This document shows, piece after piece, positions 1 to 64,000 of a stretch of 64,000 nt of DNA (positions are counted from its first letter, which is position 1; each line of letters opens with the position of its first letter). The position numbers and the translations under genes are program-made. The stretch is from Parvularculaceae bacterium (GTDB lineage: Bacteria; Pseudomonadota; Alphaproteobacteria; Caulobacterales; Parvularculaceae), in contig JAGRDS010000001.1 in assembly GCA_020446945.1 (NCBI GenBank), positions 37,138 to 101,137 of the forward strand, given 5' to 3'. The notes below the pieces were generated by a model. It was not told the origin of the DNA and ran no database searches. It was given only the letters and a program-made list of their open reading frames with translations.

Positions 1-1019
1 GGACGCATACGCAGACAGTTCTTGACAAGATCGCGCATGGTCACTTCGCCCTGGCCCTCAAGGTTCGGCGGGCGTGTTTCAAGGCGGACGACGTGCGGCT
101 GCTGAAGCTGAAGTTCCGCCGCGTCCTCGCAGGTGATGACGCGCTCATCATGCTCGATGAAGCCTGTCATGCAGTTCAGGAGAGTCGTTTTACCGGAGCC
201 CGTACCGCCGGAAATAAGCGTGTTGATACGGCACGCGCCGACAACCTCAAGAACCTTTGCGCCCTCGGGCGAAATCGACCCGAAATTGACAAGATCTGAA
301 ATGCGCAGCTTGTCTTTTTTAAACTTACGAATCGTCAGCGCGCAGCCGTCGATCGACAATGGCGGCGCGATAACGTTGACGCGCGAACCGTCCGGCAGGC
401 GCGCGTCGCATATCGGCGAGGCTTCGTCGACCCGGCGGCCGACCTGACTGACGATGCGCTGACAGATATTCATCAACTGCGCATTGTCGCGGAAACGCAC
501 ATTGGTGAGCTGGATCTTGCCGCCGACTTCGATAAAGGTTCGATTGGCGCCGTTGACCATGATATCGGCGATGTCGTCGCGAGCGAGAAGCGGTTCCAGC
601 GGTCCGTAACCAAGAACGTCGTTGCAAATGTCCTGGAGCAGGGATTCCTGTTCCGCGATCGACATCTGGACATTCTTGATCGAGATGATTTCGTTGACGA
701 TATCGCGAATTTCTTCCGCCGCCGATTCCGTGTCGAGCTGCGCGAGCTGCGACAGGTCGATCGTATCGATCAGCGCGTTGAAGATCGTCGTCTTAGTATG
801 AAAATACTCGTCCGTGCGCCCGCCGATTTCAACAGGCTGCTGTTTGGCGACGGCCGCGACGCGCGGCGGCGCGGCGGGCGAAGGCTTTTTCGCCGGTGCG
901 GCGGGTTTGGGCGCCGCCGGCGATGCGGCCGGCTTCGGCGCAGCCGCCTTCGGCTTCGCCGCCGCGGCCGGGGCCGCCTGCGTGGGCTTTTCTACTTCTG
1001 CCGTTCTGCGTCCGAACAT
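1..1019 (-). CDS. cpaF: CpaF/TadA pilus assembly ATPase (partial, C-terminus off the left edge)
   Basis: Hexameric secretion ATPase that powers Flp/Tad pilus assembly at the inner membrane. The 339 codons present start at ATG 1019. An Ala/Pro/Lys-rich N-terminal tail (about residues 8-50) is followed by the CpaF/TadA N-domain and the Walker A motif GGTGSGKTT at residues 271-279 (Lys277). The frame is still open at base 3, so roughly the last third of the protein is missing compared with the usual family length of near 500 residues. It is the last visible gene of the minus-strand cpa operon, 8 bp after cpaE. The tadB/tadC (cpaG/cpaH) genes that normally follow would lie outside the window. Confidence 0.95.
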
Positions 1020-1027
1020 CGGTTATC

Positions 1028-2683
1028 CTACTTTTTCTTGAGCAGACCTGCGATGCTGAAGCGCGACTTTTTCGCCGCGCTTTGCGTTCTTCCAAGAACC
1101 ATCGAGGAAAGTTCGCGGATCGCCTGGGCGGTTTTCGTTTTGGCGCCGACTTCGACGATCGGCGATGCGTTCGTCGCCGCCGTATGGAAAAGCTGCGGCT
1201 CCCAGTTGAATACGACCGAGGGTTTCAGCCCGACATGTTCGGCGTATTGCGCCGGCTGAACTGAAGAAAGTTTCGGATCGAACTGGTTGATGACAAGCAG
1301 CGGCGGCGCGTCATTGGGGCGCGCGCCCGATATGATGTCGACAAGGTTCTTCGTGTTGCGGAACGCCGCTAGATCGGCGGTCGCCGTTATTACAATCTGA
1401 TCAGCGGTCTGCAACAGACGTTTCGACCATCCCGTCCAGACGTGCGGCACGTCGATGATAATCGTCGGCGCGGCGCCGCGAACGACATCGATCACCGTCT
1501 CATAGGCCTGATCGTCAACGTCATAGTCCCGATCGAGAAGGTTCGGCGCGGTAAACAGGCTCAAATGATCCGTGTGCTTTTGCAGCAGGCGATCGAGAAG
1601 AACGTCATCGAGACGCTCGGGCGAGCCGAGTGCTTCGATCAGGCCCGAAGTCGGGTCCTGCTCGAAATCGAGGCTGGCCGTTCCAAAAGGAAGGTCGAGG
1701 TCTAGAATAACCGTGTCGCTCTGCAATTCCTCCGCCGCGCACCAGGCGACGTTATGCGCAAGGGTCGAAGACCCTGCGCCGCCGCGTGCGCCGACAAACG
1801 CGATCGTGCGTCCGATCGGCGGCGCAGACGGATCGACATAAAGCGTGGCGATCGACTTGATGATCTGCAACGGCGAGCGCGGGCGGACGATATAGTCGCT
1901 GATCCCCTGGCGCATCAGCTCCCGGTAAAGGCCGATATCGTTGGCGCGCCCGATAATGATGACCTTGGTCGAGGGATCGCAAACCTCGGCGAGTTCGCCG
2001 AGCTGGGCGAAGAGTTCATCGCCGCTGTCGAGCGTTTCGATAATGACGAGGTTCGGCGTCGCTGCATTCTGGAAATGATCGACGGCCTTGGCGAGGCCGC
2101 CCATATGAACCGTCAAATGGGTTTTCGCGAGACGGCGATCGACTGCGGCGCGCTCAAGCAGCACGGTCGTGTCGGGCGTTTCGCAGAAGGCGTGAATGGC
2201 GATGCGCGGCACGGGCCGGTGGTCGTCTTCGCCCTCGCTGAAATCCGCAACGTCGAAAGAAGCGTCGTCGGCGAGCGCAAGCGCCTGGCCGGACGATTCG
2301 TTCGCAGCGGAAGATCGTTCAGATTTGAGTTCATCCCTGGCGGACCTTGCCGGCTCGCTTTCTTTTTCGTTTGCGGCCGGCGCGGCGACATCTTCCGGTT
2401 CGAAGCTGAAATCCTCGGTGTCGGCGAGGTCTTCATCATCGATTTCAAGCGCTTCGGCCAGCAGTTCGTCGTCGAAATCTTCCTCGCCGAGCGCGGCCAG
2501 CTCTTCATCCGAAAGCTCATCTTCCAGCCACGCATCATCTTCGTCGATTTCAGACGCAGACTTGGCGTAGCGGACCTTCTCCGCCATCAGCGGGCCGCCG
2601 TCAGGGCCAAGGCTGGCGGCCGCATGCGCGGCGCCTTCCTCATCGTTTCCGACCTCGAATGCTTCGTTTGAGGACTTCCTCAT
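1028..2683 (-). CDS. cpaE: CpaE/TadZ pilus-localising MinD-like ATPase with long acidic N-terminal extension
   Basis: CpaE/TadZ proteins place the Tad pilus machine, often at a cell pole. Residues 1-155 are strongly acidic and low in complexity, with many Glu/Asp runs. Residues 157-285 look like a receiver-like domain, and 292-530 form a ParA/MinD-type ATPase with a deviant P-loop (ARGGAGSST, 299-307). Arg replaces the signature Lys of MinD, as in many CpaE proteins. The C-terminus is basic (ends LLKKK). At 551 residues it is longer than typical CpaE because of the acidic region. It lies between cpaD and cpaF on the same strand. The ATG at 2683 is in frame and has no nearby competitor that fits better. 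Confidence 0.92.
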   Translation of the reverse strand: MRKSSNEAFEVGNDEEGAAHAAASLGPDGGPLMAEKVRYAKSASEIDEDDAWLEDELSDEELAALGEEDFDDELLAEALEIDDEDLADTEDFSFEPEDVAAPAANEKESEPARSARDELKSERSSAANESSGQALALADDASFDVADFSEGEDDHRPVPRIAIHAFCETPDTTVLLERAAVDRRLAKTHLTVHMGGLAKAVDHFQNAATPNLVIIETLDSGDELFAQLGELAEVCDPSTKVIIIGRANDIGLYRELMRQGISDYIVRPRSPLQIIKSIATLYVDPSAPPIGRTIAFVGARGGAGSSTLAHNVAWCAAEELQSDTVILDLDLPFGTASLDFEQDPTSGLIEALGSPERLDDVLLDRLLQKHTDHLSLFTAPNLLDRDYDVDDQAYETVIDVVRGAAPTIIIDVPHVWTGWSKRLLQTADQIVITATADLAAFRNTKNLVDIISGARPNDAPPLLVINQFDPKLSSVQPAQYAEHVGLKPSVVFNWEPQLFHTAATNASPIVEVGAKTKTAQAIRELSSMVLGRTQSAAKKSRFSIAGLLKKK

Positions 2684-2728
2684 TTCAAACTCCCTCCAGG
2701 CGCGGCGCCTGACCCCGATCTTTCGCTT

Positions 2729-3385
2729 TTACTTGGATACTTGCGTTTCAATTTCGCTGTCTGTTTCGGTCGATGTCACCTCGCCCTTACGGAATTTGGT
2801 GACCTTAAGGATGCGGGTCGCCGCGTCCGGATCCGTCATATCGGCGGGCGCTATCAGATCATGCGGATCGCCGATCATCGCGGCGAGATTGTTCTGGGTC
2901 GCACAGCCGAAATTCGGCGTGCGCATGTTGCGATAGTCGCGCTCGCGCATTCCTTCCCATACGCCGCATGCGCTCGGCGTTGCGACATATCGCGTATAGG
3001 AAAGAATTACATCGCTCGCCGAAGCGCCGTTTCCGCGATAGTCGGCGAGAGCGATCGCCTCGACGGGAACGCCGACGCTGTCAAGCTCGGCGCGAACCGC
3101 ATCAGCCGCGCCTTGCGCATCAGACGGCGCCGTGACGGTCAACGCCCCATGTCCGTTCTGCATATAGGACGAGGCGAATGCGCGCAGGCGCGCCTTGTCT
3201 AGCGCGGTGGCGCCGCCGGCGATCTTTCCCGCGCTGATCGTCATCGTCACCGTCTGGCTGTCGACGGAGATCGGATGCTCTTCCTGGATGGTGAGCGCTT
3301 CGTTCTGGCCGTTAAATCCTGCGGCGCAGCCTGAAAGTGCGGCGAGCGCCGACATCAGGAGAAGCGATTTGAGCGAATTTGTCAT
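2729..3385 (-). CDS. cpaD: CpaD pilus assembly lipoprotein
   Basis: Small outer-membrane-associated component of the Tad secretion channel. The N-terminus is a lipoprotein signal with lipobox LSGC, so Cys20 is the predicted lipidated residue. The remainder (218 residues in all) matches the CpaD layout: an internal SAG-type repeat region, then a Cys-containing C-terminal part with the family-like stretch NFGCATQNNLAAMI. It is 13 bp downstream of cpaC and 45 bp upstream of cpaE, so the three are surely co-transcribed. The assignment rests on position and on this conserved C-terminal segment. Confidence 0.88.
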   Translation of the reverse strand: MTNSLKSLLLMSALAALSGCAAGFNGQNEALTIQEEHPISVDSQTVTMTISAGKIAGGATALDKARLRAFASSYMQNGHGALTVTAPSDAQGAADAVRAELDSVGVPVEAIALADYRGNGASASDVILSYTRYVATPSACGVWEGMRERDYRNMRTPNFGCATQNNLAAMIGDPHDLIAPADMTDPDAATRILKVTKFRKGEVTSTETDSEIETQVSK

Positions 3386-3398
3386 TTGTTGCGTCTCC

Positions 3399-5009
3399 TT
3401 AGTCGAGAATGAAGCCCATCGGTCCCTGCAGCGTCTTTTCTTCGACGCCGGCTCCTGAGAGACCGTAGGTTGCTGCGAGATTTCCCATCAGGATCGTTTG
3501 CGTATCGCTGGCGGCGACAAAGCCTTTAAGCGGGTCGGTCAATTTCGACTCATGCGTCGGATCGACAAGATAGGGCGTGATGATGATGACGAGTTCGGTT
3601 TCCGAGTTCTCGTAATCGCGGCTTCTGAAAAGCTGGCCGAGGACGGCGATATCCTTGAGATAAGGAATTCCCTGTATCGTCTGGCGCATGTTCTCCTGAA
3701 GAAGACCCGCCATGACGAGGCTGCCGCCCGAAGGAAGCTCGACCGTCGTTTTTGCGCGGCGAACCGTCAGCGACGGAATAGTGAGGCCGGACGTTGCAAA
3801 GACTGTCGGCGCGGTGCCCTGAGGGCGGGCCGCCGGCGTGCCGACGAAAGTCGTTCCCGACGCTTCGCCCGCTGCGATAGAAGTTTCGTTGACGACCTGA
3901 TCGGGAACGCCGTCGCCATCCGTATCGACAAGGCGGACCGTGTCCGGCGGCGGCGGCGTACCGGGAATGGTCGTCGACGAGCCGCCGAGCGAGAAGTTGT
4001 TGAGCGAAGAAATCTCGCTGACTTCCGTCGACACCTTGATATTGATCCGGCCCTTGCTCAGCACGAGCGGCGTAAACCCGAGACCGACGCCGAATTCCTT
4101 GAATTCGAGCGAGATAACGCCGTCGCGTTGACCGATCGGGATCGGAAATTCTCCGCCGGCGAGGAAACTCGCGGTCTCGCCCGATACGGCGGTCAGCGTC
4201 GGCTCGGCCAGCGTTTTGACGAGCCCAACCCGCTCAAGCGCCTGGAAAGATACGTTGAAGCCGGAATCGCCGCCGCCGAAGAAGCGTTCAAACGTTCCGG
4301 TGATGCCGGCGCTGGCGCCGGAGGCTATGGTCGAGGCTGTCGCCTCGAATGCTGTGTTCGAAATCGATGTGAAGCCCGACGGATCGACGCCGAGCTGCTT
4401 GATGAGCGAGCGCTGCATTTCGACGACGCGCACTTTCAGCATCACCTGCTCGCGGTCGCGGATCGACACCATGGTGATGACCTTTTCCGGATCGCCGATA
4501 AAGCGACCGGCGATGTCGGCTGCATCCGTCGCCTGAACGCCCGTCGGCACCGTTCCGCGAAGGACTATATTATCATTCACCGCTTCGGCCGTTATGCGCG
4601 CATCCGGCATCAACCGGTTGATGAGATCGGTAAGCGCGTCGAGATCGCGTTCAACCTGGATTTCCAGATTGAGAATCTGCCGGCCGCCGGCGTCGAAGAA
4701 AAAGGCGTTCGTCTGACCGACCTTGAGGCCGAGCAGGTAAACGCGCTTCGGCGAGCGAATGACCGCATCGACGACCGAGGGCTGCGAGACGAGGACGTCG
4801 GAAGCGGCGTTAGGCAATTCGACGATGGCCGCTTTGTCGAGCGGCAGCACGATGGACCTCGACGCCGGGCCGGAGCCGCCGAAATTGATCTTCGCATCCG
4901 ATGCTCGTTGCGCAAACGCAGCGGAAGGCGCGATTGAGGCGAGCGCGAAGGCGAACGCCGCCGCCGCTTTCAAAATCGCCATCCGTTTGGTGTCTGTTTC
5001 AAAACGCAT
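3399..5009 (-). CDS. cpaC: CpaC/RcpA secretin of the Tad pilus, with a Ca-binding-like insertion
   Basis: Outer-membrane channel through which the Flp pilus is extruded. A signal peptide (cleavage near AAFAQ, residue 34) precedes a pilus-assembly N-domain (50-125), a BON-like segment (125-190) and the secretin core (about 255-490) with the motif TLTAVSGETASFLAGGEFPI. An extra loop of about 65 residues (341-408) interrupts the core. It contains DTDGDGVPD (362-370), the DxDxDG form of a calcium-binding loop, flanked by Pro/Thr/Gly-rich sequence. Length is 536 residues. It lies 23 bp downstream of cpaB. ATG 5009 is used; an in-frame ATG nine codons later would leave a shorter signal peptide. Confidence 0.94.
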   Translation of the reverse strand: MRFETDTKRMAILKAAAAFAFALASIAPSAAFAQRASDAKINFGGSGPASRSIVLPLDKAAIVELPNAASDVLVSQPSVVDAVIRSPKRVYLLGLKVGQTNAFFFDAGGRQILNLEIQVERDLDALTDLINRLMPDARITAEAVNDNIVLRGTVPTGVQATDAADIAGRFIGDPEKVITMVSIRDREQVMLKVRVVEMQRSLIKQLGVDPSGFTSISNTAFEATASTIASGASAGITGTFERFFGGGDSGFNVSFQALERVGLVKTLAEPTLTAVSGETASFLAGGEFPIPIGQRDGVISLEFKEFGVGLGFTPLVLSKGRINIKVSTEVSEISSLNNFSLGGSSTTIPGTPPPPDTVRLVDTDGDGVPDQVVNETSIAAGEASGTTFVGTPAARPQGTAPTVFATSGLTIPSLTVRRAKTTVELPSGGSLVMAGLLQENMRQTIQGIPYLKDIAVLGQLFRSRDYENSETELVIIITPYLVDPTHESKLTDPLKGFVAASDTQTILMGNLAATYGLSGAGVEEKTLQGPMGFILD

Positions 5010-5032
5010 TGTTCTTACCCCTGAACGATCGG

Positions 5033-5776
5033 CTATGAGCGGCCGTAACGAATGACTTTTACGCTCTGGTCGCGGCGCTGTTTGACCGCGCCGGCTTCAT
5101 CGTTGAAGACGCTTCTTAAGGCGAAACTCATCTGCCCGCGCGATGCGCGCGTGTTGATGAAGAATTCGGCATCTTCCGGCGACAATTCGACTGTCGCGTT
5201 CGCGCCCTCAATCACCGGCGATTCCGGATTTTCCGAATAGACCGTGTTGATCGCGAGGATGCGCACATCCTCGAAAAGGATATCCGTCGCCGTGCGGTTG
5301 GCGGCGTTGGCTTCCGAATAGTAAATATCGACGCGATCGCCCGGCAAAACGAAACCCGAAACGCCGGTTTCAGGCGTGATGCGCATGGTCACGGCGCGCA
5401 TTCCAGGTTCCAGCACGGCCGCCAGCAGGCCCGATGACCCAGCGCGAACGATCTTCGCCTCGACGATAGGTTCGTTGGCGACGATAGACGAGCGGGCGAC
5501 TGCTTTTTCCAGTTCGGCAGGATCTCCGCCGGCGGCTTCCGTGATGTAGGCCTCCGACATCGCCTTTTCCGGCCACTCTTCCCAGCGCACGGCGTCAGCC
5601 GTCAATCTCTCGCCGCGTTGAAAGTCGCGGTCAGCAACAAGTATGCGAACGGTCTTTTCGCGTTCGGGCTGGACGACCTGAACAGGCTGATTGCTATTCC
5701 CGTTCATCATCATGAGAAAGGCGCCGGCGCCGGCAACAAGCGCTACGCCGAGAACCGCAATTCGCGTTACATTCAT
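5033..5776 (-). CDS. cpaB: CpaB/RcpC pilus assembly protein
   Basis: Periplasmic, inner-membrane-anchored partner of the secretin in Tad pilus assembly. One N-terminal transmembrane segment (about residues 5-24, with a Met-Met-Met run) precedes an SAF domain (about 44-110) and the RcpC/CpaB domain with the segment RAVTMRITPETGVSGFVLPG (about 127-146). This is the usual domain order, and 247 residues is slightly short but complete. It follows cpaA after a 92 bp gap that holds two TTAAC half-sites (5856 and 5869), so a secondary promoter is possible. Confidence 0.92.
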   Translation of the reverse strand: MNVTRIAVLGVALVAGAGAFLMMMNGNSNQPVQVVQPEREKTVRILVADRDFQRGERLTADAVRWEEWPEKAMSEAYITEAAGGDPAELEKAVARSSIVANEPIVEAKIVRAGSSGLLAAVLEPGMRAVTMRITPETGVSGFVLPGDRVDIYYSEANAANRTATDILFEDVRILAINTVYSENPESPVIEGANATVELSPEDAEFFINTRASRGQMSFALRSVFNDEAGAVKQRRDQSVKVIRYGRS

Positions 5777-5868
5777 GGTTTCACTCGCCCTTTCAAAGGC
5801 CTTTTACGCCTGGAAACTCAGTAAATTCTTGTAAGGAGAAGTCCTCAAAACTCTGTTAACTGATCTCA

Positions 5869-6375
5869 TTAACCGCCAAAGGCCAATTGGAAGAACGGTG
5901 TTTGCGAAAAGCTAAGAAGTCCGCCGATCGCGATTGCGACCGCATACGGAATATCTTTGGGACGCTGATGAAGGCGCAGTAACCATGGCGCATGCGCATA
6001 GACGGGCAGCGCCGGGGTTTTGCGGAACATGATAAGAACGATCGCGAACGCGCCGCCAGCGAAAGCCGTATTAACGAGAAAAGGTGCGAGCGCCGACGGC
6101 CCTATCCAGGGCGCGCATGCGGCGATCAGCTTGGCGTCGCCGCCGCCAAGGATTTTGCCGGCGAACAAAGCGAATCCAACGACAAGCGCCGCGCATGCGA
6201 ACAGAAAACCTTCAAGCATCTGCGCCGGCGACGCGCCAAGTCCGAAGCCGGCGATGAAATAGGAGCAGAACAGGACGATCGAAACCCAGTTCGGGATTTT
6301 GTATTCGTATAAATCGTTCATTGCGGCGATGATCAAAGCCGCAGGAAATGCTGAAAGGAAAACCAGTGGTATCAC
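5869..6375 (-). CDS. cpaA: CpaA/TadV prepilin peptidase (A24 family)
   Basis: Inner-membrane aspartyl protease that removes the leader of the Flp prepilin. The 168-residue protein is nearly all hydrophobic helices. The two catalytic aspartates expected in the family are visible: Asp21 in a D-x6-PN context (DLYEYKIPNW) and Asp80 in the GxGD motif (GGGDAKL). It lacks the N-terminal methylase domain of PilD, as usual for TadV/CpaA. The gene follows the pilin gene after a terminator-like hairpin, so it may need its own promoter. A near-CtrA box lies at 6424-6438, 49-63 bp upstream of its start. Confidence 0.92.
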   Translation of the reverse strand: MIPLVFLSAFPAALIIAAMNDLYEYKIPNWVSIVLFCSYFIAGFGLGASPAQMLEGFLFACAALVVGFALFAGKILGGGDAKLIAACAPWIGPSALAPFLVNTAFAGGAFAIVLIMFRKTPALPVYAHAPWLLRLHQRPKDIPYAVAIAIGGLLSFSQTPFFQLAFGG

Positions 6376-6423
6376 GCTCGCCCGCTCCAGAGTGCTGAAT
6401 ATCGCAAAGCTAGGCGGCGGCGC

Positions 6424-6438
6424 TTAACATTCAGTTAG
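6424..6438. promoter_or_regulatory. near-consensus CtrA box upstream of cpaA
   Basis: TTAA-N7-TTAG, seven of the eight fixed bases of the CtrA consensus TTAA-N7-TTAA. It lies 49-63 bp upstream of the cpaA start, where an activator site for the cpaABCDEF transcript would be expected. CtrA control of pilus genes is established in Caulobacter. Its action here is inferred from sequence alone. Confidence 0.5.
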
Positions 6439-6503
6439 ACATAAGTTCGGTTTGAATCATATCGGCCGACGGCCGGGTCATAAAAGGATTGAGACGCAAA
6501 AAG

Positions 6504-6527
6504 AAAAGGAGGCCGAAGCCTCCTTTT
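6504..6527 (-). terminator. intrinsic terminator after the pilin gene
   Basis: Read on the minus strand this is a 10-bp stem (AAAAGGAGGC / GCCTCCTTTT) closed by a stable TTCG loop and followed by CTTTTTG. It lies 25 bp past the pilin stop codon. It would end most pilin transcripts before cpaA, which explains how pilin can be made in excess of the assembly proteins. Confidence 0.85.
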
Positions 6528-6551
6528 CCAAGTCCCGCTTGCAGAACCCTG

Positions 6552-6722
6552 TTAGCGGTTCTTCAATTCGCTTTCGACATCCGAGAACGTCGCGGAAAGC
6601 TCGCCGCCGACAGCACGAACCGCCGTGATGATGGCGACCGCGATAAGCGCCGCGATGAGGCCGTATTCAATGGCCGTCGCGCCGTCTTCGTCTTTGATGA
6701 ACTTGTTGATAAGAGCTTTCAT
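6552..6722 (-). CDS. pilA: Flp family type IVb pilin
   Basis: Major subunit of the Flp/Tad pilus, 56 residues (ATG 6722, TAA 6552-6554). A short charged leader (MKALINKFIKDEDG) ends in Gly at residue 14. The mature part begins ATAIEYGLIAAL, the invariant Glu-Tyr pair of Flp pilins within the hydrophobic assembly helix. The CpaA peptidase encoded next door should cleave after Gly14. The gene is first in the cpa cluster and is separated from cpaA by a strong terminator. Its 164-bp upstream region is AT-rich and carries two TTAA-N7-TGAA near-CtrA motifs. Confidence 0.95.
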   Translation of the reverse strand: MKALINKFIKDEDGATAIEYGLIAALIAVAIITAVRAVGGELSATFSDVESELKNR

Positions 6723-6809
6723 GAGTCAACTCCTGCTTTTTACTCTCACGCTTGCACCGCTGATTGGGCGTTACCCCCCTCAGACTGTCTGTATGATGCC
6801 GCTCACGAA

Positions 6810-6885
6810 TTAATTTTCAGTGAAATTTGAAGACGGAACAAGAATATTGTTCGTTTACGGATAATTAGTGTTAACAGATCGTGAA
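6810..6885. promoter_or_regulatory. pilin promoter region with two near-CtrA motifs
   Basis: Two copies of TTAA-N7-TGAA (6810-6824 and 6871-6885), each one base off the CtrA consensus, lie 88 and 149 bp upstream of the pilin start in an AT-rich patch. On the minus strand, the sense of the pilin gene, they read TTCA-N7-TTAA. Weak evidence individually; the repetition of the same variant makes it worth noting. Confidence 0.35.
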
Positions 6886-6886
6886 T

Positions 6887-7606
6887 TTATCGCGCAAGCC
6901 GGTTGAGCTGCGCCATGTCGTCGATGATCAGCCCCGGATAATCCCGGCGCGCGACCCCCGACTGGATAAGCTTGGCGACCGCGCTCGCCGCGATCGCTTC
7001 TTCGGCGTCGGCCTGATCGGCGAGTTCGCGGTGCTTGGGCATTTTATTTATGCGCCATTGCGCGCTCACCGCATCGCGTTCGACGTAACCGCAAAGCGCC
7101 GCATACACGCGCCGCTCGGGCGAGCTTTCCTCTTCGCTTCGCATGCCGCCGACGATGCGGGCGGCGAAATGCAACATCAAAACGCGGGTCAGTTTCGGCC
7201 GATGCGCGGCGAGCTCGCGCAGTGCGTCGGCGTCGACCGCGATAATTTCGCTATTGCGCTCAGCGAGGACGGTGACGGTTTGCGCGCCTTCGGCGTCGTC
7301 GCCAAGAATGGCCTGGGCTAGACCGAATATCTGCCCTGCGCCGACCTCTTCAAAGATCATCGACCCCGACGCGGGATCGACATGCGAGGCTTTGATCTTT
7401 CCCGATCGAACGATAAGAAATTCCGAACCGTCATACTGGCCCATGGCGAATATGGTTTCCCCTGCGGCGTATCGGCGATCGCTCGCCGCAACTGCGAGAG
7501 CGTCGAGCGAATTTCGCGGCAGGTCTGAGAACGGCGCTGTCGAGATTATAGATTCAACGAGCGCATCACCCGGATCATAATTTGACGAAGTCTGATTGGC
7601 AGGCAT
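6887..7606 (-). CDS. Crp/Fnr-type transcriptional regulator
   Basis: Cyclic-nucleotide-binding-domain regulator of 239 residues. Residues 20-130 form the cNMP-binding jelly roll (FAMGQYDGSEFLIVRSGKI and a later GQIFGLAQAI strand pair). A dimerisation helix follows, then a C-terminal winged helix (about 170-230, ERRVYAALCGYV through ELADQADAEEAIAASAVAKL). No cysteine cluster of the FNR type is visible, so it is not an oxygen sensor of that kind; the ligand is unknown. It sits between the pilin and a secretin-domain protein, so a role in pilus or surface control is plausible but not shown. A TTAA-N7-TAAA motif (7642-7656) lies upstream. Confidence 0.85.
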   Translation of the reverse strand: MPANQTSSNYDPGDALVESIISTAPFSDLPRNSLDALAVAASDRRYAAGETIFAMGQYDGSEFLIVRSGKIKASHVDPASGSMIFEEVGAGQIFGLAQAILGDDAEGAQTVTVLAERNSEIIAVDADALRELAAHRPKLTRVLMLHFAARIVGGMRSEEESSPERRVYAALCGYVERDAVSAQWRINKMPKHRELADQADAEEAIAASAVAKLIQSGVARRDYPGLIIDDMAQLNRLAR

Positions 7607-7700
7607 TTATTTCTCCTGCAGCGATATTCGTCGTCTACTCTTTAAAGCGTGGTAAAAAATAAAATTTTCACGAAATCGAATGAATGCTGGCGCCATTGCA

Positions 7701-7715
7701 TTAAAACCCGCTTAA
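7701..7715. promoter_or_regulatory. perfect CtrA box upstream of the secretin-N-domain gene
   Basis: Exact TTAA-N7-TTAA with spacer AACCCGC, ending 58 bp before the ATG at 7774. The position suits activation of the plus-strand gene, and the site is also within range of the divergent Crp/Fnr gene. Confidence 0.65.
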
Positions 7716-7773
7716 GCCTTTTTTGACTCATGCGCGTTATCTGGATTGAAAGCATGCAAGGAAAGCGTTCGCA

Positions 7774-8223
7774 ATGCGTTTATTTTCACTTTCCCTTTCA
7801 GTCGCCTGCCTGTTCGCGTCGGCCGCTTCCGCCGAACAGGTCTGGGTGACGATGGATCAGGTCCAGCCCTATACGTTCAAACAGGAAGTCGACCAGATCG
7901 TCATAGGCAATCCCGGGATCGCCGACATCACGGTGCGTGACAAATCGCGTGTGCTTCTGTTCGGCAAGGCGCCTGGCCTGACAAACATGTTTTTGTTCGA
8001 CGCCGAAGGCAACGAGATTGACAATCTCATCGTCCGGGTGCGCGCTACGAATTCGGATTTGCTCACGCTTCAACGCGGCGGCCAGCGCTACACCTACAAC
8101 TGCACCAGCGTTTGCGAGCAAACGCTGACGATCGGCGACGCGCAGGAAGCTTTCGGCGCCATTTCGGCGCAAACGGCCGGAAAGTTCCAGCAGGCGTCAA
8201 GCGCCGGCGCGCCTTCTGAATAA
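7774..8223 (+). CDS. stand-alone pilus-assembly/secretin N-terminal domain protein
   Basis: Secreted 149-residue protein: a signal peptide (cleavage near ASAEQ, residue 20) followed by one domain (21-92) resembling the N-domain at the start of CpaC. Shared features include the strand pattern with VIGNPGIADITVRDKSRVLL and GLTNMFLFDAEGNEI; CpaC has the matching GQTNAFFFDAGGRQI. It has no channel-forming secretin core. Two cysteines (110 and 114) in a YNCTSVCEQ segment could form a periplasmic disulfide. It is divergent from the Crp/Fnr gene, preceded by a perfect CtrA box and closed by a terminator at 8250. A role as an accessory to the Tad secretin is inferred. Confidence 0.85.
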   Translation: MRLFSLSLSVACLFASAASAEQVWVTMDQVQPYTFKQEVDQIVIGNPGIADITVRDKSRVLLFGKAPGLTNMFLFDAEGNEIDNLIVRVRATNSDLLTLQRGGQRYTYNCTSVCEQTLTIGDAQEAFGAISAQTAGKFQQASSAGAPSE

Positions 8224-8249
8224 GATTCAGTCGCATCGACGACGATAAT

Positions 8250-8276
8250 GGCCCTCTCGCGAGGGCCTTTATTTTT
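8250..8276 (+). terminator. intrinsic terminator between converging genes
   Basis: A 7-bp stem (GGCCCTC / GAGGGCC) with a TCGC loop, followed by TTTATTTTT on the plus strand. It ends the secretin-N-domain gene and abuts the stop codon of the converging ANL gene, so it may act in both directions. Confidence 0.8.
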
Positions 8277-9429
8277 CGCCGCGCGTGGCCGCGTAATTAT
8301 AAATTCGCGGGCGTTCGTATGGGCGCAGCCTTGAGCGCACCCAGACATCTATCGAGCGCGCAACCGATTCCGAAGGCGCAGCGCCCGAACGGAGCGTGAT
8401 AACGGCGACGAGGCGCTCGCCGCCCGTTGAATCAAGCGAAACTGAAACATCGCATTCAGCGACATCGGGATGCTCGCGAATGCGCTGGGCGATCCGGTCG
8501 GGAAAAACATTTATGGCGCCGATCTGCACCGCGCCGTCGCGCCGTCCTCCCAGCCTGAACCTTCGTTCCCCCTCCCAGGCGAAAATATCCATTGCAATCA
8601 CGTCGACCAATTCGCCGGACGGGGTTTCGCGCCGCAAACCGTCGCCTTTGCGCGCCCATTGATCGAAAAGGGCGAAAGGATCGCTCGGCGAATCCCGCCA
8701 CCCGATCAGCCCGTGTTCCGTTGTTCCATAGATTTCGCGTTGCGCGCCAAAGCCGGCCTTTCGGATCATGGCGGCAAGCTCTACCGTCATCGGCTCTCCG
8801 AAGGCGACCGCCATCGCATTATCCGGGGCGCGAACGCCTTGCGCCAAAATATAGCGCCACAGGCTCGGCGTTGCGATGAGCGCGTCTCCAAACACGAGCG
8901 ACGCATTCAATTCGTCGGGCGTCATGCGGCGCGCATCGACCGCCGGCGCAAGTAATAGATTTGGCGCCAGCACGCCGAGAACGAAACCAATCATGCTGTG
9001 CGGGGCGACGAGCGACAGAACACGCCGGCGTCCATACAAAAGGTTCGCGGCCGACGCTGCGTCGGCGTAGATCGCATCCGCCGCATGGGTGAACGGCCTG
9101 CGCTCATCCGAGGCGGCTGCAAAAGAGAATTCGGTGAGCCGGTCTTCTACCGCCTCAGCGAGGACTTTCACCCAGTCGCCGAAATGTTCAGCCTTCAAAT
9201 CTTTCGGAACAGCGTCAAGACGTCCGAAAAATGCGAACAATCGGTGAAGGCAGGCCGCCGCTTCTTTTGACGACAGCCCGGCCCCCTCTCCGCCGAGGCG
9301 TGTCGAAGCCGACCAGCCTGACGATGTCAGCGTATCGACATGCCTGGAAAAGCGCGCGCCCAGCTCGTCGACGGTGAGCGCCGCCGCGATTGCGGCGAGC
9401 TGGTCTTCGGAAAATGTAAAGCCCTTCAC
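8269..9429 (-). CDS. short ANL-superfamily adenylate-forming enzyme (4-coumarate-CoA ligase-like)
   Basis: A 386-residue member of the acyl/aryl-CoA ligase (ANL) superfamily, shorter than the usual near-500. The A5-type motif YGTTEHG (about 240-246), a degenerate A8 region (FRLGGRRDGAVQIGAINVFPDRI, written here only for orientation as RLGGRRDGAVQIG) and a C-terminal subdomain are visible. The Ser/Thr/Gly-rich A3 phosphate loop is not recognisable, and the A10 catalytic lysine region is cut short (ends RGEK). It starts with GTG overlapping the pabC stop (GTGA), so it is translationally coupled to the p-aminobenzoate genes. That suggests an aromatic substrate, possibly p-aminobenzoate, but this is inference; activity itself is uncertain. 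Confidence 0.72.
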   Translation of the reverse strand: MKGFTFSEDQLAAIAAALTVDELGARFSRHVDTLTSSGWSASTRLGGEGAGLSSKEAAACLHRLFAFFGRLDAVPKDLKAEHFGDWVKVLAEAVEDRLTEFSFAAASDERRPFTHAADAIYADAASAANLLYGRRRVLSLVAPHSMIGFVLGVLAPNLLLAPAVDARRMTPDELNASLVFGDALIATPSLWRYILAQGVRAPDNAMAVAFGEPMTVELAAMIRKAGFGAQREIYGTTEHGLIGWRDSPSDPFALFDQWARKGDGLRRETPSGELVDVIAMDIFAWEGERRFRLGGRRDGAVQIGAINVFPDRIAQRIREHPDVAECDVSVSLDSTGGERLVAVITLRSGAAPSESVARSIDVWVRSRLRPYERPRIYNYAATRGEK

Positions 9430-10286
9430 GCAGCCCCCTCCGGCGCGGCGGCCGAAAACTCGCTCGCCAGGCGATCTTCGTAGGCCTTCATCAGTTTATC
9501 CGCCAATTTCGATTCCGCAGCGACGTCGGCGCCATCAAAAACGCTTCGCACCGCACCGGCAATGGAGTTTGTCGCCAGCAACGCCGCGCCGGAGAGATCT
9601 TCCGGCGCGATCTGCGTTTCACGGGGACTGAGCCCGAGCCGCACGGCTTCTTCAAGCAGAACGCCCCTGACGACGCCGGGCAAAGCGCCCTCGCTTTCAG
9701 CGGGTGTTTCAATTCGCCCCTCCCGAATGACGAAAATATTCGCCGCGCTCAAACAGGCGACGCGGCTGAACTCATTCAACATCACCGCCTCATGTGCGCC
9801 GGCGGCCGCAGCTTCGGCGCGCGCCAGCATGTTTTCCGCATACGCGCCCGCGCATTTAAACGCATTCGTGGCGGCGCCCGTCCATCTGCGCCGTGTTGAA
9901 ACGATGAGCCGCATCGGCCGTTCCGCTGGCGCGGCGCTCGGCGCGATTGAAACGACAATCTGCGCCTTCGCCGCCGGGGACGGCGCAAGGCCGCGCGCCC
10001 CGCCGACACGGCTCAGCGTTATGCGGCACGCGGCGCGCCCTGCAATTTCATTTTTCCGCGCAACCTCCGCGACGGCGGCCTTGAGCGTTAGAAGCTCGAT
10101 CTCGGCGTTGATATCCAGGATCCGGGCGGCGCGCCGAAGCCGTGCGAGATGGCGGCCGAGAAAAGCCGCGCGCCCGCTTTCCACAAGAATTGTCTCAAAT
10201 GCGGCGTCGCCGATGAGCCAGCCGCGATCGCTTGTTGCAATCGCACTGTCGGCTTCGACAAATTCGCTGTCCCGCCAAACAATCAC
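9426..10286 (-). CDS. pabC: class IV aminotransferase-fold enzyme, probable aminodeoxychorismate lyase
   Basis: PLP enzyme that would split 4-amino-4-deoxychorismate into p-aminobenzoate and pyruvate. The 286-residue protein has the class IV layout: N-terminal segment WRDSEFVEADSAIATSDRG, a family Arg/Lys region near residue 150 (NAFKCAGAYAENMLA, where Lys is the expected Schiff-base residue) and EFSRVACLSAANIFVI further on. It starts with GTG overlapping the pabA stop and ends overlapping the ANL gene. Class IV proteins also include branched-chain and D-amino-acid aminotransferases; the pabB-pabA context decides the call. Confidence 0.82.
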   Translation of the reverse strand: MIVWRDSEFVEADSAIATSDRGWLIGDAAFETILVESGRAAFLGRHLARLRRAARILDINAEIELLTLKAAVAEVARKNEIAGRAACRITLSRVGGARGLAPSPAAKAQIVVSIAPSAAPAERPMRLIVSTRRRWTGAATNAFKCAGAYAENMLARAEAAAAGAHEAVMLNEFSRVACLSAANIFVIREGRIETPAESEGALPGVVRGVLLEEAVRLGLSPRETQIAPEDLSGAALLATNSIAGAVRSVFDGADVAAESKLADKLMKAYEDRLASEFSAAAPEGAA

Positions 10287-10864
10287 GCCGCCGCCTGCTT
10301 CTTTATCTCGCGAAGAAAATTACCGATCAATTTCCGCCCTTCCGGCGTTAACAGCGATTCCGGGTGAAACTGAACGCCGTTCCACGGCGCCGTGCGGTGT
10401 CGAACCGCCATAATCTCGCCGGACGCACTGCGGGCGCTGACGTCGAGCGGCCCGTCCTCTGCGAGTTCGCCGACCAGCGAATGATATCGCCCCGCCCGCA
10501 AAGGAGACTCGATTCCGGCGAATATTCCGCGCCCGTCATGATGAATGTCGCTCGCTTCGCCATGGAGAGGCTCGACCGAGCGGACCGTCCGCCCGCCGAA
10601 AGCTTCAATCAGGCACTGATGACCAAGGCAGACGCCAAGCAGCGGCACTTCGCGCGGAAGGCGGCGAACCAGTTCAAGAGAAACTCCCGCCTGCACCGGC
10701 GCTTTAGGGCCGGGAGAGATTATGACGGCGGCGGGTTCGAGGCGCAGGATTTCATCCGCCGACGCCGTATCGTTGCGCACGACCAGGGTCTGGAATGACG
10801 CCTCGCGCACATAGCGCGCAAGGTTGTGAACGAAAGAATCGTAGTTATCGACAATCAAAATCAT
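10283..10864 (-). CDS. pabA: glutamine amidotransferase subunit of aminodeoxychorismate synthase
   Basis: Releases ammonia from glutamine and passes it to PabB. The 193-residue class I amidotransferase starts with the canonical MILIVDNYDSFVHNL. It has the nucleophile elbow GVCLGHQ (Cys near residue 79) and the His-Glu pair in VQFHPES (near 170), so the catalytic triad is complete. Its ATG overlaps the pabB stop codon. TrpG is nearly identical in sequence and may be interchangeable; no trpE/trpD/trpC lies nearby, and the adjacent pabB and pabC favour PabA. Confidence 0.88.
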   Translation of the reverse strand: MILIVDNYDSFVHNLARYVREASFQTLVVRNDTASADEILRLEPAAVIISPGPKAPVQAGVSLELVRRLPREVPLLGVCLGHQCLIEAFGGRTVRSVEPLHGEASDIHHDGRGIFAGIESPLRAGRYHSLVGELAEDGPLDVSARSASGEIMAVRHRTAPWNGVQFHPESLLTPEGRKLIGNFLREIKKQAAA

Positions 10865-12243
10865 GCGATCGCCATGTCACCCGTTCCTGTCGCGGCCAGC
10901 CAGCCGCGCGCCTTCGTCAGCGTTTCCTGATATTCCTTTTCCGGATCGCTGCGCAGCGTCACGCCGCCGCCTACAGGTATGACGATAGTGTTTTCCTGCA
11001 CAACGGCGATTCGGATCGCGACCGAGAAATCGGCGCCGCCGCGATCGTCGATATAACCGATCGCGCCGCAATAGGGTCCGCGCCCGGCGCCCTCCAGCTC
11101 CGCAATCGCCTTCATCGCCTGCACTTTTGGCGCGCCGGTGATCGATCCGCACGGGAACAACGCCTCAAGCGCATCGATAGCGCCGTTTTCAGGGCGCAGA
11201 ACGCCGCTGATTCTGGAAACGAGATGGTGCACGCCTTCATGGCTGACGGGCTCGCAAATGGACGTTTCCTCGATACTGCAATCGGCGCAGATTCGCGAAA
11301 GATCGTTCCGCGTCAGGTCGGCGATCATTATATTTTCTGCGCGATCCTTCGGATCGTTGATGAGTTCTTCGAGGAGGCGGCGATCCGTGTCCTGCGTATC
11401 GCCGCGCGGGCGCGTGCCTTTTATCGGTTCGGCGGCGATCGCGCGGCGCTCCCCTTCTGTTGTTCGCACCGAGAAGAAACGTTCCGGGGACAGAGACAGA
11501 ATTTGTCCCGTTCCCAGTTGCACAAATGCGCCGTATTCCGCGCTGCTCAATCGCGATGCGGCGATGAAAAGGTCGAAAGCGTTGAACGGCGCGCACGCGA
11601 TGCTTTCGATCCGGTGCGATAGATTCGCCTGAAAAAATTCGCCGCCGCGAATGCGTTCAATCGCCTCTGCAACTGCGCGTCGATACCGATCGCGCGGCGT
11701 CGATGCGTGCGGCGCGCCGAAGGCAAAAGGCGCGGGCGCCCGCTCCGGGGCGCAGCGCCCCAGCGCCTCTTCCAGCCGGTCGGCCGCGCGCCGCGACCGG
11801 TAGGCGATATACGCGCGCCGGCATGAATGGTCGAACAGCGCGCAGGCGTCGTAAACGCCGAGCGAAAAATCGGGAAGGTCATAGGGCGATGCCGGAAGTT
11901 CGACGCAAGGCTCCGCCAGCACGGCGCACTCATATCCGACATAACCGACCAATCCGGTCGCGAAAGGCGCATTTACGGCGCCGTTCTCGCTCCTGCGCCG
12001 TTCCTTGTGCAGCGCGCGGGCCGCCTCAAACGGCGAAACGCCGCTTGAGGCGCCTCCGACGCGCGTGGAACCGTTTCGATATTCGATAACCGTTTCAGGA
12101 AATGCGGCGATAAACGACCAGCCGGGCGCCGCGGCGCGCGCGCCGGGGTGGAGCAACACGGCGTTCTTTCGCCCTGCGATCGGCGCGAAAGCATCCGCGG
12201 GAGACCGCCAATCGATTTCGCGCGCTCCATTCAATTGCGTCAC
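10861..12243 (-). CDS. pabB: aminodeoxychorismate synthase component I
   Basis: Chorismate-using synthase subunit that makes 4-amino-4-deoxychorismate for folate synthesis. The 460-residue protein has the chorismate-binding domain in its second half, with the diagnostic PIKGT motif (the lysine nucleophile of PabB; TrpE has Ala there), followed by DLTRNDL and the C-terminal CGSITGAPK and GAIGYI motifs. The N-terminal half is the divergent subdomain. GTG 12243 is the most upstream start in frame; no strong ribosome site is visible. It is first in the four-gene pab operon and divergent from the AI-2E family gene. Confidence 0.92.
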   Translation of the reverse strand: MTQLNGAREIDWRSPADAFAPIAGRKNAVLLHPGARAAAPGWSFIAAFPETVIEYRNGSTRVGGASSGVSPFEAARALHKERRRSENGAVNAPFATGLVGYVGYECAVLAEPCVELPASPYDLPDFSLGVYDACALFDHSCRRAYIAYRSRRAADRLEEALGRCAPERAPAPFAFGAPHASTPRDRYRRAVAEAIERIRGGEFFQANLSHRIESIACAPFNAFDLFIAASRLSSAEYGAFVQLGTGQILSLSPERFFSVRTTEGERRAIAAEPIKGTRPRGDTQDTDRRLLEELINDPKDRAENIMIADLTRNDLSRICADCSIEETSICEPVSHEGVHHLVSRISGVLRPENGAIDALEALFPCGSITGAPKVQAMKAIAELEGAGRGPYCGAIGYIDDRGGADFSVAIRIAVVQENTIVIPVGGGVTLRSDPEKEYQETLTKARGWLAATGTGDMAIA

Positions 12244-12314
12244 CTATCGCGTTCTGGCTTGCGCGTCCAAATCAGCCTAGTCGGGGCCGACAAACGCCAG
12301 CGGGAAATCCAGAT

Positions 12315-13472
12315 ATGAGCGAGGCCGATCAGTTGCAAGCGCGCCACGGGGCTACGGCGGACTCGCCGGTCCGCCTTCAAAGCACGGCGCAGGTGTTTTT
12401 CGCCCTCGCCCTGGCGACGCTGATCGCCGCCATCGCCTATTTCGGAAGGTCCATTTTCATCCCGGTCGTCGTCGCCGGTTTTTTGAGTTTCCTGATGTTC
12501 ACGCTAAAGGAGACGATCAGGAAGGGACCGCTTATCGGCCGGTTCCTGCCGAATTCCTTTTGCTATATGCTCGCTTTCGCCCTCATCATCTCGATATTTC
12601 TGCTCTTTATCGAAATTATCCGTGAAAACGTCGAAGCGTTGATCAGAACGGCGCCGCTCTACGAAGAACGGCTACGCAAATTCACGCAGGACGGCATTCA
12701 TTTTCTCGATCAGGCGGGCATCCTGCCGAAAGACGTCATTGGCGGCGTCGACCAGCTGCGGTCTGCGGCGCTCTCGATGATTAATCCGGTTCTGTCTGAA
12801 ATCGGCTCCGCCGTTCGCTCGCTGACCGCCAATTCGGTTACGATTTTTCTCTATACGGTGTTCATGCTGCTTGAGCGCGGGCGCATTTTCAAAAAAATAA
12901 ACCTTTTAAGCGTCGATGATGGAAGCCGCGCGGCCGTGAACGAAACCATTGGCGATATCGCCACACTCGTTCGGCAATACATCACGGTCAAGACGGTCAC
13001 CAACCTTATCACCGCGGCGATCAGCTTCGCGATCATGCACTTCGTCGGCATCGATTTCGCCGGCTTCTGGGCGTTGTTGATCTTTGCACTGAATTTTATT
13101 CCGATTGTCGGCGCCGTAAGTGCGATTTCTCTTCCCGTGATCCTCGCGCTCGTCCAGCCGGAGGGCGGCGGCGTTCAAACCGCCGCGCTCGCGCTCGCTC
13201 TCCTTGTCGGCGCGGAACAGACGATGAGCTCGGGTATCGAGCCGCGCCTGATCGGGAAAAGCCTCAATCTTAGCCCGCTTGTCATCCTGCTTTCCCTCGC
13301 CGTCTGGGGGACGCTTTGGGGATTTGCGGGGATGCTGCTCGCCGTACCGATCACCGTGACGATCATGATCATCCTGACGCAATTCGCCTCGACGCGGCCG
13401 ATTGCAATCCTGCTGTCCGACAGCGGCGAGATCGCGCCATTGCGTCATGCGCCGATCGGCGCGTCCGGCTAA
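12315..13472 (+). CDS. AI-2E family (PerM-like) membrane transporter
   Basis: Inner-membrane protein of 385 residues in the PerM/AI-2E exporter family. Paired helices near the N-terminus (about 25-90), a soluble amphipathic region (about 95-170), and a C-terminal helix bundle with the family signature FWALLIFALNFIPIVGAVSA and later GIEPRLIGKSLNLSPLVILL are visible. Substrates vary widely in this family and cannot be read from sequence. It is divergent from pabB with a 71 bp gap, and its 3' end meets oxyR head-on with a 4 bp overlap. Confidence 0.88.
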   Translation: MSEADQLQARHGATADSPVRLQSTAQVFFALALATLIAAIAYFGRSIFIPVVVAGFLSFLMFTLKETIRKGPLIGRFLPNSFCYMLAFALIISIFLLFIEIIRENVEALIRTAPLYEERLRKFTQDGIHFLDQAGILPKDVIGGVDQLRSAALSMINPVLSEIGSAVRSLTANSVTIFLYTVFMLLERGRIFKKINLLSVDDGSRAAVNETIGDIATLVRQYITVKTVTNLITAAISFAIMHFVGIDFAGFWALLIFALNFIPIVGAVSAISLPVILALVQPEGGGVQTAALALALLVGAEQTMSSGIEPRLIGKSLNLSPLVILLSLAVWGTLWGFAGMLLAVPITVTIMIILTQFASTRPIAILLSDSGEIAPLRHAPIGASG

Positions 13473-14395
13473 CGCGCCGCCGCTTTTTTCGATGCGGCGT
13501 TCATGGATTGCGTGAAGTGATCGGCGAGCAGTTCACAGTCCTCGCGCCGTCCCGAGCCCTTGCGCCAGGCGAGACCGATTATCCGCGCCGGCGCCGGGTC
13601 CGCCAAAGGTGACACGATCAATCCGTTATTCGCCGCCAACCCGGCATCGACGGCCATTTTCGGCAGCAAAGTCGCGCCGAGCCCGGCGCGCACCATCTGC
13701 GTCAGAGTGAAAAGGCTGGTCGCGCCGAACGCGCCCGAAACATCGTCTCGCCGCATCTTGCAGGCGTCAAGCGCATGATCTCTCATACAGTGGCCGTCTT
13801 CGAGCAGGAGGAGGCGCGATTCTTTTAAATCCGCAGACCGGAGCGGTTTGCCGGATGCGACCGGATCGCCCGCCGGCGCGGCGTAAAAGAACGGATCCTC
13901 TCCGATCTTTATCCACTCGATTCCCGGCAGATCGTACGGAAACGCCATCAAAGCGGCGTCAATTGATCCGTCCGCCAATCGTTCGGCGAGCGCCGCCGTC
14001 AAATCCTCGCGAAGAAACAGTTCAAGTTTCGGGAATTTCGACGCGAGCTTCTTCGTTGCAATCGGCAAAAGAAACGGCGCGATCGTCGGAATGACGCCGA
14101 GCGTGAACGGCCCTTCCAGCGGGCGTCGATCGGCGGCGGCGCGCGCCAGTTCCTCCGTTTCGGCCAGAATCTTCGTCGCGCGCTCGGCGACGTCCTTGCC
14201 CGCCGGCGTCAGCGAAAAATGACGGGTCGAACGATCGACAAGCTGGCTGTCGAGAATAGTCTCAAGCTCCTTGATCGCCGAGGAAAGCGTCGATTGCGAC
14301 ACGAGACAATCGCTGGCGGCACGCGAAAAAGACTCCCGGCGAACAAGCGCGAGAAAGAATTGGAGCTGGCGTATCGTCGGAAGGGGGGGTGTCAT
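13469..14395 (-). CDS. oxyR: OxyR, peroxide-sensing LysR-type regulator
   Basis: A 308-residue LysR regulator with an N-terminal winged helix-turn-helix (residues 8-65). The redox pair is present: LLLLEDGHCMRDHALDAC places Cys203 and Cys212 nine apart, as Cys199 and Cys208 in the E. coli protein, and the surrounding residues match that motif closely. Oxidation of this pair by peroxide converts OxyR to its activating form. The gene is divergent from ahpC with an OxyR-type operator in the 138 bp gap, so autoregulation plus ahpC activation is likely. Confidence 0.93.
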   Translation of the reverse strand: MTPPLPTIRQLQFFLALVRRESFSRAASDCLVSQSTLSSAIKELETILDSQLVDRSTRHFSLTPAGKDVAERATKILAETEELARAAADRRPLEGPFTLGVIPTIAPFLLPIATKKLASKFPKLELFLREDLTAALAERLADGSIDAALMAFPYDLPGIEWIKIGEDPFFYAAPAGDPVASGKPLRSADLKESRLLLLEDGHCMRDHALDACKMRRDDVSGAFGATSLFTLTQMVRAGLGATLLPKMAVDAGLAANNGLIVSPLADPAPARIIGLAWRKGSGRREDCELLADHFTQSMNAASKKAAAR

Positions 14396-14424
14396 TTTTT
14401 TAATCGAGAAAATAGATCGTCATC

Positions 14425-14439
14425 TTAGATATTATCTAT
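14425..14439. promoter_or_regulatory. OxyR-type operator between oxyR and ahpC
   Basis: TTAGATATTATCTAT matches the OxyR half-operator ATAG-N-T-N3-A-N-CTAT at all defined positions but the first. A further ATAGAT half-element lies at 14412. Position is central in the divergent promoter, about 95 bp upstream of ahpC and 30 bp upstream of oxyR. Confidence 0.65.
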
Positions 14440-14533
14440 TTGATAAATTCTCAAGCCCGCCCTATCTACCGGTCTCAAGTCGCGGCCGCCAAGGGCGCGG
14501 CGATCGAATTCGCACCAGAAACAGGAGAAATTC

Positions 14534-15079
14534 ATGCTCGGAGTGGGCGATCGTCTTCCCGATTTCAAAGTCGTCGGCGTCAAGCCGAAATTCAACAGCC
14601 ACGAAGAAAACGGGGCGTCAGCCTTCGAAGACGTCACGCAGGACAGCTTTTCCGGCAAATGGAAAGTGATCTACTTTTATCCGAAAGACTTCACTTTCGT
14701 CTGCCCGACGGAAATCGCTGAATTCGGGCGCCTCGCCAAGGAATTCGAAGACCGCGACGCCGTTGTTCTCGGCGGCTCGTCGGACAACGAGTTTTGCAAA
14801 CTCGCCTGGCGGCGCGACCATCCGGACCTGAACGCCCACCCCGCATGGCAATTCGCCGATACGACGGGTTCCCTGATCGACGGTCTCGGCATCCGCTCGG
14901 AAGCGGGCGTTGCGCTGCGCGCCACCTTCATCGTCGATCCGCATAACGTCATTCAGCACGTTTACGTCAACAATCTGAATGTCGGCCGCAATCCGCAGGA
15001 TACTTTGCGCGTCCTCGACGCCTTGCAGACGGACGAGCTTTGCCCCTGCAACCGCCCGCTCGGCGGCGACACGCTTTAA
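14534..15079 (+). CDS. ahpC: AhpC-type 2-Cys peroxiredoxin
   Basis: Reduces hydrogen peroxide and organic peroxides in the cytoplasm. The 181-residue protein carries the peroxidatic cysteine in DFTFVCPTE (Cys57) and a C-terminal CPCNRP segment (Cys170, Cys172) holding the likely resolving cysteine. This is the AhpC form paired with AhpD rather than the AhpF-linked enterobacterial form. A good ribosome site (AGGAG) precedes ATG 14534. It is followed by a hairpin with a T-run and then by ahpD, and is controlled by the divergent oxyR. Confidence 0.95.
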   Translation: MLGVGDRLPDFKVVGVKPKFNSHEENGASAFEDVTQDSFSGKWKVIYFYPKDFTFVCPTEIAEFGRLAKEFEDRDAVVLGGSSDNEFCKLAWRRDHPDLNAHPAWQFADTTGSLIDGLGIRSEAGVALRATFIVDPHNVIQHVYVNNLNVGRNPQDTLRVLDALQTDELCPCNRPLGGDTL

Positions 15080-15099
15080 AAGACGATTGAATTAACGGC

Positions 15100-15136
15100 A
15101 GGGCGCGCCTCGCCGAGCGCGGGACGCGCCCTTTTT
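15100..15136 (+). terminator. hairpin with T-run between ahpC and ahpD
   Basis: An 8-bp perfect stem (AGGGCGCG / CGCGCCCT) with a 17-nt loop, followed by TTTT. It lies 21 bp past the ahpC stop and would let ahpC be made in excess of ahpD by partial termination. Confidence 0.7.
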
Positions 15137-15171
15137 GCGCCCGAAAACACGAACGAGCACAGGAGAAAATC

Positions 15172-15696
15172 ATGAGCCTCGACACGCTGCGCGACGCCAT
15201 TCCCGATTTCGCCAAGGATATTCGGCTCAATCTGGGTACGCTCGCATCGGAATCGCTGCTGACGGATCAGCAAAAATACGGAACGTTTCTCGCTGCGGCC
15301 TATGGCGCGCGCAACCCGCGCGTCATTTCCGATATCGCTCAGTGGACGGAGGATAAACTGTCGCCGGAAGCGGTCAATGCGGCGAAGGCGGCGGCCGCCA
15401 TCATGGCGATGAACAATGTCTATTACCGCGCGACGCACCTTATGTCGTCGGATGAGTATCAAAAGATGCCGGCGCGCCTGCGCATGAATGTTATCGCCGC
15501 CCCAGGGGTCGAAAAGGCGGACTTCGAACTATGGGCGCTCGCCGTTTCGGCGATCAACGGTTGCGGAATGTGCCTCGACAGCCACGAAAAAGTCGTCCGC
15601 AAGGCGGGCCTTTCGGCGGACCAGGTGCAGGCCGCGCTGCGCATCGCATCCGCCGTCAGCGCAGCAGCCGCTGTCCTGGACGCGGAAGCCGCCTAA
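15172..15696 (+). CDS. ahpD: AhpD alkylhydroperoxidase / AhpC-reducing protein
   Basis: Carboxymuconolactone-decarboxylase-fold protein of 174 residues that regenerates AhpC and has weak peroxidase activity. The active site [11 protein letters not shown] gives Cys131, Cys134 and His138, and a Glu at 119 fits the proton-relay position known from M. tuberculosis AhpD. The middle His of the mycobacterial CSHC motif is Met here. A strong ribosome site (AGGAGA) precedes ATG 15172. Its stop overlaps the end of the converging TPR-sulfotransferase by 4 bp. Confidence 0.94.
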
Positions 15697-17204
15697 GACC
15701 CGATACCGGCTTTTTCGAGTTCTACGACAATCGGCGCAATATGCGCCGCGTAATTGCGCCGCCGGCCCGAGGAGTCCCGGTAAAGCGGGCGGCGCACCTG
15801 CCAGTAACTCGCCGTTTTCACTTTGTTCTCGACCTCGTGGAAGGACAGGCATTTCTCGCTCCAGGAAAGCCCGAGAAACGCCAGCAATCGCTCCATGCTC
15901 GCGCGCGGTTCAGCGACGAAGCGGTCGTAATCGAAATCGAAAATATCGCCGGCGAAAACGGATTTCCAATGCGTCATCATGCGCCGGTACTCGCCGAAAT
16001 AATGTCCCGCATCGCCGAGATCGCTCGCATAGCCGACGCGCTTTTGGTCTATATGCTGGAAATAAACCGAAAGGCATGTGTCGATCGGGTTGCGCACCGT
16101 GTGAACGATTTTCGCGTCAGGAAAGAGGCGTTTTATCAGTCCGATCCGAAGGAAATTATCTGGCCGCTTGTCTGTAACGACGGCGCCGTCGCGCCGCGCC
16201 TCGGGGAACATGCGGACGATATCGGAGCGATAGCGCGCGGCGAGCCGCATCGCGTTCTCATCGCTCAGCGTCCTGATCGATTGCGGATAAGGCGCAAGAT
16301 CGATATCGGCGATGCGGTTCAAAAGATCCAGCTCGCCGCCAGCGATAATATCCGGATGTGCGGCGAGCGCCTGCTCGACAAGCGTCGATCCCGATCGAAA
16401 CATGCCGCAGACAAAGACGAGACGCGGCGGTTGCGATTGCGGTTTCTCCTGCAAAACCCCGGCGCCGAACGCTTCGATCAGCGAGTCGACCGTCTGCGCG
16501 ATTGTGCGCCGGTCATAGGCCGGTCCGGCCTGGCGCACCTGTCTGTTGGCTGCGTGGAAGGCGCTCATGGCCTCGTCATAGGCGCCGAGCGCGTCGAATG
16601 AGCGGCCGAGCGCGTAATTGAGATTGGCCCGCGTTTCCGGATTGATCGCACCCTTGCCGGCGGCGGCCGTTTCCAGCCGGGCGAGCAGCCCCGATTGCAG
16701 CGATTGAGGCGGCGTCAGATGCGCAAGGCGCGCCAACGCCTCCAAACGCAGATCCTGATAGGGACCGGGCGAACCGTCATCGGACGGCATGATCTTCTCG
16801 TATTCCGCGATCGCCTCATCGCGCGCGCCGCGCTCTTCGAGCAGGTTGCCGAGATTGAGGATCGCCGGCGCGAACGCAGGATTGAGGCGGACGGCGCGGC
16901 GCAGTTCCTGCTCCGCCTCGTCCTCGCGCCGCAAATAGTCGGCGAGGATGACGGCCCGGTTGAGGTGCGCCTCTTCAGCGCCCGCGAGGCCGCGCTTTAT
17001 CGCCTCGCCATAAGCGCCGAGCGCCGCCTCATACTGCGCGCCGGCCCGCAATTGCAGGCCGAGATTGTACCAGAGATCGGGCTGGTCGGGATAATCGGCG
17101 AGAACCTGACGATAAAGCTGAACCGCCCGCCCCGGCTGGCCGGCGCGCGCGGCCGCGCCGGCTTGCTCCAAAATCCGGTTGGCCTGTTGCAGATCCATTT
17201 TCAC
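15693..17204 (-). CDS. TPR-repeat sulfotransferase
   Basis: A 503-residue fusion. The N-terminal half (about 5-240) is built of tetratricopeptide repeats (e.g. [20 protein letters not shown] and [20 protein letters not shown]). The C-terminal half is a PAPS-dependent sulfotransferase, with the 5'-phosphosulfate loop [10 protein letters not shown] (268-277) and the 3'-phosphate site [16 protein letters not shown] (367-382). No signal peptide is seen, so it acts in the cytoplasm. TPR arms in such enzymes usually hold a protein partner, so a protein or peptide acceptor is plausible. It is divergent from the TonB-dependent receptor gene; a TPR-2OG oxygenase lies on the other side of that gene. 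Confidence 0.9.
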
Positions 17205-17419
17205 CGATCGGAGCGGTTTTCGCGCGCCATTTGCGGTTCATGCCGCATCGAAACACGGCGGGGCTCATTATTTATCTTATAATACAACACGTTAGAAGCA
17301 AGATCGCCGCAAATTCGCCGCCGGAGGCGCGCGATCGCCGCAACGGCGCCCCCTGCGCGGGATTTCGGCCTCAATTGTTGCGGCGCCGACACCGGATCCA
17401 ACCGCCTGACACGCTGATT

Positions 17420-17434
17420 TTAACCATGTTTTAA
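17420..17434. promoter_or_regulatory. perfect CtrA box upstream of the TonB-dependent receptor
   Basis: TTAA-CCATGTT-TTAA is an exact TTAA-N7-TTAA match and also contains the extended half-site TTAACCAT typical of Caulobacter CtrA targets. It lies 201 bp before the TTG start of the receptor gene. Confidence 0.7.
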
Positions 17435-17449
17435 GGCCTGTGGCAGGAA

Positions 17450-17466
17450 TTGCGACATTATCGCAA
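17450..17466. promoter_or_regulatory. inverted repeat, possible operator
   Basis: Perfect palindrome TTGCGA-CATTA-TCGCAA, 15 bp downstream of the CtrA box. Size and symmetry suit a dimeric repressor or activator; the cognate protein is unknown. Confidence 0.5.
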
Positions 17467-17634
17467 CACCTCAGTCCCGATCCGATAAACCGGTCTTTCC
17501 TTTCGTTGACGTGTGGCTGCCCGCGAAGCCAAAGTCCCGGCACGGACGGAGGGGCGGGCAACGTACCGCACGTGCGCCGTAAAAAAAACGCCGTCTCAAA
17601 ATGGGCGGCGAAAATCCAAAACTGGAGGTCTACC

Positions 17635-20600
17635 TTGTCACAACGTACATCCAGGTCAGCGCTTCTGGCGTCGACCATGCTGCTGGGTGTCGGCCTGCCT
17701 TCGCTGGCCGTCGCTCAAGAGGCTGATGACGAAATCATCGTCACCGGTTCTCGCATTCCTTCGGCGAACGCCGTTTCATCGAGCCCGGTCACCACGATCG
17801 GCAACGTCGAATTCGACATTCGCGGCACGACGCGCGTTGAAGATCTCGTCAACACGCTGCCGCAGGCCTTCGCGGCCCAGGGCGCGAACACTTCGAACGG
17901 CGCCACCGGCACCGCGCAGGTTTCGCTCCGCGGTCTCGGCGCCAACCGTACGCTGGTCCTCATCAACGGCCGGCGCATGCAGTACGGTTCGCCGATCTCG
18001 TCCGCGCCTGACCTTAACCAGATCCCGGGCGCCCTTGTTGAGCGCGTCGACGTTCTGACCGGCGGCGCCTCGGCCGTTTACGGTTCGGACGCCATCGCCG
18101 GCGTCGTCAACTTCATCATGATGCAGGATTTCGAAGGCGTCCGCATCGACGCCCAGCTGTCCGGCTATCAGCACGGCAACAACAACCAGGCCGCGCAGGA
18201 CCGCCTTATCGCGGCTCAGCCGCCGGCATTCGGTTCGGACCTCTCGATCCCGGAATCGGGCGTGTTCGACGGCAAGGGCCAGGAAATCACCCTGATCGTC
18301 GGCGCGAACACCGAAGACGGCCGCGGCAACGTGACGGCTTACGCGGGCTATCGCAACAACGACGCGATCCTGCAGGCCGACCGCGACTATTCAAAATGCG
18401 CCTATGCGGGCGGCGACCCGGATTTCGGTTGCGCGGGTTCCTCGACCACGCCGGCGGGCCGTTTCTTCACGGGCGTCGGCTCGGGCGACTATACGCTCGA
18501 CGAAAATGTCCCGGGCACGTTCCGTCCCCGCACCGGCTCGGATACGTTCAACTACAACCCGACGAACTTCTATCAGCGCCCGGACGAGCGCTACACGCTC
18601 GGCGCCTTCGCGCATTATGAAGCGAACCGTCACCTCGACTTCTATCTTGAGGCGATGTTCTATGACTATACGTCGGATGCGCAGATCGCCTTCACCGGCA
18701 CGTTCTTCACGACGAACGCCGTGAACTGCGACAACCCGCTGATCAGCAACGTGCCGAACGCGGCGGGCTTCAGCCAGCTCGACTATATTTGCGGCGTTTC
18801 GGATCCGGGCGTTGACGGCATTCTAGGCACCAACGACAACGGCACGCCGGGCGATACCTCTGACGACTTCAACGACGATCCGGGCCTGCCGATCGCCGGC
18901 TCCGGCTCGACGACTGCTGGCGACGTCACCTTCTACCCGGGCAAGCGCTTCGTCGAAGGCAACCCGCGCAACAATTCGATCCGCAACCAGAGCTACCGCA
19001 TTGTCGGCGGCGTTCGCGGCGAAGCGTTCGAGGGCTGGAACTACGATACCTACTTCCAGTACGGCACGACGCGCGGTTCGAACACCTATGACAATGACGG
19101 CGTGATCCCGAACATGCAGGATGCGCTCTTCGCCGTTTCCGACGGCATGGGCGGCGTTCAGTGCCGTTCGGCCTCTGCGCGCGCGCAGGGCTGCGTTCCG
19201 CTGAACCTCTTCACGCCGGGCGGCGTCAATCAGGCCCAGCTTGATTACGTTCTGTTGCAGTCGTTCCAGCTCGGCGCGACCAAGCAGTATGTCGGCGAAG
19301 CCTCGCTGACGGGCGATCTCGGTCAGTACGGCTTCAAGACGCCGTGGGCCGAAACGGGCGTCGGCATCTCCTTCGGCGCCCAGTGGCGCAAGGACAAGCT
19401 GGAGTACAATCCGGACTCGCTGTTCGAGCTTGGCCTCCTTTCCGGCCAGGGCGGCCCGACGCCTCCGACCAGCGGCGAAATCGAAACGACTGACTTCTAC
19501 GTCGAATCGAAGATCCCGCTCGCCGAAGGCATGGCGTTCGCCGAATCGCTGGTGTTCGAAGGCGGCTACCGCCATTCGGACGTTTCCACGTCGGGTTCCT
19601 ATTCGACATGGAAGCTGCTCGGCGACTGGCAGATCACGCCTGAGCTGCGCGTTCGCGGCGGCTGGCAGCGTGCGGCGCGCGCGGCCAACGTCATCGAATC
19701 GTTCACGCCGCAGGCGATCGGCCTGACGCAGATCGAAGACGGATGTGCGGTTGGCGCCGCCAACCCGTACACGGCTGCGGGCTGCGCCAACACCAATGGC
19801 GGCGCGCCGCTGGCGCCGGGTTCGATTCCGAATAACCCGGCCGACCAGTACAACGCGCTGTTCGGCGGCAATCCGAACCTCGATCCTGAGGTTTCCGACA
19901 CCTATACGGTCGGCGTCGTGTTGACGCCGGGCGATTACGTTCCGGGCAACCTTTTCGTGTCTGTCGATTATTTCGACATTACGGTTGAAGGTTTCGTCGG
20001 CATCGTGAACCCCCAGACAGCGCTCGATCAGTGTGCGGCGAACAACGATCCGTTCTTCTGCTCGCTCGTCAACCGTGCGCCGAACGGTTCGCTGTGGATC
20101 ACGCCGCAAGGCTTCATCACAGCGACGAACGTCAATACCGGTTCGCTCTCGACGTCGGGTCTCGACATCAACGCCAACTGGTCGTTCGACTTTGCAGATG
20201 TCGGCATGGGCAGCGCGGGCGGCATCGCCTTCGACCTCGTCGGCACCTATCTGCTCGACCTCAATACGTTCGAGCTTCCTGACGGAACCGTGCCGGAATA
20301 TGACTGCGCCGGCTTCTATGGTTCGCGTTGCGGAAGCCCGAACCCGGAATGGCGTCACAAGCTGCGCACGACGTGGCAGTCGCCCTTCGGCGTCGACGCC
20401 TCGGTCACGTGGCGTTATTTCTCGAGCGTCGTTCACGGCGATTCGGTCTCCGGACCGCGTTCGGCCCTTACCGACCTCGACTACAAGCTTGGAAGCCGCA
20501 ACTATATCGACCTCGCGGCGTCCTATAACGTCACCGAAAAGTGGAATGTCACGGTCGGCGTCAACAACCTGCTCGACAAGGATCCGCCGCTGACCTCTCA

Positions 20601-20691
20601 GACGGCCGGCTTCTCGAACGGCAACACCTATCCGCAGACCTACGACGCCCAGGGACGCTATATCTTCCTCGGCACGACGATCGACTTCTAA
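17635..20691 (+). CDS. TonB-dependent outer-membrane receptor
   Basis: Large ligand-gated porin (1018 residues) that takes up a substrate using TonB energy. A signal peptide (cleavage near AVAQE) is followed by the TonB box EIIVTGSRIP, a plug domain with LRGLGANRTLVLINGRRM and GSDAIAGVVNFIM, and a beta-barrel ending in YIFLGTTIDF with the terminal Phe of outer-membrane proteins. I chose TTG 17635 because GGAGG lies 6 bp before it and the signal peptide follows directly; the frame stays open to 17440. A loop at 18808-18890 is rich in Asp/Asn/Gly (GTNDNGTPGDTSDDFNDDPG) and may bind calcium. Codon use leans to C-ending codons and AAG, unlike its neighbours, suggesting high expression. Substrate unknown. 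Confidence 0.93.
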   Translation: MSQRTSRSALLASTMLLGVGLPSLAVAQEADDEIIVTGSRIPSANAVSSSPVTTIGNVEFDIRGTTRVEDLVNTLPQAFAAQGANTSNGATGTAQVSLRGLGANRTLVLINGRRMQYGSPISSAPDLNQIPGALVERVDVLTGGASAVYGSDAIAGVVNFIMMQDFEGVRIDAQLSGYQHGNNNQAAQDRLIAAQPPAFGSDLSIPESGVFDGKGQEITLIVGANTEDGRGNVTAYAGYRNNDAILQADRDYSKCAYAGGDPDFGCAGSSTTPAGRFFTGVGSGDYTLDENVPGTFRPRTGSDTFNYNPTNFYQRPDERYTLGAFAHYEANRHLDFYLEAMFYDYTSDAQIAFTGTFFTTNAVNCDNPLISNVPNAAGFSQLDYICGVSDPGVDGILGTNDNGTPGDTSDDFNDDPGLPIAGSGSTTAGDVTFYPGKRFVEGNPRNNSIRNQSYRIVGGVRGEAFEGWNYDTYFQYGTTRGSNTYDNDGVIPNMQDALFAVSDGMGGVQCRSASARAQGCVPLNLFTPGGVNQAQLDYVLLQSFQLGATKQYVGEASLTGDLGQYGFKTPWAETGVGISFGAQWRKDKLEYNPDSLFELGLLSGQGGPTPPTSGEIETTDFYVESKIPLAEGMAFAESLVFEGGYRHSDVSTSGSYSTWKLLGDWQITPELRVRGGWQRAARAANVIESFTPQAIGLTQIEDGCAVGAANPYTAAGCANTNGGAPLAPGSIPNNPADQYNALFGGNPNLDPEVSDTYTVGVVLTPGDYVPGNLFVSVDYFDITVEGFVGIVNPQTALDQCAANNDPFFCSLVNRAPNGSLWITPQGFITATNVNTGSLSTSGLDINANWSFDFADVGMGSAGGIAFDLVGTYLLDLNTFELPDGTVPEYDCAGFYGSRCGSPNPEWRHKLRTTWQSPFGVDASVTWRYFSSVVHGDSVSGPRSALTDLDYKLGSRNYIDLAASYNVTEKWNVTVGVNNLLDKDPPLTSQTAGFSNGNTYPQTYDAQGRYIFLGTTIDF

Positions 20692-20715
20692 TCGTCATCT
20701 GCGAATTGGACTTTG

Positions 20716-20746
20716 GCGGCGGGCTTTCAGCCCGCCGCTTTTTTTT
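20716..20746 (+). terminator. intrinsic terminator after the TonB-dependent receptor
   Basis: A 10-bp perfect stem (GCGGCGGGCT / AGCCCGCCGC) with a TTC loop and a run of eight T, 24 bp past the receptor stop codon. Confidence 0.92.
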
Positions 20747-20793
20747 GCGCTTCTTTCAGCTTAAGGTCCGCGCCGGACCAAGGAGTTTTCCCG

Positions 20794-21375
20794 ATGCGCA
20801 TCCTGCTTATCGCCGCTTTCGCCGGCTTTGCTTTTTCACCCGCCGCCTTTGCGCAGGGGGACGACACATCGATCGCGAATGTTCTCGCCTGTCAGGCCGT
20901 CAAGGGATCGAAGGCGCGGCTGCGTTGCTTTGAAGCGGCGATGCCGGCTTTGAGCGCGGCGCATCCGGGCGCACTCGCGCTTGCGACAGAGCGCGCCGAG
21001 GCGGCGCGTCAGGCGGCGGCGGAACACGCGAAAGACGAGTTCGGCCTTTTTGAGAGCAACGATAAAGTCGCATCCAACGAGTTTGAGCGCGACAGTTTCG
21101 GCGAGAACGATTTGCGTACCAGCGGCGACGACGAAGATGAGGTCAAAAGCGTCGACGGCGTCGCCGTAGAAGTCGGGAAGAACAATCGCGGCAAGCTTTT
21201 TGTCATCCTCGATAACGGCCAGGTCTGGCGCCAGGTGAGCGGCGACCGATCGACGCCCTATATTCCGCGCAACGCCGAGGGACTGCCGGTCCGCATCAAC
21301 AAGGGCGCGCTCGGCAGTTATTTCGTCAAGGTCGGAAAAGCCAGGGACGCCTTCAAGGCCGAGCGGATCAAGTAG
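20794..21375 (+). CDS. conserved secreted protein of unknown function
   Basis: Exported 193-residue protein. A signal peptide (cleavage near AFAQG, residue 20) is followed by a cysteine pair in ACQAVKGSKARLRCFEAA, a motif resembling the short Cys-containing N-terminal segment of several proteobacterial envelope proteins. An Ala/Glu-rich helix and an acidic stretch (DDEDEVKS) precede a C-terminal domain with DNGQVWRQ and KGALGSYFVKVG. I recognise the C-terminal pattern as common in alphaproteobacterial hypothetical proteins, but no function is known to me. ATG 20794 has AAGGAG 8 bp upstream. The gene follows the receptor terminator and meets the TPR-oxygenase gene head-on, overlapping it by 8 bp. 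Confidence 0.82.
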   Translation: MRILLIAAFAGFAFSPAAFAQGDDTSIANVLACQAVKGSKARLRCFEAAMPALSAAHPGALALATERAEAARQAAAEHAKDEFGLFESNDKVASNEFERDSFGENDLRTSGDDEDEVKSVDGVAVEVGKNNRGKLFVILDNGQVWRQVSGDRSTPYIPRNAEGLPVRINKGALGSYFVKVGKARDAFKAERIK

Positions 21376-22771
21376 CGGCGGCGGGCGCTGAATCGGCCGC
21401 GATCGTCAAACGGGTCGTCGGCCCTGAAAACGGCACGGTTCCGTGCCACATATAGCTCGGGAAAACGGCCATGACGCCTTTTCGCGGCTGCACGAAATGC
21501 TCCGCCTCGAGTTTCGGCGCAGTCGGGATTCCGGGTTCGCCGAAAGTCAGCCAGCCGCTTTTGTCCGATGCGTTCCTGGGTTCGGGGAAGCGCAAATGGC
21601 TCGCCGATGAGAGCCAGCCCTGAGGATGCACGTGATTGACGTGATAGCCGCTCGATGCGAGGCGGATCGACCAGATGCTGAACAGCTTGTACCCGCCGCG
21701 GTTGCGGATGCGCAGGGGATCGGAGCCGACGCCGAGCCGTTCGATATAGGACGTTACGGGCCCGCGCACGGCTTCGCCGACCGCCTTCAAAACAGGATCG
21801 TCGATTGACGTCAGCGACGGCAATTGACTGCCGTGCCGCACCGACTGACCGAACGGATGCGTCTTGAACTGATGGTGACGGTCCAGCGCATCGATCAGGT
21901 CGTCGACATAGGCTTCCGCCGATTTCCATCCCCTGGGGCAGGCGAGCGGAAACGCGGCGACAAAGCGGTCATAATCATAGACCTCGAAATAGCGATCATC
22001 GCCGAGCATGCGCCAGGCGCTCGCCTGCAACGCGATATAACCCTGGTCGAGCGGGAATTCCGCGCGTAACCGGCTGATGACGCGCAGCGCCTCCGCCGGC
22101 TCGCCCACCGCCAAAAGCGCGCGCACCAGAACGTTGCGAATCATCGGGTCTTGCGGCGCTTTTTCAAATGCGGCGCGCGCATGTCTCAAACCGGAAATGA
22201 ATTCGTCGCACGCAATCGCCGAATTGGCGGCCGACATTTCAACATGCGGATGGCCCGCGCTCAGCTTCAACGCGGTCTGCATCTCCGCATACTCGCCGCG
22301 CGCATCGCCGCAATAGCCGAGCGTTTGCGCGCGCACCATACGAAGTTCGACGGAGTTTGGCGCGGCGGCGATGCTCCGGTCCAGCAACGAGACCGTCATC
22401 GCCATATCGCCGGTCATCATCCAGACCAGTTGGGCGTATTCTTTCTGCGCTTCAAAATTGAGCGGCTGGATTTCAATCGCCGCCCTGAACGCTTTTCGGG
22501 ATTCTTCGGCCCGGTTTTCAGCGATGAGAGCGCGCGCGAGAACCAGCCGCGTTTCAGCCGCCTTGATGCCGGCTTTTATCGCCCGGTTCGCCCAGTCGAT
22601 CGCCTCCTTATTGCGCCCCGCGTCGCCAAGGGCGCCGGCGAGATTGTGCAATACGATAGGGTTTTCCGGCGCCTGATCGACAATCGCGCGGAAAGCGGAG
22701 ATCGCCTCGTCGACGCGCCCGGCCGCCTTAAGCTCATTGGCCTGACGATTAAGTTCATTGAGCGAGACCAC
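21368..22771 (-). CDS. TPR-repeat protein with C-terminal 2OG-Fe(II) oxygenase-like domain
   Basis: A 467-residue fusion. The first half (5-240) is TPR repeats (IVLHNLAGALGDAGRNKEAIDW is a clear unit). The C-terminal 170 residues fit the putative 2OG-Fe(II) oxygenase family found in proteobacterial TPR proteins: NHVHPQGW (His380/His382 as candidate iron ligands), then FPSYMWHGTVPF (His443 as distal ligand) and Arg454 in TTRLTIAAD for 2-oxoglutarate. No clear HxD pair is seen, so the proximal ligand set is uncertain. There is no signal peptide. Its architecture mirrors the TPR-sulfotransferase on the far side of the TonB receptor. Protein hydroxylation is plausible, not shown. Confidence 0.82.
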   Translation of the reverse strand: MVSLNELNRQANELKAAGRVDEAISAFRAIVDQAPENPIVLHNLAGALGDAGRNKEAIDWANRAIKAGIKAAETRLVLARALIAENRAEESRKAFRAAIEIQPLNFEAQKEYAQLVWMMTGDMAMTVSLLDRSIAAAPNSVELRMVRAQTLGYCGDARGEYAEMQTALKLSAGHPHVEMSAANSAIACDEFISGLRHARAAFEKAPQDPMIRNVLVRALLAVGEPAEALRVISRLRAEFPLDQGYIALQASAWRMLGDDRYFEVYDYDRFVAAFPLACPRGWKSAEAYVDDLIDALDRHHQFKTHPFGQSVRHGSQLPSLTSIDDPVLKAVGEAVRGPVTSYIERLGVGSDPLRIRNRGGYKLFSIWSIRLASSGYHVNHVHPQGWLSSASHLRFPEPRNASDKSGWLTFGEPGIPTAPKLEAEHFVQPRKGVMAVFPSYMWHGTVPFSGPTTRLTIAADSAPAAAT

Positions 22772-22855
22772 GCTGCACCGTCTTCTTGTTCAAAATTCGC
22801 CATAGTCTAGATTGCGCGGCCGGCCGAGGAAAACCCCCGCGCCGGCGGAAGGAGC

Positions 22856-23725
22856 GTGACTTTGACGCATTTAACGCTTTCAGTTTTGACGCAGGACAAA
22901 TTGCGTCTTGAGCTTCGGCGGACCAAAGGCGGCGGGAAAACACCCATTCTCTGCATTCCGGGGCTGACCCGCAACGCCGGCGATTTCGAGGATTTCGCCC
23001 CGCGCGCCGCAGCGACCGGCCGCGATGTCTACGCCATTTCCCTCAGGGGGCGCGGCGGCTCAGACTATGACCGCAATTACCTCAATTATTTTCCAACGAC
23101 CTATGTTAGCGACGTGTCGGCCGCGCTCGATCAATTGAACATCGAAAAAGCCGTTTTCGTCGGAACCTCGCTCGGCGGCATCATCACGATGCTGGCCGCC
23201 GCCGCCGCGCCGGAGCGCGTCGCCGCAGCAATCATAAACGACGTCGGACCGGAACTCGCGCCGGAAGGTCTCGCCCGCATCGGCGGATATGTCGGCGCGC
23301 GCGCAACCGGCTCCGAGGACGCCGGGATCACTCTCGATGAGGCGGTTTTGCAAATCCGCGCGATCAACGAGGCCGCGTTCCCGGACAAGGATCCCGCTTT
23401 CTGGGAGAAATTCGCGCGGCGCACCTTTGAACAATCGTTCGAAGGAAAATGGAAACTCGCCTATGACCCGAATATCGGCCGCGCATTGATTGAAGCAGGG
23501 CCGGCGCCCGATCTTTGGCGCCCGTTTGAGGCGCTTGCGCCGATACCGACCCTTATCCTTCGCGGTGCGATCAGCGATCTCCTGACGCCGCCGATCATCG
23601 AAAAAATGCGCGCCGCGCGGCCGGGTTTTTCCTATTGCGAAGTCGCCGGCGTCGGACATGCGCCGACGCTGACCGAGCCGGACGCATGGTCCGCGATTTC
23701 GGCTTTCCTCCAGACTTTCGATTGA
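22856..23725 (+). CDS. alpha/beta-fold hydrolase
   Basis: Cytoplasmic hydrolase of 289 residues. The nucleophile elbow GTSLGG places Ser105. The acid is likely Asp in RGAISDLLTPP and the base His in VAGVGHAPTLTEP near the C-terminus, giving a full triad. An oxyanion segment CIPGLTRN follows the first strands. The start is GTG 22856 or, more naturally spaced from the AAGGAG at 22848-22853, TTG 22862 two codons later. It is divergent from the TPR-oxygenase and converges with cysH. The substrate cannot be read; family members include esterases, lactonases and dehalogenases. Confidence 0.85.
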   Translation: MTLTHLTLSVLTQDKLRLELRRTKGGGKTPILCIPGLTRNAGDFEDFAPRAAATGRDVYAISLRGRGGSDYDRNYLNYFPTTYVSDVSAALDQLNIEKAVFVGTSLGGIITMLAAAAAPERVAAAIINDVGPELAPEGLARIGGYVGARATGSEDAGITLDEAVLQIRAINEAAFPDKDPAFWEKFARRTFEQSFEGKWKLAYDPNIGRALIEAGPAPDLWRPFEALAPIPTLILRGAISDLLTPPIIEKMRAARPGFSYCEVAGVGHAPTLTEPDAWSAISAFLQTFD

Positions 23726-23733
23726 AATTCGGA

Positions 23734-24474
23734 TCAGATGCGGTGAATGCCGCATTCGGTCTTGGCGAGACCGCGCCAGCGCCCGGCGCGCGCATCATCG
23801 CCCGGCGCGACTGGCGCGGTGCAGGGCCAGCAGCCGATCGAGGAAAACCCCGTTTCAACGAGAGGATGAGGCGGCAAATTATTCGCGCTCATATAGTCGG
23901 CGAACTCGGCGCCCGACCAGCGCGCGAGCGGGTTGATTTTGATATGAGGGGCGGCGGCCTCGACCAGAGGCAGATGCGCACGCGCATTTCCGTGCATGCG
24001 CTTTCTTCCGGTGAACCACGCGTCAAAACCCTCAAGCGCGCTCTTTAGCGGCCGAACCTTCCGCAATTCGCAGCAGGCGTCATTGTCGCGCCGCCACAAA
24101 TCCCCTTTCGGATCAATGCGCCCAACTTCCTGCGCGCCCGGAAATATCGGCCTGACATCGCCAAGACCGAGATGCCGCGTCAGCTCCTCGCGATAGGCGT
24201 TCGTCTGTACAAAGTGTTTTCCTGTGTCGATAAACAGGATCGGCGTCGATCGATCGACTGAGGCGATGAGGTGAAGAAGCGCCGCCGATTCAGCGCCGAA
24301 CGATGAAACCAGGGCGATGCGTCCGCGAAATTCCTCGATAGCCGCTGCGATCAATCTGCGCGGATCCAAATCCTGCGCCTTCCGGTCGAACGCCGCCGCG
24401 CGCTCTTCCAGCGACAAGCCGCCTTCACGAACGCTCGCCAAATTCAAAGCCGGGGCCGCCATCGGATCGCTCAA
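23734..24474 (-). CDS. cysH: assimilatory APS/PAPS reductase
   Basis: Reduces adenylyl sulfate (or PAPS) to sulfite in sulfate assimilation. The 246-residue protein has the PP-loop motif SSFGAESAALLHL, the pair CC in DACCEL and a second pair in GCWPC that together bind a [4Fe-4S] cluster, and the catalytic cysteine in KTECGIH near the C-terminus. The four cluster cysteines mark the APS-using class; enterobacterial PAPS reductases lack them. It is the last gene of the cys operon, and its ATG overlaps the DUF934 stop. Confidence 0.94.
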   Translation of the reverse strand: MSDPMAAPALNLASVREGGLSLEERAAAFDRKAQDLDPRRLIAAAIEEFRGRIALVSSFGAESAALLHLIASVDRSTPILFIDTGKHFVQTNAYREELTRHLGLGDVRPIFPGAQEVGRIDPKGDLWRRDNDACCELRKVRPLKSALEGFDAWFTGRKRMHGNARAHLPLVEAAAPHIKINPLARWSGAEFADYMSANNLPPHPLVETGFSSIGCWPCTAPVAPGDDARAGRWRGLAKTECGIHRI

Positions 24475-24935
24475 GCAGCGTCGCGGCGCCGCGAACGGCG
24501 CGCTCCGATAGGAACGCTGTTATCGCTTGCGATCTGATAATATGCCGAATATGCGCCGAGCGCTTTCGTAAAGGCGTCTTTGTCGCCATTGCCGATTTCC
24601 AACGCGTCAAATCCGCACCGGATCATGAACAGCGCCTGATCGCACAATATATCGCCGCGCGCGCGGATTTCTCCCTTGTAGCCGAGACGCTCCCGCAGAA
24701 TGCGCGCCTGCGAATAGGCGCGGCCATCCGAAAAAACTGGAAAATCTAAAATGACTGCATCAAAACGGCGTATGACGTTCTCAAGCGATTCGATATCTTC
24801 CGTGTTCGGAATTGAAATCTCGAACCTTCCCGCTTCCGGCCGCACGCCTTCGCGCCAGGCCGCAAGAGAAATCTCCTGGCCTTTGCGAATGTCGCCAAAC
24901 AGGGCGCTCCCGTTCTTAATGCGCAGCGTCGCCAT
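24471..24935 (-). CDS. DUF934 protein of the sulfite reduction operon
   Basis: A 154-residue DUF934 protein, a family found almost always between cysI and cysH in alpha- and betaproteobacteria. Visible family features are VILDFPVFSDGRAYSQAR and GDILCDQALFMIRCGFDAL. The frame extends far upstream inside cysI, but the ATG at 24935 has AAGGAG 8 bp before it and gives the family's usual N-terminus. It overlaps cysI by 20 bp and cysH by 4 bp. It is often annotated as an oxidoreductase, perhaps an electron-transfer partner of CysI, but no biochemical role is firmly known to me. Confidence 0.9.
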   Translation of the reverse strand: MATLRIKNGSALFGDIRKGQEISLAAWREGVRPEAGRFEISIPNTEDIESLENVIRRFDAVILDFPVFSDGRAYSQARILRERLGYKGEIRARGDILCDQALFMIRCGFDALEIGNGDKDAFTKALGAYSAYYQIASDNSVPIGARRSRRRDAA

Positions 24936-26574
24936 AAAGCGTCTCCTTGAAAGGCGCCGGACCGAGGCGGCGATAAAGATCGAGAAACCGTTCGCCCACT
25001 GTGCGATTTTCCTTGTAAAAAGTGACAAGACGCTCGACCGCATCGACGACTTCAGACGAGGAAAAACTGCGGCCGGTGATTTCTCCGATGCTCGCGTCTT
25101 CGCCGCCCGATCCGCCAAGCGTGATCTGATAGAATTCCTCGCCCTTTTTATCGACGCCGAGAATGCCGATATGCCCGGCGTGATGATGCCCGCAGGCGTT
25201 GATGCAACCTGAGATCTTGATCTTGAGTTCGCCGATTCCATCTGCTTCGTCAGAATCGGCGAAGCGTTCGGCGATGCGCGCCGCAACAGGAATTGAGCGC
25301 GCATTCGCCAGGTCGCAATAATCAAGGCCGGGGCAGGCGATTATATCGCTCGCCAGGCCGATATTCGCGGTCGCCAACCTCGCCGAATCGAGTGCTCGCC
25401 AGACGTCGAACAGGTCGGCTTTCCTGACATGAGGCAGGCAGAGATTTTGTTCATGCGTGGCGCGAATCTCGTCGAACGAATAACGCTCAGCGATATCTGC
25501 GACGGTTTCCATCGCTTCCGCGCTGATATCGCCCGGCGCCTTGCCGATCGGTTTCAGCGACACGTTGACAATGGCGTACCCCGCCATTCGGTGATCGCTG
25601 ACATTGTTCCGCACCCATCGGTCGAATTCATCATTTCTCGCGCGCGCCGCGTCGAGCGAATTGCAGGTTTGCGGAATATTCTCATACTTCGGCGGTTCGA
25701 AAAAACGCCGAACACGCAACAGCTCGTCCAACGGCCCGTTTAATTTTTCGCGGTCGGATTTTGCCCATTCCTCCTCAACCAGGCGGCGAAAATCATCCGG
25801 ATCGCTGGAAACGAGAATCTTTATCCGCGCTTTGAATTTATTATCGCGGCGCCCATAGCGGTTATAAACCCGCATGATCGCTTCGAGATAAGACAGAAGC
25901 TGCCTTTCGGGGAGAAATTCCCGGATTCTCTCGCCGATATATGGCGTACGCCCCAGCCCGCCGCCGACAAAAACCTGAAATCCGCGCTCACCGTCTTCGT
26001 TCCTGTACAAACGAAGTCCGATATCGTGCACCTTTATCGCGGCGCGATCCTTGTCGCTCGCCGTCACGGCGATTTTGAACTTTCGCGGCAGGAACGAAAA
26101 TTCCGGATGCTGGCTCGACCATTGGCGGATAACCTCCGCCCAGATTCGCGGATCATCCGTTTCATTCGCAGCGGCGCCGGCATAAGGGTCAGACGTGACG
26201 TTACGAATGCAGTTTCCGGAGGTCTGGATCGAATGCATTTCGACGTCGGCGAGATCATCCAGAATATCCGGAACGTCGATCAACGCCGGCCAGTTATACT
26301 GAATATTCTGGCGCGTCGTAAAATGCCCGTATCCCTTGTCGTATTTGCGCGCGATCATCGCAAGCTGGCGCATCTGACGCGCGCTGAGCGTTCCATAAGG
26401 AATGGCGACGCGAAGCATGTAAGCATGAAGTTGCAGGTAAACGCCGTTCATAAGCCTTAAGGGCTTGAACTGCTCCTCACTCAATTCTCCCGACAGACGC
26501 CGTGCGACCTGTCCGCGAAATTCTGCAACACGCTCGCGCACGAAAGTCTCATCGAATTCGTCGTAACGGTACAT
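24916..26574 (-). CDS. cysI: sulfite reductase hemoprotein (nitrite/sulfite reductase family)
   Basis: Siroheme/[4Fe-4S] enzyme that reduces sulfite to sulfide with six electrons. The 552-residue protein has the substrate-binding TSGNCIRNVTSDP segment and the two cluster-binding motifs, CPGLDYC (Cys-x5-Cys) and GCINACGHH (Cys-x3-Cys). Gene context (cysG for siroheme, cysH for sulfite supply) makes sulfite rather than nitrite the substrate. Its ATG directly follows the GST stop codon (TGAATG). No flavoprotein subunit (cysJ) is present, so electrons probably come from ferredoxin or another carrier. Confidence 0.94.
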   Translation of the reverse strand: MYRYDEFDETFVRERVAEFRGQVARRLSGELSEEQFKPLRLMNGVYLQLHAYMLRVAIPYGTLSARQMRQLAMIARKYDKGYGHFTTRQNIQYNWPALIDVPDILDDLADVEMHSIQTSGNCIRNVTSDPYAGAAANETDDPRIWAEVIRQWSSQHPEFSFLPRKFKIAVTASDKDRAAIKVHDIGLRLYRNEDGERGFQVFVGGGLGRTPYIGERIREFLPERQLLSYLEAIMRVYNRYGRRDNKFKARIKILVSSDPDDFRRLVEEEWAKSDREKLNGPLDELLRVRRFFEPPKYENIPQTCNSLDAARARNDEFDRWVRNNVSDHRMAGYAIVNVSLKPIGKAPGDISAEAMETVADIAERYSFDEIRATHEQNLCLPHVRKADLFDVWRALDSARLATANIGLASDIIACPGLDYCDLANARSIPVAARIAERFADSDEADGIGELKIKISGCINACGHHHAGHIGILGVDKKGEEFYQITLGGSGGEDASIGEITGRSFSSSEVVDAVERLVTFYKENRTVGERFLDLYRRLGPAPFKETLYGDAAH

Positions 26575-27177
26575 TCAAAGCGCTCCGATTCCGAGGCGCT
26601 GTTCAACGCGCGCGACCCATGTTTTGACATTTGGAAAAGCATTAAGATCGAACCCGCCTTCATGTGAAAAACGCGTATAGGCGACGAGCGAAATGTCTGC
26701 CGCCGAAAAGCCTTCCGCGGCGATCCAGCGCGCGCCGGCGAGCCGGTTTTCCATATAGGTTAGCGCAGCGACGCCGCGCTCCATCAGCTTCGGATCGATT
26801 TGCGCATCCGCCTTGCCAAGATAGGTTTTCTGAAACCGCCGGACGGCGATATAGGGCTCGTGATCATACTGCTCCCAGAACAGCCATTCATAGACTTTCG
26901 CCCGTTCATAAGGCGTCGGGGGCAATAATTCGCCGCCGTGGTTTTCGGCCAGAAACAAAATGATTGCATTGGATTGCGCAAGCGGTCGGCCCATCTTCGT
27001 AACGATGACCGGCGCCTGTCCGGCGGGATTGATCGCGAGAAATTCCGGGCGCCGCGTTTCGCCTTTCAGGATGCTCGTTTCAATCCATTCATAGTCGGCG
27101 CCCAGATAATCGAGCGTCCATTTGACTTTCAGGCAATTGCCGCTGACCGGATCGCCGTAAACCTTATACGCGCTCAT
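26575..27177 (-). CDS. glutathione S-transferase family protein
   Basis: A 200-residue cytosolic GST: thioredoxin-fold N-domain (1-78) starting MSAYKVYGDPVSGNCLKVKW, with the cis-Pro region GQAPVI and the glutathione-contacting QSNAII, then an all-helical C-domain. The frame runs upstream to 27411, but that would read through the DUF2849 gene; ATG 27177 gives the family start. It overlaps DUF2849 by 14 bp and abuts cysI, so it is inside the operon. A Ser12 and a Cys15 are near the usual catalytic position. The role in sulfur assimilation is unknown; it could detoxify sulfur species or use glutathione in a linked reaction. Confidence 0.88.
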   Translation of the reverse strand: MSAYKVYGDPVSGNCLKVKWTLDYLGADYEWIETSILKGETRRPEFLAINPAGQAPVIVTKMGRPLAQSNAIILFLAENHGGELLPPTPYERAKVYEWLFWEQYDHEPYIAVRRFQKTYLGKADAQIDPKLMERGVAALTYMENRLAGARWIAAEGFSAADISLVAYTRFSHEGGFDLNAFPNVKTWVARVEQRLGIGAL

Positions 27178-27457
27178 CGGTAAGCTCCGCCTGTTTGCCG
27201 AGATCTCGCCTGACGGTCGGACCGCTTTTGCGAATAGTCTCCCGCAATGCGCCGCGTCCGGTCGGGCCGGCTGCGTCCGCGTCGATAAGGTAGGCCGAGG
27301 CGATTGCGCCTTTGCGTTCGAGGATGCGAACGAGCGCTTCGTCGGCTTCATCTGCATCAAACAGTTGCGCATCTCCGAAACGCTCCACAAGCGCGCCGTG
27401 CGCGTCGACATAAACTACTACGCCGTCCGACAATCTGTTTGCAGTGATTGCTTTCAC
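27164..27457 (-). CDS. DUF2849 protein
   Basis: A 97-residue soluble protein of the DUF2849 family, which is repeatedly found between cysG and cysI in alphaproteobacteria. The N-terminal half reads like a small beta-rich domain (AITANRLSDGVVVYVDAHG), followed by an acidic helix. The ATG overlaps the cysG stop. No catalytic residues are apparent and no function is known to me; the constant gene position suggests a role in siroheme or sulfite reductase assembly. Confidence 0.88.
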   Translation of the reverse strand: MKAITANRLSDGVVVYVDAHGALVERFGDAQLFDADEADEALVRILERKGAIASAYLIDADAAGPTGRGALRETIRKSGPTVRRDLGKQAELTDERV

Positions 27458-28857
27458 GCGGCTCTCCGTTCGGATGCGGCCAGCTCAAGGAGAACCGCCC
27501 CGCTCGCCATTTGCGCCACTTCGCCGATGACAAGGACGGCCGGCCCCTCGACGCCGCCGGCCTCGATCAGCCGCTCAAGTTCTTCAAGGCGTCCCTTGAG
27601 GATTTTTTGCTGCGCCGTCGTTCCTTTTTCTACGACCGCGACAGGTGTTGCAGGCGAAGCGCCGTTTTCCAACATGGCGCGCGAGATGGCGCCGGCTTTT
27701 CCGACACCCATGTAGACGACAATCGTATGTCCCAGCGCAGCAAGTGCTTTCCAGTTGATGTCGGGTTCGCCATCGTCTTTCGCATGGCCGGTGACGAACG
27801 TAATCGCTTGCGACAGGCCGCGATGCGTCAACGCCATGCCGGCGGCGGCGGCGCAGCCGATTGCGGCGGTGACGCCCGGCGTAACAAAGACCGGAACGCC
27901 TGCGCGGCGCAAGGCGCTCAACTCCTCACCACCGCGTCCGAATATGAACGGATCGCCGCCCTTCAAGCGGATGACGGTCTTTCCTTTGCGCGCATGATGA
28001 ACAAGTCTCTGCTCTATCTCCTTCTGGGGGACGGCATGCGCCGCTTTCGCTTTACCGACATAGATCCGCAGCGCATCGCGCCTTGCAAGAGACAGAATTT
28101 CAGGACTGACCAGCCGGTCATAGACAATTACGTCCGCCGCCTGCAGAAGCCGCAACGCCTTAAGCGTCAACAGATCGGGATCGCCGGGTCCGGCGCCGAC
28201 CAGGTGTACGACGCCCATTCCTCTTTCCGTTTGCGGACGATTCACAGCGTCAAACATCGCTTCACGCGCGCGGCGTTCGTCGCCGGCGAGGATTTGCGCG
28301 GCTATCGGACCGTCAAAAAACCTCTCCCAGAAATCGCGTCGATTTTCCGGCGCGATACGCGCACCGACAACACGCCGGAACGAATTTGCGAAAGCGGCGA
28401 GCGCGCCCATACGCGACGGCAGCAGTTTTTCTATCGCCTCGCGAATGCGTCGGCTGAGTACGGGCGCAGCGGCGCCTGTCGAAACGCCGATGATTATATC
28501 GCCGCGCGCAATGATTGAGGGGGTGAGGAAATCGCAAAGCTCGGGGCGATCGACGACATTTACGGGAACGCCCGCAGCGCGCGCCATCGCGGCCAGACGC
28601 GCTGCGGCGTCCGCATTGTTCATCGCGATGAACGCAAGCGCCGCGCCGGCGAAAAGTTCGGGCCGCGGCGTGCGCGCATCGAATTCGGCGGCGGGCCATT
28701 CCTCCAATAGAGAGCGCGCAAGGCCGGTCGCGATAAAGGTGATTTTTGCGCCGGCAGCAGCGGCGAGGCGCGCTTTATTCGAGGCGGCCTCGCCGTCGCC
28801 GGCGATGATGACTTTTCTGGCGGTCAGGGCGTGAAAGGCTGGAAAAGTCTTCATCAC
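27454..28857 (-). CDS. cysG: siroheme synthase (trifunctional CysG)
   Basis: Makes siroheme, the CysI cofactor, from uroporphyrinogen III. The N-terminal half (1-210) is the NAD-dependent precorrin-2 dehydrogenase/ferrochelatase, with a divergent dinucleotide-binding start (KVIIAGDGEAASNKARL). The C-terminal half (216-460) is the S-adenosylmethionine methyltransferase, with VHLVGAGPGDPDLLTLKAL, YDRLVS and RLKGGDPFIFGRGGEE. At 467 residues it is full length. The start is GTG 28857 or the adjacent ATG 28854; no ribosome site is visible before either. It is first in the operon. Confidence 0.94.
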   Translation of the reverse strand: MMKTFPAFHALTARKVIIAGDGEAASNKARLAAAAGAKITFIATGLARSLLEEWPAAEFDARTPRPELFAGAALAFIAMNNADAAARLAAMARAAGVPVNVVDRPELCDFLTPSIIARGDIIIGVSTGAAAPVLSRRIREAIEKLLPSRMGALAAFANSFRRVVGARIAPENRRDFWERFFDGPIAAQILAGDERRAREAMFDAVNRPQTERGMGVVHLVGAGPGDPDLLTLKALRLLQAADVIVYDRLVSPEILSLARRDALRIYVGKAKAAHAVPQKEIEQRLVHHARKGKTVIRLKGGDPFIFGRGGEELSALRRAGVPVFVTPGVTAAIGCAAAAGMALTHRGLSQAITFVTGHAKDDGEPDINWKALAALGHTIVVYMGVGKAGAISRAMLENGASPATPVAVVEKGTTAQQKILKGRLEELERLIEAGGVEGPAVLVIGEVAQMASGAVLLELAASERRAA

Positions 28858-28869
28858 TGATTAGTTTTT

Positions 28870-28948
28870 CTAAAAGATTTAGTTTGGTTGTTTTTCATAC
28901 GCGGAGCACGAGCGTCTATTTGGCAGCGCGCCAACAAGAAAACCAAAC
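28870..28948. promoter_or_regulatory. AT-rich cysG/gcvA-like divergent promoter with inverted repeats
   Basis: In the 266-bp gap, CTAAA-AGA-TTTAG (28870-28882) is a perfect short palindrome. GTTTGGTT (28882-28889) is repeated inverted as AACCAAAC (28941-28948). Both lie within 95 bp upstream of cysG and could be regulator sites for sulfur control; binding proteins are unknown. The rest of the gap shows no gene. Confidence 0.4.
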
Positions 28949-29123
28949 GATTCGTGCTTAGACAAACATCAGAATTCCTATCTCAAATGAAAAATCCCAA
29001 TCAATTTCGAAGGTAGAGGCCCGATTTTGCGTCTTCACGGTATCGTGTAAGCAATGCTAAAGACGAAAGGCGATCACACATCTATATCTTGATCTCTCAA
29101 AACCGTGATTTTCAGGGTAATAT

Positions 29124-30092
29124 ATGAAAAACCTTCCACCGCTCAACGCCCTTAAAGTCTTCGAAGCCGCAGCAAGACACTTAAGCTTCACTAAAGCGGC
29201 GGACGAGTTGCATGTGACGCCTGGCGCAATCAGCCAGCAGATTAAGGCGCTCGAGGATTATATCGGCAGCCGGCTGTTTCGCCGGACCAAACGCGCGCTG
29301 TTATTAACCGATGCGGCGCAGGCGAGCCTTCCGATCCTGCGCGAGGCGTTCGACAAGCTTGAGGAGGCGTCCCGGATCTTGATGGCGCGCGGCGATTCGC
29401 GGCGCATCACTGTCTCGGTCGCGCCCTCGCTCGCCTCCAAATGGCTGGTTCCGCGCCTCGACCGTTTCCATGAGCGCCATCCGGAAATCGAGGTCTGGAT
29501 TTCGGCGGATATGGAAGTCGTCGATTTTGCTGTCGATGATATCGATCTCGCCATCCGGTACGGGCCCGGACGATACCCGGGCACCGAGATCGAATTGCTG
29601 ATGGAGGAATCGATCCTGCCTGTTTGCAGTCCGCGTCTGTTGCAGGGCGAGCATCCATTGCGCACGCCTCACGACCTGGCGCATCACCCGCTCCTGCATG
29701 ACGGGAGTCCGGATCAGGACGATCGCGCCAATACGAATTGGGCGATGTGGCTGAAAGCGGCCGGCGTTTGCGAAGTCGACGCCAAACGCGGCGCAAAGTT
29801 CAACCAGTCGAGCCTCGTCATCGAGGCCGCCGTCGCCGGAAAGGGCGTTGCGCTCGCCAAATCCGCGATTGCGCTCGCCGATCTTGAGGCGGGCCGGCTG
29901 GTCGCGCCATTCGATCTGACGACGCCGTCGAGCTTTTCTTATTACCTCGTCCATCCGGCGTCGAAAGCGCGCGTCGCTTCGGTCAAGGCGTTCAAGAAAT
30001 GGCTGCACGAAGAGGCGGCGGCGACGGGCGCGGCGGCGATTGCGCGCTCCGCCGGGGCGGAGAACGCCATTTTGGAAGAAGCGGCCGAATAG
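29124..30092 (+). CDS. LysR-type regulator, GcvA-like
   Basis: A 322-residue LysR regulator whose N-terminus (LPPLNALKVFEAAARHLSF followed by TKAADELHVTPGAISQQIK) is the GcvA-group winged helix-turn-helix. The effector domain spans about 92-295, and an Ala/Glu-rich tail follows. It is divergent from the cys operon with a shared AT-rich promoter region, so regulation of sulfur assimilation is a reasonable guess. LysR proteins commonly control their divergent neighbour, but GcvA itself acts on glycine cleavage genes, none of which are here. Confidence 0.9.
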   Translation: MKNLPPLNALKVFEAAARHLSFTKAADELHVTPGAISQQIKALEDYIGSRLFRRTKRALLLTDAAQASLPILREAFDKLEEASRILMARGDSRRITVSVAPSLASKWLVPRLDRFHERHPEIEVWISADMEVVDFAVDDIDLAIRYGPGRYPGTEIELLMEESILPVCSPRLLQGEHPLRTPHDLAHHPLLHDGSPDQDDRANTNWAMWLKAAGVCEVDAKRGAKFNQSSLVIEAAVAGKGVALAKSAIALADLEAGRLVAPFDLTTPSSFSYYLVHPASKARVASVKAFKKWLHEEAAATGAAAIARSAGAENAILEEAAE

Positions 30093-30096
30093 TAAG

Positions 30097-30137
30097 CCGC
30101 CCGCGCGCCTTGGGGGGAGAAGCGAAACGCGGGCGGC
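30097..30137. other. long GC-rich stem-loop after the LysR gene
   Basis: GCCGCCCGCG (30097-30106) pairs perfectly with CGCGGGCGGC (30128-30137) around a 21-nt loop. No T-run follows, so it is not a classical terminator, though it could stall polymerase or protect a 3' end. The GGGGGGAGA in its loop recurs 42 bp further on. Confidence 0.45.
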
Positions 30138-30246
30138 CGCGCAAGCAACCCGAGGGGGGAGACGAGGATTGCCTTTGCTTCCCCCGAAATAAGCTCTCAA
30201 TTCGGGAATTCAACGGTCCGGAGGCGCACGAAATCGCGCGCGCGCA

Positions 30247-30717
30247 TCACGCTTTCGCGACGGCGCCGTTCTCGCCAGACAGGACCGCCTCGACGCAAGC
30301 GCAAGCCGCCTCGAACACCAGCAGGACGGAAGCATGACGCTGCGGGTAGTCGCGGATCGAAACGAGAGATTCAAGGTCTTTCCAGCGCGCGCCGAGCGCG
30401 GCGTCCTGGTGCGGCGGATCGCCGCCTTCCTTCAACATTGCACGCATCTTCTCGCGTAGCCGACAGACATCCTCCGCCCGCGCGCCGATAATGTTCCGCG
30501 CGACGATTGACGCCGCCGCCTGCCCGAGTGCGCAGGCCTTTGCCTCCATGCCGAAATCGACGACCGCGCCGTCCTTCAACTCCAGGTCCACCGTTACCGT
30601 CGATCCGCAAACGCGGCTCGTTTTGGTCGCACTGGCGCTCGGCGCGGCGAGGCGGCGCGCCGGCGGAATGGCGGCGGCCGCATCGAGGATTTTCTCACTG
30701 TAAAGGTCGGATAGCAT
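30247..30717 (-). CDS. NifU-like iron-sulfur cluster scaffold protein
   Basis: A 156-residue member of the IscU/NifU N-terminal family. Three cysteines in family positions are visible: RVCGST, KACALGQAAASIV and DVCRLREKM. The Asp normally following the first Cys-Gly is Ser here, which is common in the divergent alphaproteobacterial form. It would carry nascent Fe-S clusters or act in their transfer. ATG 30717 gives the family start (LSDLYSEKILDAAA); the frame continues 10 codons upstream. It is transcribed with the M20 peptidase gene upstream of it (43 bp away from its stop on the same strand, reading the other way along), but no isc or suf genes are nearby. Confidence 0.82.
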   Translation of the reverse strand: MLSDLYSEKILDAAAAIPPARRLAAPSASATKTSRVCGSTVTVDLELKDGAVVDFGMEAKACALGQAAASIVARNIIGARAEDVCRLREKMRAMLKEGGDPPHQDAALGARWKDLESLVSIRDYPQRHASVLLVFEAACACVEAVLSGENGAVAKA

Positions 30718-30790
30718 CGCCCGCCTTTTACCGCCGACCACCGCCAAATCAAACAGCGCGGACCCCGCCTCCAGCGTTCGCGCGCCGCGC

Positions 30791-32101
30791 CTATTCGCCG
30801 TTGAAAAGCCTCATCGCACCGACGACCATCGCCTCCGTCGCCGATTTAATCGCCGGCTCCGGCTCAACCTTGAAGAATGGGGAGTGGTGCGACGGCGCGG
30901 TTTTCAAATCCTTTTCGGGCGTACCCCCGACGACGAAATAAAGGCCTTTAACGCCAGATTCCGGCGTTACGAAATAGGCGAAATCTTCAGCGCCCATTCC
31001 TTCGGGCTTCATGTCGATCAACTTGTCCGCGCCGAAATGCTCCGTAAACGTCTTTTTGAAAATCTCCACCGTCGCCGCGTCGTTTACGGTCGGCGGCGTC
31101 GTTTCGCTTGGTGAGCGTATGACTTCCGGCATCAGGTTTTTCGGAACGCCCATCGAAACGGCGACCCCCTCCGCAACGCGATCAATTCCGTCAAGAAGCT
31201 GAAGGCGAACATCGGGATCGTTCGAGCGCACCGTCAACTGCATATGAACCTTGTCGCCGATGATGTTGTGTTTCGACCCGCCATGGATTGCGCCGACGGT
31301 GATGACGCCCGGCTGCAACGGCTCGATCGACCGCGAGACGATTGACTGCAGGGAAACGACAATCTGCGAGGCGACGAGGACCGGGTCGACGCCTTTATTC
31401 GGCGCAGCGCCATGCGCGCCGACGCCATGAACGATTATGTCGACGCTGTCGGAACTTGAGCCTGCGACCAGCGGCACTTCAATCTTTCCGGAAGGATGGC
31501 TGGCCGAGACATGAAAGGCGAGTGCGTAATCAGGTTTCGGGAACCGCTTGTAAAGACCGTCCTCCATCATTGCGCGCGCGCCGGAAATCCGTTCCTCCGC
31601 CGGCTGGCCGATCAGAACGAGCGTCCCTTTCCACTGGTCCTTGCGTGCGGCGAGCGCGCGCGCCGCGCCGACCAGCGCGGTCATATGCGTGTCGTGGCCG
31701 CAAGCGTGCATGACCGGCTTCACCTCGCCGTCGATATCCTCCTGCGTCGCGAGCGATGCGTAGGAAAGCCCTGAGGCTTCCTTCACGGGCAGACCGTCCA
31801 TGTCGGCGCGGATCATTATTGTCGGCCCGGCGCCATTACGCATTACGGCGACGACGCCAGTGCCGCCGACCTTTTGCGTAACGTCGAAGCCGAGCGCGCG
31901 AATTTCCGCGCCGAGGCGCTCGGATGTATTGAATTCGCGGCGCGACAATTCGGGATTGCGGTGGAAATAATCAAAAAGGGTTGCGAGATTCGCCTTGTAA
32001 TCGGCGTTTATCTCGGCGCGAAGTTCGTCCTGGGCGCCGGCGGACGCAAACGGCGCGCCGACAAGGATCATGGACAATGCGAAAAGGGCGCGCGATTTCA
32101 T
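30791..32101 (-). CDS. M20 family amidohydrolase/peptidase, exported
   Basis: Zinc-dependent hydrolase of the amidohydrolase (hippurate hydrolase-like) branch of M20. A signal peptide (cleavage near AGAQD) precedes the catalytic domain with the metal-binding CGHDTHMTAL and the general-base segment QPAEERISGARAM. The dimerisation (lid) domain lies between about 205 and 320, and a second catalytic segment ends with MGAEDFAYF. I chose ATG 32101 because GGAGAG is 5 bp upstream of it; an ATG four codons earlier (32113) is possible. Acts in the periplasm, releasing acids from N-acyl amino acids or similar; the substrate is unknown. Confidence 0.9.
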   Translation of the reverse strand: MKSRALFALSMILVGAPFASAGAQDELRAEINADYKANLATLFDYFHRNPELSRREFNTSERLGAEIRALGFDVTQKVGGTGVVAVMRNGAGPTIMIRADMDGLPVKEASGLSYASLATQEDIDGEVKPVMHACGHDTHMTALVGAARALAARKDQWKGTLVLIGQPAEERISGARAMMEDGLYKRFPKPDYALAFHVSASHPSGKIEVPLVAGSSSDSVDIIVHGVGAHGAAPNKGVDPVLVASQIVVSLQSIVSRSIEPLQPGVITVGAIHGGSKHNIIGDKVHMQLTVRSNDPDVRLQLLDGIDRVAEGVAVSMGVPKNLMPEVIRSPSETTPPTVNDAATVEIFKKTFTEHFGADKLIDMKPEGMGAEDFAYFVTPESGVKGLYFVVGGTPEKDLKTAPSHHSPFFKVEPEPAIKSATEAMVVGAMRLFNGE

Positions 32102-32248
32102 AAAGCTCTCCATAACGCCTGCGCTTCGTTCGCGCGGCTTCGGGGGAAATCTTACCCAATTTTCAGCCGAAAACGAGGGCGCGCGACATCGGCGCGGAGA
32201 AAGAATCGCGCCATAATGCGTCGTTCCAGTTTTCCACAGGCGCTGAAT

Positions 32249-32554
32249 ATGTCCATTTCCTTAGTCGGCTCGAAAGCCAACCCTTCCAAATTCGATTGCT
32301 ATGACGATCTCGCGGGGGACGAACCCTATTTCGTAATTCGCGCCGACGATCCGCTCTCCGACAGTCTAATCGAGTTGCACGCCTATATCGGCGCCGGACA
32401 GGCTGGCGCCGCGCATAACAAGCTTGCCGAGATCATGGCGCTGACCAGTCAGCGCCCGCCCCGCCCTTCCGAATCGCCGAAATACCGCGAGACGTTTGCC
32501 ATATCGCAATCGATGGAAGCCTGGCGCTCGGCGAAAATGAAAAAAACGGGCTGA
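32249..32554 (+). CDS. hypothetical protein
   Basis: A 101-residue soluble protein I do not recognise. It begins MSISLVGSKANPSKFDCYDD and contains a helix-like middle (LIELHAYIGAGQAGAAHNKLAEIM) and a basic C-terminus. The frame is open upstream to 31874, but that part is antisense to the M20 gene. ATG 32249 or 32216 are the candidate starts, and neither has a strong ribosome site. It sits between the M20 gene (divergent) and the AraC gene (convergent). Composition is like its neighbours. Confidence 0.5.
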   Translation: MSISLVGSKANPSKFDCYDDLAGDEPYFVIRADDPLSDSLIELHAYIGAGQAGAAHNKLAEIMALTSQRPPRPSESPKYRETFAISQSMEAWRSAKMKKTG

Positions 32555-32598
32555 AGAACATTCCAGGCAATGCGGCCAGCGACGAGATTGCGCGCTTT

Positions 32599-33687
32599 TT
32601 ACAAATTGCGCGCGCCGCAGCGGTCGGCCGGCGACGAATTGTCAATACTCCCGGCGCATGCGCGAAATTCGCGCGGCGTCATACCCACCTGTTGCTTGAA
32701 CGCGCGATTGAAGGGGCCGATTGAATTGAAGCCGCAATCGAATGCGATCGCCAGTATCGATCTGCCTGTATCGTCCGGATCGGTCAGCGCCGTCTTTGCA
32801 TGATCGATCCGGCGCGCGTTGATCATGTGGTTGAAATTCCTGTAGCCGAGAAATCCAGTGATGCATTGCGTGACCTTGTAGTCCTGCTCGCCGAGCGCGG
32901 CCGCGAAATCGGCGATCTTGAGGTCGGGCGTTGCAAAACACTGATTTTCCTCGAGCGCAAAAAGAATGCGCTCGGCGAGGCGCCTGTCGATCGCGGCGGC
33001 TGACGGTACGGTCTTGCGCGACTTTGCCGCGCACAGCGGATTGCGTTTGCGGAAATCGACGGCGAAGCGCGCGCCGGCGACGCCGACCATGGCGCAACCA
33101 AGAAGCGCCGCATCCGCCCATCGACCGGCCATCCCGCTTTTATCCGCATTCATCGCCCAGAGAATCGCGACGGCGACCATCGCGCCGAAAATCAGCGTAA
33201 ACGCTACGCGAAACCGCTTTTCTCGTTTCGGCATCGCCGCGCCATAACCAGACAACGCCTCGACGAAAACGAGAACAAGCGCACCGATGCAGATCGAGGA
33301 AGATGCGTTGGCGGCGATGCGTTCGAATTCGCTTGCGGGCGCCGACGCGCCAACCAGATTCCAGTAACCCTCAACTGCGATGATCGCGGCGATAGCGAAT
33401 AAATTCCATCGCACGATCGGTTTTTCCGCGCGGAAAAGCGTGCGCGCCAGAAGCCACAACCAGCCGCATCCCGCCGCGCCGCCGATCGCGAATACATAGG
33501 AAACAGGCGCCGGGACGTCGCCGACATAGCGCGCAGCGGTCGAAATTGAGACGGACGCCGTGAAAACCAGCCAGAGTATTTCCGAAGGACCGCGCGCATG
33601 CATCTTTGACGCCGCGCGTCGCGCCAGATGCATCGACGCCTCGGCGAATGCGCTGGCGAAACCCGTTTGTCGCAGCAACCGTTCCAT
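32599..33687 (-). CDS. membrane-anchored AraC-type regulator
   Basis: A 362-residue protein: about seven hydrophobic helices over the first 230 residues, a short linker, then an AraC/XylS double helix-turn-helix domain at the C-terminus (KIADFAAALG and ILAIAFDCGFNSIGPFNRAFKQQVGMTPREF). ATG 33687 has GGAGGA just upstream; the frame extends to 33990 but the upstream part looks non-coding. The membrane part presumably senses a signal in the membrane or periplasm. It is divergent from a DUF2306 membrane protein, which is the likely target. Confidence 0.88.
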   Translation of the reverse strand: MERLLRQTGFASAFAEASMHLARRAASKMHARGPSEILWLVFTASVSISTAARYVGDVPAPVSYVFAIGGAAGCGWLWLLARTLFRAEKPIVRWNLFAIAAIIAVEGYWNLVGASAPASEFERIAANASSSICIGALVLVFVEALSGYGAAMPKREKRFRVAFTLIFGAMVAVAILWAMNADKSGMAGRWADAALLGCAMVGVAGARFAVDFRKRNPLCAAKSRKTVPSAAAIDRRLAERILFALEENQCFATPDLKIADFAAALGEQDYKVTQCITGFLGYRNFNHMINARRIDHAKTALTDPDDTGRSILAIAFDCGFNSIGPFNRAFKQQVGMTPREFRACAGSIDNSSPADRCGARNL

Positions 33688-33913
33688 GGCTCCTCCGCGT
33701 CCGTGACCGCCCTCAGCGGCTCCGTCGCCATTCGCTTCGGCGAATATTCCGCCAATATTTCCCGGAAATACTGGCCGTTTTCCAAATCGGCGAGATCGCG
33801 CCGTCGAGCGCCCTGAATATCCGATCGCGGCGAACGTCAAAAGCCCCAAGCGATGAAACGGTGCGCCGAAAGGGCGAGAAGCCCGAACCCGGAGAAGAAA
33901 AGGACTGATCATT

Positions 33914-34759
33914 GTGACGAGCATCGCCGCGCGTACTTCAACGACCCCGCCGCAAACAGCTTCCCAGGCGCGCAGGCGGCCCGACCGCATTCTCAGCGCC
34001 TGCGGCGTTTTATGGTTTCTGACCGCTGCGGCCGGCCAATGGATTTTCGTTTATTATGTTGCGGCCTACTACGCGCCGAGGCTGTTTCAACTCGGCCTTC
34101 CAGGTCTCGAAGATACGATACTTCCCAAGGGGTTTATCGCCGGAGACCTGATAGGCAATCTTTCAGCCGCTTTCCACGTACTGATTGCGATCTTCATCAT
34201 CGGGGGCGGGCCGCTTCAGCTCGTTCCGCCGCTGCGAAATCGATTCCCCGTCCTTCATCGGATAATCGGCCGCGTTTACGTAACGGCCGCAGTCGCGACA
34301 AGCCTCGCCGGTCTTTACATGGTCTGGACGCGCGGCACGCCCGGCGGCCTGATCGGGCAGATCGCGATCAGTATAGACGGCGCGCTCATCATCGCTTTCG
34401 CCGCAATCGCTGTTCGGTTCGCAATGAAACGGCGGATAGACAAGCACCGGCGCTGGGCGATGCGCCTTTTCATGGTCGTCAGCGCCGTATGGTTTTTCCG
34501 CATCGGCCTCATGTTCTGGTTCATGACCACAGGCGGGATCGGAATCGATGCGAAAACGTTCGAGGGCCCGTTCCTGACCTTCATGTATTTCGCTCAGATG
34601 GCGCTGCCGCTGGCGGTCCTTCAGGCCTATTTCAACGCACAGGACGGCAAGGCGCCCGGCGCGAAATACGCCGCGGCGATTCTGGTTCTCTTTTGCACGG
34701 GGATAACCGCAGCGGGAATCTTCGCGGCCGCCATGGGCATGTGGCTGCCGCGCATCTAG
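33914..34759 (+). CDS. DUF2306 integral membrane protein
   Basis: A 281-residue protein with about seven to eight transmembrane helices. The DUF2306 features are a His-rich cytoplasmic loop with LHRIIGRVYV and KHRRWAMRLFMVV, and paired helices before and after it. Conserved His residues in the helices suggest a heme- or quinone-related role, but no function is established. It starts with GTG 33914. The AraC-type regulator divergent from it (226 bp away) is a frequent partner of DUF2306 genes. Confidence 0.87.
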   Translation: MTSIAARTSTTPPQTASQARRRPDRILSACGVLWFLTAAAGQWIFVYYVAAYYAPRLFQLGLPGLEDTILPKGFIAGDLIGNLSAAFHVLIAIFIIGGGPLQLVPPLRNRFPVLHRIIGRVYVTAAVATSLAGLYMVWTRGTPGGLIGQIAISIDGALIIAFAAIAVRFAMKRRIDKHRRWAMRLFMVVSAVWFFRIGLMFWFMTTGGIGIDAKTFEGPFLTFMYFAQMALPLAVLQAYFNAQDGKAPGAKYAAAILVLFCTGITAAGIFAAAMGMWLPRI

Positions 34760-34811
34760 GCGTCCGCGAGCGGGCGGGACCGCAAGACGGGTTCACGCAG
34801 GCGGCGCCGCT

Positions 34812-35789
34812 TCAGCCGAGCATGATCGCCGCGACAAGAACAGCGAGCAGGAACATGAGGACGCCGGCATTCACGCGCGTCGCGCGCGCGGCCGAAATTT
34901 TCTCGATCCATGTGCGCGGCTTGACGCCCTTGTAAGCGAAAACGGCGAGCGCTGCGAGATTGACGCAAACGACATTGACCGCCAGCAGCAATGCGGCGCG
35001 GAATGCATTGGCGAAATCGCCGCCGCCGAGAAAAATACCCGCCGCAGCCGAAGGCGGCAGCAGCGCCACCGCGACCATGACGCCTACAAGCGCGCTTGAA
35101 AGGCCCGACGAGATCGAAAGCGCGGCCGCCGCGCCGGACGCGAGCGCCAAGGCGACGGCGTCAAGGCCGAGCGCGGTGCGCGAGGTCAATTCCGGGCTGG
35201 TAAAATCGACGGGCGCAAATGCGCCGACGGCGAAGGCGAGGCCGAAACCGATCGCCAGACCCGCGAACGCCGATCTCGCCGCGCGAATCACCAAAGCAAG
35301 ATCGCCGATCGCCGCGCCGAATGCGAAGGCGAGGACGGGCCCCAGAAGCGGCGCAATCACCATGGCGCCGATCACGACGGCGATATTGTTCGTCGAAAGT
35401 CCGATCGCCGCGACGATCGTCGACAGAACCGTGAGAACGACGAAATCGCCAGTCAGCGCGGCGCCGTCCGAAACGTCCTGCAAAATCTCCTCGCGCAGCG
35501 CCAAACGCTTTCGATTCGAACGTTCTTTCTCTTTTTCTTCCGACCGGTATATCGGCGCCGTCGCCTCGACGGGAAGCACGACGATCCGCCATTTGTCTTC
35601 TTTCTCGAAAAGACCTTGCAGCGCGTCGACAAGCTCCTGCGCGTCGCCGGCTTCGAAAATCGCGCGCAGGACGCACCGCCCCTCGCTGTCTGCGTCGCTT
35701 ATGCGCGAATGGACCGGCTCAGCGAGTTCAACATATTTTGCAACCTGCTCGCAAAAGCTTTCGGGAAATTCGGCCTCGAGCAATCGCAC
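34812..35789 (-). CDS. DUF389 (TIGR00341 family) membrane protein
   Basis: A 325-residue protein: a soluble N-terminal domain (1-105), then five to six hydrophobic helices with NIAVVIGAMVIAPLLGPVLA, the DUF389 hallmark, and ALLPPSAAAGIFLGGGDFANA. The function of the family is unknown. It starts with GTG 35789, two bases after the cysS stop codon, so it is translated from the cysS message. No transport partner is nearby. Confidence 0.88.
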   Translation of the reverse strand: MRLLEAEFPESFCEQVAKYVELAEPVHSRISDADSEGRCVLRAIFEAGDAQELVDALQGLFEKEDKWRIVVLPVEATAPIYRSEEKEKERSNRKRLALREEILQDVSDGAALTGDFVVLTVLSTIVAAIGLSTNNIAVVIGAMVIAPLLGPVLAFAFGAAIGDLALVIRAARSAFAGLAIGFGLAFAVGAFAPVDFTSPELTSRTALGLDAVALALASGAAAALSISSGLSSALVGVMVAVALLPPSAAAGIFLGGGDFANAFRAALLLAVNVVCVNLAALAVFAYKGVKPRTWIEKISAARATRVNAGVLMFLLAVLVAAIMLG

Positions 35790-35791
35790 GT

Positions 35792-37168
35792 CTATTTCCT
35801 GCGCCAGCTCGCGCCATGCGGTCCGTCTTCGATGACGATCCCCTGCGCGGCGAGAGCGTCGCGAATACGGTCCGATTTTGCAAAATCTTTCGCCTTTCGC
35901 GCGGCCGCGCGTTCTGCAAGCTGGCGCTCGATTTCCTCAGCGCCTGGCGAATCGCCTTGCGATTGCGGCGTCCATTTGAACCAGTCTTCCGGCTGATGCG
36001 CGAACAATCCCATCAACTCGCCGGCCGCCTTCAGGCGCGACGCGGCGCGCATGCGCGGCGCGCCCTCGAGCTGCATGGCGATATCGCGCAATTCATGCAG
36101 TCCGGCGATCGCTTCAGGCGTATTCATGTCGTCTTCAAGCGCAATAACAACACTTTCGGGAATTTCCGTCGGCTCGCCGGGACCAGTCTCCGCAAGGAGG
36201 CGGTAAAACTTGTCCAACTGCTTTTTCGATTGTTCGATCAGCGTGTCAGTCCATTCAAGCGGCTGGCGGTACTGCGCGGAAAGCAGCGCAAAGCGAAGCG
36301 TTTCGCCATGATGCTTTTTCAACAGATCGCGCGGCAACGCGACGTTGCCGAGAGACTTCGACATCTTGTCCGCGCCCATGCGCAAAAACCCGTTGTGCAG
36401 CCAATACCGCGCCAGCGGGGCGCCGGCGTGTGCGCAATTCGATTGCGCGATTTCATTTTCATGATGAGGAAAGCGCAAATCCTGTCCGCCGCCGTGTATG
36501 TCGATCGTTTCTCCGAGCGCTTTTTCGATCATCGCCGAGCATTCAAGGTGCCAGCCGGGCCGGCCGCGGCCCCACGGGCTCTCCCATCCGGGCTCGGCCT
36601 CGTTCGATGGTTTCCAGAGTACGAAATCGGCCGGGTCTTTTTTGTAAGGCGCCACTTCTACCCGCGCGCCGGCGAGGCGTTCTTCGGCATCGGCGCCGGA
36701 AAGCTTTCCGTAGCCGTCGAATTGCGCGACGGAAAACAGAACGTGCCCCTGCGCCGGATAGGCGAAGCCGAGCGATACGAGACGCTCAATAAGGGAAATC
36801 ATCTCCGCAATGTGTCCGGTCGCCGCCGGCGTCAGCGTCGGCGTCAGGCAATTGAACGCGGCGAGTTCCTCGGAATAAATGCGCGCATATTTTTCCGTAA
36901 TCTCGGCGATTGGCTGGCCGGATTCCTGCGATGCCTTTATGATCTTGTCGTCAATGTCAGTGAAATTGCGCGCGTAGACGACGGCGCTTTCGCCGTAACG
37001 CCGGCGCAACAGCCGAAAGAGGAGATCGAAGACGACTGCGGCGCGAAAATTGCCGATATGCGCATGATTATAGACCGTCGGTCCGCAGACATACATCGTC
37101 ACGCGGGACTCATCGCCCGGTGTGAAAAGGCGCGTTTCGCGCGAAAGACTATCGTAAAGCCGGAGCAT
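35792..37168 (-). CDS. cysS: cysteinyl-tRNA synthetase
   Basis: Charges tRNA-Cys with cysteine. A class I synthetase of 458 residues: zinc-ligand Cys28 in YVCGPTVYNHAHIGN, the HIGH motif as HIGN (37-40), and the KMSKS loop in DKMSKSLGN (near residue 270). The C-terminal helical DALR-like anticodon part is complete. The upstream gene on the same strand is DUF2270, 128 bp away. DUF389 follows with two bases between them. Confidence 0.97.
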   Translation of the reverse strand: MLRLYDSLSRETRLFTPGDESRVTMYVCGPTVYNHAHIGNFRAAVVFDLLFRLLRRRYGESAVVYARNFTDIDDKIIKASQESGQPIAEITEKYARIYSEELAAFNCLTPTLTPAATGHIAEMISLIERLVSLGFAYPAQGHVLFSVAQFDGYGKLSGADAEERLAGARVEVAPYKKDPADFVLWKPSNEAEPGWESPWGRGRPGWHLECSAMIEKALGETIDIHGGGQDLRFPHHENEIAQSNCAHAGAPLARYWLHNGFLRMGADKMSKSLGNVALPRDLLKKHHGETLRFALLSAQYRQPLEWTDTLIEQSKKQLDKFYRLLAETGPGEPTEIPESVVIALEDDMNTPEAIAGLHELRDIAMQLEGAPRMRAASRLKAAGELMGLFAHQPEDWFKWTPQSQGDSPGAEEIERQLAERAAARKAKDFAKSDRIRDALAAQGIVIEDGPHGASWRRK

Positions 37169-37296
37169 CGCATTGTGCTAGGCGGCGGCGGAGCGCCTCG
37201 CAAGTCCCCTTTAGCGCCACATCCTCGAAAATCGGCGGCCTGCGCAAAGTTTCCGGTCGTGCAGGCGGCGCGGGTATGGCGAACCGGTTTTCCCCA

Positions 37297-38004
37297 TCAG
37301 CCCATGCCGCGCACGCCGTCGGAGCCTTTATGTTTGGCGTTGTCGAGCTGGCGCGTGCGTAGCGCGAGACTGATCCACGCAAGGTGAAACGCGACGCCGA
37401 AAATAAGGACTGCGAAGCCTGGTATCGGCCCGACAGCCATACGCGCCATCACCTCGCCAAGATCGTTTACAGGCGTTGGATGAACGAGGATCTTCCCGGA
37501 ATAGGCGACCGCCTGAAAGGAAAGGATGTAGCTGTAATTGCGGCGCAGGCGCCGGCCCATCGCGCGGTAAAAGCCGATATGATATTGCGGCCTCAAATAA
37601 TCCTGCGCAAGCACGTCCTGCCATTGTCCCGGATCAGGCTTGTGAGATCGCAGCAGCAGGGGCGCATAGAAATTCGTTTCGATCCAGCGGCACCGTGCGC
37701 GCCAGACATTGAAGTAACGATAGCGCCTCGCCTCAAGCACCAGGAACATCGCTATGAGGATGCCGACAAGCAATAAGGGAAGCGGCGACGCGGCCGGGCT
37801 TGCGAAACTGATTGACATTGCAAGCCCGAGCGTCACCACGGACCAGTTCGTCGTCGCATCGAGGCGCGTGCGCCAGATCGTCGAGCGGTATACTTCTCCG
37901 CGATAAAGATGCGCGAGCGCGCCGATTTCCGACGAATCGAATTCATTGCCGGTACCGCCGGGCGGCGTGCGCCATTGGCGCCAGTTCGTATCCGTTTCGC
38001 TCAT
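37297..38004 (-). CDS. DUF2270 membrane protein
   Basis: A 235-residue predicted membrane protein of the DUF2270 family. Features: an N-terminal soluble stretch, a segment HLYRGEVYRSTIWRTRLD, two hydrophobic helices at about 53-90 (WSVVTLGLAMSISFA onward), the signature FLVLEARRYRYFNVWRARCR, and two C-terminal helices after residue 155. Function unknown. It is divergent from the MATE gene and upstream of cysS on the same strand. Confidence 0.85.
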   Translation of the reverse strand: MSETDTNWRQWRTPPGGTGNEFDSSEIGALAHLYRGEVYRSTIWRTRLDATTNWSVVTLGLAMSISFASPAASPLPLLLVGILIAMFLVLEARRYRYFNVWRARCRWIETNFYAPLLLRSHKPDPGQWQDVLAQDYLRPQYHIGFYRAMGRRLRRNYSYILSFQAVAYSGKILVHPTPVNDLGEVMARMAVGPIPGFAVLIFGVAFHLAWISLALRTRQLDNAKHKGSDGVRGMG

Positions 38005-38262
38005 GCGAGTATGAGACTAACCGCGCCCGCCGCAATTGGCGAGCGAGCGGCGGATTTTTTCCTGCAAGCGCCGGACGCCGCGCTGTCTTCCGTCGGCGGA
38101 TCGGATAAAGTGCGATAAAAAGGAGCGCCCACCCCCATTCGCCGACGCAATGCCGGCGAAAGCCCTTATAAATTGCAAAAGGACTGACGATAGCACTCGC
38201 CGGCTGATTTCCGCCCGCTTTCACGCCGCGATGGTCGCAACGTTCAATTATTATCGGATCAG

Positions 38263-39651
38263 ATGCATTTCATTTCCGCAATTCAAACCATGTTCGTCGG
38301 CGAATGGCGCATGCGCGAAGCGTTGCGACTCGCCTGGCCCGCTTCTATCGCCGCGTCGATCACGCCGCTTCTCGGATCGGCGGACGTCTGGGCGCTCGGC
38401 CGTTCAGAACGCCCGCTCGATATTGCGGCGGTCGGGCTCGCCGCCGTTATTTTCTCGCTCGTTTACTGGACCTTCGGGTTTATCCGAATGAGCGTCGCCG
38501 GATTGACTGCGCAAGCGGCGGGCGCCGGCGATGAAGAGGAGATGCGCGCAGCGCTGATGCGCGGCGTCGCGATCGCTGCGGCAATCGGCCTGGCGATCGT
38601 TCTACTGCAGCGCCCTGTCGCCGCGCTCTCCTTCCCTCTCTTGCGGCTTGGATCGGAAGCCAGCGATGCGACGATTACTTCGGCGCGGGCTTATTTCGAA
38701 ATCCGCATCTGGGGTGCGCCCTTTGCGCTCGCGACTTACGCCGTTCTCGGATGGCTGACAGCGCGCGGACGCACCGATTACCTGATGGCGGCGAGTCTTT
38801 TCATCACTGGTCTCAATATCGCGCTCGATTGGCATTTCGTCCTCAATCTCGGATTCGGCGCGAAAGGGGTCGCATCCGGCACTCTGATCGCGGAAATCGC
38901 CGGCTTCGCCGTCGCCGCAGTATTCGCAGCCCGCATCATGGCCAGGGAGGGCGGATTTTCCCTGCCGGAATGGACGCGCGTGTTCGATCCGGCGCGAATC
39001 GGCGCGACGCTCGACGTCAATCGCGACATTTTTATCCGCACGCTATTGCTCGCGAGCGCTTACGCCTGGTTCGTCCAGCGTTCAGGCGCGTTCGGCGACG
39101 TCACCCTGGCGGCGAACCAGACCTTGCTCCAGCTTTTTCTGTTCACGGGCCTTGCGCTTGACGGCGCCGCCATCGCCGCCGAAACGCTGGTCGGCCGGGC
39201 GGTCGGCGCGCGCAATCTCGCCGCCTATGATATCGCATTCAAAACGACGATGGCGATCGCAGTCGCCGGCGCAATATTGTTTACGCTTCTTTATGCAGCG
39301 TTCGGAGACGCCGCCATCGCCCTTTTAACGCCGGAGGGCGCGATACGCACCGACGCGATACGATACCTGCCATGGGTTATAATCAGCCCGCTGATTGTCG
39401 CGCTCGGCTTCCAGCTTGACGGTGTTTTTATCGGCGCAACACGAGCAAGGGAAATGCGAGACGCAATGATCGTCACTGCGCTGGTCTTTTTTCCCGTCAC
39501 GATCCTTCTTGCGCGCGCTTTCGACAATCACGGCCTGTGGCTGGCCTTTACGATCTATTTCGTCCTGCGCGGCGCGACGCTCGCGATTTATCTTCCGCGC
39601 ATTCGGCGCAGCGTTTCAAACTCCGGACCCGACAGCCTCGGCGAGACTTGA
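38263..39651 (+). CDS. MATE family efflux transporter (DinF-like)
   Basis: Sodium- or proton-driven multidrug exporter of 462 residues with twelve predicted helices in two halves. Family features include REALRLAWPASIAASITPLLGSADVW near the start, a FGFIRMSVAGLTAQAAGAGD segment and a second-half match in AAETLVGRAVGARNL. The start may be ATG 38263 or 38290; the extra nine residues of the longer form are not needed by the fold. Its 3' end overlaps the converging pyrD by 36 bp. Confidence 0.92.
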   Translation: MHFISAIQTMFVGEWRMREALRLAWPASIAASITPLLGSADVWALGRSERPLDIAAVGLAAVIFSLVYWTFGFIRMSVAGLTAQAAGAGDEEEMRAALMRGVAIAAAIGLAIVLLQRPVAALSFPLLRLGSEASDATITSARAYFEIRIWGAPFALATYAVLGWLTARGRTDYLMAASLFITGLNIALDWHFVLNLGFGAKGVASGTLIAEIAGFAVAAVFAARIMAREGGFSLPEWTRVFDPARIGATLDVNRDIFIRTLLLASAYAWFVQRSGAFGDVTLAANQTLLQLFLFTGLALDGAAIAAETLVGRAVGARNLAAYDIAFKTTMAIAVAGAILFTLLYAAFGDAAIALLTPEGAIRTDAIRYLPWVIISPLIVALGFQLDGVFIGATRAREMRDAMIVTALVFFPVTILLARAFDNHGLWLAFTIYFVLRGATLAIYLPRIRRSVSNSGPDSLGET

Positions 39652-40671
39652 ATACCCCTCCGCATTCAAGAGCGCCGGCAGCTTCTCGATAATTTTCGGA
39701 ACGAGCCCCGGACCCTCATATATGAGCGCCGTATATAGCTGGACGAGGGACGCGCCCGCCCTGATTTTTGCGAAGGCGTCTTCGGCCGAGGCGACGCCGC
39801 CGACACCGATCAGCGGAATAGTTCCCTTAAATTCTGAGTAAAACTCCGCCAGCAATTCGGTCGAGGGCAGGAAAAGCGGCTTGCCCGACAAGCCGCCTTT
39901 TTCGCCAGCATGCGTACTCGTCAACCATTCAGGACGTTCAATTGTCGTATTTGAAACGATAAGCGCGTCAATGTTTTGTTTCGTCGCGATGCTGGCGATA
40001 TCCGACTTGTCGGCGTCGGCGAGATCCGGCGCAACTTTCAAAAATACCGGCGCCTTTACAGCGAGCGCGTCACGCGCCTCAAGAACGCGCGACAGGAGGT
40101 CGACAAGCGCAGTTTTGTCCTGGAGCGCGCGGAGACCCGGCGTATTCGGCGATGATATATTCACCGTGTAAAAATCGACGAGCCCCTCAAACCCTTTAAC
40201 GCCCGCAATGAAGTCCCCGATTCGATCGGCGCTATCCTTGTTTGCGCCCAGGTTGACCCCGACAACGCCCGCTTTCCGGCGCCGGCGCAACCGTTCGGCG
40301 ACTATTGCAAGCCCGCCATTGTTGAACCCGTAGCGGTTGACGACCGCTTCATCTTCGGCGAGTCGAAAAACTCGCGGACGCTCATTTCCTGCTTGCGCGC
40401 GCGGCGTAACGGCGCCGACTTCGACAAAACCGAATCCAAGGCGCAGCATGGCGTTCGGAACTTCGGCGTTCTTGTCAAACCCGGCGGCGAGCCCGATCGG
40501 GTTTGAAAAATCGACGCCGGCGACGCGCGTCGCCAGCATAGGGTCGACCCTTACATTGAAACGAGGTGCGAACGGCGAAGCCATCATTGCGACTGTCGCA
40601 CGGTGCGCTAACTCCGGTTCGAGAAGCCGCACCGCACGTGCGCCGAGATTTGCGATCATGCGCGCCGTCAT
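39616..40671 (-). CDS. pyrD: quinone-dependent dihydroorotate dehydrogenase (class 2)
   Basis: Oxidises dihydroorotate to orotate in pyrimidine synthesis, passing electrons to membrane quinone. The 351-residue class 2 form has an N-terminal amphipathic stretch for membrane contact, the FMN-site segment AAGFDKNAEVPNAMLRLGFGF, NISSPNTPGLRALQ and the catalytic-loop region with KVAPDLAD and VSNTTIERP. Its ATG overlaps the DUF952 stop codon. Confidence 0.96.
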   Translation of the reverse strand: MTARMIANLGARAVRLLEPELAHRATVAMMASPFAPRFNVRVDPMLATRVAGVDFSNPIGLAAGFDKNAEVPNAMLRLGFGFVEVGAVTPRAQAGNERPRVFRLAEDEAVVNRYGFNNGGLAIVAERLRRRRKAGVVGVNLGANKDSADRIGDFIAGVKGFEGLVDFYTVNISSPNTPGLRALQDKTALVDLLSRVLEARDALAVKAPVFLKVAPDLADADKSDIASIATKQNIDALIVSNTTIERPEWLTSTHAGEKGGLSGKPLFLPSTELLAEFYSEFKGTIPLIGVGGVASAEDAFAKIRAGASLVQLYTALIYEGPGLVPKIIEKLPALLNAEGYSSLAEAVGSGV

Positions 40672-41009
40672 TCGACATCGCCTCCGAATTCGAACCCGCC
40701 GTCGGCCGCGACCAGCCGCCTTGCGAGCGTCGCCTTGTCCGCCCGCAACTCAGCAAACAGATGCGGAAACAGCGCGCCGCCGCGGGAGGCTTCCCATTTC
40801 AAATGGTCGCCGAAATCTTCCGCGCAAAATTCCGCCGCAACAAGATCCTCGCGGCCGGCGAAATGAAGCCGCGCCGTTTCTAACACCTGATCCTCCGCTG
40901 ACAGATGAATAAATCCGTCGCGCCGGTCTATATCGGCGGGCGGAACAAGACCGGATTCCAGCGCCCCGCGCCAGTCTGCAAGAGAAAGTATCTTATAGAT
41001 AGCCGTCAT
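40668..41009 (-). CDS. DUF952 protein
   Basis: A 113-residue DUF952 protein. Visible family features are a short N-terminal strand with IYKILSLADWRGAL, the DGFIHLSAEDQV motif and the KWEASRGGALFPHLFAEL segment. Often placed beside pyrD in alphaproteobacteria, as here, with overlapping stop and start (ATGA). The fold resembles enzymes that bind ADP-ribose or nucleotides, but no activity is established. Confidence 0.9.
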   Translation of the reverse strand: MTAIYKILSLADWRGALESGLVPPADIDRRDGFIHLSAEDQVLETARLHFAGREDLVAAEFCAEDFGDHLKWEASRGGALFPHLFAELRADKATLARRLVAADGGFEFGGDVE

Positions 41010-41080
41010 GGCGTCGGACTATAGCCAAGCGAAGCGGGCCGCAAGAAGGCGTCAAGGATGCGTTTCAACGGTGGAGATCT

Positions 41081-41173
41081 ATGCGGCTCGGCCGCAAATT
41101 TGGTCCGGTGCGACGCTGGGCGGATGCAAATCTGGACAGGCGGGGACAATCGCCTATTAATCCGCCGCCATGA
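41081..41173 (+). CDS. possible 30-residue leader peptide coupled to the SLC13 transporter gene
   Basis: A short frame with its own ribosome site (GTGGAG, 4 bp before ATG 41081) encodes 30 residues beginning MRLGRKFGPVRRW, rich in Arg and Pro (ends NPPP). Its TGA stop overlaps the ATG of the transporter gene (ATGA). The arrangement suits translational coupling or an attenuating leader. No family is recognised, and it may be chance. Confidence 0.3.
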   Translation: MRLGRKFGPVRRWADANLDRRGQSPINPPP

Positions 41174-42537
41174 GATGGGCGCGGATCACAGGCGGCGTTC
41201 TTTTCGCCGCCGCCTGCGGCGGAATTGCGGCGCATGCCGGATTTTCCGGGCAAATCGTATCGACGATCGCTATAACCGCGCTCACGGCCGCGTTCTGGAT
41301 GACGGAAGCGATCCCGATTCCGGCCGCCTCCCTAATCCCCTTTGTCGCCTTTCCGCTCGCCGGGGTTCTTGATGAGAAACAGGCGGCGGCGGCGCTCGGC
41401 TCCTTCGTCATCATCCTCTTGATGGGATCGTTCATGCTTTCAAAAAGTCTTGAACGATCCGGCGCGCATGAACGCCTTGCTCTCTACATGATCCGGATCG
41501 TCGGGACTTCGGGACGGAGCCTGATATTCGGCTTCATGCTCGCATCAGCGACGCTTTCCATGTGGATATCGAATTCCGCGACAGCGCTGATGCTTTCGAC
41601 GATGGCGCTTGCGATCCTCTCTCGCGACGGCGGCGACAAGCGTCTTGCCGCGCCGCTGCTTCTGGGAATCGCCTACGCATCATCGCTCGGCGGCGCGGGC
41701 ACGTTGATCGGCACGCCGCCCAATCTCATCTTCGCCGACGCTTTTGAAAAAGCGACGGGCGAGGAATACTCCTTCGCGCGCTGGATGCGGACGGGTGTTC
41801 CGATTGTCATTGTCGGCGTGCCTTTGATGGGGCTGTGGCTCACACGCAACATGAAGCGCGTTCGCGCGCCCGAACTTCCCGAAACAGGTCCATGGCGAAA
41901 GGATGAGGCGCGCACGATGATGGTGTTCGCCGGCGCGATGTTTTTGTGGATCACGCGCACCGAGCCTTTCGGCGGGTGGAGCGAATTATTCAACGTTCCG
42001 GGCGCGGGCGACGCCAGCGTCGCCATTCTCGCCGTCATCGCCATGTTTCTCGTCCCAAACGGCAAGGGGGGCGCGCTGCTCGACTGGAAATCGGCTGGCG
42101 ATATACCGTGGGGCATGCTGCTCTTGTTCGCCGGCGGCATCTGCATTGCGAGCGCCTTTCGCGCCAGCGGGCTTGACGCGCTCATCGGCGAAGGGCTTTC
42201 CGGCGTCGCGAACTTTCCTGTTTTCTGGATGATGCTCGGGATCTGCCTTGCAGTGACGTTCCTGACCGAGATCACATCGAATACGGCGACAGCGAATCTT
42301 CTTATGCCCGTACTCGCCGCCGTCGCCGTCGGCGCAGGGCTCGCGCCCGAACTGTTGATGATACCGGCCGTCGTTTCGTGTTCGTGCGCCTTCATGCTTC
42401 CGGTCGCGACAGCGCCGAATGCGATCATCTATGCAACTGACCGCGTAACCATCGCCCAGATGGCGCGAGAAGGCTTCATTCTAAATCTGATCGTCGCGGT
42501 CGTAGTTGCCAGCGTCAGTTACCTTGTAATCGGCTAG
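41170..42537 (+). CDS. SLC13/DASS family anion transporter
   Basis: Sodium-coupled carrier of 455 residues with about eleven helices. Both clamshell sodium/substrate motifs are present: SNSATA (near residue 135) and SNTATA (near 374), as in dicarboxylate carriers such as VcINDY. The N-terminal segment ALTAAFWMTEAIPIPAASLIPF is also typical. The substrate could be dicarboxylates, citrate, sulfate or phosphate. A role in sulfate supply would fit the window's theme but is not shown. The 3' end overlaps the converging TerB-like gene by 4 bp. Confidence 0.92.
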   Translation: MRWARITGGVLFAAACGGIAAHAGFSGQIVSTIAITALTAAFWMTEAIPIPAASLIPFVAFPLAGVLDEKQAAAALGSFVIILLMGSFMLSKSLERSGAHERLALYMIRIVGTSGRSLIFGFMLASATLSMWISNSATALMLSTMALAILSRDGGDKRLAAPLLLGIAYASSLGGAGTLIGTPPNLIFADAFEKATGEEYSFARWMRTGVPIVIVGVPLMGLWLTRNMKRVRAPELPETGPWRKDEARTMMVFAGAMFLWITRTEPFGGWSELFNVPGAGDASVAILAVIAMFLVPNGKGGALLDWKSAGDIPWGMLLLFAGGICIASAFRASGLDALIGEGLSGVANFPVFWMMLGICLAVTFLTEITSNTATANLLMPVLAAVAVGAGLAPELLMIPAVVSCSCAFMLPVATAPNAIIYATDRVTIAQMAREGFILNLIVAVVVASVSYLVIG

Positions 42538-42965
42538 ACATTGTCGATCGTCATATGGCGAGCGCGCGCGGCCCGTTCGATTGCGGCCGCGCCTTCATCG
42601 CCGACATTCAGCGCCGTGCGGATAAGTTCGAGAACCCTGATCTCCGTCATCTCGAGATTTTCATCCGCAGTGATCACATCGACGACCGCCGCATAGGCCG
42701 TCTCGCCAAGATGGTCGGGAAGCGCCGCCGCCGCCGCAGTGAGCACCTTGTGCAGGCCGCCCTCGGACGACATCAAAGCGCCGCAGGCTTCAGAGAATTC
42801 CACAAGCCCGGCCTCGTCTTCAGCCGAAAATAGCGGGAACGAGCGCACGACCCGGCCGATAGAGCGCAATTCGCGCTCGGACATCCGCCCGTCCGACGCT
42901 GACGCCATCACCATCAGATAGATGACCGCTTCCTGGGGCGTCAGTATTGGGGCGGCGTCGGCCAT
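42534..42965 (-). CDS. TerB-like (tellurite resistance TerB family) protein
   Basis: A 143-residue all-helical protein with the TerB domain layout: VIYLMVMASASDGRMSERELRSIGRV in the first third and a second acidic repeat ITADENLEMTEIRVLELIRTAL, each with the Asp/Glu-rich metal-binding loop. Single-domain TerB proteins are widespread outside tellurite clusters; no other ter gene is nearby, so resistance is not implied. It lies between the transporter (convergent) and lysK (divergent). Confidence 0.87.
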   Translation of the reverse strand: MADAAPILTPQEAVIYLMVMASASDGRMSERELRSIGRVVRSFPLFSAEDEAGLVEFSEACGALMSSEGGLHKVLTAAAAALPDHLGETAYAAVVDVITADENLEMTEIRVLELIRTALNVGDEGAAAIERAARARHMTIDNV

Positions 42966-43108
42966 AAATGAAATCCTTCTTTTGGCGGGCGGAGCGCGCG
43001 CAACCTAGCCGCCGCCAAACGGCCCGGCAACCGCGGCGGAGCGCAGTTTTCGAGGGCGCGCCGGTTCCTTTCCCCGAAAAAAGCATTAGAGGGTTCTTTC
43101 CGTTCAAA

Positions 43109-44701
43109 ATGAAGCGCAATGAAATGGCCGCCCGCACTTACAGCCCTGACGAAATCGCCGCCGCAAAATCCTGGCCCTTTGAGGAAGCCAGAAAGCTCGA
43201 CGCGCGGCTGAAACGGATCGGCCATGAGGGCGTCGTCGTTTTTGAAACGGGATACGGCCCTTCAGGCCCGCCCCATATCGGCACGTTCGGCGAGGTTGCG
43301 CGCACAACCATGGTCCGACGCGCATTCGAATTAACAACAGGGCGAACGACGCGGCTTATTTCATTTTCCGACGATCTTGACGGCATGAGAAAAGTGCCGC
43401 CGCATCTGCCCAACCAGGAAATGCTGGCGCAATACCTCCAAAAGCCGCTGACGAGCGTTCCCGACCCCTGGGGCGGCTATGAGAGCTTCGCCCACCACAA
43501 CAACGCCAAACTGCGCGCTTTCCTCGACCAGTTCGGCTTCGAATATGAATTCCTTTCAGCAAGCGAGTGTTACAAATCCGGCAAATTCGACGCGACGCTG
43601 ATCCGCGTACTTGAGCGATATGATGCGCTGATGGAGATCATGCTTCCGTCGCTGGGCGAAGAGCGGCGCGAGACATATTCCCCGATCCTGCCGATTTCGC
43701 CGAAATCTGGCCGCGTTCTTTACGTTCCGCTGCTCGAACGCGACGCGGGCAAGGGCGAGATCGTTTTCGAGGATGAAGACGGCGAAAAAATCAGAATGCC
43801 GGTCGGCGGCGGCAATACTAAATTGCAGTGGAAAGCCGATTGGGCGGGACGCTGGTTTGCGCTCGGCGTCGACTATGAAATGGCGGGCGAGGATCTGACC
43901 GAATCGGTCCGCCTTTCGAACCGCATCGTGAAGATATTGGGCGGCGAACCGCCGGCCGGCTTCAATTTCCAGCTTTTCGTCGATGAGGAAGGAAAGAAGA
44001 TCTCGAAAACGAAAGGCAACGGCATTTCAATTGAGGAATGGCTGAACTACGCCAGCCCGGAAAGCCTTTCGCTTTTCATGTTCCAGAATCCGAAATCGGC
44101 GCGGAAACTTTATTTCGACGTCATTCCCAAGACGCTAGACGAATACTGGGCGCATCTTGAAAAATATTCCGGGCACCAAGGCGCCAAAGCGCTCGACAAC
44201 CCGGTTTGGCATATTCACGGCGGCGAACCGCCGAACTCCGCAACGCCGGTTTCTTTCGCCATGCTGCTTACGCTCGTCAACGCCGTCGGCGGCGATCCTG
44301 AAGTGCTAAAGGGTTTTATTCGCAAATATCGTCCGAACGCCGACGCCGACGCGCTTGCCGCAGCCGACGCGCTGACCGAATACGCCGCGCGTTACTACAA
44401 GGATTTCGTCGAGCCGAAAAAACGCTATCGCGCGCCGACCGCCGAAGAGCGCGCGGCGCTGGAAATGCTCGCCCGAAAGCTGAAAGAAATCGGCGACGGC
44501 GCGGACGAGGACGCCTATCAGACGGCGACATTCGACGCTGGCAAGGCCAACGGCTATGAGAAAAACCTGCGCGATTGGTTCAAGGCGATTTATGAAGTCG
44601 TTTTTGGTCAATCCGAGGGCCCGCGCATGGGGCCTTTCGCCAAAATTTACGGCGCCGAAGCGACAGCCGAATTGATCGAAGGCGCTCTTTCCAGAACCTG
44701 A
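43109..44701 (+). CDS. lysK: lysyl-tRNA synthetase, class I
   Basis: Charges tRNA-Lys. This is the archaeal-type class I enzyme kept by many alphaproteobacteria, unrelated to class II LysS. HIGH is PHIGTFGE (His56 on) and KMSKS is KISKTKGNG (near residue 300). The adenylate-binding DDLDGMRKVP and the substrate segment WKADWAGRW lie between them. Length 530 residues from ATG 43109; an ATG five codons later is equally possible, and the frame is open back to 42968. No strong ribosome site marks either. Confidence 0.95.
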   Translation: MKRNEMAARTYSPDEIAAAKSWPFEEARKLDARLKRIGHEGVVVFETGYGPSGPPHIGTFGEVARTTMVRRAFELTTGRTTRLISFSDDLDGMRKVPPHLPNQEMLAQYLQKPLTSVPDPWGGYESFAHHNNAKLRAFLDQFGFEYEFLSASECYKSGKFDATLIRVLERYDALMEIMLPSLGEERRETYSPILPISPKSGRVLYVPLLERDAGKGEIVFEDEDGEKIRMPVGGGNTKLQWKADWAGRWFALGVDYEMAGEDLTESVRLSNRIVKILGGEPPAGFNFQLFVDEEGKKISKTKGNGISIEEWLNYASPESLSLFMFQNPKSARKLYFDVIPKTLDEYWAHLEKYSGHQGAKALDNPVWHIHGGEPPNSATPVSFAMLLTLVNAVGGDPEVLKGFIRKYRPNADADALAAADALTEYAARYYKDFVEPKKRYRAPTAEERAALEMLARKLKEIGDGADEDAYQTATFDAGKANGYEKNLRDWFKAIYEVVFGQSEGPRMGPFAKIYGAEATAELIEGALSRT

Positions 44702-44744
44702 ATGCGCGCGCTTGCCCGACCGGCGGACATCGCAGCGCGTTAAG

Positions 44745-44864
44745 CTAGCCCTCCTCAATCCGCGGCTTCACCGCGCAGCGATTGGACCCGCGGCCGAAGG
44801 CGATTGACGCACCGATGAGAAGCGCAATGACCACGAAAACGGTAATGGCGATGATATCGGACAT
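44745..44864 (-). CDS. small membrane protein (39 residues)
   Basis: A short frame (ATG 44864, TAG 44745-44747) encodes MSDIIAITVFVVIALLIGAS followed by a basic tail with one Cys and an acidic end. One transmembrane helix spans about residues 4-22. It lies in the gap between lysK and the cytochrome b561 gene, on the strand of the latter but downstream of it. No strong ribosome site is visible. The clean hydrophobic helix after an ATG supports a real gene, but there is no family match I can name. Confidence 0.45.
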   Translation of the reverse strand: MSDIIAITVFVVIALLIGASIAFGRGSNRCAVKPRIEEG

Positions 44865-44921
44865 GCCTGCCAGTTTCTCGCTGATCGCGCCCGATATCAA
44901 CACCGCCGTTTTATCTGGCGT

Positions 44922-45482
44922 CTAACGCTTCATCCCGATCATGCGCAGGGAAGTGCGTTTTTTGTCGAGAACGAGATGCTTCAGCGCGCCCGCGACATGA
45001 AGCGCGATCAGCGGCCAGAACAGATTCGGCGCGAAAGCGTGTATTTCCTCCGCCAGCTCATGCAGATCGCCATTTCGGGCGGCGAACGGCGACGGGATGG
45101 AGGCCATGCCGAACACGTCGATAGCCGCGGGCCGGGTCCAGATGACGACGGGGCCGGTGATGATCTGTATCGCAATCATCAGCAAGAACAGATGCGCTAC
45201 AGCCGACGCCAGCATGTTGACGTATTTATTCTGGTCCGGTTTCGCCGGCTGGCGTTGCGCGTAATGGAGAACTATGCGCGCCAGCAGAAAGGTAAAAAAC
45301 ACCGCGCCGATCGCCGCATGAAACTCGACCATCTCGGAAATCGCCTCGCGCGGGGCTTTCGCCTCTTTGGCGTGCTCGATGTCCTCACCGAGGAAATATA
45401 GCCAGATGACGCCGACCGCCGAAATCCAGTGCAACAAGATCGCCGCCCAACCATAGCTCGTCGCCGTATTTTTCCAGCTCAT
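44922..45482 (-). CDS. cytochrome b561
   Basis: Di-heme membrane electron carrier of 186 residues with four helices. The helix-located histidines expected as heme ligands are visible in ILLHWISAVG, VEFHAAIGAVFF, LHELAEEIHAF and IALHVAGALKHLVL, matching the prokaryotic cytochrome b561 family. It may oxidise quinol or scavenge superoxide. ATG 45482 (MSWKNTATSYGW) is the family-like start with GGAGG upstream; the frame runs to 45518. Confidence 0.9.
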   Translation of the reverse strand: MSWKNTATSYGWAAILLHWISAVGVIWLYFLGEDIEHAKEAKAPREAISEMVEFHAAIGAVFFTFLLARIVLHYAQRQPAKPDQNKYVNMLASAVAHLFLLMIAIQIITGPVVIWTRPAAIDVFGMASIPSPFAARNGDLHELAEEIHAFAPNLFWPLIALHVAGALKHLVLDKKRTSLRMIGMKR

Positions 45483-45615
45483 GCCTTGCGCCGCCTCCGA
45501 AATTCCCGCCGCTCTCACCGGCGAAACTTTTAATACTTCCTGTCGGCGCCGGAAAGGTAATCCTGCACAATTGTATGAAAGGCCTGGTTGACCGGCGCCT
45601 TAGGCCGGCGAGCGG

Positions 45616-46131
45616 CTAATCCATCACGCCGATAAAGGGCAAGCCGCGCGCGCGACCGTTATCGTCCATGCCGTAACCGACGATAAAATCTTCCGCCGCA
45701 GTTTCAAAACCAACGAAATCGGCATCGATATCGGCGCTTCTTCCTGTCGCCTTGCGAACGAGAACGGCGATATTCGCGTCTTTTGCTCCTCGGTCGAGAA
45801 CCATGTTCTTTGCAAAATGGAGGCTTCGCCCGCTATCAAGAACATCGTCGATCAAGAGGACGGAGCGTCCATCAAGCGGAACCGAAAAATCCTTCAACAG
45901 CGTGACGACGCCTGACGAGGCGCGCGCGCCGCCATAACTCGACAATTGAACGAAATCGACATTCGGATCGCACCCTATTCGATTGAGCGCACGCAAAAGG
46001 TCCGCAGCGAAGACGAAAGCGCCGGTCAAAACCGGCGCCATCAGAAAGTCGCGCGGCATCGATCTGGCGATATCGCGCGCCAGGGCGTCAATTCTTCGGC
46101 GAACGTCCTCTTCCGAATAAAGCGTACGCAT
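45616..46131 (-). CDS. hpt: hypoxanthine phosphoribosyltransferase
   Basis: Purine salvage: joins hypoxanthine or guanine to PRPP. The 171-residue protein (from ATG 46131, MRTLYSEEDVRRRI) has the PRPP-binding motif VLLIDDVLDSGRSL and the substrate-adjacent segment DFVGFETAAEDFIVGYGMD, with the loop LSSYGGARASSG. The frame is open to an ATG at 46191, but that adds residues not usual in the family. It is 62 bp downstream of the zinc-ribbon gene on the same strand. Confidence 0.92.
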   Translation of the reverse strand: MRTLYSEEDVRRRIDALARDIARSMPRDFLMAPVLTGAFVFAADLLRALNRIGCDPNVDFVQLSSYGGARASSGVVTLLKDFSVPLDGRSVLLIDDVLDSGRSLHFAKNMVLDRGAKDANIAVLVRKATGRSADIDADFVGFETAAEDFIVGYGMDDNGRARGLPFIGVMD

Positions 46132-46193
46132 CTGACGCTCTTTAACCGCAGGACCGCGAAATGCAACGAACCGGCCCGGATAGCGGGCCAAAT

Positions 46194-47672
46194 TCAGTTT
46201 TGAGGCGTCTTAAGCAGCTGGTCGACGGAAAGCTTGACGCCTTCGGCGGGCGCAAATGAAAGCAACACTTCCGCAACGCCGTCCGGCGCCGGGGCGCGAG
46301 TCGAGAAATCAGCGAAAGCGCCGGCGCGGATTTTTTCGGCCCGCGCCGAAAACGTCCAGCGCGACAAAAGCTCGCCATCTTCGCTCAACGCCTCGGCCTG
46401 GAGCATCGGCGGCGCGACGTCGCCCTTTTCCTCGTTACGCAGGCGGCCGAGAATTTCGATCACCGGTCCCTGGGGCGACATTGCGACGCGATGCGTAACG
46501 CCCTCGATCTTCAGCCCGTATGGATTGGCCTCTATACCGACGGCTTCATAGGCGGTTTTCGCATTCGGGAACATTGCGACAATATTATTGCGATAGGAAT
46601 AGGCGACGAAAGCAAAGGCGGCGATCGCGCCGATCCAGGCGGACCATCCGATGGCGCGCATCGGCGTCATGCGGTTCTTCTCGCGCGCCTCGGCGCGCCG
46701 GCGCGCCTTGCGGATGGCGCGTTCAAGTTCTTTGGGTTGCACGCGAAGCGCTGTGAAGAATTCCTCGTTGAAGATGCGTTCGGCGACGGGCTCGAGATCT
46801 TCCATCCGCGCAAGCGCGGTTGCGCGTCGGCGCTCTTCGCGCGCCTTGCGTCCGAAACCTTTTGAGACCGGGTCGTCATAATATTCGGCGCGGGAATCAG
46901 CGCGCGGCGCGGCGTCAATGTCTTCAAAATCAGCATCGACGATAGAAGGGTCTTTCGATCCGCCGCGCATTTCGCGCGCGGCGGCGATGTCATCGCGCCC
47001 ATAGCGACCGCGCTCCATGCGCGCATTGCGGTCCGCTCGCGCGTCGCGCTCGAATTCATTGCTCCAGCGTGTACGCGGCGTTTCGTCCCGCTCGTCTTCG
47101 GGCCGATCTTCGCGCGCATGTCGAGCGCGATGGCGGGCGCGGCCGAAGCTGCGTTCCTCCTTCGCAGAAATTCGATCCGCTTTTTCGTCGTTCGCGGTTT
47201 CGGGAATGGGGTCGGACTTTTTCGCCTTAATGAAGCGGCCTTTTTTGTCACGCTGAAGCGGCGGCGGCTCGATCTTGCTTCCGGCGTTGTTTTCGGCGCT
47301 CGGCTCGTCGCGATCGCGCGCAAAATCTCCCGCCGCGTCATCCTCGTCGGCATATCTCCCGCTTCTTGCGGATGCCTCGCGCGTAGGCGCCGGGTCGAAC
47401 AGCGGTTCCTCGACATCTTCTTCGAAGGCGTCGTCTCGCGCATCGACTCGCCAGCGAACGGGCGCGCGTTCCGTCTCACGCTCGCGGCGCGGCGCCTCAT
47501 CCTCGCGAACGCGATGTTGCTTTTTCAAAGGAACGAGGTCTTCAATCGGCTGCGGCGCCGGTACGAACCAGCTTTCCTCGCATTCCGCGCAGCGCACGGA
47601 ACGCCCGTCCGGCGAAAAACGCCGATCCTCGACATCATAGCGCGTAGCGCAATTCGGACATGTAATTATCAT
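46194..47672 (-). CDS. MJ0042-type zinc-ribbon protein with long charged linker and C-terminal membrane-anchored domain
   Basis: A 492-residue protein. Residues 1-35 form a zinc ribbon with paired cysteines (CPNCATRY and RCAECEESW). About 290 residues of low-complexity, Arg/Glu/Asp-rich sequence follow, largely disordered. One transmembrane helix (about 344-364, GWSAWIGAIAAFAFVAYSY) leads to a C-terminal periplasmic domain of about 120 residues with the pattern EILGRLRNEEKGDVAPPMLQ, which fits a DUF3426-like domain. Divergent from ftsE by 71 bp. Its function is unknown; similar zinc-ribbon proteins sit beside ftsEX in many alphaproteobacteria. Confidence 0.85.
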   Translation of the reverse strand: MIITCPNCATRYDVEDRRFSPDGRSVRCAECEESWFVPAPQPIEDLVPLKKQHRVREDEAPRRERETERAPVRWRVDARDDAFEEDVEEPLFDPAPTREASARSGRYADEDDAAGDFARDRDEPSAENNAGSKIEPPPLQRDKKGRFIKAKKSDPIPETANDEKADRISAKEERSFGRARHRARHAREDRPEDERDETPRTRWSNEFERDARADRNARMERGRYGRDDIAAAREMRGGSKDPSIVDADFEDIDAAPRADSRAEYYDDPVSKGFGRKAREERRRATALARMEDLEPVAERIFNEEFFTALRVQPKELERAIRKARRRAEAREKNRMTPMRAIGWSAWIGAIAAFAFVAYSYRNNIVAMFPNAKTAYEAVGIEANPYGLKIEGVTHRVAMSPQGPVIEILGRLRNEEKGDVAPPMLQAEALSEDGELLSRWTFSARAEKIRAGAFADFSTRAPAPDGVAEVLLSFAPAEGVKLSVDQLLKTPQN

Positions 47673-47743
47673 GGGCGACCAGAATCATGCCTTGACTTGC
47701 CGTCCGCTGCGGCGCGGATAGGAGAAAACACGGAAAGTTCGTC

Positions 47744-48433
47744 GTGATCGTCAGATTCGACAATGTCGGCCTCGCCTACGAGATCGGCGCGGAAAGCCTG
47801 AAAGACGTGAGATTCACGCTTAATGAAGGTGAATTCCGGTTTCTCACCGGCCCATCCGGCGCCGGCAAGACGACCTTTTTGAAGCTCATTTATCTCGCCC
47901 TGCGCCCGACGAGAGGCCGCATGACGCTGTTTGGGCAGGACGTGACGGACGCCGAACGCGACATGCTTCCGCCTTTGCGGCGGCGCATAGGCGTCGTGTT
48001 CCAGGAATTTCGCCTTCTCGACCATTTGACGGCCTTTGAAAATGTCGCTCTGCCCATGAAAGTCGCGGGCGTTAACCAACAGCAATACCGGGAAGACGTA
48101 AGAGAACTCTTAAATTGGGTCGGGCTTGGCTCGAGAATGGACGCCCTTCCCCAAACGCTTTCGGGGGGAGAAAAACAGCGCGTCGCGCTGGCGCGCGCGC
48201 TCGTTTCGAAACCGGATCTCATTCTGGCGGACGAACCGACAGGCAATGTCGATCCGCAAATGGGTGAAAAAATCATGAAACTGTTCGTCGAGTTGAACAA
48301 GCTCGGCGCCGCCGTCATCGTCGCCACGCACGACCTTCAACTGGTTCAGGCGCTCGGCAAGAGAACCATGCGGCTCGACGGCGGGCGCTTGTATGAAGAT
48401 CCGCCGATGCGCGCCAGCGGGAGGATGAGATAA
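47744..48433 (+). CDS. ftsE: cell division ATP-binding protein FtsE
   Basis: ATPase of the FtsEX complex that links divisome state to peptidoglycan hydrolases. The 229-residue ABC ATPase has Walker A GPSGAGKTT (about 38-46), the Q-loop segment VFQEFRLLDHLTAFENVALP, signature LSGGEKQRVALARAL and Walker B LILADEPTGNVD. Starts with GTG 47744. ftsX follows with a 92 bp gap that contains the ribosome site for its TTG start. Confidence 0.95.
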   Translation: MIVRFDNVGLAYEIGAESLKDVRFTLNEGEFRFLTGPSGAGKTTFLKLIYLALRPTRGRMTLFGQDVTDAERDMLPPLRRRIGVVFQEFRLLDHLTAFENVALPMKVAGVNQQQYREDVRELLNWVGLGSRMDALPQTLSGGEKQRVALARALVSKPDLILADEPTGNVDPQMGEKIMKLFVELNKLGAAVIVATHDLQLVQALGKRTMRLDGGRLYEDPPMRASGRMR

Positions 48434-48525
48434 GCAGCGTATCGGGCATAGACGGCGCGATTGAAGAGGCGCCGGCGGGCGACCAGCCTGCTGATGCGCA
48501 CGGAAAACCGCCGAGGAGACCGCTA

Positions 48526-49410
48526 TTGCGCCGGTTTTCGCGCGCGCCCCTGCTTCCGGAAGCCGGACAGGGCGGCGCGCCGCTGACCGCTGTTATCGCC
48601 GTTATTTCCTCGCTCGCCTGCCTGGCGCTTGCGGCCTTCATCCTGATTGCATCGGCATCGAACGCCTGGACGGATGAACTTAAATCCTCGTTTACAATTC
48701 AGGTGAAAGGCGTCGATGCGGAAGAAATCGGCGAAAGGCTGAAAAGCGCGCAGGAGATTTTGTCTTCGACGCCGGGCGTCGAAAACATAAAGGTTGTCGA
48801 ATCGAAAGACGCGGCGAAACTGCTTGAACCCTGGCTCGGCAAGGGGAACGCCGACGCGCTCAACGTGCCGGCGCTCATCGAAGTGAAACTGAACAAGGAG
48901 GCGCAGACTGATGTCGCCGCCTTGTCCGAACGCCTGCAATCGATCTCGCCCGGCGTCATTCTTGACGATCACGGCGGCTGGAACGATCGCCTCGCCGACG
49001 CGGCGCGTTCCGGCCAGGCGCTCGCTTTCGCCGTTTTCGCCCTTATTATGGGAGCGGCCTGCGCGATTTCGATTTTCGCCGCGCGCGCCGGCCTTTCCGC
49101 CAATCAGGAGGTTGTTTCGCTGCTCCATCTCGTCGGCGCCACCGACGATTTCATCGCGCGCGAAGTCCAGCGCCGCTTTACCGTGATCGGCCTGCGCGGC
49201 TCCATGCTCGGCCTGTTGGCGGCGACGTTCCTCCTGACGTTGTTTTCATTTGCGACAAGGGCGCGCGGGGGCGAGGGCTTTTTTCTGCCCGGACTGACGA
49301 TTGGGCCCGAATTGCTGATTCCCCTGCTGTCGGTTCCTTTCGCAATCTGCCTCGTTACGGCGATCGCCGCGCGGCTGACGGTTCTGCGCACATTGCGAGA
49401 GACGTATTAG
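48526..49410 (+). CDS. ftsX: cell division membrane protein FtsX
   Basis: Membrane partner of FtsE, which transmits ATP hydrolysis to periplasmic amidase activators such as EnvC. The 294-residue protein has one N-terminal helix (about 20-42), a periplasmic domain (about 43-165, SFTIQVKGVDAEEIGERL), then three more helices. TTG 48526 is chosen because GAGGAG lies 7 bp before it and no ATG or GTG precedes in frame. EnvC-like and ftsEX are in the same window but 11 kb apart. Confidence 0.93.
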   Translation: MRRFSRAPLLPEAGQGGAPLTAVIAVISSLACLALAAFILIASASNAWTDELKSSFTIQVKGVDAEEIGERLKSAQEILSSTPGVENIKVVESKDAAKLLEPWLGKGNADALNVPALIEVKLNKEAQTDVAALSERLQSISPGVILDDHGGWNDRLADAARSGQALAFAVFALIMGAACAISIFAARAGLSANQEVVSLLHLVGATDDFIAREVQRRFTVIGLRGSMLGLLAATFLLTLFSFATRARGGEGFFLPGLTIGPELLIPLLSVPFAICLVTAIAARLTVLRTLRETY

Positions 49411-49489
49411 CGCGCGTCCGGCGCTGGACCCGACCCGCACAAAGGGGGTATCGTCCGCGCAGAGCGGGGATGTTGAGGGAAAGCGGATC

Positions 49490-50059
49490 GTGCGGCGCAT
49501 TCTGTTTGCGTTACTGATTCTCGCCGTCGCCTGGGGCGGCGGTCTTTTTATGTTCTTATCGGAAATTCCCGCGCCGGCCGAAACGCCGCCCGCGCCGGCC
49601 GACGGCGTCGTTGTTTTCACCGGCGGGTTCGACCGCGTCTCCTCGGCGATGGCGCTGCTGAACGCCGGCGCCGGCAAGCGCCTGTTGATCTCCGGGGTCA
49701 ACCCGCGCGTTTCGAGAACAGACGTCTTCGAGATGTGGAGCGGCGATCCATCGCTTTTCGAATGCTGTGTCGATCTTGGGCAAGAGGCGCGAACGACGCG
49801 CGGAAATGCAGATGAACTTGACTCATGGACGCGGCGCAACGCCTATCGCTCCCTCATTCTGGTGACATCCGATTTTCATATGCCGCGCGCTCTGCTGGAA
49901 ACGCGCCAGCGTATGCCGGATGTCGTCGTAACGCCCTACCCTGTGGCGTCGGGCCTTTTGGGCGAGAACGGAAAACCGCGGAGCCTTTCGGACTGGCGGC
50001 GGATTAGCGGAGAATATACGAAGTACATCGCTGTTCGCGCCAAATCCTGTTTCACCTGA
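49490..50059 (+). CDS. YdcF/DUF218 family membrane-anchored protein
   Basis: A 189-residue protein with an N-terminal hydrophobic anchor (about 4-24) and a periplasmic or cytoplasmic DUF218 domain. Features: DGVVVFTGGFDRVSSAMALL, KRLLISGVNP and the conserved RSLILVTSDFHMPRALLETRQ. The family is also called SanA/YdcF and has been linked to envelope and peptidoglycan precursor processes, but the reaction is not settled. GTG 49490 is the start, with GGATCG weakly complementary upstream. Probably one transcript with plsC and DUF2125 downstream. Confidence 0.88.
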   Translation: MRRILFALLILAVAWGGGLFMFLSEIPAPAETPPAPADGVVVFTGGFDRVSSAMALLNAGAGKRLLISGVNPRVSRTDVFEMWSGDPSLFECCVDLGQEARTTRGNADELDSWTRRNAYRSLILVTSDFHMPRALLETRQRMPDVVVTPYPVASGLLGENGKPRSLSDWRRISGEYTKYIAVRAKSCFT

Positions 50060-50108
50060 TCGCCCGCCCCGAACGTCCCGTTTTCAGCCGCCGCGAAGTC
50101 TCAATGCG

Positions 50109-50810
50109 ATGATCGCCGCCCGCACTTTCCTGTTCGACGCATTTCTCGCAGCGCTGACCGCCGTCATGGGCGTATTGATGTTGCCAGCGCTTGCAGACCG
50201 CCGCGCCGCGCGGGCGGCGACGCGCCTTTGGGCGAAGATTGCGCTGGGCGGATTGAACCTGATTTGCGGCATACGCCATCAAGTGAGCGGCGCGGCGCAT
50301 ATACCGACCGGACCGGCGATCGTTATCGTCAATCATCAATCCATGTGGGAGACGATCGCATTGCTGGCGCTGCTTGAGCGGCCGGCGATAGTTTTCAAGA
50401 AAGAGCTGAAGCGAATTCCGGTTTACGGCTGGTGGGCGAGCCGAACCGGGGTGCCGGTTGACCGGAGCGCCGGCGCGCGCGCCGTTAGAATGTTGCGCCG
50501 CGAGACAGAGCGCCATATCGCCCGAGGCGATCAGATCGTCGTCTTTCCCGAAGGAACCCGCGGTGCGCCTGGCGCGCTGGGACCGCTCCAGCCGGGCGTG
50601 GCGGGTATGTATCTCATCGCCGATACGCAGGCCGTTCCGGCCGTTCACAATTCGGGTACGCGCTGGCGCCATCCGGGCGGGCGTAAAACGCCCGGCAGGA
50701 TCGACATCCGATTTCTTCCCCCGATAGCGCCGGGCCTTCAAAAACGCGCTTTCATGCGCAGACTCGAAGAGGCGATGCGCGACGGTCTCATGATCGAAAA
50801 AACGACATGA
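50109..50810 (+). CDS. 1-acyl-sn-glycerol-3-phosphate acyltransferase (PlsC family)
   Basis: Membrane acyltransferase of 233 residues in phospholipid synthesis. The catalytic box reads NHQSMWE, with Glu where the canonical HxxxxD has Asp, and the substrate-binding motif FPEGTRG is intact. An N-terminal helix provides the anchor. The Glu variant is common in the AGPAT subgroup found in alphaproteobacteria. It starts 49 bp after the YdcF stop codon and is followed 7 bp on by DUF2125. Confidence 0.9.
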   Translation: MIAARTFLFDAFLAALTAVMGVLMLPALADRRAARAATRLWAKIALGGLNLICGIRHQVSGAAHIPTGPAIVIVNHQSMWETIALLALLERPAIVFKKELKRIPVYGWWASRTGVPVDRSAGARAVRMLRRETERHIARGDQIVVFPEGTRGAPGALGPLQPGVAGMYLIADTQAVPAVHNSGTRWRHPGGRKTPGRIDIRFLPPIAPGLQKRAFMRRLEEAMRDGLMIEKTT

Positions 50811-50817
50811 GAAACGT

Positions 50818-51756
50818 ATGAAACCTGCTAGCAAATGGTTGCTTTACGGACCGTTTCTATTCGCGGCGGTCGCGCTTTGCGCCTGGTGGTTTCTGTGGCG
50901 CGCCGGTGCGCACGCCATGCGCGAGGCCCTTGACGAATTCACCGTTACACAGGCGGCAAGCGGCGCGCGCGTAAATTACGAACCGTTGCGCGCCAAAGGC
51001 TTTCCGTTTTTTCTCCGCGGGATCGCCCGGAACTTTTCAATTGAAAGCGGCGATCGGGCTTACAGTTGCGCGCAAACGAATATTGACGCCCTGCCCTACC
51101 AGCTCGATCGCATCGTTTTTTCCTGCACCGGCGCTCAGCTCATCAAATTCGGCGCAGCGCAATGGACGATATCGGCGCCGGATGCGCGCGCCAGCATTGA
51201 GCGCGACAGCGAACGCGGCTGGATTGTTCGAATTCAAACGGGCGCGGCGTACGCGGAAAGCAGCGAAATCCGCTACGCAGCTGATTCGCTCAATCTAAAC
51301 CTCGCCCCGGAAAAAGGCGACCCGGCGACATTCGATATCTCCCTTCGTGCAATTGCCGCGCATGCATCGAAAGCGCCCGGCGCGCGACTTGACCGGATCG
51401 ACGCCGCCATTCGCCTCGGCCCCGCCGACGCTTTTGAAACGCGCCGCATCGACATACTCGGCTTCGAAGCGCATGTCGGCGAAAGCGTACTAAAAGCGAG
51501 CGGCGCGGCTTATTCCCGCAGCGATTCGCTGAATGGACGCTTGGAGGCGAGCCTTGAAAAACCGGCGGAGATGGCGCGGGCGATCGCCGCGTTTGGATCG
51601 CCGAACGAGGATGAGGCGCGTGCGATCGAGGCGGGCCTGGCCATGCTTGCCGTCGCCTGGGGCGGAACAATCGCGGCGCCGATCATTATCGAGGATGGGG
51701 TAGTCAGTCTTGCGGGCGTGAGACTTGGCGAAATAAGCCAGACGGCTCAACCGTAA
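50818..51756 (+). CDS. DUF2125 membrane-anchored protein
   Basis: A 312-residue protein with an N-terminal transmembrane helix (about 7-26, LLYGPFLFAAVALCAWWFLW) and a large beta-rich domain resembling an envelope or lipid-handling repeat (YEPLRAKGFPFFLRGIARNF; DISLRAIAAHASKAPGARLD). DUF2125 occurs widely in alphaproteobacteria, and the function is unknown. It follows plsC by 7 bp, so a link to envelope lipid is plausible. Its 3' end overlaps the converging MarR gene by 10 bp. Confidence 0.88.
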   Translation: MKPASKWLLYGPFLFAAVALCAWWFLWRAGAHAMREALDEFTVTQAASGARVNYEPLRAKGFPFFLRGIARNFSIESGDRAYSCAQTNIDALPYQLDRIVFSCTGAQLIKFGAAQWTISAPDARASIERDSERGWIVRIQTGAAYAESSEIRYAADSLNLNLAPEKGDPATFDISLRAIAAHASKAPGARLDRIDAAIRLGPADAFETRRIDILGFEAHVGESVLKASGAAYSRSDSLNGRLEASLEKPAEMARAIAAFGSPNEDEARAIEAGLAMLAVAWGGTIAAPIIIEDGVVSLAGVRLGEISQTAQP

Positions 51757-52103
51757 AGCGCCGCGCCGACAGCCGGACCGTTTGCGCGGTCTTCAACGAT
51801 ATGCGCAAATTCATCGACATAGATTGCGCCTTCCGGCGTCTTTTGAACAAGCACGATCCGGCGATCCGTATCGTCGCGCACGCGGCGCACGAAACCCAAT
51901 ATCGACAAGGCGTCGAGCGCGCGGCTGATCGCAGGTTTCGGCACGCTGAGATCGCGCGACAGGCCGCGAACGGTATGCGGGCCGGGATTGAGATAGACGG
52001 TAAGAAGAATAGCCCATTGCCGCATCGAAAGATCGGGACCGTCGCTCCTGACCGCGTCGGCGAGAACGTCTCTCCAAGTCGTCAAAATGCCCGGTGCTGC
52101 CAT
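51747..52103 (-). CDS. MarR family transcriptional regulator
   Basis: A 118-residue winged-helix regulator. The DNA-binding part is clear (MRQWAILLTVYLNPGPHTVR, then LSRDLSVPKPAISRALDALS and the wing VRRVRDDTDRRIVLVQKTPEG). It is shorter than most MarR proteins because the N-terminal dimerisation helix is brief, but the C-terminal helix is present. Ligand and targets are unknown; the nearest gene on its strand is the M17 aminopeptidase. Confidence 0.85.
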   Translation of the reverse strand: MAAPGILTTWRDVLADAVRSDGPDLSMRQWAILLTVYLNPGPHTVRGLSRDLSVPKPAISRALDALSILGFVRRVRDDTDRRIVLVQKTPEGAIYVDEFAHIVEDRANGPAVGAALYG

Positions 52104-52199
52104 TGTTCTTCCGGCCCGATGTCCTTGCGTTGAGGAAGCGCGCCGAAAAGGCGCGCGGAGCTGGACCCTGCAACCGTTCGCGCCGGAAGGGCAAGCGTC

Positions 52200-53555
52200 C
52201 TATCGGAGCGGAAATGACTTGAAAGTTTCGAAAAGCGCGCGGATCGCCTGCGCTTCGCCGCCGATCGGGCGGCCCGGCGCGGCTTTCGGTCGCCAGGCGT
52301 AAATATCAAAATGTCCCCAGATGGCGTTATCGGGCGCGAACCGCTTGAGAAAAAGCGCCGCCGTCACTGACCCGGCGAATGAACCCGCGCCCGCATTGTT
52401 GATATCGGCGAGCGGCGAGGACAGCATCGCCGAGTAAGGTTTCCAGAGCGGCATGCGCCAGACTGGATCGGCAACATCGCTCGCAGCTTGCAAAACCGCC
52501 GATACGAAATTTTCGTCATCGCAATAGAACGGCGGCAGGTCCGGACCGAGCGCGACGCGCGCCGCGCCGGTCAAAGTCGCAAGCGTCAGCATGCATTGCG
52601 GATTTTCGTCCGCGCCGAGCGACATCGCGTCTGCGAGGATCAGCCTGCCTTCCGCGTCCGTGTTTCCGATTTCGACAGTAAGGCCTTTCCGGCTTTTCAG
52701 AATGTCGCCGGGTCTGAAGGCGTCGCCCGAGATCGCGTTTTCTACGGCGGGAATGAGAACGCGCAGGCGATAATCGAGTTTCTCCTCCATAATCAGCCGC
52801 GCGAGCGCGAGCGCATTCGCCGCGCCGCCCATGTCTTTCTTCATCAGCGCCATACCTTGCGCACCCTTGATGTCGAGACCGCCGGAATCGAAACACACGC
52901 CCTTGCCGACGAGTGTAAGTTTCGGCGCATCTTCACGCCCCCAGACAAAATCGATCAGGCGCGGGGCGACCGCAGCGGCGCGGCCGACCGCATGAATAAG
53001 ATTGAACCCTTCGTCGAGAAGCGTGCCGCCGCGCGTTACGCTTATTCTTGCGCCAAAGGCGTCCGCGAGGCGGCGCGCTTCATTCTCAAGCGCGTCCGGA
53101 TCCATATCGCCGGCGGGCGTGTTGACGAGATCGCGGGCGAACGCGACAGCGGCGGCGATTTTTCGGGCGCCGGCGACATCGGCGCCGTGAGCGGCGACGA
53201 GGCGCGCCGCGGGTCGCCTTGCCTCCTTGTAGCGATCGAAACGGTAACCCCCAAGCGCCCAGCCAAGCAGGGACAAGCCGTCCGCGCCGGTTTCGAGGCG
53301 ATAATCGCCCTCGGGGAGTTTTTCCGCCGCCGCCGCGCAGATGAACGGGTCATCCGCATCGCCGACGCCGAGAAGCACGCCATTCCCGTCCGCAAGCACC
53401 GCGCCCGCTTCACCGGAAAAATTGTTTCGCCGCGCAAGGCCTGCAAGCGCGGCCGGCGCCTCATCGAGGTCGCTCGATCTTTCACGAATTGCATAGACCG
53501 GTATCGCCGTTTTCGCGCGGGCCGCGTCGAAATCGATCAAAAGATCAACAATCAT
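52200..53555 (-). CDS. M17 leucyl aminopeptidase family protein
   Basis: Di-metal aminopeptidase of 451 residues. The M17 signature NTDAEGRLILADA and metal-site segments FDSGGLDIKGAQGMALMKKDMGG and GAARVALGPDLPPF (catalytic-lid region) are visible. The N-terminal 150 residues form the divergent non-catalytic domain. ATG 53555 has GGAGCG 6 bp upstream; the frame continues to 53639 without support. Divergent from the TadD-like gene. Removes N-terminal residues from peptides in the cytoplasm. Confidence 0.92.
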   Translation of the reverse strand: MIVDLLIDFDAARAKTAIPVYAIRERSSDLDEAPAALAGLARRNNFSGEAGAVLADGNGVLLGVGDADDPFICAAAAEKLPEGDYRLETGADGLSLLGWALGGYRFDRYKEARRPAARLVAAHGADVAGARKIAAAVAFARDLVNTPAGDMDPDALENEARRLADAFGARISVTRGGTLLDEGFNLIHAVGRAAAVAPRLIDFVWGREDAPKLTLVGKGVCFDSGGLDIKGAQGMALMKKDMGGAANALALARLIMEEKLDYRLRVLIPAVENAISGDAFRPGDILKSRKGLTVEIGNTDAEGRLILADAMSLGADENPQCMLTLATLTGAARVALGPDLPPFYCDDENFVSAVLQAASDVADPVWRMPLWKPYSAMLSSPLADINNAGAGSFAGSVTAALFLKRFAPDNAIWGHFDIYAWRPKAAPGRPIGGEAQAIRALFETFKSFPLR

Positions 53556-53678
53556 GAAACGCTCCGTTAATTCCTGCGAAAGATGCGTTAGCGCAGGCTT
53601 TGCGCGCAGAGTTAAGCCTTTATTGAAGAGATTTCGCAATGATCCGGTCGAATATCCGAAGTTTTCGAGGAATTACAC

Positions 53679-54743
53679 ATGGCCGTCCGTAACCTTGCGA
53701 TGTCCAAGCCCGCCACGCGATTCGCCGGCGTCGCCGTTTGCGCGCTTCTTATGTCGGCTTGCGCGTCCAGCGGCAAGAACCTTCACGCCGATGGTTCGAA
53801 AGTCGATTACAAAAGCGAAGTCGGCGTGTTTACAAATCCAGGCTCCGCCGCCGGCGATATGGATCCGATCGCCGCGGCCGCCTATTGGGGGTCTGCGTAT
53901 GATCGCAACCCAAAAGACGTAAGCGCTGCAATCAATTACTCGGCCGCGCTGCGCAAAATCAGCTCTAACGAAGAAGCGGTGAAGGTGATGACGCGCGTCG
54001 CCAATGCCAATCCTGAAAACGCCGAAGCAAACCTTGAGGCCGGGAAAACGCTTGTAGAGGCGGGCCGCGCTTTCGAGGCGGTTCGTTTCCTTGAAAAGGC
54101 GAGCGATCTGGCGCCCCGCGACTGGCGGACTTTTTCAGCTTTCGGCGTCGCGCTGGACCAGATAGGCGAACACAAACTCGCCCGCACGAAATACGACATG
54201 GCGCTTGTTTTCTCGCCCGGCGCACCGATGCTTCTTAACAATAAGGGGCTTTCCTTCGCGCTCGACGGCAATCTTGAAGAAGCCAAGAAACTGTTGCGCG
54301 CCGCAGCGGCGAGCCGGGGTTCGGACGCGCGCATTCGCCAGAATCTCGCGCTCGTTCTCGCGATAAAAGGTGAAATGCGTGAAGCGGAAAGGCTGGCGCG
54401 ATCCGACCTGCCGCCGCAGATCGCCGACCAGAATATCGACTATTTCCGGGCGCTGATGAATCAGCCGGCTTACTGGCAATCTCTCGCCGCAGATAATGTC
54501 GAAACGCCGTCGTTCGATGCGCCGGCGCAAGCTGCGCCCATGGCGGCGCCCAAAACTACCGCGCCGGCTCCCGCCTTGAAGGAAGAGCCCAAAGAGGAAG
54601 AGAAAAAACCTTCTGCGCCAATTGCGCTCAAGGAAAGCGCGACGACGCCGACCAACGCATCAGCCGAAGCGCCCGCACCGACCCCGTTGATCAAAGGCGC
54701 GCATGACGAGGATGCGCCTGCGCCAACGCTAAAAGATGATTAG
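53679..54743 (+). CDS. TadD-like TPR lipoprotein
   Basis: A 354-residue lipoprotein: lipobox LLMSAC near residue 29, then TPR repeats (about 65-250) in the TadD layout (LEAGKTLVEAGRAFEAVRFLEKAS, WRTFSAFGVALDQIGEHKLA), and a low-complexity Ala/Pro/Glu/Lys tail (about 280-354). TadD proteins support secretin assembly in Tad pili. The gene is about 48 kb from the cpa cluster here, so co-operation is inferred. ATG 53679 has GAGGA 7 bp upstream. A TTAA-N7-TTGA near-CtrA site lies at 53612-53626, upstream of the start. Confidence 0.82.
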   Translation: MAVRNLAMSKPATRFAGVAVCALLMSACASSGKNLHADGSKVDYKSEVGVFTNPGSAAGDMDPIAAAAYWGSAYDRNPKDVSAAINYSAALRKISSNEEAVKVMTRVANANPENAEANLEAGKTLVEAGRAFEAVRFLEKASDLAPRDWRTFSAFGVALDQIGEHKLARTKYDMALVFSPGAPMLLNNKGLSFALDGNLEEAKKLLRAAAASRGSDARIRQNLALVLAIKGEMREAERLARSDLPPQIADQNIDYFRALMNQPAYWQSLAADNVETPSFDAPAQAAPMAAPKTTAPAPALKEEPKEEEKKPSAPIALKESATTPTNASAEAPAPTPLIKGAHDEDAPAPTLKDD

Positions 54744-54770
54744 CCGCTTGCATGAGACTATTAGAAATCA

Positions 54771-54795
54771 GGCCGCCTTTTGGGGCGGCCTTTTT
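54771..54795 (+). terminator. intrinsic terminator after the TadD-like gene
   Basis: A 7-bp stem (GGCCGCC / GGCGGCC) around a TTTTGG loop, followed by TTTTT, 27 bp past the stop codon. Confidence 0.85.
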
Positions 54796-54874
54796 CTTCG
54801 CACATTGCAAGGATGCAAATGCTCAGAAGCGGCGTACAGTTTAGACTGCGCGCCAGAAGGACACGTCTGATCCT

Positions 54875-55978
54875 TCAATAAAGCGTCTCGAACGCCGTGC
54901 GGCTGAATTCCATCAGTTCGTCAGTGCGGCCGGCGCGAATCTTCTCCGCCCATTCAGGATCTTGAAGCAGTGCGCGGCCGACGGCGATCAGATCAAAATC
55001 ACCGCGCTCCATCATCTCTACGAGGCGATCGAGCGATGCCGGTTTGGAGACTTCGCCGGCGTAAGTCGCGCTAAACTCGGTGGAGAGGCCGACGGAGCCG
55101 ACCGCGATCGTCGGCTTGCCCGTAAGTTTTTTCACCCAACCGGCGAAATTGAGATCCGACCCTTCGAACGCCGGCCCCCAGAATCGTCGCTGCGAGCAAT
55201 GGATGGCGTCAATTCCCGCTTCGATCATCGGCGCCAGCCATTCTTCGAGTTCGCCCGGCGTCGCGGCGGCCCTAGCCTCGTAATCCTGCATCTTCCATTG
55301 GGAAATGCGAATGATAAGCGGGAAGTCCTCGCCGATTTTCGCCCGTGTCCGGCTGATGATCTGGGCGGCGAGGCGCGTGCGCCCGGCCCAGCTCCCGCCC
55401 CATTTGTCCGTTCGCCGGTTGGTTTCCGCCCAGAAAAAATTGTCGATCAGGTAGGAATGGGCGCCATGGAATTCGACGCAATCAAAACCGGCCTCTTTCG
55501 TCGCCAGCGCCGCAGCGACGAATTCGTCTATCGCTGTTTCGATCTCGGCCTCGCTCATCGGTTCCCAAAGCGGTTTGCCGGGAACCTTAAATCCGGATGC
55601 GGACCAGGAAGGAATGTCGGGATGTTCCGATTTCTCGGGATTGCGAAACGGACCTTCATGCCAGAGTTGCAGCCCCATTTTACCGTTCGCCGCCCTTACG
55701 CCCTCCGCTACGCGCTTCCATGCCGCCTTCGCATCGCCGGAGACAATATTAGGTATGTTCGGCGTCCCGGTCGCCGTCACCGCATTCGGCGATACACCTT
55801 CCGAAACGATCAGACCGACCGAGGCTTCCGCGCGGCGCCTGTAATAGGCGGCGACATCTTCCCCTGGCGTATTTCCAGGTGAAAACGACCGGGTCATCGG
55901 CGCCATCACGATACGATTTTTCAACAACATCTCGCCGATAGAAAAAGGTGTGAACAGAATGTCGGTTGCAGCAGGCAT
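54875..55978 (-). CDS. old yellow enzyme family NADH:flavin oxidoreductase
   Basis: FMN-dependent ene-reductase of 367 residues. The TIM-barrel features are LFTPFSIGEMLLKNRIVMAPMTR at the start, the conserved HxxH-type pair in EFHGAHSYLIDNFF (substrate carbonyl binding) and RISQWKMQDY, with VGRALLQDPEWAEKIRAGR near the end. It would reduce activated alkenes with NAD(P)H. It is isolated from neighbours: the TadD terminator downstream on the other strand and a sulfotransferase divergent upstream. Confidence 0.92.
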   Translation of the reverse strand: MPAATDILFTPFSIGEMLLKNRIVMAPMTRSFSPGNTPGEDVAAYYRRRAEASVGLIVSEGVSPNAVTATGTPNIPNIVSGDAKAAWKRVAEGVRAANGKMGLQLWHEGPFRNPEKSEHPDIPSWSASGFKVPGKPLWEPMSEAEIETAIDEFVAAALATKEAGFDCVEFHGAHSYLIDNFFWAETNRRTDKWGGSWAGRTRLAAQIISRTRAKIGEDFPLIIRISQWKMQDYEARAAATPGELEEWLAPMIEAGIDAIHCSQRRFWGPAFEGSDLNFAGWVKKLTGKPTIAVGSVGLSTEFSATYAGEVSKPASLDRLVEMMERGDFDLIAVGRALLQDPEWAEKIRAGRTDELMEFSRTAFETLY

Positions 55979-56173
55979 TAATCACCTCGATTGGAATTAT
56001 TCAGGTCACCGTCCGGTTTCGGACACCATTAAGGAATAAAATCAGGCGAAGGCGCGATTTGCAAACTTGCGTTTAACGACCGAAGCTGTTGCATATAGCG
56101 GCACTTATCCGGCGACCGGCCAGACGGTTTCGGAGATCGTCGCCAGTCGCAAAGGAAAGCGGAAAGAACGAAC

Positions 56174-56818
56174 ATGGACCGAAGATTGCGCCAGCTTCCC
56201 TTACGCGCGTACAGCGCACTTCCCTTCCTTCCTTCGGAGCGGCGCTACAATCTTACTGTTTCGTCGGCGAAAAAATTTATCTGGTTTCGTGTCGCAAAAG
56301 TCGGTACGCGAACGATTTTGAATACTCTCAAATCGGCGAATGTACCGCTCGATCTCGAAGAGGAAAGCCGTCTCCATTATTTCCCGAATCTGAGACGCGA
56401 CTATTTCAAGTTTGCGTTTGTCCGCAATCCATGGGACCGGCTCGTTTCGGGATGGATGAACAAGGTTGTCGACAGGAATTTCTTCGGCTTTGACGATAAC
56501 GCACTCGCGCGCATGCGCGAGTTTCCCAATTTCATCGACTATGTCGCGAGCCTCGACATGGCGAAGTGCGACCGCCACCTGGCCCTTCAGTCGAGCCTCA
56601 TCGATCTGAATAATGTCGACTTTATCGGACGAATGGAGCGTTTTGAGGAGGATTTCAGCGCCGTTCTTGGGCGGATCGGCGTCAATTCACCCGAAATCGG
56701 CCGAAAAAACGCGAGCGGAGCGCGAATGTCGTACCGTGATTATTACGACGGCGAAACCGCGAAAAAGGCGCGTGACATCTATGAGCGCGATATCAGCATA
56801 TTCGGCTATGAATTTTGA
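56174..56818 (+). CDS. sulfotransferase family 2 (carbohydrate-type) protein
   Basis: A 214-residue sulfotransferase without TPRs. The 5'-phosphosulfate site is KKFIWFRVAKVGTRTIL, and the 3'-phosphate site is FAFVRNPWDRLVSGWMNKVV, the pattern of chondroitin/heparan-type (family 2) enzymes. Acceptor is unknown; bacterial homologues sulfate cell-surface glycans or lipid-linked sugars. No sugar or glycan genes adjoin it. It sits 54 bp upstream of obgE, replacing the rplU-rpmA genes often found there. PAPS-dependent, so linked to the sulfate pathway. Confidence 0.87.
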   Translation: MDRRLRQLPLRAYSALPFLPSERRYNLTVSSAKKFIWFRVAKVGTRTILNTLKSANVPLDLEEESRLHYFPNLRRDYFKFAFVRNPWDRLVSGWMNKVVDRNFFGFDDNALARMREFPNFIDYVASLDMAKCDRHLALQSSLIDLNNVDFIGRMERFEEDFSAVLGRIGVNSPEIGRKNASGARMSYRDYYDGETAKKARDIYERDISIFGYEF

Positions 56819-56872
56819 CGGCGCGACGCAAGGAACCGTCGCGCGGCGCTAAAAAATCGTTATATACAGGCT

Positions 56873-57913
56873 ATGAAGTTTCTCGATCGCGCCAAGATTT
56901 ACGTTGAAAGCGGCGCCGGCGGCGCCGGCTGCCTGTCCTTCAGGCGCGAGAAATTCGTCGAGTTCGGCGGCCCGAACGGCGGGGATGGCGGACGCGGCGG
57001 CCATGTTTTCGCGCAGGCGGTTGAAAACCTCAATACGCTGATCGATTTTCGCTACCAGCAGCATTATTCGGCGAAAAACGGCCGCCCCGGCGAAGGGTCG
57101 AACCGCACCGGCGCGGATGGCGGCGATCTTATCATCAAGGTTCCGGTGGGAACGCAGATTTTCGAGGAAGATGAAGAAACGCTGATCGCCGATCTCGACC
57201 GTCCGGGCGAAACGGCGATTCTCGCCAAGGGCGGTAATGGCGGCTTCGGCAACGCGCATTTCAAGTCGTCGACGAACCGCGCGCCGACACGCGCCAATCG
57301 CGGCCAGCCGAGCGAAGAGCGGACAATCTGGTTGCGCCTGAAGCTGATCGCCGATTTCGGACTCGTCGGCCTGCCGAACGCCGGCAAGTCAACGCTCCTA
57401 TCGGCGGTGACGGCCGCAAAACCGAAGATCGCCGATTATCCGTTTACGACTTTGCATCCAGGACTTGGCGTCGTTCGCCTCGGCGAAGGCGAAAGTTTCG
57501 TCCTTGCCGATATTCCCGGTCTAATCGAAGGCGCGCATAAAGGCGCGGGAATCGGCGATCACTTTCTCGGCCATGTCGAGCGTTGCGCGGCGATCGTTCA
57601 TCTCGTCGATGGAACATCGGAGCATATCGCCGAGGCTTATCGCACCGTGCGCGAGGAGCTCGCCGCCTACGGCGCCGGCCTTGATGAAAAGCGGGAGATC
57701 GTCTGCCTCAACAAGACAGATGCGCTCGACGAGCGAACGCTGAAAAAGCGTCTTTCCGAACTGTCGAAAGCGGCCGGGCGTCCGGCGCGCGCGATTTCCG
57801 GCGTCGCCGGCGCCGGGCTTTCCGCGCTGAAGCGCGATCTGATGACGATAAAGCTGGGCGCAGCGGCGGCGAATGCCGACGAGGCGGCGAACGAAAGCGC
57901 CTGGTCCCCGTGA
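56873..57913 (+). CDS. obgE: Obg family GTPase
   Basis: Essential GTPase tied to 50S ribosome assembly and stress response. The 346-residue protein has the glycine-rich Obg domain ([19 protein letters not shown]), then the GTPase with G1 [11 protein letters not shown] (about 164-174), DIPGLIEG as G3, and NKTD as G4. The C-terminal extension is short. The stop overlaps the GTG of nadD (GTGA), so the genes are translationally coupled. A GC hairpin lies just upstream of the start (about 56822-56850). Confidence 0.95.
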
Positions 57914-58509
57914 TTCCGCAGCGCCATGATATGTCGCGGATCGGCCTTCTCGGCGGTTCATTCAATCCAGCGCATGAGGGCCATCGCGAGATTTCACTCA
58001 AAGCGATAAGGCTTTTCGGGCTCGACGCCGTCTGGTGGCTGGTGACGCCCGGCAATCCGTTAAAAGCGCATGAGGATTATAAATACGATTCCTATGAAGT
58101 GCGCCTCGCCGCCGCGCGACAAGTCGCGAATCATCCGCGCATCGTCGTATCCAATTTCGAAGCGCGCAGGGGTCTTCAGTATACTGTCGATACGTTAGAA
58201 GCGCTGCGCGAATTATGGCCGCAGATGACTTTCATATGGCTTATGGGCGCTGACAGCCTTGCCGGTTTTCACAAATGGAAGGACTGGCGCGCCATCGCCG
58301 GCGGCGTGCCGATCGCCGTTTTCAATCGGCCGGGTTTTGAAAAAGCCGCGCTGGCGAGCGAAACGGCGAAGGAGCTTGCGCTTTTCCGCATTCCCTCGGG
58401 GCGGGCCGCCGAGCTGGCCGACGCAGAGCCGCCCGCCTGGGCGTTTATAGAGGAAACGGCGAATCCCGCGTCGGCGAGCGAGATCCGCAAGGCCCGATCG
58501 GGCCGATGA
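57910..58509 (+). CDS. nadD: nicotinate-nucleotide adenylyltransferase
   Basis: Adds AMP to nicotinate mononucleotide in NAD synthesis. The 199-residue protein carries the nucleotidyltransferase motif [11 protein letters not shown] and the substrate segment [11 protein letters not shown]; the C-terminal [12 protein letters not shown] matches the family's ISxTxIR position. The start is GTG 57910 in the obgE stop codon, or ATG 57940, which would be 10 codons shorter but still keep all motifs. Confidence 0.94.
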
Positions 58510-58638
58510 GGGCGGAATATCGCCGCCGCAGCGCTCGATTTTACGCCGGGTTACTCTCCGGTAAATCGCCCATCGATGGTTGGCTAATCCCCGGACCGCT
58601 ATTACATTGAGGGTGCGGGCGGACGTTCCCGCGGTTAA

Positions 58639-59136
58639 ATGGGAGGCAAAGTCCTGAGTTCAGAAGAACGCCCGGCGGCGCGCAGCAAAGCCGCCCTTAA
58701 TATCGTTCCGCCGACCGCCATGGAGAATATGGCGACGGCGCGGTCCGCAGGTTCGACTGTCGATCTGGACGCCCTAGCGCAAGGGGAACGCGGCAAAGCC
58801 ATTCTTTCTCTCATCCTCGCCGAGCTTGAGGACGACAAGGCCGAGGAGATCGTGACGATCGATCTTGGCGGCAAGACCGATATCGCGGATGCGATGGTCG
58901 TCGCGTCCGGCAGATCGGCGCGCCATGTCGGCGCGATGGCGGACAAGGTCGTAAAGCGCCTGAAGGACGCCGGCATGAATCGCGCGCGTGTTGAGGGGGC
59001 GCCGGCCTGCGACTGGGTTCTGATCGACGCCGAAGACGTCATTGTCCACCTGTTCCGCCCGGAAGTCCGCCAGTTTTACAATCTGGAACGCATCTGGTCG
59101 GAAACAGCGCGCGCGCCCGCCAGAACGGACAATTAA
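58639..59136 (+). CDS. rsfS: ribosome silencing factor RsfS
   Basis: Binds L14 and blocks subunit joining in poor nutrient conditions. The RsfS domain occupies about residues 50-155 of the frame (DKAEEIVTIDLGGKTDIADAMVVASG; DWVLIDAEDVIVHLF; YNLERIW). The frame starts with ATG 58639, but a strong ribosome site (GGGAGG, 58642-58647) lies just after it, and the family N-terminus is shorter. An internal ATG near 58720 (MENMATARSAGST) may therefore be the true start. Confidence 0.9.
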   Translation: MGGKVLSSEERPAARSKAALNIVPPTAMENMATARSAGSTVDLDALAQGERGKAILSLILAELEDDKAEEIVTIDLGGKTDIADAMVVASGRSARHVGAMADKVVKRLKDAGMNRARVEGAPACDWVLIDAEDVIVHLFRPEVRQFYNLERIWSETARAPARTDN

Positions 59137-59145
59137 CCCGCGCCG

Positions 59146-59628
59146 ATGCGCCTCACCATCGCCGCTGTCGGCCGGCTCCGCGCCGGCCCCGAATTTGAAC
59201 TGGTCGCTGATTACGCGGCGCGCATAAGGGCGATCGGAAAACCGCTTGGACTGACGCCGTTTGAAATAAGGGAATTCGAAGCGCCGAAAGGTCTTGGCGG
59301 CCGCAAGCGCCGGGCGCGCGAATCGGCGATGCTGGACAGCGCCGCGCCGGCCGGCGCGAAACGCATCGTCCTTGATGAGAAAGGCGTCGATATCAAAAGC
59401 GAGGTTCTCGCCGGGACAATCCGGCGCTGGCGCGATGAGGGCGCCGGCGAAACCGTATTCATGATCGGCGGGGCCGACGGGCACGACCCATCACTCGCCG
59501 CATCCGCAGACCTTTCCGTCGCATTCGGCAAGGCGACCTTTCCCCATATGCTTGTCAGGGCGATGCTGGTCGAGCAGATTTACCGCACCGCCACAATCCT
59601 TTCCGGCCACCCCTATCACCGCGGATGA
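59146..59628 (+). CDS. rlmH: 23S rRNA pseudouridine1915 N3-methyltransferase
   Basis: SPOUT methyltransferase of 160 residues acting on pseudouridine 1915 in helix 69. The trefoil-knot motifs are visible: FMIGGADGHDPSLAASADL and the C-terminal VEQIYRTATILSGHPYHR, which ends at the invariant Tyr-His near the stop. Just after rsfS by 9 bp; its stop overlaps the next start (ATGA). Confidence 0.96.
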   Translation: MRLTIAAVGRLRAGPEFELVADYAARIRAIGKPLGLTPFEIREFEAPKGLGGRKRRARESAMLDSAAPAGAKRIVLDEKGVDIKSEVLAGTIRRWRDEGAGETVFMIGGADGHDPSLAASADLSVAFGKATFPHMLVRAMLVEQIYRTATILSGHPYHRG

Positions 59629-60842
59629 AGCGCTTTTTGTTCATATTTCTGACGATTTTCCACGTTGCGGCGAGCGACGCCGGCGCGCAGGTCGAGGAGC
59701 CGGAAAACGAGCTGGCCGAGATCGAAAGAAAATTGAAAGAGCAGCGCACCGAGGAGACGAAACTCAAGGACGAAGCGCGCGCGCGCGAAAAGGAAGTCGC
59801 CGCGTTGAGGCGGCGGATGATTGAAACCGCGCAAGCCCTGCAACAGGCTGAACGACGGATCGCCGATATCAATGGCGAAGTCGAAAGACTGGAGGCCGAA
59901 AAATCAGACCTTGAATCGACGCTATTGCGCCAGCGTGAATCCCTTGGCGAAGTTCTCGCAGCGCTGCAATCGATCGAACGCTCGCGCCCGCCCGCTTTGC
60001 TCGTCTCGCCGGACGACGCATCGAAGGCAGCGCGCGCCGCAATGCTTCTCGCCGATGTGACGCCGCAGATCGAAGCGCGCGCCGCCATATTGAAAACCGC
60101 GCTCGACGATCTCGCCGCCGTGAAGGCCGACCTTGAAAAGGAGCGAGCCCGGGCTGAGAAAACTAACGATGAGATAGGTGCGCGCCGGACAGTGCTGGCC
60201 GAACTTTTGTCAAAAAAACAGGGCGAGCGCCGCGTCGCCCAACGCCTTGCAGCGGCCGCCCAGGGCGAGACCGCAGCGCTGGCGGCCCGCGCCACCAATC
60301 TGCGTGACGTCATCGGGCGGCTGGAACGGCTCGCCCGGGTGGTCGCGCCGCGCCTCAAGCCGCCTTTTTCTAGGCCGACCGCCGCGCCGGACGCGCGGCG
60401 CCCCCTGCCAAAACCGGTCCCCTTTAATCCCGTGCGCGCCTTTGCAAGCGCGAAAGGCGCGCTCAGGTCGCCGGTGGCGGGGACGCTCACAGGACGTTTC
60501 GGCGCAGACCGGCCGGAGGGCGGCAAATTCGATGGGCTTAGATTTGCGACCCCGGACCGCGCAATTGTGACCGCGCCTTTTGAGGCGCATGTTGCTTTCG
60601 CAAGGGCCTGGAACCCGATCGGGAACCTCGTCGTTCTGGACGTCGGCGGAGGCTACCATATACTGTTGATGGGCGTCGGCGGCTTTTTGGTAGAGGAAGG
60701 TCAAAGTGTTAAAGCCGGCGAGCCTGTGGCGGCGATGGCCGGGCCGGATGCGGTTCTGGACCTCGAAATCCGAAAGAACGGCGAGCCCGTTAACCCATCC
60801 TTGTGGCTCTCGGAGAATGCTAGGCCGGATCCCGCGTCCTGA
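59625..60842 (+). CDS. EnvC-like murein hydrolase activator with degenerate LytM domain
   Basis: A 405-residue periplasmic protein: signal peptide (about 1-22), a long coiled coil (about 24-235, Glu/Lys/Arg-rich heptads), an Arg/Pro-rich linker, and a C-terminal M23/LytM-fold domain (about 290-400). The zinc ligands of active M23 peptidases are missing: GGKFDGLRFA replaces the HxGxD segment, and VLDLEIRKNG replaces the HxH strand. That is the EnvC situation, where the domain activates amidases instead of cutting. FtsEX, its expected partner, is encoded at 47.7-49.4 kb. Confidence 0.9.
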   Translation: MKRFLFIFLTIFHVAASDAGAQVEEPENELAEIERKLKEQRTEETKLKDEARAREKEVAALRRRMIETAQALQQAERRIADINGEVERLEAEKSDLESTLLRQRESLGEVLAALQSIERSRPPALLVSPDDASKAARAAMLLADVTPQIEARAAILKTALDDLAAVKADLEKERARAEKTNDEIGARRTVLAELLSKKQGERRVAQRLAAAAQGETAALAARATNLRDVIGRLERLARVVAPRLKPPFSRPTAAPDARRPLPKPVPFNPVRAFASAKGALRSPVAGTLTGRFGADRPEGGKFDGLRFATPDRAIVTAPFEAHVAFARAWNPIGNLVVLDVGGGYHILLMGVGGFLVEEGQSVKAGEPVAAMAGPDAVLDLEIRKNGEPVNPSLWLSENARPDPAS

Positions 60843-60902
60843 CACGATCTCCGGGGCGAGACTGAAATGTAGTTCGAGCGAATGTAGCAAACAGGTGTTT
60901 GG

Positions 60903-62324
60903 ATGATGAAATCGATGAAGCACAAGAAAGCCGCAGGAGAGCGCAGCCTATTGCGCAATGCGACATCGGCGGGCGCGCTTGCAGCCGCGGCGCTGGGCGG
61001 CGCTCTTGTAACTGCGGCGATCTTGACCGCCGGTTTTGCACGATCGACCATTTCAGCGGACACGTTTCGACAACTCGATCTTTTCGGCGAAGTCTTCGAG
61101 CAGGTTCATCAAAATTACGTCGAGACGCCCGAGGATTCGAAACTCATCAAGGGCGCCATCGACGGAATGCTCGGCGGTCTCGATCCGCATTCAAGCTACA
61201 TGGACGCGGAAGATTTCAACCGCATGCAGGAGCAGACGCGCGGCAGTTTTGCAGGCCTTGGCATTCAGGTCGTGATGGACAATGAGGGGGCGGACAAGGG
61301 CTATGTGAAAGTCGTAGCGCCGATTGACGATACGCCGGCGCAAAAAGCCGGCATTTTGACAAACGACCTGATCACCGAGATTGACGGCGAGAAGGTTATG
61401 GGCATGTCGATCGACGAGGCGATCGACAAACTCAAGGGCGCCAAGGGAACCCCGGTAGAAATAACCGTATTGCGCGACCGTGAAAAACCGAGCTTCAAGG
61501 TGAAGCTCGTACGCGATATCATTCGCGTGCCAGCGGTGACGCAGCGCGCCGAAGGCCAGTTCGGCTATATCCGCATCACCAATTTCAGCGAACAGACCCA
61601 AAGCGGCGTCCACAAGGCGATCAAAGCGCTCGACAAGGACATCGCCGGCGGGCCGAAGGGCTATGTTATCGATTTAAGGTCCAACCCGGGCGGCCTTCTC
61701 GATCAGGCGGTCGCGGTCTCAGACGCTTTCCTGGAGGGCGGCGAGATCGTATCGACGCGCGGGCGCAATCCTAAGGACACGCTGCGCGAAATGGGCACGC
61801 CGGGCGATCTGGCGAAAGGCAAACCCATTATCGTGCTGATTAACGGCGGGTCGGCTTCCGCGTCGGAAATCGTCGCCGGCGCCCTTCAGGATCGCAACCG
61901 AGCTCTACTTCTTGGAACGCGCTCTTTCGGCAAGGGCAGCGTACAGACTGTCATTCCGCTGCAGAACGGCCTTCAAGGCGCGCTTCGCCTGACCACTGCG
62001 CGCTATTACACCCCGTCCGGCCGCTCAATCCAGGCGCACGGCATCGACCCTGACATCGCAATGCCGGTTATCTATCCCGGCCAGGATGAGCTGACCGAAC
62101 GCCCGAGCGAGGCGAGCCTGCCAGGCGCCCTGGATGTGGAAGAGGGGAACGACGAGACGGAACCGGCCGCCGCCGCGGTTGAGCCGGTCAAATGCGGCTA
62201 CAAGGAAGATGGAAAGACGGTCCGGGACTGCCAGTTGGAACGGGCGATCGAAATCCTCGCGGATACGACCGCCTATCGATCCGCGCTGGCGGACGCATCT
62301 GCGAGCCGGGCGGACCGGCGCTGA
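60903..62324 (+). CDS. ctpA: carboxy-terminal processing peptidase (S41)
   Basis: Periplasmic serine protease of 473 residues. An N-terminal membrane anchor (about 20-45) precedes a PDZ domain (about 105-185, GLGIQVVMDNEGADKGYVKV) and the S41 core with the catalytic Ser in GGSASASEIVAGAL and Lys in SFGKGSVQ, the classic Ser-Lys dyad. A Glu/Ala-rich tail and a Cys-containing C-terminus (KCGYKEDGKTVRDC) follow. It processes envelope proteins and hydrolases. The gene lies 60 bp after envC-like; a terminator follows. Confidence 0.95.
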   Translation: MMKSMKHKKAAGERSLLRNATSAGALAAAALGGALVTAAILTAGFARSTISADTFRQLDLFGEVFEQVHQNYVETPEDSKLIKGAIDGMLGGLDPHSSYMDAEDFNRMQEQTRGSFAGLGIQVVMDNEGADKGYVKVVAPIDDTPAQKAGILTNDLITEIDGEKVMGMSIDEAIDKLKGAKGTPVEITVLRDREKPSFKVKLVRDIIRVPAVTQRAEGQFGYIRITNFSEQTQSGVHKAIKALDKDIAGGPKGYVIDLRSNPGGLLDQAVAVSDAFLEGGEIVSTRGRNPKDTLREMGTPGDLAKGKPIIVLINGGSASASEIVAGALQDRNRALLLGTRSFGKGSVQTVIPLQNGLQGALRLTTARYYTPSGRSIQAHGIDPDIAMPVIYPGQDELTERPSEASLPGALDVEEGNDETEPAAAAVEPVKCGYKEDGKTVRDCQLERAIEILADTTAYRSALADASASRADRR

Positions 62325-62344
62325 ACCAAATCGCCGTTCGAGGC

Positions 62345-62377
62345 CGAACGCCCCCTGAACCCGGGGGCGTTCGCTTT
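62345..62377 (+). terminator. intrinsic terminator after ctpA
   Basis: An 11-bp perfect stem (CGAACGCCCCC / GGGGGCGTTCG) with a 7-nt loop, followed by CTTTTC, 21 bp past the stop codon. Confidence 0.85.
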
Positions 62378-62483
62378 TCTGCGCATTTTCCTGTCTGCAT
62401 TTTCCATCCGTTAACCCTGATCTTTCTAGGGTGTGGCGCCAATTCCGACCGCCACGGGCGGTATTTTCGCTTTTAAGGAGCCC

Positions 62484-63701
62484 ATGCGCTCGCGCCGTTT
62501 CAAATTACCGGTTCTGAGCCGGCTGGCCTGGGCCTGGGCCGTATTCGCCGTTCTCGGCGCGATAGCGGCTGTCTACGCCGCTTACGACCACCCGCGAGCA
62601 CGCGCAGCCGTTGCGATGGCGGTCGAGGGGGTTGAGCGCCTTGCGCCGCCCGCCGAACGCGCCGCGCCGGAAAAATCGGAAAACGAACCCGAAAACGCAG
62701 CATCGCTGACGGTTGCGACGGGAATATCTCTGGCGGCGGAGCGTCTTGAGCAACCACCCTCGGAAGAAGCCGAGGACGCGCTCGCCGACGCGGTCGATCC
62801 CTACCGCATCGCAGAAGATCCCGCCGCAGAAGTTGTCATCACGGTCGACGGCGCGCCGGCGCGCGCCATTGGTGCGGCGCGCGAAAAGCGCGTCATCGAC
62901 ACATGGACGCCCGTGAAAGCGCCGGATGAAAAACTGCTTCAAAGAACCGCCTACGGGCGCATCCCAAAAATCGGCGCTGACGGGCGGCGGGCATCCGTGG
63001 CGTACGCTCAGGAATTCAAGCCGGGCGAACGGCCGAACATTGCGTTGATCGTCGGCGGGCTCGGGATCAATCGCGCGCTCACCGAACGCGCGATCGACGA
63101 GTTGCCGCCCTATGTAACATTCGCTTTTGCGCCCTATGCGAAAGACCTTCCCTTCTGGACCAAACGCGCGCGCGACGCCGGCCACGAAATCCTTGTCGAA
63201 CTGCCGCTTGAATCGCGCACAGGCGATGAAGCCGCGCTCGGCCCGGCGGCGATACTTACGACCAGAACAGCGGCGGAAAACAGGCAGCGGCTTGACTGGA
63301 TCCTTTCGCGTTTCGAAGGATATTTCGGCGTAACGAATTATCTCGGCTCTAAATATTCGAGTAATCACGCCGCCATGTCGTGGCTGTTTTCGCAGATCGA
63401 CGCGGCGGGCCTCGCGTTTATCGACGATACGGGCGCACTTGAAAGATTCGGCGAAAGCAAGGATTCAGCGACCGTCAACCGCCTTATCGAACCGGCATAC
63501 GGCGCCGATCAAAGCGAGGTCAAAAGCGAACTTCAATCACTTGAAAAACTCGCCGACCGAAACGGCGACGCGATCGGCAAGACTTATATCAATGATCGCT
63601 CTTTCGCTGAGATCAAATCCTGGGCCGTTTCGCTTGACGAACGCGGTTACGCACTCGCCCCCGCATCGGCAGTGCTGGTATTGCGCAAGAATGATCGCTA
63701 A
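62484..63701 (+). CDS. divergent polysaccharide deacetylase family protein
   Basis: A 405-residue protein with an N-terminal transmembrane helix (about 12-36), a charged Pro/Glu-rich linker (about 50-160) and a C-terminal divergent deacetylase (DUF610/YibQ-like) domain (about 180-400) with NIALIVGGLGINRALTERAI, HEILVELPLES and NYLGSKYSSNHAAMSWLFSQ. ATG 62484 has AAGGAG right before it; the frame extends to 62433. Catalytic activity of this divergent group is doubtful. In gammaproteobacteria it is often next to envC and ctpA, as here. Confidence 0.9.
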   Translation: MRSRRFKLPVLSRLAWAWAVFAVLGAIAAVYAAYDHPRARAAVAMAVEGVERLAPPAERAAPEKSENEPENAASLTVATGISLAAERLEQPPSEEAEDALADAVDPYRIAEDPAAEVVITVDGAPARAIGAAREKRVIDTWTPVKAPDEKLLQRTAYGRIPKIGADGRRASVAYAQEFKPGERPNIALIVGGLGINRALTERAIDELPPYVTFAFAPYAKDLPFWTKRARDAGHEILVELPLESRTGDEAALGPAAILTTRTAAENRQRLDWILSRFEGYFGVTNYLGSKYSSNHAAMSWLFSQIDAAGLAFIDDTGALERFGESKDSATVNRLIEPAYGADQSEVKSELQSLEKLADRNGDAIGKTYINDRSFAEIKSWAVSLDERGYALAPASAVLVLRKNDR

Positions 63702-63734
63702 ACGTCGCGATCTGCGTTGCGACTGCGAGAGTTC

Positions 63735-64000
63735 ATGACAATTGAAAAAATTCTATCTCAATACCGGCCGAATGTCGGCGTCGTCCTGTTCAATCCGGGC
63801 GGTTCGGTTCTGTTCGGTCGCCGCATCGGAGATTTCGTCGACCTCGGCGAAGACAAGGATGCATTTCGCTGGCAGTTCCCGCAAGGCGGCGTCGATCAGG
63901 ATGAGAATATCGCGGAAGCGGCTTTTCGGGAGTTGCAGGAAGAAACCGGCGTTTCGAGCGCGCGGCTGCTGGCGTTGACGCCCGGTTGGCTCGCCTATGA
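63735..64000 (+). CDS. rppH: RNA pyrophosphohydrolase (partial, C-terminus off the right edge)
   Basis: Removes pyrophosphate from the 5' end of RNA, starting decay. The first 88 codons are present (MTIEKILSQYRPNVGVVLFN). The Nudix box is complete: GGVDQDENIAEAAFRELQEE followed by TGV fits G-x5-E-x7-REUxEExGU. FRWQFPQGG is the family's substrate loop. Frame remains open at the right edge; about half the protein is missing. Confidence 0.93.
   Translation, partial: MTIEKILSQYRPNVGVVLFNPGGSVLFGRRIGDFVDLGEDKDAFRWQFPQGGVDQDENIAEAAFRELQEETGVSSARLLALTPGWLAY

Follow-up and report, generated by a model that had tools for sequence, protein, structure and literature searches.

What does a secretin N-domain do when it is encoded as a small protein of its own at a Tad pilus locus? 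The question is raised by an open reading frame of a Parvularculaceae bacterium (assembly GCA_020446945.1, contig JAGRDS010000001.1), of which we analysed positions 37,138 to 101,137 of the forward strand, a stretch of 64,000 nt referred to below as the window. An earlier note on this DNA had associated the protein with the secretin CpaC, proposing that it may cap, nucleate or compete with it. The association agrees with our results, since the product is a stand-alone CpaC-type N-domain protein encoded at a Tad locus and is a homologue of CpaI, a known protein. As to its role, we put at roughly 0.78 the probability that CpaI is a periplasmic bridge of the alphaproteobacterial Tad pilus machine, equipped with a socket, a plug and a probable disulfide.

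The protein and its locus

The features of the locus are as follows.
1028–2683, minus strand: cpaE (best matches of ParA/MinD type, below curated cut-offs; assigned by operon position)
2729–3385, minus strand: cpaD, lipoprotein
3399–5009, minus strand: cpaC, secretin (PF00263 and PF13629)
4650–4862, minus strand: CpaC N-domain, residues 50–120 (Pfam), presumed partner of the CpaI plug
5033–5776, minus strand: cpaB (RcpC), presumed inner-membrane partner
5036–5065, minus strand: C-terminal tail of CpaB with an R-Y-G turn, residues 238–247, presumed to dock on CpaI (docking from PMC13170226)
5869–6375, minus strand: cpaA, prepilin peptidase (PF01478)
6552–6722, minus strand: pilA, Flp-type pilin of 56 aa
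6887–7606, minus strand: Crp/Fnr-like gene between pilA and cpaI (cNMP-binding domain above, HTH match below cut-off)
7774–8223, plus strand: cpaI homologue, 149 aa, ATG start, stand-alone PF13629 protein
7774–7833, plus strand: signal peptide, residues 1–20, signal peptidase I type, read by eye (MRLFSLSLSVACLFASAASA-EQ)
8250–8276, plus strand: hairpin and T run resembling an intrinsic terminator (z = −2.59 over a 67-nt stretch)

The Tad operon (cpaE, cpaD, cpaC, cpaB, cpaA, pilA) occupies 1028–6722 on the minus strand, and cpaF and two tadB/tadC-type genes lie beyond cpaE, reaching just outside the window. The only Pfam domain of the 149-aa product is PF13629 (T2SS-T3SS_pil_N) at residues 20–89 (E-value = 1.5e−19; 69.9 bits against a cut-off of 23), the same domain that is found, together with the secretin domain, at residues 50–120 of CpaC from the window. 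The earlier statement that the protein matches CpaC in the N-terminal domain only, over about 70 residues, is thus correct, as is the statement that it cannot form a pore, because the Pfam search detected no PF00263 channel domain in it. A single PF13629 domain is likewise present in all 48 aligned relatives, and the genome itself encodes exactly two PF13629 proteins above the cut-off, the CpaI homologue and CpaC. Searches of NCBIfam (0 named families) and PADLOC provided no name for the protein, and its nearest named relative comes from a Parvularculaceae bacterium (89% identity). The signal peptide, also claimed earlier, is recognizable by eye, and its AxA motif is largely kept in the aligned relatives (A18 in 47 and A20 in 50 of 56 rows), so that export to the periplasm is predicted. 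A lipobox at Cys12 of the signal peptide was considered and dropped: relatives lack Cys12, and the mature rows hold two cysteines.

The features of the protein correspond to those of CpaI from Caulobacter crescentus, described as a small periplasmic protein of the cpa locus with an N-domain of the CpaC/RcpA type and a C-terminal three-strand sheet; Caulobacter CpaI was matched by this description, and the sequence link goes via homologues from Sinorhizobium meliloti. According to PMC13170226, Caulobacter CpaI is needed for pilus biosynthesis and was modelled as a bridge from the secretin CpaC to the ring protein CpaB, connecting both membranes. In S. meliloti, CpaI-like proteins (smc04115 and sma1580) are encoded upstream of pilA1 and of cpaA2 (PMC10934763). 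The copy on a plasmid of S. meliloti GR4, a strain with CpaI homologues described in that paper, shares 33% identity with the window protein, contains the C-x3-C motif discussed below and adjoins cpaA and cpaB.

Gene order supports the assignment. An upstream pilA on the opposite strand accompanies cpaI in 51 of 55 loci of the order, the upstream sequence being shorter than 820 bases in two of the four remaining loci, and in 78 of the 80 named loci, some of which share contigs with order loci, so that the two counts overlap. Hence, cpaI is divergent from pilA-cpaABCDE across Alphaproteobacteria. On a plasmid of Xanthobacter dioxanivorans (L141, 51 kb) the annotation places cpaD, cpaB, a prepilin peptidase gene and two small genes on one strand, with a cpaI-type gene and two TadE-type genes divergent to the cpa genes; BLAST located cpaC between cpaD and cpaB. 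The window differs from Caulobacter in that the Crp-like gene parts cpaI from pilA. It also differs from S. meliloti, where the chromosomal cpaI adjoins cpaJ and cpaK homologues (PMC10934763), whereas here cpaI is followed by the terminator-like hairpin and by an unrelated gene in opposite orientation. Because of this hairpin and T run, cpaI is probably monocistronic.

Predicted fold and the cysteine pair

We modelled the fold of the CpaI homologue from an alignment of 48 sequences (mean pLDDT 87.7, pTM 0.59). The model and the conservation define the following parts.
7837–8046, plus strand: the socket, a CpaC-like N-domain beta-sandwich, residues 22–91 (Pfam, model and fold comparison)
8059–8124, plus strand: the plug, three C-terminal strands at residues 96–101, 104–110 and 114–117 (model; role from PMC13170226)
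8101–8103, plus strand: codon of Cys110, at the end of the second plug strand (sequence, conservation and model)
8113–8115, plus strand: codon of Cys114, at the start of the third plug strand (sequence, conservation and model)

In the model the N-domain strands fall inside residues 22–90, and a helix (residues 124–144) follows the plug strands. The C-terminal 60 residues are therefore not featureless, since they include a conserved three-strand region carrying both cysteines. A beta-sandwich followed by a three-strand sheet, whose antiparallel order we deduce from the short hairpin loops, is also the composition reported for Caulobacter CpaI (PMC13170226).

Among solved structures the best sequence match to CpaI is the N-domain of RcpA, the Tad secretin of Pseudomonas aeruginosa (E-value = 0.0031; PDB 8odn; PMC10499894, PMC12307814). 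In RcpA this domain belongs to the secretin itself and was modelled as taking the hairpin of RcpC directly, whereas CpaI is a separate protein with a plug of its own. A VirB9-like fold was reported for the RcpA N-domain (PMC10499894), and fold comparison gives the same likeness for CpaI: the matches of the model are VirB9-type domains and other Ig-like sandwiches, such as a secretion-system protein of Acidithiobacillus caldus (Z = 7.4, 65 residues, rmsd 1.8) and the VirB9 N-terminal domain of type IV secretion, which has the same beta-sandwich (TrwF/VirB9, 8rt6; Z = 8.8, 74 residues, rmsd 2.6), a likeness in fold, with a Z-score of a size common for Ig-like sandwiches. Foldseek matches to CD2 and further Ig-like proteins were read as reflecting just the common fold.

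The two cysteines pointed out in the earlier note are indeed present, and both are invariant in all 56 aligned proteins of the order. The C-x3-C motif occurs in 80 of 80 named loci, and beyond residue 25 the proteins have exactly two cysteines in 56/56 order rows and 79/80 named-locus rows; CpaC of the window is devoid of cysteines over its whole length. In the model the pair flanks a three-residue loop between the last two strands. Most likely, Cys110 and Cys114 form a disulfide, which would stiffen the plug hairpin. The invariance of both residues and their fixed spacing would also suit a redox switch or a metal site, yet we regard this as a quite improbable function of the pair, given that the short interstrand loop of the model is a likely site for a structural clamp, that the mature part offers exactly two cysteines in nearly every row, and that histidine is absent from the invariant alignment columns. 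PMC13170226 does not contain the word 'disulfide', and the three uses of 'cysteine' there concern labelled pilin. Judging by a limited literature search, the invariant cysteine pair in a part that probably grips the secretin is new.

Upstream region and distribution of CpaI

Regulated use had been proposed earlier from an exact CtrA box and a divergent Crp/Fnr-type regulator. The upstream region contains the following boxes.
7642–7656, minus strand: second conserved CtrA-like box, TTTA-N7-TTAA, before the Crp-like gene
7701–7715, plus strand: exact TTAA-N7-TTAA box, TTAAAACCCGCTTAA
7712–7726, plus strand: conserved CtrA-like box, TTAA-N7-TTGA, 62 bases before the ATG

The exact box is present, but only one of 55 relatives (L005) has an exact one upstream of cpaI. 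The conserved site is instead the overlapping TTAA-N7-TTGA box, which shares the 3′ half of the exact one. All 33 family loci have it, 58–84 bases ahead of the cpaI start, whereas 0.0009 per 120 bases would be expected by chance (a single occurrence in 132,897 bases). Beyond the family it was not detected in most loci. The second box recurs in 28 of the 33 loci of the family, compared with 0.0045 expected by chance per 145 bases. The idea of regulated use is partly borne out, in that a CtrA-like box is conserved, though not the one originally named. The window has two exact TTAA-N7-TTAA boxes; the other, at 17420, stands just before an open reading frame at 17440 that by eye resembles a TonB-dependent receptor.

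We also considered reading the TTGA half of the conserved TTAA-N7-TTGA box as a −35 element. The distance to a conserved TA-containing stretch downstream is about 9–11 bases, which is too short for a sigma-70 promoter, and for this reason a CtrA-type site is preferred. A tight promoter-like pattern had no match in the genome of the bacterium and was dropped. The genome encodes a CtrA-like protein that scores 302 bits with the Rhodobacterales CtrA model, below the cut-off of 350. In the assembly the gene (L155, contig 28, 254000–255400) is broken into two frames by a run of N. Judging by the boxes, cpaI is likely under CtrA control. The Crp-like gene is divergent from cpaI and has a cNMP-binding domain, but its HTH match does not reach the cut-off. 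Of the 33 family loci, 32 have this gene between pilA and cpaI, against none of the 22 other loci of the order and none of 64 named loci (L076–L139), so that among the loci examined it is limited to Parvularculaceae.

We assessed the distribution of CpaI in 61 genomes, consisting of the genome studied here and 60 relatives. CpaI-type matches and CpaB are each present in 56 of them: both proteins in 55 genomes, neither in four, CpaI only in one (G003, a fragmented assembly of 470 contigs, 81% complete) and CpaB only in one (G054), so that 59 of the 61 genomes have both or neither. Across the phylum, CpaB was detected in 31 of 90 genomes. A stand-alone PF13629 protein, called by open-frame length, accompanies it in 14 of 21 genomes of the same class, which include the genome studied here and others of its order, and in 0 of 10 genomes outside the class.

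Within the relatives' set, CpaB gives a second full match in twelve genomes. No stand-alone CpaI copy was found in any of the 13 fetched stretches of 8.6–15 kb, comprising the 12 second loci and the locus of G054. The 12 second Tad loci (L142–L153) encode CpaB and CpaC and have no stand-alone CpaI nearby. Tad machines that have the CpaI bridge thus seem to coexist in one genome with others that lack it.

CpaB tails and the proposed bridge

AlphaFold3 models and cryo-tomography of the Caulobacter machine place the C-terminal three-strand sheet of CpaI against the CpaC N-domain and the CpaB hairpin against the N-terminal sandwich of CpaI (PMC13170226). In Pseudomonas the C-terminal hairpin of RcpC was modelled as completing the sheet of the RcpA N-domain; the hairpin is needed for function, while a hairpin-less construct still co-purified with the RcpA N-domain (PMC12307814). 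In view of this model and of the need for the hairpin, we compared the CpaB tails of systems with and without CpaI.

The set with CpaI includes 93 loci that have cpaB and cpaC beside cpaI, 11 loci from the phylum search (in three of these cpaI is on another contig, in one about 170 kb away) and the window, which after removal of duplicates gave 103 distinct CpaB sequences. The set without CpaI has 32 rows, namely, the 13 loci lacking a stand-alone match within 8.6–15 kb and 19 assigned from the phylum search, 30 of whose 45 rows had loci and were used. With a strict pattern, the tail turn is R-x-G in 93 of 103 CpaB sequences with CpaI, RGG in eight and neither in two, compared with [RK]G in 21, neither in 11 and R-x-G in none of the 32 rows without it; the motif was set post hoc, after viewing the sequences, and the rows are related by descent. 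When the pattern is relaxed, the former set has 85 R-x-G, eight RGG, eight x-G and two tails without a motif, and the latter 30 x-G and two without a motif; some of the eight x-G tails, IYRNG for example, are compatible with both readings. CpaB tails therefore differ between loci with and without CpaI, and the post hoc motif provides a new signature separating the two kinds of Tad machine. Tail length was considered and set aside in favor of the turn motif, because as the sole mark of CpaI-less systems a long tail fails (medians of 8 versus 23 residues, with overlapping lengths). CpaB of the window ends two residues past R-Y-G, which makes a full hairpin doubtful in this protein.

The plugs of CpaI were examined in the same way. 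Among 123 plugs, 78 have RG, nine R-x-G, 15 both and 21 none, and RG or KG is found at a fixed place in 94. When scored with a profile of the CpaI plugs, CpaB tails of systems without CpaI are only slightly higher (median 0.7 versus −0.4 bits, p = 0.003). Mixed as the plug motifs are, these patterns are consistent with CpaI combining a CpaC-like socket with a plug of the CpaB type. Partial distance correlations link the CpaI plug with the CpaC N-domain at 0.385 given the secretin domain and at 0.355 given the CpaB body, the highest among the inter-protein pairs computed. For the CpaB tail the outcome depends on the control: given the secretin domain it correlates better with the CpaI socket (0.283) than with the CpaC N-domain (0.176), whereas given the CpaB body the order is reversed (0.187 versus 0.227).

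Taken together, the published models and the comparisons above are consistent with the following arrangement, which we carry over to this Parvularculaceae bacterium by analogy. CpaI would be secreted to the periplasm, where its N-domain, related to that of CpaC/RcpA, would serve as the socket taking the C-terminal hairpin of CpaB. Its three-strand sheet, stiffened by the putative Cys110–Cys114 disulfide, would be the plug, docking on the CpaC N-domain by adding strands to its sheet. The joint made once in CpaI-less systems, by the RcpC hairpin on the RcpA N-domain, would then be repeated in series.

Alternatively, CpaI might bind only CpaC, capping the secretin ring or aiding its assembly and stability, with no bridge to CpaB. 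The N-domain type common to CpaI and CpaC would suit such a role, as would the plug and the CpaC N-domain having the highest inter-protein partial correlation. We nevertheless consider it unlikely, because the CpaB tails differ between loci with and without CpaI and because deletion of cpaI reportedly leaves the secretins in place while the alignment subcomplex is gone (Maggi et al., preprint, as cited in PMC13170226), a loss of the bridge rather than of the secretin. The least tenable alternative is that CpaI is a regulated competitor of CpaC limiting pilus production: the separate upstream region with its CtrA-like boxes and the divergent cNMP-domain gene could serve such regulation, but pili are lost on cpaI deletion in Caulobacter (PMC13170226) and CpaI is kept, along with CpaB, in 56 of 61 genomes, which makes competition very improbable. 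The same pattern of presence fits an optional cap poorly, and since Caulobacter CpaI is required for piliation and was modelled as a bridge, the earlier suggestion of capping, nucleation or competition is unsupported, and the periplasmic bridge is preferred.

More tentatively, and at somewhat less than even odds, the bridge may be a modular spacer assembled from a duplicated CpaC socket and a CpaB-like plug locked by the invariant disulfide, with the same strand-addition joint occurring twice in series. The turn of the CpaB tail would then have changed by one residue, from R-G to R-x-G, on moving from the CpaC socket to that of CpaI. If so, the presence of the extra bridge in a Tad machine could be told from CpaB alone, by a code readable in its sequence. 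As CpaI was already known, the finding is mostly an ordinary one, and the structural addition is modest but testable: with the cysteine pair in the part presumed to hold the secretin, the published docking model can be tested by two point mutations. Together, the cysteine pair and the CpaB signature may hint at how an extra layer entered a trans-envelope machine.
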